Source of the DNA: Bryobacterales bacterium
GTDB taxonomy: Bacteria; Acidobacteriota; Terriglobia; Bryobacterales; Bryobacteraceae
Direction of reading: 5' to 3'
DNA: 20,248 nucleotides
Assembly: GCA_003487005.1 (NCBI GenBank)
Contig: DNFG01000184.1
Coordinates: forward strand, 1-20,248
This document shows positions 1 to 20,248 of this stretch, in pieces (positions within the stretch are counted from its first letter, which is position 1; each line of letters begins with the position of its first letter). Below the pieces are notes generated by a model. It made no database searches and had not been told where the DNA came from. It saw only the letters and a program-made list of their open reading frames with translations. The translations under genes were made by a program, and so were the position numbers.

Positions 1-2
1 GA

Positions 3-80
3 AAGAGGAAGAGATGGCTCACCGAGGTACTCAAACTGGCTGGCGAGCAGGTGAACCTTCTCGACGCTGTCGACGACTGA
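3..80 (+). CDS. C-terminal end of an unidentified gene (partial at left edge)
   Basis: One frame is open from the left edge and stops at TGA 78-80, giving about 25 residues that end in NLLDAVDD. The peptide is rich in charged and leucine residues and could be the end of a helical domain. The stop lies 16 bp before the ATG of the next gene, and the ribosome binding site of that gene starts immediately after this stop, which is what an operon junction looks like. The fragment is too short to name a family, and it could be chance. Confidence 0.4.
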   Translation, partial: KRKRWLTEVLKLAGEQVNLLDAVDD

Positions 81-96
81 AAGGAGAGCGAAACCG

Positions 97-285
97 ATGC
101 CCGGAATGCTTATGCCGCTCTCGGACGAAATGAAGGAGACGATCCTGGACGAACATCCGCAAGGCCTTTGGATCGTCCTAGAAGAGGATTCCCAACGAAG
201 CCACGTTCCCGATGACGTGCCACTTCTGGGACATCCCACGACCGTTGAGCTTTACGCCCCGATTCGCAGCTTTGCGCCCCGATGA
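97..285 (+). CDS. Small hypothetical protein, 62 aa
   Basis: I do not recognise this protein. The ATG is preceded by a good ribosome binding site (AGGAGAG, about 8 bp upstream) that follows directly on the stop of the upstream partial gene, so the two look co-transcribed. The protein is acidic in its first half and shows no membrane segment, signal peptide or cysteine motif. The C-terminal end (residues 50-62) is basic and low in complexity and may be a read-through tail created when the neighbouring recombinase element arrived. It is the last gene before about 275 bp of non-coding DNA preceding the recombinase operon. Function unknown. Confidence 0.5.
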   Translation: MPGMLMPLSDEMKETILDEHPQGLWIVLEEDSQRSHVPDDVPLLGHPTTVELYAPIRSFAPR

Positions 286-438
286 CGCATTCTTCGCCAC
301 ATGGCTGGGCTCACGGGAACCGGAACGGCCCGCGGAGCCGCCACGCTCACAAAGCCGCCGTGGTGCTCAATGCGACCGTGTCTAAACAATCGGGTCAATA
401 GAGCAAGAGCTTGTGTTGCCAGCACCTGATTGACGAAG

Positions 439-448
439 GGCTCCTGCC
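439..448. repeat. Left copy of a 10-bp inverted repeat flanking the recombinase operon
   Basis: GGCTCCTGCC here is the exact reverse complement of GGCAGGAGCC at 5667-5676. The two copies sit just outside the four-gene recombinase operon, in its 5' and 3' non-coding flanks. The match does not extend beyond 10 bp. Given the lengths of the two flanks, a chance match of this size is possible (a few percent), so a role as an element end is only a suggestion. Confidence 0.25.
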
Positions 449-560
449 GTTATCTCAGCGGTTCGTTTCGTATGTCTGAGTTTCACAATCTGCGGGCATC
501 CGATCCCACCACTTCTCGCTGACGGCTAACGGTTACTCGAGAGATGCGTCCGAAGGCTGT

Positions 561-1652
561 ATGCATGTGTTCTTCGATCCCGATGGGCGGCCCATTCTCC
601 TCGGCTCCCAGATGAGATGGGATTTGGAGCCGAACGCTTTCCTGAGAAGGCTATGCGTTGTCAACGGCAGGACATCCTCGCCGAGAACCTGGCGGAGCTA
701 TGCATATCAACTGGCCGACTGGCTGAGCTTCTGTGACCGAGGCGGCGTCGACTGGCGGCACGTTACAGAACTCAACATTGCAGCGTTCCGAAATCTCCTC
801 ATCTCGGAAGCATGCCCCACAACAGGGCGGCATCTCAAGCGGGGCACGATCAATCACAAGCTCACTGTGATTCTTCAGTTCTATCGGTTCGCCCAGAAGC
901 AGGGCTGGATCGACAAACTCCCCTTCGAGATCGAAACGGTTCGCGTTCCGCATCGCGGGTTCGGCGAACTCAGGGCAGGCTCGGCCCCGCCCTCGGGCCC
1001 GGCGTCGAGATTCAGCTTGAGACTGCCTGAGTTTCGCGATGACGTGCAGATTCCTCCTCGAGAGGAGGTGCGGCGATTCATCAGGAGCTTCAAGAGCTGG
1101 CGTGACAGGCTCATCGCCGAGTCGCTGTGGCTGACAGGCATGCGTGCGTCCGAGGTCTGTTCATTGTCGCTGACCGCGCTTCCCAGATCTCTCGGCGCAA
1201 TCGATAGGGACTCAATCGCTGTCAAGATCGTTGGCAAGGGGCAAAAGCCGCGGGCCATCGTGTTCCCAGTCCGTTTGCTGCGCTCGATTGACCGGTACGT
1301 CCATATGGAACGGCGACGCTGCACGAGCGGCGCTCCCAGAGTTGCCGATCTCGTATTCGTAGGACGCGACGGGCGGCCGCTCAAAACGCCGGCCGTCAAT
1401 CGTGTATTCTCCACCAACTGCCGGCGGACGGGACTTCGCATCTGGCCCCATCTGCTCCGCCACGCCTATGCGGTTGAGCGGCTCGCATACCTTCAGGACA
1501 TAGGCGCGCCAAATCCTCTAAAGACGCTGCAGTTGGAATTGGGACACTCCAGTCTTACAACTACCGAACATTACCTGCACATAACCGATCGAATGCGGAG
1601 CGACCTGCTGGCGGCGCACAACAGTTTCGTGGACCGACTGCTGGAGGAATGA
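561..1652 (+). CDS. Tyrosine recombinase A (Tn554 TnpA-like), 363 aa
   Basis: Site-specific recombinase of the phage-integrase superfamily, which cuts and rejoins DNA through a covalent 3'-phosphotyrosine link. An N-terminal SAM-like DNA-binding domain (about residues 25-115) precedes the catalytic domain (about 165-345). All catalytic residues are visible: R195 in TGMRASE, K226 in GKGQKPR, H297 and R300 in HLLRH, H329 in ELGH and nucleophile Y338. The length matches Tn554 TnpA (about 361 aa). It is the first gene of a four-gene operon; the next starts 3 bp after its stop, with its ribosome binding site (GGAGGA) inside this gene. No strong ribosome binding site precedes the ATG at 561, and no earlier in-frame start is evident. 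Most likely the catalytically active transposition protein. The family is certain; the exact element type is inferred. Confidence 0.93.
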   Translation: MHVFFDPDGRPILLGSQMRWDLEPNAFLRRLCVVNGRTSSPRTWRSYAYQLADWLSFCDRGGVDWRHVTELNIAAFRNLLISEACPTTGRHLKRGTINHKLTVILQFYRFAQKQGWIDKLPFEIETVRVPHRGFGELRAGSAPPSGPASRFSLRLPEFRDDVQIPPREEVRRFIRSFKSWRDRLIAESLWLTGMRASEVCSLSLTALPRSLGAIDRDSIAVKIVGKGQKPRAIVFPVRLLRSIDRYVHMERRRCTSGAPRVADLVFVGRDGRPLKTPAVNRVFSTNCRRTGLRIWPHLLRHAYAVERLAYLQDIGAPNPLKTLQLELGHSSLTTTEHYLHITDRMRSDLLAAHNSFVDRLLEE

Positions 1653-1655
1653 GCC

Positions 1656-3299
1656 ATGCGGCGGGACGGAGCAGGGCAGCGTTGGAAGTCGATCGAGCCG
1701 GACTCGATTCGGAAACACGACCTTGATCAACTCCGCGCCGCGAACGCGCCGCTCGAACAGAGGTTGGAGCGCCCAGGAGAACAGCCTTTCACCGTCAAGC
1801 TGGCGTTCCTATCGTCACGTCCCGCCTTGGCCCGTGTGCTGGCCAACGCGTTCTGGCTTCTGCACAAGGACAGGCGTCGCAAGCTCAGCGTGATCAGCTG
1901 CGCGTATTGCCTCCGGCTCTTTAGCCGGTTTCTGGATTACCGGATGAGTGGCCAGCCGGACATAGTGTCCGCAAACCAGCTCTGCGCGGATGTACTCAAG
2001 GAAATGGCGGTCTGGCTGGTTGTCGAGCGCCGGCTCAAGAGGATTAGCGCGGCGCACACCCTCAACATGTGCTGCTGGTTCCTTCGCCAAGCGAGAAGAC
2101 TTTATCCGGAGGACTTCGACCCAGGCTTCTCCACTCCCCGCAACCTGTTTCCCGGTGTCGAGAAAGAACGGCCACTGTCGAAAGCGCTGCCGCCGAAGGT
2201 ATTTCAGAGGATACTGGCCGCAGCCTCGAAGGACATTGATGAAATACGGCGGACATATGCTCCAGGCGATGTGCCGACCACCGCTCGGCAGATCATCCCA
2301 TTCATGATCCTGATTGCCGCCCGCACCGGCATCAACGCCGATGCGCTGTATAGCCTCGAGCGGGAATGCCTTGTCCAACATGAGGTCGACGACGATTGTT
2401 TTTACCTCGTCTGGGACAAGCCGCGCGCGGGCAAGCGGCAAAGGCAACTTCATCGAGTCGACGGACGCCAACAGTCCGGTGTCGTGGAACTGGTCCGTTT
2501 CATGCGCGAATATACCGAACCGCTCGCGCTGAAGGCGGGACCGCCGGCGAACGCCAAGCTGTTTCTGTATCAAAGTGAAAACACGTGGCTCAAGAACCGC
2601 CTGATCTCGTCCTGTACGGCGCCCCGGTTGTCATGCAGGCGGCTTCGACAATTCCGGGAGTGGCATGATCTTCCGCCGTTTAGCTTGTCCAACATCCGGC
2701 CATCGGCTGCCACCTTGCTTTACCTCCGGACCGCCGGGAACTTAGGGAAAGTCCGGCAGTTCCTTCAGCACGCGCACTTCTCCACGACCATCCGATATGT
2801 AATCAACCACGTCACAGAGGAGTTTAACGCGCGGGTGATTGAGCAGGCGCAGACGCGAATGGTTGAGCGCATGGCCGTCATTGCAGAGGAACGAGAGGTC
2901 GGGATCAAGCATTTGGACCTGCCGCGCGCGCAGGCCAGGAAGATCCAGCAAGGTCGATACGATACAGCCTGCGGCACCTGCCGCGATCCCTACGATTCGC
3001 CGCAAGCGAATGAAGTGAAGGGTCGCCCATGCACCTCGTTCCACGCCTGCTTCAGCTGCCCGAACGCTCTGTGGTTTCTCGATGACTTACCACTCGTGAT
3101 TGCTACCCGCGACCGGTTTCTGCGCCTGCGGTCGGAAATGAACCCGAACGATTGGAACGCCGTATACGGCGACAATGTCCGCATCATCAACGAGGAGATC
3201 ATCTCCGCGTTTCGGCCCGAACAGATCAAGGTCGCCGCCGCACGGGCGAAGGAGCTTGGCGAGGGGTCTTTGATTATCGCGCAAGGGGTGCTGGGATGA
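1656..3299 (+). CDS. Tyrosine recombinase-like protein B with degenerate active site, 547 aa
   Basis: Second recombinase-type protein of the operon. The C-terminal half has the integrase fold signature, but the active site is incomplete. The box I arginine is replaced (TGIN, N227 where TGMR is expected). In box II the HxxR histidine is missing (SLSNIR, only R348 kept). H372 and Y381 of box III remain (LQHAHFSTTIRY). After the catalytic domain comes a cysteine-rich tail with C439xxC442, C459 and C465xxC468, suggesting a zinc-binding knob. It starts 3 bp after gene A and overlaps gene C by ATGA at 3296-3299, so expression is coupled. By family logic it may act as an accessory or regulatory subunit in a recombination complex. 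Alternatively it belongs to a subfamily using a different arginine, such as R223, just before the box. Confidence 0.85.
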   Translation: MRRDGAGQRWKSIEPDSIRKHDLDQLRAANAPLEQRLERPGEQPFTVKLAFLSSRPALARVLANAFWLLHKDRRRKLSVISCAYCLRLFSRFLDYRMSGQPDIVSANQLCADVLKEMAVWLVVERRLKRISAAHTLNMCCWFLRQARRLYPEDFDPGFSTPRNLFPGVEKERPLSKALPPKVFQRILAAASKDIDEIRRTYAPGDVPTTARQIIPFMILIAARTGINADALYSLERECLVQHEVDDDCFYLVWDKPRAGKRQRQLHRVDGRQQSGVVELVRFMREYTEPLALKAGPPANAKLFLYQSENTWLKNRLISSCTAPRLSCRRLRQFREWHDLPPFSLSNIRPSAATLLYLRTAGNLGKVRQFLQHAHFSTTIRYVINHVTEEFNARVIEQAQTRMVERMAVIAEEREVGIKHLDLPRAQARKIQQGRYDTACGTCRDPYDSPQANEVKGRPCTSFHACFSCPNALWFLDDLPLVIATRDRFLRLRSEMNPNDWNAVYGDNVRIINEEIISAFRPEQIKVAAARAKELGEGSLIIAQGVLG

Positions 3300-5149
3300 A
3301 CCGTGGGGCCCCTGGTGCGGCCACCCCGGGAGCCCGGCTCGGCGCGCGAGACGATAACCTGCAAGTGACGTCGACCTCGCGGTTCTGGGATGTCGTGTGG
3401 GATTTCTCGAACGAGAATAGAAATCCGGCCGCGGGCCGCTCGGATAAGAGAATACGCTGGGCTTTCAAACTTCCCGGCGGCGCCCTGTTCACCGACGCCC
3501 GCTTTCGGTCACTGCTCACGGCGTCGAAGCAGCTTGTCTACGCCCTCCGTTGGCACCCGATCGACGGGCCCGTGCATTCCCCGGCAAGCCTGCGCAACGT
3601 ATTCAAGGCGCTGAAGAGATTCATCGCACACCTGGCGGGCTATTCAAGTCCCATACTCCGATTCAAAGACGTTCTACCGCACCACTGCGACGACTACATT
3701 TTGGAGGTGTCTGCTTCTGATACCAGCAGGGCCATGAGATACAGATGTCTCCAGGTCTTGCAGACGCTCTTTCAGTACAGAAGCCTCATGGACGATGGCT
3801 TGGTCATCGACCCCCTGCAGGGCGAATCGGCGGCTAGAATCGCGGGCAGCGGCGGTGGCAGTTCCGGAAGCACCACAGAGATTATTCCCGAGGTCGTCCT
3901 CGGCCCTCTTGTGCGGGCTTCCCTTCAGTACTTGGATCTGTTCTCCAACTACCTATTGGACTGCGCAGACGAATTGGAGGACATTCGGGCCGGCGCAACT
4001 CCAATCCTGTTTCAGTACCACGGCTCGCGGCACCTGCGCTTGCGCGCAGTGGCGCCATATTCGCTGGCGGGCAGTCGCCTCGCACTGGGTGTGCGCTCGC
4101 TGCGGCAACTGAGCACAGAGTTGTGTCATCTCCAGACCGCTTGCTTTGTGCTGATCGCCTTCGCCACGGGCATGCGACTGAGTGAGTTGCTGTCGTTGCA
4201 GGAAGGCTGTTGCGAGGTGGTAAAGGAACCAGGGCGACCGGACTTGGCATGGCTGCACGGCAGGGTTTTCAAGATGCAGGGCGTCCCCGACGGCCGCGAG
4301 GCCAAGTGGCTGGGCGGTCCCCTTTGCTGTAGAGCTGTTCAGGTCCTGGAGCGGCTGGGCAGCGCGACGCGGCGGCGAGCAGGAGTCTCGTATCTGTGGA
4401 TGCCCGTACCGTCTGTCCATTCGCGTCATCAGACGCGCGACCCTTTGTCGCAAGCAGCGATACTTCAGCGGTTGTCGAATTACGTGGCGATGCTCGGCTT
4501 GAAGGACCAGAAAGGCGGGTCCTTCCACATTCATCCCCACATGTTCCGGCGCACTTTCGCCAGGTACGTTGTCAGGTATGACACAACCAATTTGCTCGCC
4601 CTCAAGGAGCACTTCAAGCACATCTCGCTCACGATGACAGATCACTACATCGGCAATGACCTGGAGCTGTGGATGCTGCTGGAGGAGGAAACGGAAAGGG
4701 TCTCGTTCGAGAGCTTCGACAAGGCGCTGCGCGCCGACCGGCTGGCCGGCCCAGGCGGCGCCCGACTGAAGAGAAAAGTCGACCAGGCGATTTCCGAAGG
4801 CCGCCTCGAGAAGCACTTTCGAGGAGAAGCCGGCGATCACCTGCGCCGCAAGATGATTGTGGAGTTGATCGGCGCAGGCCAGCGCGTTTACCCCTGCGCT
4901 GCCTCCAACTATTGCTGGTTCCATGAGGGAACCGCGCTTTGCACGGGAGGGGATCGGCCGGTGCTGCAGCGGTGCAACCCCGGCGCCTGCCGCAATTCGG
5001 TAATCACTCTCGAGCATAAGCCGCATTGGGAGCGCGTGAAACGAGAATGCGAATCCCTGATGGAGTGCAAACCGCGGGCCGAACCCTACCAGAAGGCTCT
5101 GCGGGACATTCATGCCGTGAGCAATGCGATCTTGCGGAGTCTGGAATGA
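3296..5149 (+). CDS. Tyrosine recombinase C (Tn554 TnpB-like), 617 aa
   Basis: Third recombinase of the operon, similar in size to Tn554 TnpB (about 630 aa). Start chosen at ATG 3296, which overlaps the stop of gene B as ATGA and has AAGGGG upstream; the frame stays open further upstream, but that part lies inside gene B. A long N-terminal DNA-binding region (1-270) includes a glycine/serine linker near 184-193. The catalytic domain carries R294 (TGMRLSE), K326, H415 and R418 (HMFRR), H442 and Y451 (TMTDHY), so it looks fully active. The C-terminal part (about 530-590) is cysteine-rich (C534, C540, C549, C560, C565), comparable with the tail of protein B. Together A, B and C form a recombinase trio. 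Confidence 0.9.
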   Translation: MNRGAPGAATPGARLGARDDNLQVTSTSRFWDVVWDFSNENRNPAAGRSDKRIRWAFKLPGGALFTDARFRSLLTASKQLVYALRWHPIDGPVHSPASLRNVFKALKRFIAHLAGYSSPILRFKDVLPHHCDDYILEVSASDTSRAMRYRCLQVLQTLFQYRSLMDDGLVIDPLQGESAARIAGSGGGSSGSTTEIIPEVVLGPLVRASLQYLDLFSNYLLDCADELEDIRAGATPILFQYHGSRHLRLRAVAPYSLAGSRLALGVRSLRQLSTELCHLQTACFVLIAFATGMRLSELLSLQEGCCEVVKEPGRPDLAWLHGRVFKMQGVPDGREAKWLGGPLCCRAVQVLERLGSATRRRAGVSYLWMPVPSVHSRHQTRDPLSQAAILQRLSNYVAMLGLKDQKGGSFHIHPHMFRRTFARYVVRYDTTNLLALKEHFKHISLTMTDHYIGNDLELWMLLEEETERVSFESFDKALRADRLAGPGGARLKRKVDQAISEGRLEKHFRGEAGDHLRRKMIVELIGAGQRVYPCAASNYCWFHEGTALCTGGDRPVLQRCNPGACRNSVITLEHKPHWERVKRECESLMECKPRAEPYQKALRDIHAVSNAILRSLE

Positions 5150-5655
5150 TCGGCCCGGACAAGAAGCTTCTCGGCCTTCGCCGCTATCACACGAGTCGCC
5201 TCCTCCAGACTCGGCGCAAGCTGCTCGAAGCATTGGACCGAATGGAGAAGGGCCGGACAGTCACGGTTGGAACTGACTTTAGCTGGAACAAGACTGTGCT
5301 GGCGCGGGAGGCCGGCGTGAATGTCAACACTCTCGTCCGGAAGCTGCCAGACGGCGAGTGGGCGTTTCCCGAGGTCAACGAGAGGTTCGAAGAGCTCAAG
5401 AGGAAACGTCAACCCGTTGCCGGGATCTCCGATACCAAAGACGCGAAGATTTTCGACCTTCGCGGCGAGGTCGACCGCCTCCGCGAACAGAACCGCCAAT
5501 TGGCTCTCGAAGTCGGTCGCATCGGCCGCCTGGTTCTGGAAGAGAGAGATCGCGCAGATCGCATGTCGGCATTTGAACGTCAGAACGCCTCTCTCCGCGA
5601 GGAGATCAGCCGCATCCGGCGGGCAGACGCCGACGGAGGTGGACGGCAAGCATGA
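5146..5655 (+). CDS. TnpC-like HTH/coiled-coil accessory protein, 169 aa
   Basis: Fourth gene of the recombinase operon, overlapping gene C by ATGA (5146-5149) with CGGAG just upstream. The N-terminal third is basic and helical. Residues about 46-67 (TVLAREAGVNVNTLVRK) look like a helix-turn-helix. Residues about 100-160 form a heptad-rich coiled coil (LRGEVDRLREQNRQLALEV and following). In Tn554 a small third protein, TnpC, follows the recombinases and influences insertion frequency and orientation. Gene position, HTH and coiled coil support the same kind of role here: DNA binding and bridging of the recombinases. I cannot show sequence identity with TnpC, so the name is by analogy. No clear terminator follows. 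Confidence 0.75.
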   Translation: MIGPDKKLLGLRRYHTSRLLQTRRKLLEALDRMEKGRTVTVGTDFSWNKTVLAREAGVNVNTLVRKLPDGEWAFPEVNERFEELKRKRQPVAGISDTKDAKIFDLRGEVDRLREQNRQLALEVGRIGRLVLEERDRADRMSAFERQNASLREEISRIRRADADGGGRQA

Positions 5656-5666
5656 ACACACTGCTT

Positions 5667-5676
5667 GGCAGGAGCC
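5667..5676. repeat. Right copy of the 10-bp inverted repeat
   Basis: GGCAGGAGCC, 12 bp after the stop of the coiled-coil gene, is the exact reverse complement of 439-448. If real it would place the right end of the recombinase element between the operon and the toxin-antitoxin genes. The repeat is short and could be coincidental. Confidence 0.25.
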
Positions 5677-5751
5677 GAGCGCGGCGCCACGCGCCCGGCC
5701 CGCCTTTGCGCGGCGGCCAACACCTAGCTCGGCGCCTATAATAGGAGATGG

Positions 5752-5994
5752 ATGACACAGCGGCGCAAGGCGATCTACCGAGACGGGAAACTGGAACTGC
5801 GGAATCCGTGCGACCTGCCACAGGGCGCGGAGGTGGACGTGTTGATTGTGTCCGAAGGATCTACTCCGCCTGAGGAGACCGATCCTTCCCGCCGGCGCCA
5901 ACTCGCGGCGGATCTCGTTCAGCGGATGCGAACCCAGCCCCTCTTGCCCACAGCGCCTCGGCTGACACGCGATGAGCTTCATGATCGCCGTTGA
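5752..5994 (+). CDS. Antitoxin of a PIN-toxin pair (DUF104/AF2212-like), 80 aa
   Basis: The N-terminal part (KAIYRDGKLEL followed by DLPQGAEVDVLIV) matches the small beta-rich fold seen in AF2212-like/DUF104 antitoxins, which pair with PIN-domain toxins. The remaining C-terminal 40 residues are charged and helical, as expected for the segment that wraps and blocks the toxin. The ATG has AGGAGA 3 bp upstream. It overlaps the toxin gene by 23 bp (ATG 5972), a usual arrangement that keeps antitoxin synthesis first. In this family the pair typically autoregulates; no operator is evident here. Function inferred from the family motif and the downstream PIN gene. Confidence 0.8.
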   Translation: MTQRRKAIYRDGKLELRNPCDLPQGAEVDVLIVSEGSTPPEETDPSRRRQLAADLVQRMRTQPLLPTAPRLTRDELHDRR

Positions 5995-6385
5995 CACCAA
6001 CATCCTGTTGTACGTCCACGATCCGCGAGACGCACGCAAGCAGCGGATCGCAATGGAGTTGGTGAATTCTCTGGACGATCCCGCCTTGCTGTGGCAGGTG
6101 GCGTGCGAATATGTAGCTGCGGCCCGAAAACTCACCCCCTTCGGCTTGACGGTCGCAGCGGCACTCGACAACATTCATACGCTACGTCGGATCTGGACGT
6201 GTTGCGGGCCGACTTGGGATGTTCTGGATGAGGCCGAGCGGTTGATCACCCGATACAGCCTCTCGTTTTGGGACGCCTTGCTGGTCGCCTCCTGCTTGGT
6301 TCATGGCGTCGAAAAGCTCTATACCGAAGATTTCTCCGGGTATGGCAGTATCGGAGGCGTCCAGATCGTAGATCCCTTTCGATGA
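5972..6385 (+). CDS. VapC-like PIN-domain ribonuclease toxin, 137 aa
   Basis: PIN-domain toxin, a Mg2+-dependent endoribonuclease that slows growth by cutting RNA when the antitoxin is degraded. The four acidic positions of the PIN active site are visible: D8 in AVDTN, E46 in ACEY, D101 in FWDALL and D120 in YTEDF. Length is normal for VapC. ATG 5981 (MIAVDTN) is an equally good start; 5972 is kept because it is the longest and overlaps the antitoxin. The gene ends 5 bp from the stop of the opposing E1-like gene (6391), so the two transcription units converge tail-to-tail. In this setting it may stabilise the mobile element. Confidence 0.88.
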   Translation: MSFMIAVDTNILLYVHDPRDARKQRIAMELVNSLDDPALLWQVACEYVAAARKLTPFGLTVAAALDNIHTLRRIWTCCGPTWDVLDEAERLITRYSLSFWDALLVASCLVHGVEKLYTEDFSGYGSIGGVQIVDPFR

Positions 6386-6390
6386 ACGGC

Positions 6391-7239
6391 CTAAGGACCC
6401 GCCACGCTTGACGGGCCATCGATTGCCGGCCGCGACAGGCCAGCCCGCTTTCCCATCCTGCGCCAGAGGCGTGGATCTATCGAGAGTGGCACTGCTCGCG
6501 AGTGTGCGATGTCCACGAAGCCGCCATGACGCGAGATACGACCGTGCCTGAACAACTGCGCAAGCAACGCCAGAGCGTGATGCGCCAACACGGTATTCAC
6601 GAAGCATTCCTGACGTTCAAGCGCCTCGATCGCGCTGCAACTCGGTTCGTCGTCATCGTCGAGAGCCGGGTCGACAATCTCCGGAAGGACCTCCGCCACT
6701 GTCGGCAGTCGCGTCCGCGACCGCCTGTTCCTCGCGTTCCGCGGCTCACCCAAAACGAATTGCCCACTTGAAGCGCTGTTGCCAATGTCGAGCCAGTAAC
6801 CCACGCCACTGGAGGACGCAGTGCCCTCGGCGATGATGGCGCGTGCCGCCCGCGTGTCCACACAACCGATCACGATGTCCGGACGCAGAGCCGGGCCGCC
6901 GTTGCCGGCATACGATGCCGCAAGAGTCTCTGCGGTCAGAGGCAGGGGAATTGCAATCCAATTCAGGCCCCAGAACAGGTTGATCCGGCTCACCAAGACA
7001 ATCGCCTTGTTTAGCCCGATCTCGCTTCGGCTGAATGGCTGGCGGACGCAATTGAAGGGCGAAACAGTGTCCCCGTCCATCACCGTGACACGCAATCCGT
7101 ATGGATGCCCTTGAACGAGCATCGCCTGGTGGATGTAGGGCAGTCCGCCAATGACAACACTGCCGGTTCCGCCGCACCCGACGACCAGCACTCTCACTTC
7201 TCGATGCAGCAGGTCTTCGTGAAGGAAATGGGTTTCCAT
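6391..7239 (-). CDS. PRTRC system ThiF/E1-like protein, full-length copy, 282 aa
   Basis: E1-like adenylating enzyme of the ThiF/MoeB superfamily, PRTRC type. It has the nucleotide-binding loop GCGGTGS (21-27), the acidic MDGD (54-57), N63xxR66 in FNCVRQ and D128 in CVDTR. A PSCSAIEALERQ segment contains C201, a candidate thioester cysteine. About 80 residues follow, including GGFVDIAHSRAVPL. By family logic it would adenylate the C-terminal glycine of a small ubiquitin-like protein, plausibly PRTRC C encoded upstream. The start at ATG 7239 is supported by GGAGGG at 7245-7250; the open frame extends upstream without a comparable site. It is the last gene of the long minus-strand block and is preceded by a shorter homologue, roughly 60% identical by eye over the shared part. 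Confidence 0.88.
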   Translation of the reverse strand: METHFLHEDLLHREVRVLVVGCGGTGSVVIGGLPYIHQAMLVQGHPYGLRVTVMDGDTVSPFNCVRQPFSRSEIGLNKAIVLVSRINLFWGLNWIAIPLPLTAETLAASYAGNGGPALRPDIVIGCVDTRAARAIIAEGTASSSGVGYWLDIGNSASSGQFVLGEPRNARNRRSRTRLPTVAEVLPEIVDPALDDDDEPSCSAIEALERQECFVNTVLAHHALALLAQLFRHGRISRHGGFVDIAHSRAVPLSIDPRLWRRMGKRAGLSRPAIDGPSSVAGP

Positions 7240-7244
7240 GCTTG

Positions 7245-7250
7245 CCCTCC
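7245..7250 (-). promoter_or_regulatory. Ribosome binding site deciding the start of the full-length E1-like gene
   Basis: GGAGGG on the minus strand, 5 bp before ATG 7239. It supports this start over the in-frame ATG at 7350, which would add 37 residues absent from the homologous neighbour. Confidence 0.75.
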
Positions 7251-7324
7251 AGGGGGCGGACAGCGCGCAGAACTTGCTTTCCCGCCGTAACGAGATTTGG
7301 GCCGATGGGAGCAGTTCGAGATTC

Positions 7325-7344
7325 GGGGCGGCCAAAGCCGCCCC
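7325..7344. repeat. GC hairpin upstream of the full-length E1-like gene
   Basis: Perfect 8-bp stem (GGGGCGGC / GCCGCCCC) with a 4-base loop at 7333-7336. It lies in the leader of the full-length gene. It has no T-run on either strand, so a classical intrinsic terminator is unlikely; an RNA-stabilising or attenuating stem, or simply GC-rich spacer, is possible. Confidence 0.5.
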
Positions 7345-7470
7345 TGCCATTCCGGCGCTTGAGTCGGCGCTCGGGTCGCATTCCTGCGGAGCCCTATCCT
7401 CCGCTCAAGTACCGTCATTGTAGCCGAGTCGGGCAGACATTCTGGCGAAAAAGCGGTAAATTCCGGGGGG

Positions 7471-7489
7471 TTGGGGGCAGAGCCCCCAA
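7471..7489. terminator. Strong GC hairpin between the two E1-like genes
   Basis: Perfect 8-bp inverted repeat TTGGGGGC / GCCCCCAA with a 3-base loop. It sits about 160 bp after the stop of the short E1-like gene. There is no following T-tract, so it may be a weak terminator, an mRNA 3' end stabiliser or a copy of a dispersed palindrome. Similar G-rich hairpins are common between genes of high-GC genomes. Confidence 0.4.
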
Positions 7490-7650
7490 TTCAACGTCAT
7501 TCGACCTGAATGATCTGGCGGTGGAGCAACTGCACGGTCCCAGCGGCGCGCAAGACCACCAGTCTCAGCATGCGCATAGGCCGTCTCCGCACGCGCTTGA
7601 GCGAAACCTCCGCGACGCTTGAACCTGAGTCATGCACATATGCAGCGCCG

Positions 7651-8256
7651 CTAATATAACTGCCGTTCCAATGCCTCGACCGCGCTACAGCCTGGCTCAG
7701 TTTCGTCCTCCAAGTCCGGATTGACGATCTCCGGAAACAATTCAGCCGCCGTTCGCAGGCGGTTCGCGGATCGGAGATTGCGGCCGTTCAGTGGCTGGCC
7801 GAGCACGAACTGACCGCCGTCGGCCGTGTTACCAAGATCGAGCCAGTAACTGACCCGGCTCCTCAGCCCTTCCACTTTCCTGCTGATCAGCCTTCGCGCC
7901 GCGCGCGTATCGACACACCCGATGACGATGTCCACGTTGCCCAGGTCAGTGGTGTCCGCGAGATGCTCAGGGACGGCAGTCCAACGCACGCCCCAGAACA
8001 GGTTCAGGCGACTCACCGTCACGACGGCTTTGTTGAGGCCGATCTCCGTTACGCAAAACGGCTGGCGGACGGTGTTCGTTGGCGAGATAGCGTCCCCGTC
8101 CATGATAGATACGGCCAGTCCGCCGGGATGACCGGAGACGATCATCGATTGGTGCAGATAGGGCAGTCCCGCCGCGATCGCGCTTCCGGAACCGCCGCAA
8201 CCGACGACCAACACGCGGACGGGCCGCTGGAGGAGATCTTGGCTCAGTTCGTGCAT
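7651..8256 (-). CDS. PRTRC ThiF/E1-like protein, C-terminally short copy, 201 aa
   Basis: Homologue of the full-length E1-like protein encoded just downstream. It keeps the nucleotide-binding loop GCGGSGS (19-25), MDGD (52-55), NTVRQ, CVDTR and the GCSAVEALERQ segment with C190, then stops 11 residues after that cysteine at TAG 7651-7653. About 80 C-terminal residues present in the other copy are missing. The start at ATG 8256 has GAGAGGGGG upstream and follows the PRTRC B stop (8268) by 11 bp; the frame stays open further upstream, but only inside PRTRC B. It could be a truncated remnant, or a shortened paralogue that dimerises with the intact copy, as E1 enzymes often work as dimers. Because the remaining open frame shows no decay, I call it a gene and not a pseudogene, with moderate certainty. 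Confidence 0.75.
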   Translation of the reverse strand: MHELSQDLLQRPVRVLVVGCGGSGSAIAAGLPYLHQSMIVSGHPGGLAVSIMDGDAISPTNTVRQPFCVTEIGLNKAVVTVSRLNLFWGVRWTAVPEHLADTTDLGNVDIVIGCVDTRAARRLISRKVEGLRSRVSYWLDLGNTADGGQFVLGQPLNGRNLRSANRLRTAAELFPEIVNPDLEDETEPGCSAVEALERQLY

Positions 8257-8267
8257 GACACCCCCTC

Positions 8268-8978
8268 TCACCGGTCGCGCCGGATGAACTCCGCAAGCGT
8301 CTCGCCGGCTGGCCGGAGCGATCCTGTCCGGAAACGTTGGTGTCCCCCTTTGAGGGCTTCCAGTGTCTGGCAGTAGCCCCGTTTCGCAGCCAGGAGTTTC
8401 TTTACCCCGGTCTGGTGCGTGAACTCGCTCTGAAAGAACGCCTGTTCCCAAGCGGCGAGCGAAGCAATTCCGCCAACTTCCGGCGCGCGCATACTCCCCT
8501 GGCAGACGACGCCGGAGTCCCCGTCAGTATTCCAGTACGGCGCGATCATCAACGGTGTGTCTGCGCTCGGCCGCTGGTTCTTCCGCAGAGCACGGACCGA
8601 CAACTCGGCCCCCGCAACTTTCCAGACCAAAGGAGGCTGGGAGAACATCTCCCCGCTCAGGCCCGTTGGTGCCTCACTGTTGGGCCGAAAGTACATCCGC
8701 CTGACCGCGCGCGGAGTCCACCACACCGACAGGTCGCCGGTCCAGGCCAGCATATTCAGCGGAAGCACCTCGGCCGAGGTCTCCGTTCCTAAGCCCTGAG
8801 CCAATCTTCGAAGGAATTCGGTAGTGAGTTCATGCGCCTCGCCGAGGATTATGCCGTCGTGGGGAGATGGTTTCGCTTCATGCCAGGTTACGAAGGCACG
8901 CCCGCGTCCCTCGTAAAAGAGCAGAGCACCCTTGAGGCTGAGCGGCTCGCTGCCGCCGATCGCAACATAGGACTTCAT
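8268..8978 (-). CDS. PRTRC system protein B (E2-like), 236 aa
   Basis: Recognised as PRTRC protein B by its middle region: LVWWTP-type segment (84-89), SQPPLVWKV (113-121), IAPYWNTDGDSGVVCQGSM (145-163) and AAWEQAFFQSEFTH (175-188). The family is related to prokaryotic E2-like domains. C159 lies in a context (proline, tyrosine, then G-x-x-C) very like the eukaryotic E2 catalytic site, where a cysteine accepts a ubiquitin-like protein from E1. That role is inferred, not shown here. Start ATG 8978 has GGAGG 5-6 bp upstream and follows PRTRC F by 10 bp; the E1-like gene starts 11 bp after its stop. Length is slightly below that of many family members. Confidence 0.85.
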   Translation of the reverse strand: MKSYVAIGGSEPLSLKGALLFYEGRGRAFVTWHEAKPSPHDGIILGEAHELTTEFLRRLAQGLGTETSAEVLPLNMLAWTGDLSVWWTPRAVRRMYFRPNSEAPTGLSGEMFSQPPLVWKVAGAELSVRALRKNQRPSADTPLMIAPYWNTDGDSGVVCQGSMRAPEVGGIASLAAWEQAFFQSEFTHQTGVKKLLAAKRGYCQTLEALKGGHQRFRTGSLRPAGETLAEFIRRDR

Positions 8979-8988
8979 GGCGCCTCCG

Positions 8989-10098
8989 TCATTCGTTGCC
9001 GCCGCGCCGGTTCCCGGGCATCAGCGAAATCAACTCCGAGGCCAGCGTCAAGGTTCGACAGAGGGTCGCTAGACAGTGAAACGCCGAGGCCACGCCGGCA
9101 ACGCGTTTGCCATCAAAGGGAATGATGAGATTGGGCTCGGGCGTCACCTCAAGCATTCCCTGCGCTTCTTCATCGAAGGCGCCCTCAATCGCGTCCCGCT
9201 CTTCGAAGACGGCCACTAACGCTGGCACCGGTTCCCCGCAGTCCATGAGGCTCTCACGCTGCTCGTCTGAGACAACAGGCCGTTCTGCGGATCGAGACGC
9301 GCGCTCCAGTTCTTGCGCTTTCCGCACCAGAGCTTGCACCTGCCGGCTACGGCAACCGTCGAGGACCGGCTCCAGCGCCCGGGATCCGAGCGGTCGCCGG
9401 CGGGCACTCTTCGGAATCGCTGCGTCCACGTTGGGAAGTTCCATCTGCTCCGCTTCCGGATCCCCTTCATACCACTCGCGGATGCGGTCCAACCGATCAA
9501 GCGCATCTCGGTAGTCGTACACCCGAATCCAACGGTTCAACGCACCAAGAAACAGATGAAGGAAGGTGGCGGGCAAACGGGGATGCACCTGGTCCAGTAA
9601 GCGGAGAGTGGGGCCCAGAACGACATAGCCGGCCGAGTCCGGCTCGATTGTCAGGAACACTGTCGCGAGGTTCTCCTCGCAAGGCCCCGAACGATACGAG
9701 AAGCGATCCAGAGAGGTCGACAACACCACATCGACGAAGAACTGCTGACGGATCTGCTCGCGGCCGTTCGAATCGAGCCAGCGCTCCAAACCTTGATGGA
9801 GAAAGGCCAGGGGATCGCCCTGCGACGACCCCCAGTCCTCGCCAGAGAGAACGCCCGCGTCCAGCAGATTCAGTGCCAGCTGCGCCGCCGCCCGCTCTCC
9901 CTGGAGGATTCGGTACTCTGCCGGAACAGGTCTACCGTCGACGGACTCCAGCCTTGGAATTGCAAAACCCGCCCCGGGCGGGATCAGAGCGGATGGAGCC
10001 AACCGGGCGGAGCGGCCAGGCGTGCTCGCCGCCGGTCGCTCAGTGAGGCGTGGAGTGCGGCGTGCAGCAGGGAGGATGCGATTTGCCAGTCGGGGCAT
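8989..10098 (-). CDS. PRTRC system protein F, 369 aa
   Basis: Assigned to PRTRC F from its place between C and B in the cassette, its size (about 370 aa is usual) and its general layout. A proline/arginine-rich N-terminus (1-45) is followed by a mixed alpha/beta body with PATFLHLFLGALNRWIRVYD near 176-195 and an acidic segment near 300-320. The molecular function of the family is not known to me. ATG 10098 has GCGAGG upstream. A start further downstream is possible because the first 45 residues look disordered. The gene is 137 bp from the stop of PRTRC C; that gap holds an overlapping small open frame listed separately. Ends 10 bp before PRTRC B. Confidence 0.75.
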   Translation of the reverse strand: MPRLANRILPAARRTPRLTERPAASTPGRSARLAPSALIPPGAGFAIPRLESVDGRPVPAEYRILQGERAAAQLALNLLDAGVLSGEDWGSSQGDPLAFLHQGLERWLDSNGREQIRQQFFVDVVLSTSLDRFSYRSGPCEENLATVFLTIEPDSAGYVVLGPTLRLLDQVHPRLPATFLHLFLGALNRWIRVYDYRDALDRLDRIREWYEGDPEAEQMELPNVDAAIPKSARRRPLGSRALEPVLDGCRSRQVQALVRKAQELERASRSAERPVVSDEQRESLMDCGEPVPALVAVFEERDAIEGAFDEEAQGMLEVTPEPNLIIPFDGKRVAGVASAFHCLATLCRTLTLASELISLMPGNRRGGNE

Positions 10099-10232
10099 GC
10101 GACGAACCTCGCTAAGGCTGGATTCAGCGACGTCTGTTGACCTTTTGCGATTTGCAGAAGATCTCGGCGCGCATCTTGCTCCGTGAAGACCTGATGGAGC
10201 CTTTCAGGCGTAGCTCGCTTCGACCGGCGCAC
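9984..10232 (-). CDS. Possible small gene overlapping the start of PRTRC F, 82 aa
   Basis: Starts at GTG 10232, 3 bp after the stop of PRTRC C, with AAGGGG about 7 bp upstream, and runs through the first 115 bp of PRTRC F in another frame. The first 50 residues (charged helix, then CPDWQIASSLLHAALHASL) look more protein-like than the arginine-rich N-terminus that PRTRC F uses over the same DNA. It may be a genuine small gene, or a sign that PRTRC F really starts further downstream. I do not recognise it, and it may be chance. Confidence 0.3.
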   Translation of the reverse strand: MRRSKRATPERLHQVFTEQDARRDLLQIAKGQQTSLNPALARFVACPDWQIASSLLHAALHASLSDRRRARLAAPPGWLHPL

Positions 10233-10235
10233 GGG

Positions 10236-10445
10236 TTACCCCTTACTACCGATGGCGCGTTCGAAGGTGTAGCGCATCTTGTCGCCGACGGCTTCCGGAC
10301 CGTTGACGACGGCGGTTGCCAACTCTGGGTACTGTGCCGCGTACAGCGCTTTGACTTCGTCTACCGGCATGTTTGGGTTGGGATCCGGAAGCCGGATACC
10401 GTTGAACTGGAATAGCCGGGTCATCTTGGTGATCGTGATGGGCAT
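10236..10445 (-). CDS. PRTRC system protein C (ubiquitin-like), 69 aa
   Basis: Small protein recognised as PRTRC C by its pattern: ITKMTRLFQFNG beta hairpin (5-16), LPDPNPNMPVDEVKALY (19-35) leading into a helix, AQYPELATAVVNGPE and a C-terminal strand KMRYTFERAIGSKG. The order beta-beta-alpha-beta-beta and a terminal glycine (G69) fit a beta-grasp ubiquitin-like protein, the predicted substrate of the E1-like and E2-like proteins downstream. Start ATG 10445 lies 6 bp after the stop of PRTRC E, with AAGGAG inside that gene. That it is conjugated to targets is an inference from family relations. Confidence 0.85.
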   Translation of the reverse strand: MPITITKMTRLFQFNGIRLPDPNPNMPVDEVKALYAAQYPELATAVVNGPEAVGDKMRYTFERAIGSKG

Positions 10446-10451
10446 GGTTTG

Positions 10452-10922
10452 TCAGTCTCCTTCCTTGGCGGACTCTGCCACGGGAGCGTCGAAGAGGCTG
10501 AGCGTTTGTGCCGCAGGCGGTTCGGGCTTCACTTCCGCCTCTGCTGGCTTGGCGACCGGATCGGCCTTCTTGCCGCCGTTGCCGACCGTCTTCTGCTTCT
10601 TCTTGGCTTCTTCGCGGGCAAGCCGCTCGGCCTCTGCAAGTTCCCTCTCGATGGCCGAGAGATTCGAATGGAGACCGACCTGGGCGGCCACGAATGAGGC
10701 GACCTGGGCAACGAGTTCGTTGTCGAGTTCGGTGGCGGTACCGCACGCCGATAACGGCGTGGTCAGCGCTTGGTTCTCCCCGTCCTTGAGCTGACGCGGG
10801 CAGATGTTGACCTGAAGGCGGTCGCCTTCCTCGATCTGCGAGATCGTGATGAGCACTGCCCGTTGAGCCAGCAAGGGCAGCAACTGCGTGAACAAACCGG
10901 GTGATTGAGATGTGTCAGTCAT
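10452..10922 (-). CDS. PRTRC system protein E, 156 aa
   Basis: Recognised as PRTRC E by its N-terminal half: LFTQLLPLLAQRAVLITIS (10-28), VNICPRQLKDGENQALTTPL (38-57) and the segment after it. Residues 90-135 form a charged, alanine/lysine-rich linker. Near the end, QTLSLF (139-144) resembles a beta-clamp-binding motif and is followed by an acidic tail. Function of the family is unknown; it is the first gene of the PRTRC group and lies 44 bp downstream of SSB, so it may act in plasmid DNA maintenance. Start ATG 10922 has AGGAG about 7-8 bp upstream. Confidence 0.85.
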   Translation of the reverse strand: MTDTSQSPGLFTQLLPLLAQRAVLITISQIEEGDRLQVNICPRQLKDGENQALTTPLSACGTATELDNELVAQVASFVAAQVGLHSNLSAIERELAEAERLAREEAKKKQKTVGNGGKKADPVAKPAEAEVKPEPPAAQTLSLFDAPVAESAKEGD

Positions 10923-10966
10923 GGATTCGCTCCTGGTGGGGGCGACGAAAGGCCCCCATCCTCAGG

Positions 10967-11377
10967 TCAGAATGGAATCAAGTCCGGATCAATCTCGCTT
11001 TGCGCAGCGGGCTTTCCTGGGCGAGGCGCTGCCGATGACTCCTCCTTGCGAGAGGCTCCAAGGAAGGTAACCTTTTCCGCGATCACCTGCATGACGTGAT
11101 GCTTCGTGCCCTCGCGGTCCTCGTACTCGCGCGTCTGAACGCGCCCTATCACGGCACAGGTCCGGCCGCGCTCAAGATACGCAGCGCAGTTTTCTGATAG
11201 GCCATTGAAGGCGACTACCGGGAACCACGTTACCCGCTCGCGTTTCTCACCGTTGTTCTTCCACTGTTCGTTGACGGCGACCGAGAACCGGCAGTACGGC
11301 TGGTTGTGTTGGCCGTAGTTGAGTTCCGGGGCGGCGCCGACGTTGCCGACAATCGTGATCTGATTGACTCCGCTCAT
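10967..11377 (-). CDS. ssb: Single-stranded DNA-binding protein, 136 aa
   Basis: OB-fold protein that coats single-stranded DNA during replication, recombination and repair. The N-terminal OB domain (about 1-108) shows NQITIVGNVGAAPEL (5-19), FSVAVNEQW (31-39) and the WFPVVAFNGLSENCAAYL segment (51-68). A short disordered linker (109-128) is followed by the acidic tip DPDLIPF, which in bacterial SSBs recruits partner proteins. At 136 aa it is shorter than chromosomal SSBs, typical for plasmid or phage copies. Start ATG 11377 has AAGGAG 10 bp upstream. It lies between a small gene and PRTRC E, in the same direction as both. Confidence 0.95.
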   Translation of the reverse strand: MSGVNQITIVGNVGAAPELNYGQHNQPYCRFSVAVNEQWKNNGEKRERVTWFPVVAFNGLSENCAAYLERGRTCAVIGRVQTREYEDREGTKHHVMQVIAEKVTFLGASRKEESSAAPRPGKPAAQSEIDPDLIPF

Positions 11378-11438
11378 CGTGTCATTGCTCCTTGAGGCAG
11401 AAATCGCCGGGCAGGCCCGGCACTTTGGGTTGATGAAA

Positions 11439-11463
11439 GCGCCGGCGGGCTAACTGCCGGCGC
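11439..11463 (-). terminator. Hairpin over the stop codon of the 61-aa gene
   Basis: Perfect 8-bp stem GCGCCGGC / GCCGGCGC with a 9-base loop that contains the TAG stop at 11450-11452. On the minus strand it is followed by TTTC, so it could act as a weak terminator or attenuator between the upstream genes and ssb, or as an mRNA end protector. The T-run is short, hence low certainty. Confidence 0.4.
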
Positions 11464-11635
11464 AGGGAGTGTTGGTTTGTTCGCCGATCCCGGCGATGGC
11501 GCTACGCGCCGTCGCCATTTGCGATAGAAGGCCCGCTACGGCTGCCCTCAACTCCGGCGACAGGGCCCGAGATAGGACCTCGTCGAGCGTCCCCTCGAAG
11601 CCTTCCACGAGTGCGACCACGAACCCCGCGCTCAT
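11450..11635 (-). CDS. Small hypothetical protein, 61 aa
   Basis: I do not recognise this protein. Its ATG (11633-11635) overlaps the stop of the upstream DUF3150-like gene (11632-11634) as ATGA, which argues for translational coupling and a real gene. It is mostly helical and amphipathic, with acidic residues in the first 20 positions and alanine-rich sequence to about 50; the last ten residues look disordered. No membrane segment of convincing length. By position between the DUF3150-like protein and SSB it may be a small partner of one of them. Confidence 0.65.
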   Translation of the reverse strand: MSAGFVVALVEGFEGTLDEVLSRALSPELRAAVAGLLSQMATARSAIAGIGEQTNTPCAGS

Positions 11636-12648
11636 GCGTCCTCCTCGTCGAATCGGAACTTCCGGCTACCAGACTTGGTGAGCATTGTGTCGAGTTGGGA
11701 AGCCAGACCCTCCATGCCTGCCTGTACCTGAGCGCGGAGTTCGCCAGTCGAGCGCAGGTCGTCGGCCTCGACACCCTGGAGGAGAGTCCGGGCTTGGTTC
11801 ACGAGCGACTGAAGCTCCGCGTCGTCGGTGACGTTGCGGAACTCGAAGTTGGCCAGGAACTCGACCAGGTTCGAGACGGTCGTTTCCTTGAAACGCACGG
11901 GCTTCCCATTGGCACCCACCTTCAGCCGCTCCGCCATGTGCTGAACAAGTTTCGCCATGGTCTCGCGCAGTACCTGCTGGATCTCCGAAGACGCCTCGGC
12001 CATGCGTTGCGCCGCCTTCTCGCGTTCCTGTTGCCAGACTTCCTGGGAGATGCCCTTGAGCTGATCGGGAACGCCGAAGCTGACGTATTGCCACGAGAAA
12101 CCGAACTCACGCTCGACGTCGCTCGACGGCGGGTAGTCGGCCGGATCGTAGAGACCCCGCAGGCGCTTCGCCGCGTCCTGACACAGGGCCGGGTAGGCCG
12201 CGAGGAACGCCTTGACCAGTTCCTGCCGCTGTTCGGCGAACTGGCGCAGCTTCTGCTCGACGGCTTCGATGGCGGCAATCGGCAGCAGGTGAATGCCGAC
12301 CTCGAACGGCAGGCAGATGTTGTAGAGAAACCGCCGGATCTCGCCGTCGAACCGGCCAATCGCCTTCAGTTCGGCGGAATCGAGCAGGTGCTTCGAGACG
12401 CGCAGAAGGTCCTTGTCGGCGTCCGCCTCGATTTGGGAAGTGGAAACCTTCCGGGTGTTGCCCATCGTCGACAGGCGGACCTTGATGCAGACGGTCTTCC
12501 GGGCGAGATCGACGCCAGGATCGTGAATCGGAACAGTCGGGGACGAAGACGGCGGGTCTCCGTCCGCGCCGTTGCCGGTCGGCATAACGGGGACCGGCAG
12601 TGTGAGCACCGCGCCGACAGACGCAAAGAGACTGCCTTGTGTGGCCAT
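11632..12648 (-). CDS. DUF3150-like coiled-coil protein, 338 aa
   Basis: Resembles phage and plasmid proteins of the DUF3150 type, though I recognise it only from layout. A disordered proline-rich start (15-45) is followed by VCIKVRLSTMGNTRKV (53-68) and a long helical region with LLRVSKHLLDS and LRQFAEQRQELVKAFLAAYP. Next comes DYPPSSDVEREFGFSWQY (about 178-195) and a coiled coil EREKAAQRMAEASSEIQQVL. A C-terminal domain ends in the acidic DEEDA. Such proteins are often found near SSB and AAA ATPases in mobile elements, but their role is unknown. Start ATG 12648 has GGAG about 7 bp upstream. The radical SAM gene ends 35 bp upstream and the 61-aa gene overlaps its stop. Confidence 0.65.
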   Translation of the reverse strand: MATQGSLFASVGAVLTLPVPVMPTGNGADGDPPSSSPTVPIHDPGVDLARKTVCIKVRLSTMGNTRKVSTSQIEADADKDLLRVSKHLLDSAELKAIGRFDGEIRRFLYNICLPFEVGIHLLPIAAIEAVEQKLRQFAEQRQELVKAFLAAYPALCQDAAKRLRGLYDPADYPPSSDVEREFGFSWQYVSFGVPDQLKGISQEVWQQEREKAAQRMAEASSEIQQVLRETMAKLVQHMAERLKVGANGKPVRFKETTVSNLVEFLANFEFRNVTDDAELQSLVNQARTLLQGVEADDLRSTGELRAQVQAGMEGLASQLDTMLTKSGSRKFRFDEEDA

Positions 12649-12683
12649 AGAAGACTCCAGGATGAAAAGTGAAACGGGGACGG

Positions 12684-13256
12684 CTAGCCAAGAACTGGCG
12701 AGCCGAGAACGGGGAAGCCGGTGATCTGGGCCAGACCGGTATCGTCGATGTGGACTTCCGCGGCTTGTGCCTCGAAGTCAGCCATTGAGTAGCGGGTAGT
12801 GTACAGATGCAGCACCTGGTTGGTTGACGTAACCAGCGGATCGTGGCTGCGCCGCCTTGCGTTGTAGCGGCCAAGCACAGCGAAATCCAAGTGGCCCTGC
12901 ATAGCTCGCCACAAGGCGTCAGGGAGTTCCCGTTCCGTGTAGCCCGAGAACAGCCCTGTGGTCACTGCGGGGTGTGCCGCCTTCAGCCTGCGAAGCAGTT
13001 CCAGAACCGCTGACGCCTGCTCCATCGGTTCGCCGCCGCTGATCGTGAGCCCCTCGATCCGGTTCTCGCAGCTTACCCTTGCGAACCATTCGAGGATCTC
13101 CGAAACATCGCGCTGGAAGCCCCGCAGCGGGTCGTGTGTCTGCGGGTTCCAGCAACCTGGACAGCGCAGCGGACAACCCTGCACCCAGACCACCGCTCGA
13201 GCTCCGGGGCCGTTCACAGTGCTGGACTCCATGAAAGCGTGGACACGGAGTTGCAT
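12684..13256 (-). CDS. Radical SAM protein, NrdG/activating-enzyme-like, 190 aa
   Basis: Small radical SAM enzyme. C28-x3-C32-x2-C35 (GCPLRCPGC) binds the 4Fe-4S cluster that cleaves S-adenosylmethionine; GGEP at 74-77 is the SAM-binding motif. The size and the N-terminal STVNGPGAR-type start resemble anaerobic ribonucleotide reductase activase (NrdG), which makes a glycyl radical on NrdD. No NrdD-like gene is in the window, so it probably acts on another target, perhaps one of its operon neighbours. Start ATG 13256 has AAAGGGTGA upstream, overlapping the stop of the DUF2997 gene. Oxygen sensitivity is expected from the family. Confidence 0.88.
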   Translation of the reverse strand: MQLRVHAFMESSTVNGPGARAVVWVQGCPLRCPGCWNPQTHDPLRGFQRDVSEILEWFARVSCENRIEGLTISGGEPMEQASAVLELLRRLKAAHPAVTTGLFSGYTERELPDALWRAMQGHLDFAVLGRYNARRRSHDPLVTSTNQVLHLYTTRYSMADFEAQAAEVHIDDTGLAQITGFPVLGSPVLG

Positions 13257-13262
13257 GGCGGT

Positions 13263-13463
13263 TCACCCTTTGATCGAGTTGCGAACCACCCGGCTTTCGG
13301 CCGCAGTGACGTGGAATTCGCGCTTCTTGCGGTCCACGACCAGAGTGTCCTTGTCCCGCAGCGCTTCGGCAACATCGCCGCAGCCTTTGCCGTGAAAGCC
13401 GTGGAGGTCGATGGAACTGTTGCCCTGTTCGTCGATCTCGACGGTGATGGTCTTCTCGCCCAT
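13263..13463 (-). CDS. DUF2997 small protein, 66 aa
   Basis: Small beta-rich protein of the DUF2997 type, recognised by TITVEIDEQGNSSIDLHGF (5-23) followed by GKGC (25-28) and a helix. The single conserved cysteine C28 and short length suggest a carrier, a substrate or a regulatory subunit, but no function is established. Start chosen at ATG 13463 because AGGAGG lies at 13470-13475; an upstream TTG at 13469 is less likely. In cyanobacteria and plastid-related lineages such genes lie beside DUF1257/Ycf35 genes, as here. The radical SAM gene starts 6 bp after its stop. Confidence 0.75.
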   Translation of the reverse strand: MGEKTITVEIDEQGNSSIDLHGFHGKGCGDVAEALRDKDTLVVDRKKREFHVTAAESRVVRNSIKG

Positions 13464-13469
13464 ACTCAA

Positions 13470-13475
13470 CCTCCT
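13470..13475 (-). promoter_or_regulatory. Ribosome binding site for the DUF2997 gene
   Basis: AGGAGG on the minus strand, 6 bp before ATG 13463. It overlaps the last base of the TGA stop of the DUF1257 gene (13475-13477), so translation of the two is likely coupled. It decides the start at 13463. Confidence 0.75.
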
Positions 13476-13888
13476 CAGCGGACTGCGAACCGGAGTTGCA
13501 CCTTCTTGCCGGCAGGCGTTTCAACCACTTGCCGCCCCAGGAACCGGTAGCCTTTCGACTTCGCGACCGTCATCGTCTGGCGCTCCTTGTACGTCTGGGC
13601 AACACGTCCCAGCCAGGCGTCATTGAACCCGATGCCACGGTCGTACTCACTGATGAGCGCACGGTAAACGCCGCCTTCGTCTCGGGCGAAGCCGATGTCG
13701 TTGCTGGCCGAGTCGAGTTGCCGCCGGCGAATCACGATGTGGGCTTTCTCCGGCCTCTCGTCACCGAGGTAGCCGTAGAGGCTCATGCCCTCGTTCGAGA
13801 CTTCCGGGCTGTACCCAAGCTCCCGGAGCGCCTCGACAAGGAAGCGCTCGTCGGCCAAAACCGTACGCAATTCTTCAAATTTGCTCAT
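13475..13888 (-). CDS. DUF1257 (Ycf35-like) protein, 137 aa
   Basis: Resembles the DUF1257/Ycf35 family: a helical start (FEELRTVLADERFLVEALRE), GYSPEV, a central strand region with DIGFARDEGGVYRALISEYD and a C-terminal GYRFLGRQVVETPAGK strand pair. Function is unknown, but the family is conserved in algal plastids and cyanobacteria and is often adjacent to AAA ATPases and DUF2997. Start ATG 13888 has AGGGAG upstream, overlapping the stop of the AAA gene, which it follows by 12 bp. The arrangement with a Ycf46-like ATPase immediately upstream is the main context clue to a joint role. Confidence 0.75.
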   Translation of the reverse strand: MSKFEELRTVLADERFLVEALRELGYSPEVSNEGMSLYGYLGDERPEKAHIVIRRRQLDSASNDIGFARDEGGVYRALISEYDRGIGFNDAWLGRVAQTYKERQTMTVAKSKGYRFLGRQVVETPAGKKVQLRFAVR

Positions 13889-13900
13889 GGCAGTGCTCCC

Positions 13901-15403
13901 TCAATCCCCGATCTCCCGGAACGAGCGCCTTCCTGCTCCGACTGCCGAGGGCTCGTTCTCTGCTGAGTACACACCCGGCTGGGACGCATTCAGGAATCGC
14001 CCAGAGGCCTGCCGCCGCAGCGCCTCGATCTGGTCCGCTGCCGAGCGCGAAACGGGCACGATGTACGCTGCCGATTCGCGTAGAGAGAGCTTCAACCGCC
14101 AAGCCTTTCGGCAGCACTCCTTGATCTCGGCGCCGGTCCAGCCATCGTCATCCGGGCGCTCGCCGTTCAACTGCCAGCGGTGCTCGTAGATGTTCCAGAT
14201 CGCCTCGCGCTCCTCGGCGGTTGGCAGGTCAAAGAAGAACGTCCCGAGCGTGAACCGCCTCCGTAGTTCAGGCGGCAGGCTCGTGATGGAATTGCAGGTG
14301 GCGATCCAGAGGCTTCGGCCTTGCGAGATGGCATCGACCACTTGTAGCGCCGCCCGCAGCCGTTCGCCCGAGCCGCCGACCAGCGAACTCTGCATGGCCG
14401 CCAGGTCAAACGCCACGGTTGGGACCCCTGCCGTCGCGCCCGCGGCCTTCGCCACGGCCGATTTCGCGGCACCCGGCGGCCCGATGAAGATCACGCCGTC
14501 CGCGCCGCGGTCCTGCATCCAACTAAGCATCGTGCCGGTCATCTCGGTCTTCACGCCCGAAGTGTCCGTTCCACTGCCAGCGAAGGCCTTCTCGATCTCG
14601 TCCACGAAGACGATGACACGGGGCGCTTCCTCGCCGTGAATGACGGCGTCGAGGAAGCGTTTGATGTTCTCGCAGCCGCCGATCTGATCAAACGTCTCCC
14701 CGCCTCGCCAGATGGTGAGTCCCGGTGTCTGCTCCACCGCCTGCCGTTTGCGATCCCAGAGCCGGTCGAATTCCAGTCCGCTTTTCGAAAGCGACATGGC
14801 CAGCACCTGTTCCGCCGGGAACGCGGCCAGGCCTACAAGCGCATCGACCGCCTTGTGGATGATCTCCTCGCTCGGCGCCGGAAGTTCGGCCGCCTCGAAG
14901 GTCTCCCGCACGAGCGACGCGAGTTCCTCCGCCGATGGCAGAGGCGCGTCGATGACCATGACATCGCTCTGCAGTTCCGCTGGCAAGGAGGCGCCGGGTG
15001 TCGAGATCAGCACGAGCACCTGGCCGTTTGCCTTGAAAAGGTCGCGCAGATTCCAGACGCCTTGCAGAACGTCTACCTGCTCCCAAACACGCTGCGGGTT
15101 GAGGAAGAAGAGGATGGCGTCCCTGGCGATCTTCTGCGCCGCCGCCAGAGCGTCGGCTGGGCCGAGGGGGCCGGCGTTCTCGCCGACCAGCTTGCCTGCC
15201 GCGGCCTTGCCAGGCTCGTTGCGGCCCATTAGCCCATTGAGAATGTCCCAGACCACAACTGGGATCTCGCTCTTGCCGTTCAGACTGGCCATGACTTGTG
15301 CCATGGCGCTGGCCGGGTCGGCCGTCCGAATGGCAACGAGAGGGGTGCCAGCCCGCCGGGCGGCTTTGAACACACTACGGAACTCCTCGGTGGAACGAGA
15401 CAT
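13901..15403 (-). CDS. Ycf46-like AAA ATPase with Walker B preceding Walker A, 500 aa
   Basis: AAA ATPase expected to couple ATP hydrolysis to protein remodelling. Residues 1-225 resemble the N-terminal half of Ycf46 (VFKAARRAGTPLVAIRT, then VLVLISTPGASLPAEL). The ATPase core begins at IGGCENIKRF (241-250). The order of motifs is unusual. A Walker B-like strand VIVFVDEIEKAF with D268/E269 (263-274) comes first; Walker A GPPGAAKS (308-315, K314/S315) follows. Then come sensor 1 IATCN (367-371), LPPELRRRF (376-384) and a sensor 2-like GWTGAEIK (421-428). No DE pair lies between Walker A and sensor 1. Start ATG 15403 has AGGAG upstream. It precedes the DUF1257 gene by 12 bp. The unbroken frame argues against an assembly error. 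Function in the element is unknown. Confidence 0.85.
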   Translation of the reverse strand: MSRSTEEFRSVFKAARRAGTPLVAIRTADPASAMAQVMASLNGKSEIPVVVWDILNGLMGRNEPGKAAAGKLVGENAGPLGPADALAAAQKIARDAILFFLNPQRVWEQVDVLQGVWNLRDLFKANGQVLVLISTPGASLPAELQSDVMVIDAPLPSAEELASLVRETFEAAELPAPSEEIIHKAVDALVGLAAFPAEQVLAMSLSKSGLEFDRLWDRKRQAVEQTPGLTIWRGGETFDQIGGCENIKRFLDAVIHGEEAPRVIVFVDEIEKAFAGSGTDTSGVKTEMTGTMLSWMQDRGADGVIFIGPPGAAKSAVAKAAGATAGVPTVAFDLAAMQSSLVGGSGERLRAALQVVDAISQGRSLWIATCNSITSLPPELRRRFTLGTFFFDLPTAEEREAIWNIYEHRWQLNGERPDDDGWTGAEIKECCRKAWRLKLSLRESAAYIVPVSRSAADQIEALRRQASGRFLNASQPGVYSAENEPSAVGAGRRSFREIGD

Positions 15404-15432
15404 GCGGGGAACTCCTGGAATGGGAAGTCGAA

Positions 15433-15969
15433 TCAGACGAAGACAGCGGCCAGGTAGATGACCGCGTTAAAGAGGATGTGGGCGATGACCGGGGGAACCG
15501 TTGAACCGGAATCGAGCCGCAACCAGCCGTAGAGCAGGCCCGTACCGAAGATGGCTATGAGTTGGGGCTCGGTGATCCCCGACTTCGACGCGTGCGCCAG
15601 GGCGAAGAGCACTGCGACGCCGAATGCGGTCGCAGCACCAGAGCGAACCTTCAGACGCGCGAGAAGCGAGCCGATCACCCAGAAGAGATAACCACGAAAG
15701 ATCAGCTCCTCCGCCAGAGGCCCGAGCGTGATCGCCATCCAGACGTCCGTGAACATCGGACTGGCGCTCTTGTCGTAGCCACCGAACAACCACGCGACCA
15801 GAATGCCAGCTCCAGCACCAGCGGCCACCGCCTGGACCATTGAACGCCGGCTTGCGGGAACCCAATGGACGTACTCGAAGCCGTGAGAGCTCAGTTTTCC
15901 CCTGACACTCCACATGAGCCAGAGCAACCCGAGTGTGAATGCGATTCCTGCAAAGTGCATCAACAGCAC
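15433..15969 (-). CDS. CPBP/CAAX-type intramembrane metalloprotease, 178 aa
   Basis: Membrane protein with about five or six hydrophobic segments. The CPBP signature is complete: EELIFR (E87, E88, R92), FALAH (F122, H126) and H164 with N168 in IAHILFN. In this family the glutamates and histidines bind a catalytic metal and the enzyme cleaves within membranes; bacterial members often serve in bacteriocin immunity or maturation. It is longest from GTG 15969 (GGGTGA just upstream); ATG 15960 would shorten it by three residues. It sits between the Gp157-like gene (50 bp) and the AAA gene (29 bp). A membrane protease among DNA-maintenance genes is unexpected. Confidence 0.88.
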   Translation of the reverse strand: MLLMHFAGIAFTLGLLWLMWSVRGKLSSHGFEYVHWVPASRRSMVQAVAAGAGAGILVAWLFGGYDKSASPMFTDVWMAITLGPLAEELIFRGYLFWVIGSLLARLKVRSGAATAFGVAVLFALAHASKSGITEPQLIAIFGTGLLYGWLRLDSGSTVPPVIAHILFNAVIYLAAVFV

Positions 15970-16019
15970 CGTTCACCCGAATTGTCAGCCGACCAATCCC
16001 TTGGAGCGAACGAGTTGCC

Positions 16020-16643
16020 CTATCGGATCCGGATGTGATGGCCCTTCACGAGCCGGGCGCCGTCGATCTCCGCGCCGTTCGCGAAGGCCGCCCGGATCGC
16101 GCCGCCGTTGACCTGCCATCCGTCCTCGGCGAGTCGCGCCTCCAGCCGGTCCCTCAGCTCTCCTGCGGGCAACTGGTAGATTAGCTCCTGCATTTCGGTC
16201 TTCGTGAAGCCGATGGATCGCTCGAAGAAGCACTCGCCGATCTTGAGCGGATCGTCCACGACCAGCGAGGCCGCCGAGTTCGGCTGAAGCCCGATTGCCG
16301 CGCGCTCTCCTTCGAGCTTCTTAAGCCCTCTGGACAGCATGAAGTGCAGCAACATGTTCTTCAGGCGGCTGACACGCCCTTCCGCCGACTTCTTCCGCGC
16401 GTAGAGCCGCTCCGCTTCGCTGCCGCAGATCGAGGCAATCGACTCCTGCCAGCGCAGGTAGCCGGCGATGCGGTCCACCTTGGACTGGAAAGCCTCGATG
16501 TACTCGTTGATCTCCTCGATGAGTTCTGCGGGAGGCTCTTGTCCATCGGCGGCTGCATCTGCGACCAGGTCCATCAGTTCCGCGAGTCGCTCGTCGATGT
16601 CGAACAGCGAGCGAGGGTCGCGAACGGTTGATTGCTCAGGCAT
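16020..16643 (-). CDS. Siphovirus Gp157-like protein, 207 aa
   Basis: Matches the layout of the Siphovirus Gp157 family: an acidic helical N-terminus (LFDIDERLAELMDLVAD), EYIEAFQSKVDRIAGYLRW (48-66), a coiled-coil middle with AERLYARKKSAEGRVSRL and LKNMLLHFM, then a C-terminal globular part. In lactic phages the protein was linked to phage resistance of the host; its biochemical role is not settled. It often lies beside helicases and SSB in phages and plasmids, as here. Start ATG 16643 has an excellent ribosome binding site (GGAGGTGA at 16647-16654). The helicase stop is 20 bp upstream. Confidence 0.85.
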   Translation of the reverse strand: MPEQSTVRDPRSLFDIDERLAELMDLVADAAADGQEPPAELIEEINEYIEAFQSKVDRIAGYLRWQESIASICGSEAERLYARKKSAEGRVSRLKNMLLHFMLSRGLKKLEGERAAIGLQPNSAASLVVDDPLKIGECFFERSIGFTKTEMQELIYQLPAGELRDRLEARLAEDGWQVNGGAIRAAFANGAEIDGARLVKGHHIRIR

Positions 16644-16663
16644 TTGTCACCTCCACGGTGGTT

Positions 16664-18895
16664 TCAGAACAGTGAGAGTTGGACTGCCGGTCCCATCGCA
16701 GCCGTCGGCATCGGCATTTCGGGCTCCGGCGTTGAGCCGAGGTCAATGAGTGGCTCAATCACTGGCGTCGTGGCCTTTTCCTGCGTTGCCTGTTGCTGGA
16801 GAGATCGCCAAACCTCCGCCGCAGCCTCTCCCACCCCTTGCCGGGTGACCAGTTCGCGCGCCATCGCCGTGAGGACATCGTCGTCCTCGTCGATCGCTTG
16901 CAGTCCTTCGGCCTGGAGCTTGCCCTCCATAGCGAGCGACACCAGCAGCTTCTTGCCCATCAGGCGCAAACAGCTTTCCTGGGCCGTGCCCGCGTACGTC
17001 AGGAAGCCAACCCGCACCGGCCGCTTCTGCCCGATGCGCCAACTGCGGCGGCTGGCCTGACGCAGAACGTAGGTCGAATACCCCGTCTCGTAGAACAGGA
17101 TTGTCGGGAATTCCAGGAGATCGAGGCCGGTTTGCACCAGCTTCGGATGGCAGATGCAAACCTGCATCCCACTTCGGAGGTGCCGCTCGTACCAGGCTTC
17201 GCGCTGTTCTGGCGGGGTGTCCGCAGTCAGAACTTCAGCGCGAATTCCCGCTTCCTGCAGAATGCTCTGCAGCCGTCGGGTGACATCCCTCTTCTGCGTG
17301 TACACGGCGTAGACCTGTACCCGGCGCCCGTGCGCCAGTTCCCGTTGCACCTCTTCGAGCAGGCGCCGCTCCTTGGCGTAATGAGCGGTCTCATCCAGAT
17401 CGGGCGGATCCGCGATCACGAACCGCTCTCGCTCCCCGGACTCAGGATTGAGCGCATAGCCGTACAAGGTGCCAAGGCCGAACGGACGGTCGGGATAGAG
17501 CAGCAGAGCGTTCATCGCGGTGCTGATCACCGACGCGTTCCCATGATGCTCCCGAAGCGCTTCCCGGATGTCGGACTCGAGATCCGAGTACGCCTTCTTG
17601 AGATCCGCGTCCATCTCGACGGAGATCACCTCTTCAACGTAGCTGGGCAGCGCGTCCGAAATGTCTTCGAGGGACACGAACGCCGCCAAGTTCATGAGGT
17701 ACTTCCCGAATAGCAGTGGCGACGCGCCGGGCCTCCGCTTCACGGTCGTGCTCACGCGCGCTTTGGAGCAGGAGTTCTCGGACTCCTCAATCGTCGTGAC
17801 CTTCTCCAAAACCCCGTAGGCTTCCGCAAACTGCCGCAACCCGCCCTCGCCGTGGTCGAAGCCGTCCTCGCGCATCGCGCGGGCATCGAGCCGGTAGAGG
17901 ATGTTGAACAACTCATCGGCGTACCCGCCTAACAGCGTCCCGGTTAGGATTACCGTTCGCCCGCAGGTCGCCGCCAACGTGCCCAAGGCGTTGCCCTGCG
18001 CCGTCTCGCCCTTCAGTTCGTGGACCTCGTCGGCGATGCCGTAATCGAAGAAGCCCTTCAGGTATCGCCCGATGAACTCGACCGGCGCCATGCGCTGGAT
18101 CTTCTGGTTGTCCGCCTGCCAGAGCGGGCTGAAGAACGGCCGCCGGTCGCGGTTTGTTTCTGGGATGACCACTTCGGAATGCTTCACCTTGCGGAAGTCG
18201 GCTCGCCTCAGTTGGTCGTCGCTGGTCATTACGGGACGACCGGTGTCGGGGTTGATGACATTGCCGAGGAACGGTCCGCTGCCCGCCGAACGGATGACGT
18301 GCCGCCAGAAGTAGCCGAGCTTCGCCCGCTCTCGCGACACAACGAAGACGCTTGGACCCTGAACCGTGGCCTGCCACTTCGCCCGGGCGCAGCGGTGATT
18401 GCCGGCCAGGCGGAGCTCGCTCAGTGTCGTTCGAAGCCCCTCGCGCACGATCCGTCCATTCCGCAGCCGCACCTCATTCACGCCGCTGAATCCGTTGGAA
18501 CCGACGCCGTTCCGGACGCCGTCGATGACAAAGACGCGCACGCCGGGGATCGTGAGGAAGCACTCCCTTGCCCACTTCTCGACCAACTGCGGTGGCACCA
18601 TGGCCAGTGCCGTGAACGGCCGGCCTTCCGCGTGGGCGTAGACGCTGCCAAGAGAGATCAGAGTCTTGCCGGTGCCACATTCAGCTACGGCCCCGGCGCA
18701 GCGGGCCTCCCGCCACCGCTTGACGATGCCCATGATCGCCAGTGCCTGGGCGGGAAACGGCCGCCGTTTCAGTTGCCGGAGTTCATCTGCGAGTGGATCT
18801 TCCGGGGCATGGAGAGGCGGGAACTGTGCGAGGACTCGATGTCCGAGTGCACTTCCGTATCGCCGCAAGTAGTCGTTGATGGAAGTCATTGGCAT
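16664..18895 (-). CDS. SNF2-type superfamily 2 DNA helicase/translocase, 743 aa
   Basis: ATP-driven DNA translocase. Motif I AECGTGKT (71-78), motif II DEVH (289-292), motif III TGTLLGG (318-324), motif V-like LVQTGLDLLEFP (586-597) and motif VI QASRRSWRIGQ (613-623) are present; the last is typical of the SNF2 group. A large insert lies between motifs I and II. The C-terminus ends in AVQLSLF, close to the consensus clamp-binding pentapeptide. Start chosen at ATG 18895 because of GAGG about 5 bp upstream; the frame is open to 18964 but that would invade the divergent nuclease gene. First gene of the long minus-strand block. Probably acts in replication or repair of the element. Confidence 0.9.
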   Translation of the reverse strand: MPMTSINDYLRRYGSALGHRVLAQFPPLHAPEDPLADELRQLKRRPFPAQALAIMGIVKRWREARCAGAVAECGTGKTLISLGSVYAHAEGRPFTALAMVPPQLVEKWARECFLTIPGVRVFVIDGVRNGVGSNGFSGVNEVRLRNGRIVREGLRTTLSELRLAGNHRCARAKWQATVQGPSVFVVSRERAKLGYFWRHVIRSAGSGPFLGNVINPDTGRPVMTSDDQLRRADFRKVKHSEVVIPETNRDRRPFFSPLWQADNQKIQRMAPVEFIGRYLKGFFDYGIADEVHELKGETAQGNALGTLAATCGRTVILTGTLLGGYADELFNILYRLDARAMREDGFDHGEGGLRQFAEAYGVLEKVTTIEESENSCSKARVSTTVKRRPGASPLLFGKYLMNLAAFVSLEDISDALPSYVEEVISVEMDADLKKAYSDLESDIREALREHHGNASVISTAMNALLLYPDRPFGLGTLYGYALNPESGERERFVIADPPDLDETAHYAKERRLLEEVQRELAHGRRVQVYAVYTQKRDVTRRLQSILQEAGIRAEVLTADTPPEQREAWYERHLRSGMQVCICHPKLVQTGLDLLEFPTILFYETGYSTYVLRQASRRSWRIGQKRPVRVGFLTYAGTAQESCLRLMGKKLLVSLAMEGKLQAEGLQAIDEDDDVLTAMARELVTRQGVGEAAAEVWRSLQQQATQEKATTPVIEPLIDLGSTPEPEMPMPTAAMGPAVQLSLF

Positions 18896-18962
18896 GAGGA
18901 CCTCGTGGGTGGTGCAACTCGTTTGGCGGTGAGGACGGCGCGCTGCAAGCTGGGGCAGCACC
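18896..18962. promoter_or_regulatory. Divergent intergenic region, helicase and YhcG genes
   Basis: The 67 bp between the divergent ATG codons at 18895 and 18963 must hold the 5' leader of both genes and could hold face-to-face promoters. I cannot identify a convincing -35/-10 pair on either strand, so promoters may extend into the coding regions. The YhcG side has only a weak ribosome binding site (GGGG, 7-10 bp upstream). Confidence 0.35.
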
Positions 18963-20027
18963 ATGTCAAAGGAAACCTCACCCTCCAGCGCCTACAAAGC
19001 GCTTCTTGCCGACCTGAAGCGAAGGATCCAGGAGGCTCAGGTCCGGGCGGGCCTGGCCGTCAACCGCCAACTCGTGCTGCTGTATTGGTCGATCGGCCGG
19101 GAGATTCTCGTTCGTCAGGACCGGGAAGGTTGGGGAGCCAAAGTGATCGATTCGCTGGCGCGTGATCTGCACCAGTCGTTCCCCGAGATGAAGGGGCTGT
19201 CACCCCGTAACCTCAAGTACATGAGAGCCTTAGCGGAGGCGTGGCCGGAGGAGTCAATTGTGCAGCAGGCTGCTGCACAAATTCCCTGGTTTCATAACTG
19301 CACGCTTCTGGACAAAGTGAAGGATCCACTAGAGCGGCTCTGGTACACCCAACAGACCATCGAGAACGGCTGGAGCCGGAACGTGTTGATCCTTCAGATC
19401 GAGTCCAGGCTCTATCAGCGGCAGGGCAAAGCCATCTCGAACTTCCAGTCCGCGCTTCCTCAACCGCAGTCGGACTTGGCCCAACAAATCCTCAAGGACC
19501 CCTACAACTTCGACTTCCTCACGCTGGACAACGACGCCCGCGAGCGAGATATCGAACGCGGTCTTCTCGACCACTTGCGGCAATTCCTCCTGGAACTCGG
19601 TTCGGGCTTTGCCTTTGTCGGAAGCCAGGTGCCGCTGGAGGTCGGAGGCGAAGACTATCGCCTCGATCTGCTCTTCTATCACCTCAAGCTCCGAGTTTTC
19701 ATCGTCGCGGAGGTAAAGGCCGGCCCCTTCCGCCCAGAGTATGTCGGCAAGATGAACTTCTACTTGTCCGCGGTCGATGATCTCCTGCGTCATCCCAACG
19801 ATCAGCCGAGCATTGGCTTGATCCTCTGCCGGTCCAAGGAAGGCATTGTGGTGGAGTACGCGCTTCGCGACATCGGGAAACCGATGGGAATCGCGGAGTT
19901 CAGACTAACCGAGAGTCTTCCTGACAGCCTGAAGTCCACGCTGCCCTCCATCGAGGAACTGGAGTCTGAACTCGACGCGCGAACTCAGGATGACGGGACA
20001 TCCCACGAACCTTCGTCCGCCACCTGA
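18963..20027 (+). CDS. YhcG/DUF1016-type PD-(D/E)XK nuclease, 354 aa
   Basis: Two-domain protein of the DUF1016 family. The N-terminal helical domain (about 12-165) has VNRQLVLLYWSIGREIL and GLSPRNLKYMRAL. The C-terminal nuclease domain (about 185-320) has the catalytic pattern D235 (DYRLDLLFYH), then E250-x-K252 (VAEVKAG), typical of PD-(D/E)XK nucleases. It is known to occur with restriction-modification and toxin-like islands, and its target is uncertain. It is the only + gene in the right part, divergent from the helicase and overlapping the end of the convergent partial gene by 43 bp. That inversion between minus-strand genes suggests it was inserted. Confidence 0.92.
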   Translation: MSKETSPSSAYKALLADLKRRIQEAQVRAGLAVNRQLVLLYWSIGREILVRQDREGWGAKVIDSLARDLHQSFPEMKGLSPRNLKYMRALAEAWPEESIVQQAAAQIPWFHNCTLLDKVKDPLERLWYTQQTIENGWSRNVLILQIESRLYQRQGKAISNFQSALPQPQSDLAQQILKDPYNFDFLTLDNDARERDIERGLLDHLRQFLLELGSGFAFVGSQVPLEVGGEDYRLDLLFYHLKLRVFIVAEVKAGPFRPEYVGKMNFYLSAVDDLLRHPNDQPSIGLILCRSKEGIVVEYALRDIGKPMGIAEFRLTESLPDSLKSTLPSIEELESELDARTQDDGTSHEPSSAT

Positions 20028-20248
20028 ATGGATCTGCGCTTGAGGCCCTGGCTCACCACCCGAAGCATCCGCAGTTTCGTCCCTTTCACGACAACCGGCG
20101 AACAGTTCCACCCGAATATCGGTTCGATCAGGCGGCGGCGATCAAGCTCCGTCCGGAACCACTCCCCCCACTCCGGAAGCACCGGCATGCCAAACCGGAC
20201 CGACAGCCGATGCAGCACGAAATCTGCATGTTCATCGAAAAGTACGGT
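19985..20248 (-). CDS. C-terminal part of an unidentified gene (partial at right edge)
   Basis: On the minus strand the frame is open from the right edge to TGA 19985-19987, giving 87 residues of the C-terminus. The sequence (VLFDEHADFVLHRL, FGMPVLPEWGEWF, LIEPIFGWNCSPVVVK) has the mixed composition of a folded protein, and an internal GTG at 20218 is not a needed start. I do not recognise the family. Its end overlaps the end of the YhcG gene by 43 bp; antisense overlap at both ends is plausible. It reads in the same direction as the helicase block and may belong to the same element. Confidence 0.65.
   Translation of the reverse strand, partial: TVLFDEHADFVLHRLSVRFGMPVLPEWGEWFRTELDRRRLIEPIFGWNCSPVVVKGTKLRMLRVVSQGLKRRSIQVADEGSWDVPSS

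Follow-up and report, generated by a model that had tools for sequence, protein, structure and literature searches.

An AAA ATPase whose core carries two exchanged blocks, from acidobacterial mobile DNA and phage

Among the genes of the window (by which we mean the whole stretch of DNA analyzed here, 20,248 nucleotides of a Bryobacterales genome) is one for an AAA ATPase in which, judged by its sequence, two adjacent pieces of the C-terminal core are exchanged: a block of ~60 residues, which we call A, and a block of ~40 residues, which we call B. The B-A order is common to a large clade, which counts an isolated phage among its sources, and the ATPase that bears it is carried by acidobacterial mobile DNA and by an acidobacterial phage. 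What kind of protein is this, and could it still work? We think it very probable that this is a tandem AAA protein of the Ycf46-like kind in which the second (catalytic) AAA domain was rearranged, with one origin, and that it would still be a Mg-ATP–hydrolyzing ring that remodels its partners.

Walker B Ahead of Walker A

The gene is an open frame at 13901..15403 on the minus strand, and its product, P0001, has 500 amino acids. The original prediction placed Walker B before Walker A in this protein, and so it stands: VIVFVDEIEKAF at residues 263-274 precedes GPPGAAKS at 308-315, there is no hhhhDE strand between 315 and 367, and VGGSGERLR (342-350), IATCN (367-371), LRRRF (380-384), and GAEIK (424-428) lie where they had been claimed. 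The hhhhDE of this protein is VIVFVDE, residues 263-269. Walker A, Walker B, the sensor 1 asparagine, and the arginine finger of classical AAA (PF00004) proteins are present, and the classical order of Walker A, Walker B, and sensor 1 is violated.

The core runs, on the minus strand throughout, from strand 3 (Walker B) and helix 3, through strand 1 (Walker A) to helix 2, to strand 4 (sensor 1). Block B, placed first, spans residues 261-301 (14501..14623; the Walker B strand 3, then helix 3), is supported by identity to the planctomycete relative P0361 and by AlphaFold2 elements, and holds the Walker B pair D268-E269 (14597..14602). Block A, placed second and likewise supported by identity to P0361, spans residues 302-362 (14318..14500; strand 1, Walker A, helix 1, strand 2, and helix 2), with Walker A itself at 14459..14482. 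The end of strand 4 with sensor 1 (IATCN) lies at 14291..14305, and LRRRF, the arginine-finger stretch of AAA proteins, lies at 14252..14266. Upstream of all of this, residues 1-225 (14729..15403, minus), which have no Walker A, look like a degenerate first (D1-like) AAA domain. PF00004 recognizes P0001 at 48.1 bits (cut-off 21.2) in two stretches, the better of which covers only positions 1-53 of the 131 in the profile; on a canonical relative, it makes one stretch over profile positions 1-130.

The tandem AAA proteins p97/Cdc48, AFG2, and Rix7/NVL have the canonical order in both domains. They are 15% identical to P0001, which differs from them in its degenerate first domain, and membership in the Cdc48 family was rejected (TIGR01243, 18.2 bits vs. 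a cut-off of 802.65). The anti-phage ATPase IetA/IteA resembles P0001 weakly, in the sensor 1 and lid part; here too, membership was rejected (NF042959, 27.8 bits vs. a cut-off of 510).

Conservation of the Catalytic Residues

From 229 full-length permuted homologues, 140 were picked for diversity and aligned (42-82% identical to P0001). E269, K272, G308, G311, K314, N371, and R383 are identical in all 140 and D268 in 139; S315 is kept in 137 and replaced by T in the other 3, and R382 and R381 are found in 125 and 116 rows, respectively. Because the key residues are near invariant, the motif order of P0001 is not a matter of chance. Selection on the gene is purifying: in comparisons with five relatives, three of which have a dS close to 1 or higher, dN/dS is 0.06-0.10 for the gene as a whole and 0.014-0.062 within blocks A and B.

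One position might give pause. In 127 of the 140 permuted rows, the glycine that normally precedes the Walker A lysine has given way to A, S, or C, and the missing glycine ahead of K314 might slow or stop hydrolysis. It is on this substitution that one could build a case for a core that binds ATP without hydrolyzing it, a nucleotide-sensing scaffold in which both the permutation and the lost glycine are tolerated as catalysis is unneeded. We consider such a scaffold unlikely: pure binding would not demand E269, N371, and R383, each identical in 140 of 140 rows, and an AFG2 protein that carries GPPGCSKT, with CSK in the same place, is active.

Block Order Across Homologues

The comparison of motif order among homologues was made with block profiles built from both permuted and canonical proteins. 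Protein searches, each with ~8,000 candidates scored and the best 120 matches listed, gave 2139 matches for P0001, 420 for its counterpart in phage Tunturi_3 (P0122), and 7617 for the canonical Manganitrophus protein P0123; the order classes cover the matches listed, together with open frames from 119 loci. Of 481 matching rows (a few of them duplicates, the window and its own genome or P0122-P0124 and their loci being counted twice), 289 are B-A, 190 are A-B, 2 are truncated, and 0 show any other order. P0001 and its 120 listed matches are B-A without exception (121 of 121), as are P0122 and all 116 matches new in its search among those listed, so that the permuted side comes to 238 of 238 proteins, gp103 of the isolated phage Tunturi_3 included. 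P0123, P0124, and all 120 listed matches of P0123 are A-B. The spacing is nearly as uniform as the order: of the 288 B-A rows measured, 286 place Walker B 40 residues ahead of Walker A and the remaining two 42-43 residues ahead, and in the canonical relatives, Walker B lies 59 residues after Walker A in 184 of 188 measured A-B rows, with 1 of the 289 B-A and 2 of the 190 A-B rows outside the measurement.

The displaced order is thus common to the homologues, and none of the B-A proteins keeps a normal Walker B after the place of residue 315 (a second Walker B block occurs in 0 of 289 rows). The original prediction held that the Walker B strand-helix unit had moved N-terminally, giving beta3-beta1-beta2-beta4-beta5 with the rest in place; the strand order is borne out by homologues that keep it and by canonical relatives that show the source of the pieces, and the move itself is better described as an exchange of two adjacent blocks.

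One might worry that the window, which is a whole contig of a genome 84% complete and broken into 527 contigs, was simply misassembled. The same order recurs in 289 rows from many sources, one of them an isolated and sequenced phage, and we give an assembly artefact virtually no credence; the homologues reject it, and they reject a spurious Walker B as well.

Among the 80 genome loci listed, 35 are B-A, with labels from the Acidobacteria (Bryobacterales, Solibacter, Terriglobia, and the like), groups of the Acidobacteriota. Of 297 evenly drawn genomes of the window's phylum, 3 have a match at E <= 1e-30, the window's own included.

Canonical Relatives and Profile Tests

Against P0361, P0001 is identical at 23 of 59 aligned residues in block A, 19 of 39 (49%) in block B, 60 of 220 in the N-terminal part, and 49 of 117 in the C-terminal part. 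Directly before strand 3, the canonical proteins have a proline (P315 of P0361, at least 90%) with a counterpart in the permuted ones (P261, 136 of 140), and block B therefore apparently took its entry loop along when it moved.

What would happen if the pieces were put back? With a profile of 90 diverse canonical proteins, restoring the canonical order in silico raised the best-domain score in all 236 permuted proteins tested (of 238; two were too short), from a median of 118.8 to one of 347.8 bits, with a median gain of 227 bits in a score that by design favors collinear sequences. For P0001, the best-domain score rose from 129.7 to 361.5 bits and the whole-sequence score only from 327.2 to 361.8. 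The reverse operation, swapping the blocks in canonical proteins, lowered the score in 60 of 60 tested of the 97 held out (median loss, 383 bits). The family profile phrog_8638 matches canonical P0361 over 7-470 as a single stretch (325.7 bits) and P0001 in four (165.3 bits). P0001 thus gives no single collinear match to the canonical family profile and becomes collinear only after block exchange.

These results bear on the suspicion that the DE at 268-269 is a chance motif in an ordinary AAA protein that has lost its Walker B. Only the motif's wrong place speaks for this; a block 49% identical to the canonical Walker B block and near invariant in its family, in sequences whose single-domain fit to the canonical profile improves greatly on rearrangement, makes it scarcely believable.

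At E <= 0.001, a profile of the permuted proteins matched 236 different PDB sequences, and among the 60 listed, there is no solved relative with the permuted order. Their best-matching stretch is block A (residues 302-358, at most 74.7 bits) in all but one, where it is the sensor/lid part. The canonical profile matched p97-type domains in the PDB over ~200 residues at 206.8 bits.

Predicted Structure

The AlphaFold2 model of P0001 (pLDDT 91.9, pTM 0.84) gives the elements of the core with confidence: b3 at 263-267, a3 at 284-299, b1 at 302-307, a1 at 314-325, b2 at 329-332, a2 at 344-360, and b4 at 364-370. In the model of the canonical planctomycete relative, the elements are b1 at 257-261, a1 at 268-279, b2 at 283-286, a2 at 298-312, b3 at 316-320, a3 at 337-353, and b4 at 358-364. 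Both models show a p97-like tandem layout, with an N-terminal half that looks like a degenerate first AAA domain.

The sheet of ASCE proteins has the order 5-1-4-3-2, and a chain that runs b3-a3-b1-a1-b2-a2-b4-b5 could form the same three-dimensional sheet, because strand starts, helix faces, and right-handed crossovers would all be kept. The crossovers would remain right-handed because b3->b1 and b2->b4 cross the sheet in the same direction as the old b3->b4 and b2->b3.

We compared both models with ten solved single-domain chains, those among the matches listed for both. The permuted model aligned 36-49 fewer residues than the canonical one, approximately the size of block B (permuted/canonical: 6g2v, 198/234; 6g2x, 197/234; 6g2w, 197/233; 3cf0, 202/249; 4d82, 202/240; 6bmf, 210/257; 6oo2, 209/254; 6p07, 214/251; 6ap1, 212/257; 8vls, 200/249), a gap that rests on a single canonical control, that may in part be divergence, and that comes from a sequential aligner, which cannot show block B in its old slot. 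Mean-field covariation over 270 permuted rows (effective number 59, which is weak) gave mixed top pairs, some joining block B to block A or to strand 4 and others senseless.

Could block B instead fill the slot of the neighboring subunit, so that the permutation works in trans in a domain-swapped ring? In the model, helix 0 and strand 3 are joined by a short linker (residues 256-262), as such a swap might have it. The single-chain prediction, made with no partner, nevertheless gives the core a ten-residue mean pLDDT of 86-96, and the topology lets a monomer close; a swapped ring seems to us very unlikely, and we prefer a core that closes within its own chain.

Origin of the Exchange

A quick tree built from the flanks only (31 B-A and 41 A-B rows, exchanged blocks excluded) needs one change of order, and the B-A branch has an SH-aLRT of 100. 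The canonical rows nearest to the B-A clade are three from planctomycetes (87, unstarred), and together, they form part of a group of 44 rows (99*) to which ten more canonical rows belong. The tree is quick and without bootstrap, and some of its canonical branches are long; the sister relation of the planctomycete rows is therefore tentative. The single clade suggests that the block exchange arose once. We take the permuted order as the derived one because the canonical order is, to our knowledge, universal in AAA proteins.

The simplest route would be an in-frame tandem duplication of A-B followed by loss of the outer A and B. No duplicated block (A-B-A-B and the like) occurs among the 481 rows, and with such intermediates absent, this route is only the simplest guess.

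Neighboring Genes and the Mobile Element

Directly downstream of the ATPase gene, and also on the minus strand, follow a DUF1257 (Ycf35-like) gene at 13475..13888 (PF06868, 36.9 bits; cut-off 22.2), a DUF2997-like gene of 66 amino acids at 13263..13463 (PF11211, 12.6 bits and E 0.13, below the cut-off of 24.1), a radical SAM (NrdG/activase-like) gene at 12684..13256 (PF13353, 98 bits; TIGR02491, 91.3, below the cut-off of 126.1), and a DUF3150 gene at 11632..12648 (PF11348, 36.4 bits; cut-off 24.9). The DUF1257 gene is the only DUF1257 match in the source genome (84% complete), and the Tunturi_3 counterpart of the DUF2997-like gene scores 29.1 bits with PF11211. The DUF1257 and DUF2997 neighbors of Ycf46-like proteins are both in place, the window's DUF2997 match being below the Pfam cut-off.

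The neighborhood is shared. With proteins of the window, Tunturi_3, Manganitrophus, and Geminocystis as queries (these four source records therefore match by construction), the 42 B-A loci of at least 9 kb yielded DUF1257 in at least 32, DUF2997 in at least 29, DUF3150 in at least 35, and radical SAM in at least 22, and the 60 A-B loci yielded them in at least 32, 31, 10, and 12, respectively, all lower bounds because some loci end early. DUF1257 went undetected in 10 of those 42 B-A loci. In six loci (L034, L083, L084, L085, L088, and L090), no DUF1257 was detected near the permuted AAA gene, and DUF3150 is present in five of them.

On the Candidatus Manganitrophus plasmid, a canonical AAA gene, a 50-aa gene, DUF1257, DUF2997, and DUF3150 stand in a row. 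The Ycf46-like relatives of this kind (with SpoVK/Ycf46/Vps4 names; P0123, which is WDT73634.1, and P0361) share with P0001 their length, D1-like N-terminal domain, AAA motifs, C-terminal part, and DUF1257/DUF2997/DUF3150 neighbors, but they run from Walker A to Walker B, whereas P0001 has blocks A and B exchanged. In phage Tunturi_3, the permuted AAA gene is followed by DUF1257 and DUF2997. Its product, gp103 (XOB77284.1), has the exchanged order of P0001, to which it is 41.5% identical over 96%; it is phage-borne and annotated only as an ATPase, whereas P0001 sits in a PRTRC element. Tunturi_3 is described as an isolated podovirus of Tunturiibacter, in a paper whose main text does not contain the word “ATPase” (PMC11924767). 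In cyanobacteria, DUF2997 and ycf35 adjoin a ferredoxin gene (PMC4284462). Our literature search found no tested function for the DUF1257/DUF2997/DUF3150 set.

The element around P0001 has the PRTRC context of ThiF, B, C, E, and F genes: ThiF twice, B and E above their NCBIfam cut-offs, F below its own, and a Prok_Ub gene, candidate PRTRC C. It also carries SSB, a Gp157-like gene, and integrase-domain genes. Some further features deserve mention in their own right. The two PRTRC ThiF-type genes are consecutive (6391-7350 and 7651-8451), and the second, whose match is confined to positions 1-199 of the 245 in the model, may be a duplicate in decay. The small prokaryotic ubiquitin-domain gene (10236-10445, minus; 99.5 bits) shares the element with ThiF (E1-like) and E2-family-D (PRTRC B) genes. 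The plus strand holds, at 561-5149, three large open frames in succession; the outer two have phage-integrase domains and the middle one has no Pfam match, and the trio resembles tripartite recombinase modules. A CAAX protease (Rce1-like) gene lies directly upstream of the AAA gene (15433-15969, minus), and a YhcG/DUF1016 PDDEXK nuclease gene lies near the contig end (18963-20027).

Discussion

How might such a protein work? Mg-ATP would be bound and hydrolyzed by K314/S315, D268/E269, and N371, together with R381-R383 from the neighboring subunit, and the ATP-driven ring would remodel the partners encoded beside it: DUF1257, DUF2997, DUF3150, and in many elements, the radical SAM enzyme. The canonical form, encoded beside the same genes, would do likewise.

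Natural permutation of a P-loop NTPase domain has precedent in circularly permuted GTPases (the YRG/YqeH family and cpRAS; PMC2430557); those, however, are GTPases, a separate class, and their permutation is at the ends of the domain, whereas in P0001, two internal AAA segments are exchanged. The original prediction knew of no described AAA family with this arrangement, and we too found no permuted AAA in open PMC full text on permuted ATPases and P-loops among the matches listed.

A bolder proposal is that this is the first internal permutation of an AAA+ motor to come from nature and that the exchange also rewires control. Leaving the degenerate first domain, the linker would enter the Walker B strand, not the P-loop strand, and movements of the first domain or of DUF1257/DUF2997 would then act directly on the Asp-Glu pair and on the pore-facing helix 3. 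We hold this to be doubtful; if it were true, it would be a regulatory logic closed to canonical AAA rings.

The order of AAA+ motifs—Walker A, Walker B, sensor 1, arginine finger—has been treated as fixed and is built into search profiles. Domain searches score permuted AAA proteins as partial matches, which is a warning, and a conserved clade with a broken order suggests that the AAA fold needs no fixed motif order. Nature has supplied, in this clade, its own test of how far AAA allostery depends on chain connectivity, with the canonical relatives beside the same genes as the control, and because the permuted form is found in an isolated phage, Tunturi_3, for which there is also a host isolate, the question is one that can be put to the test.
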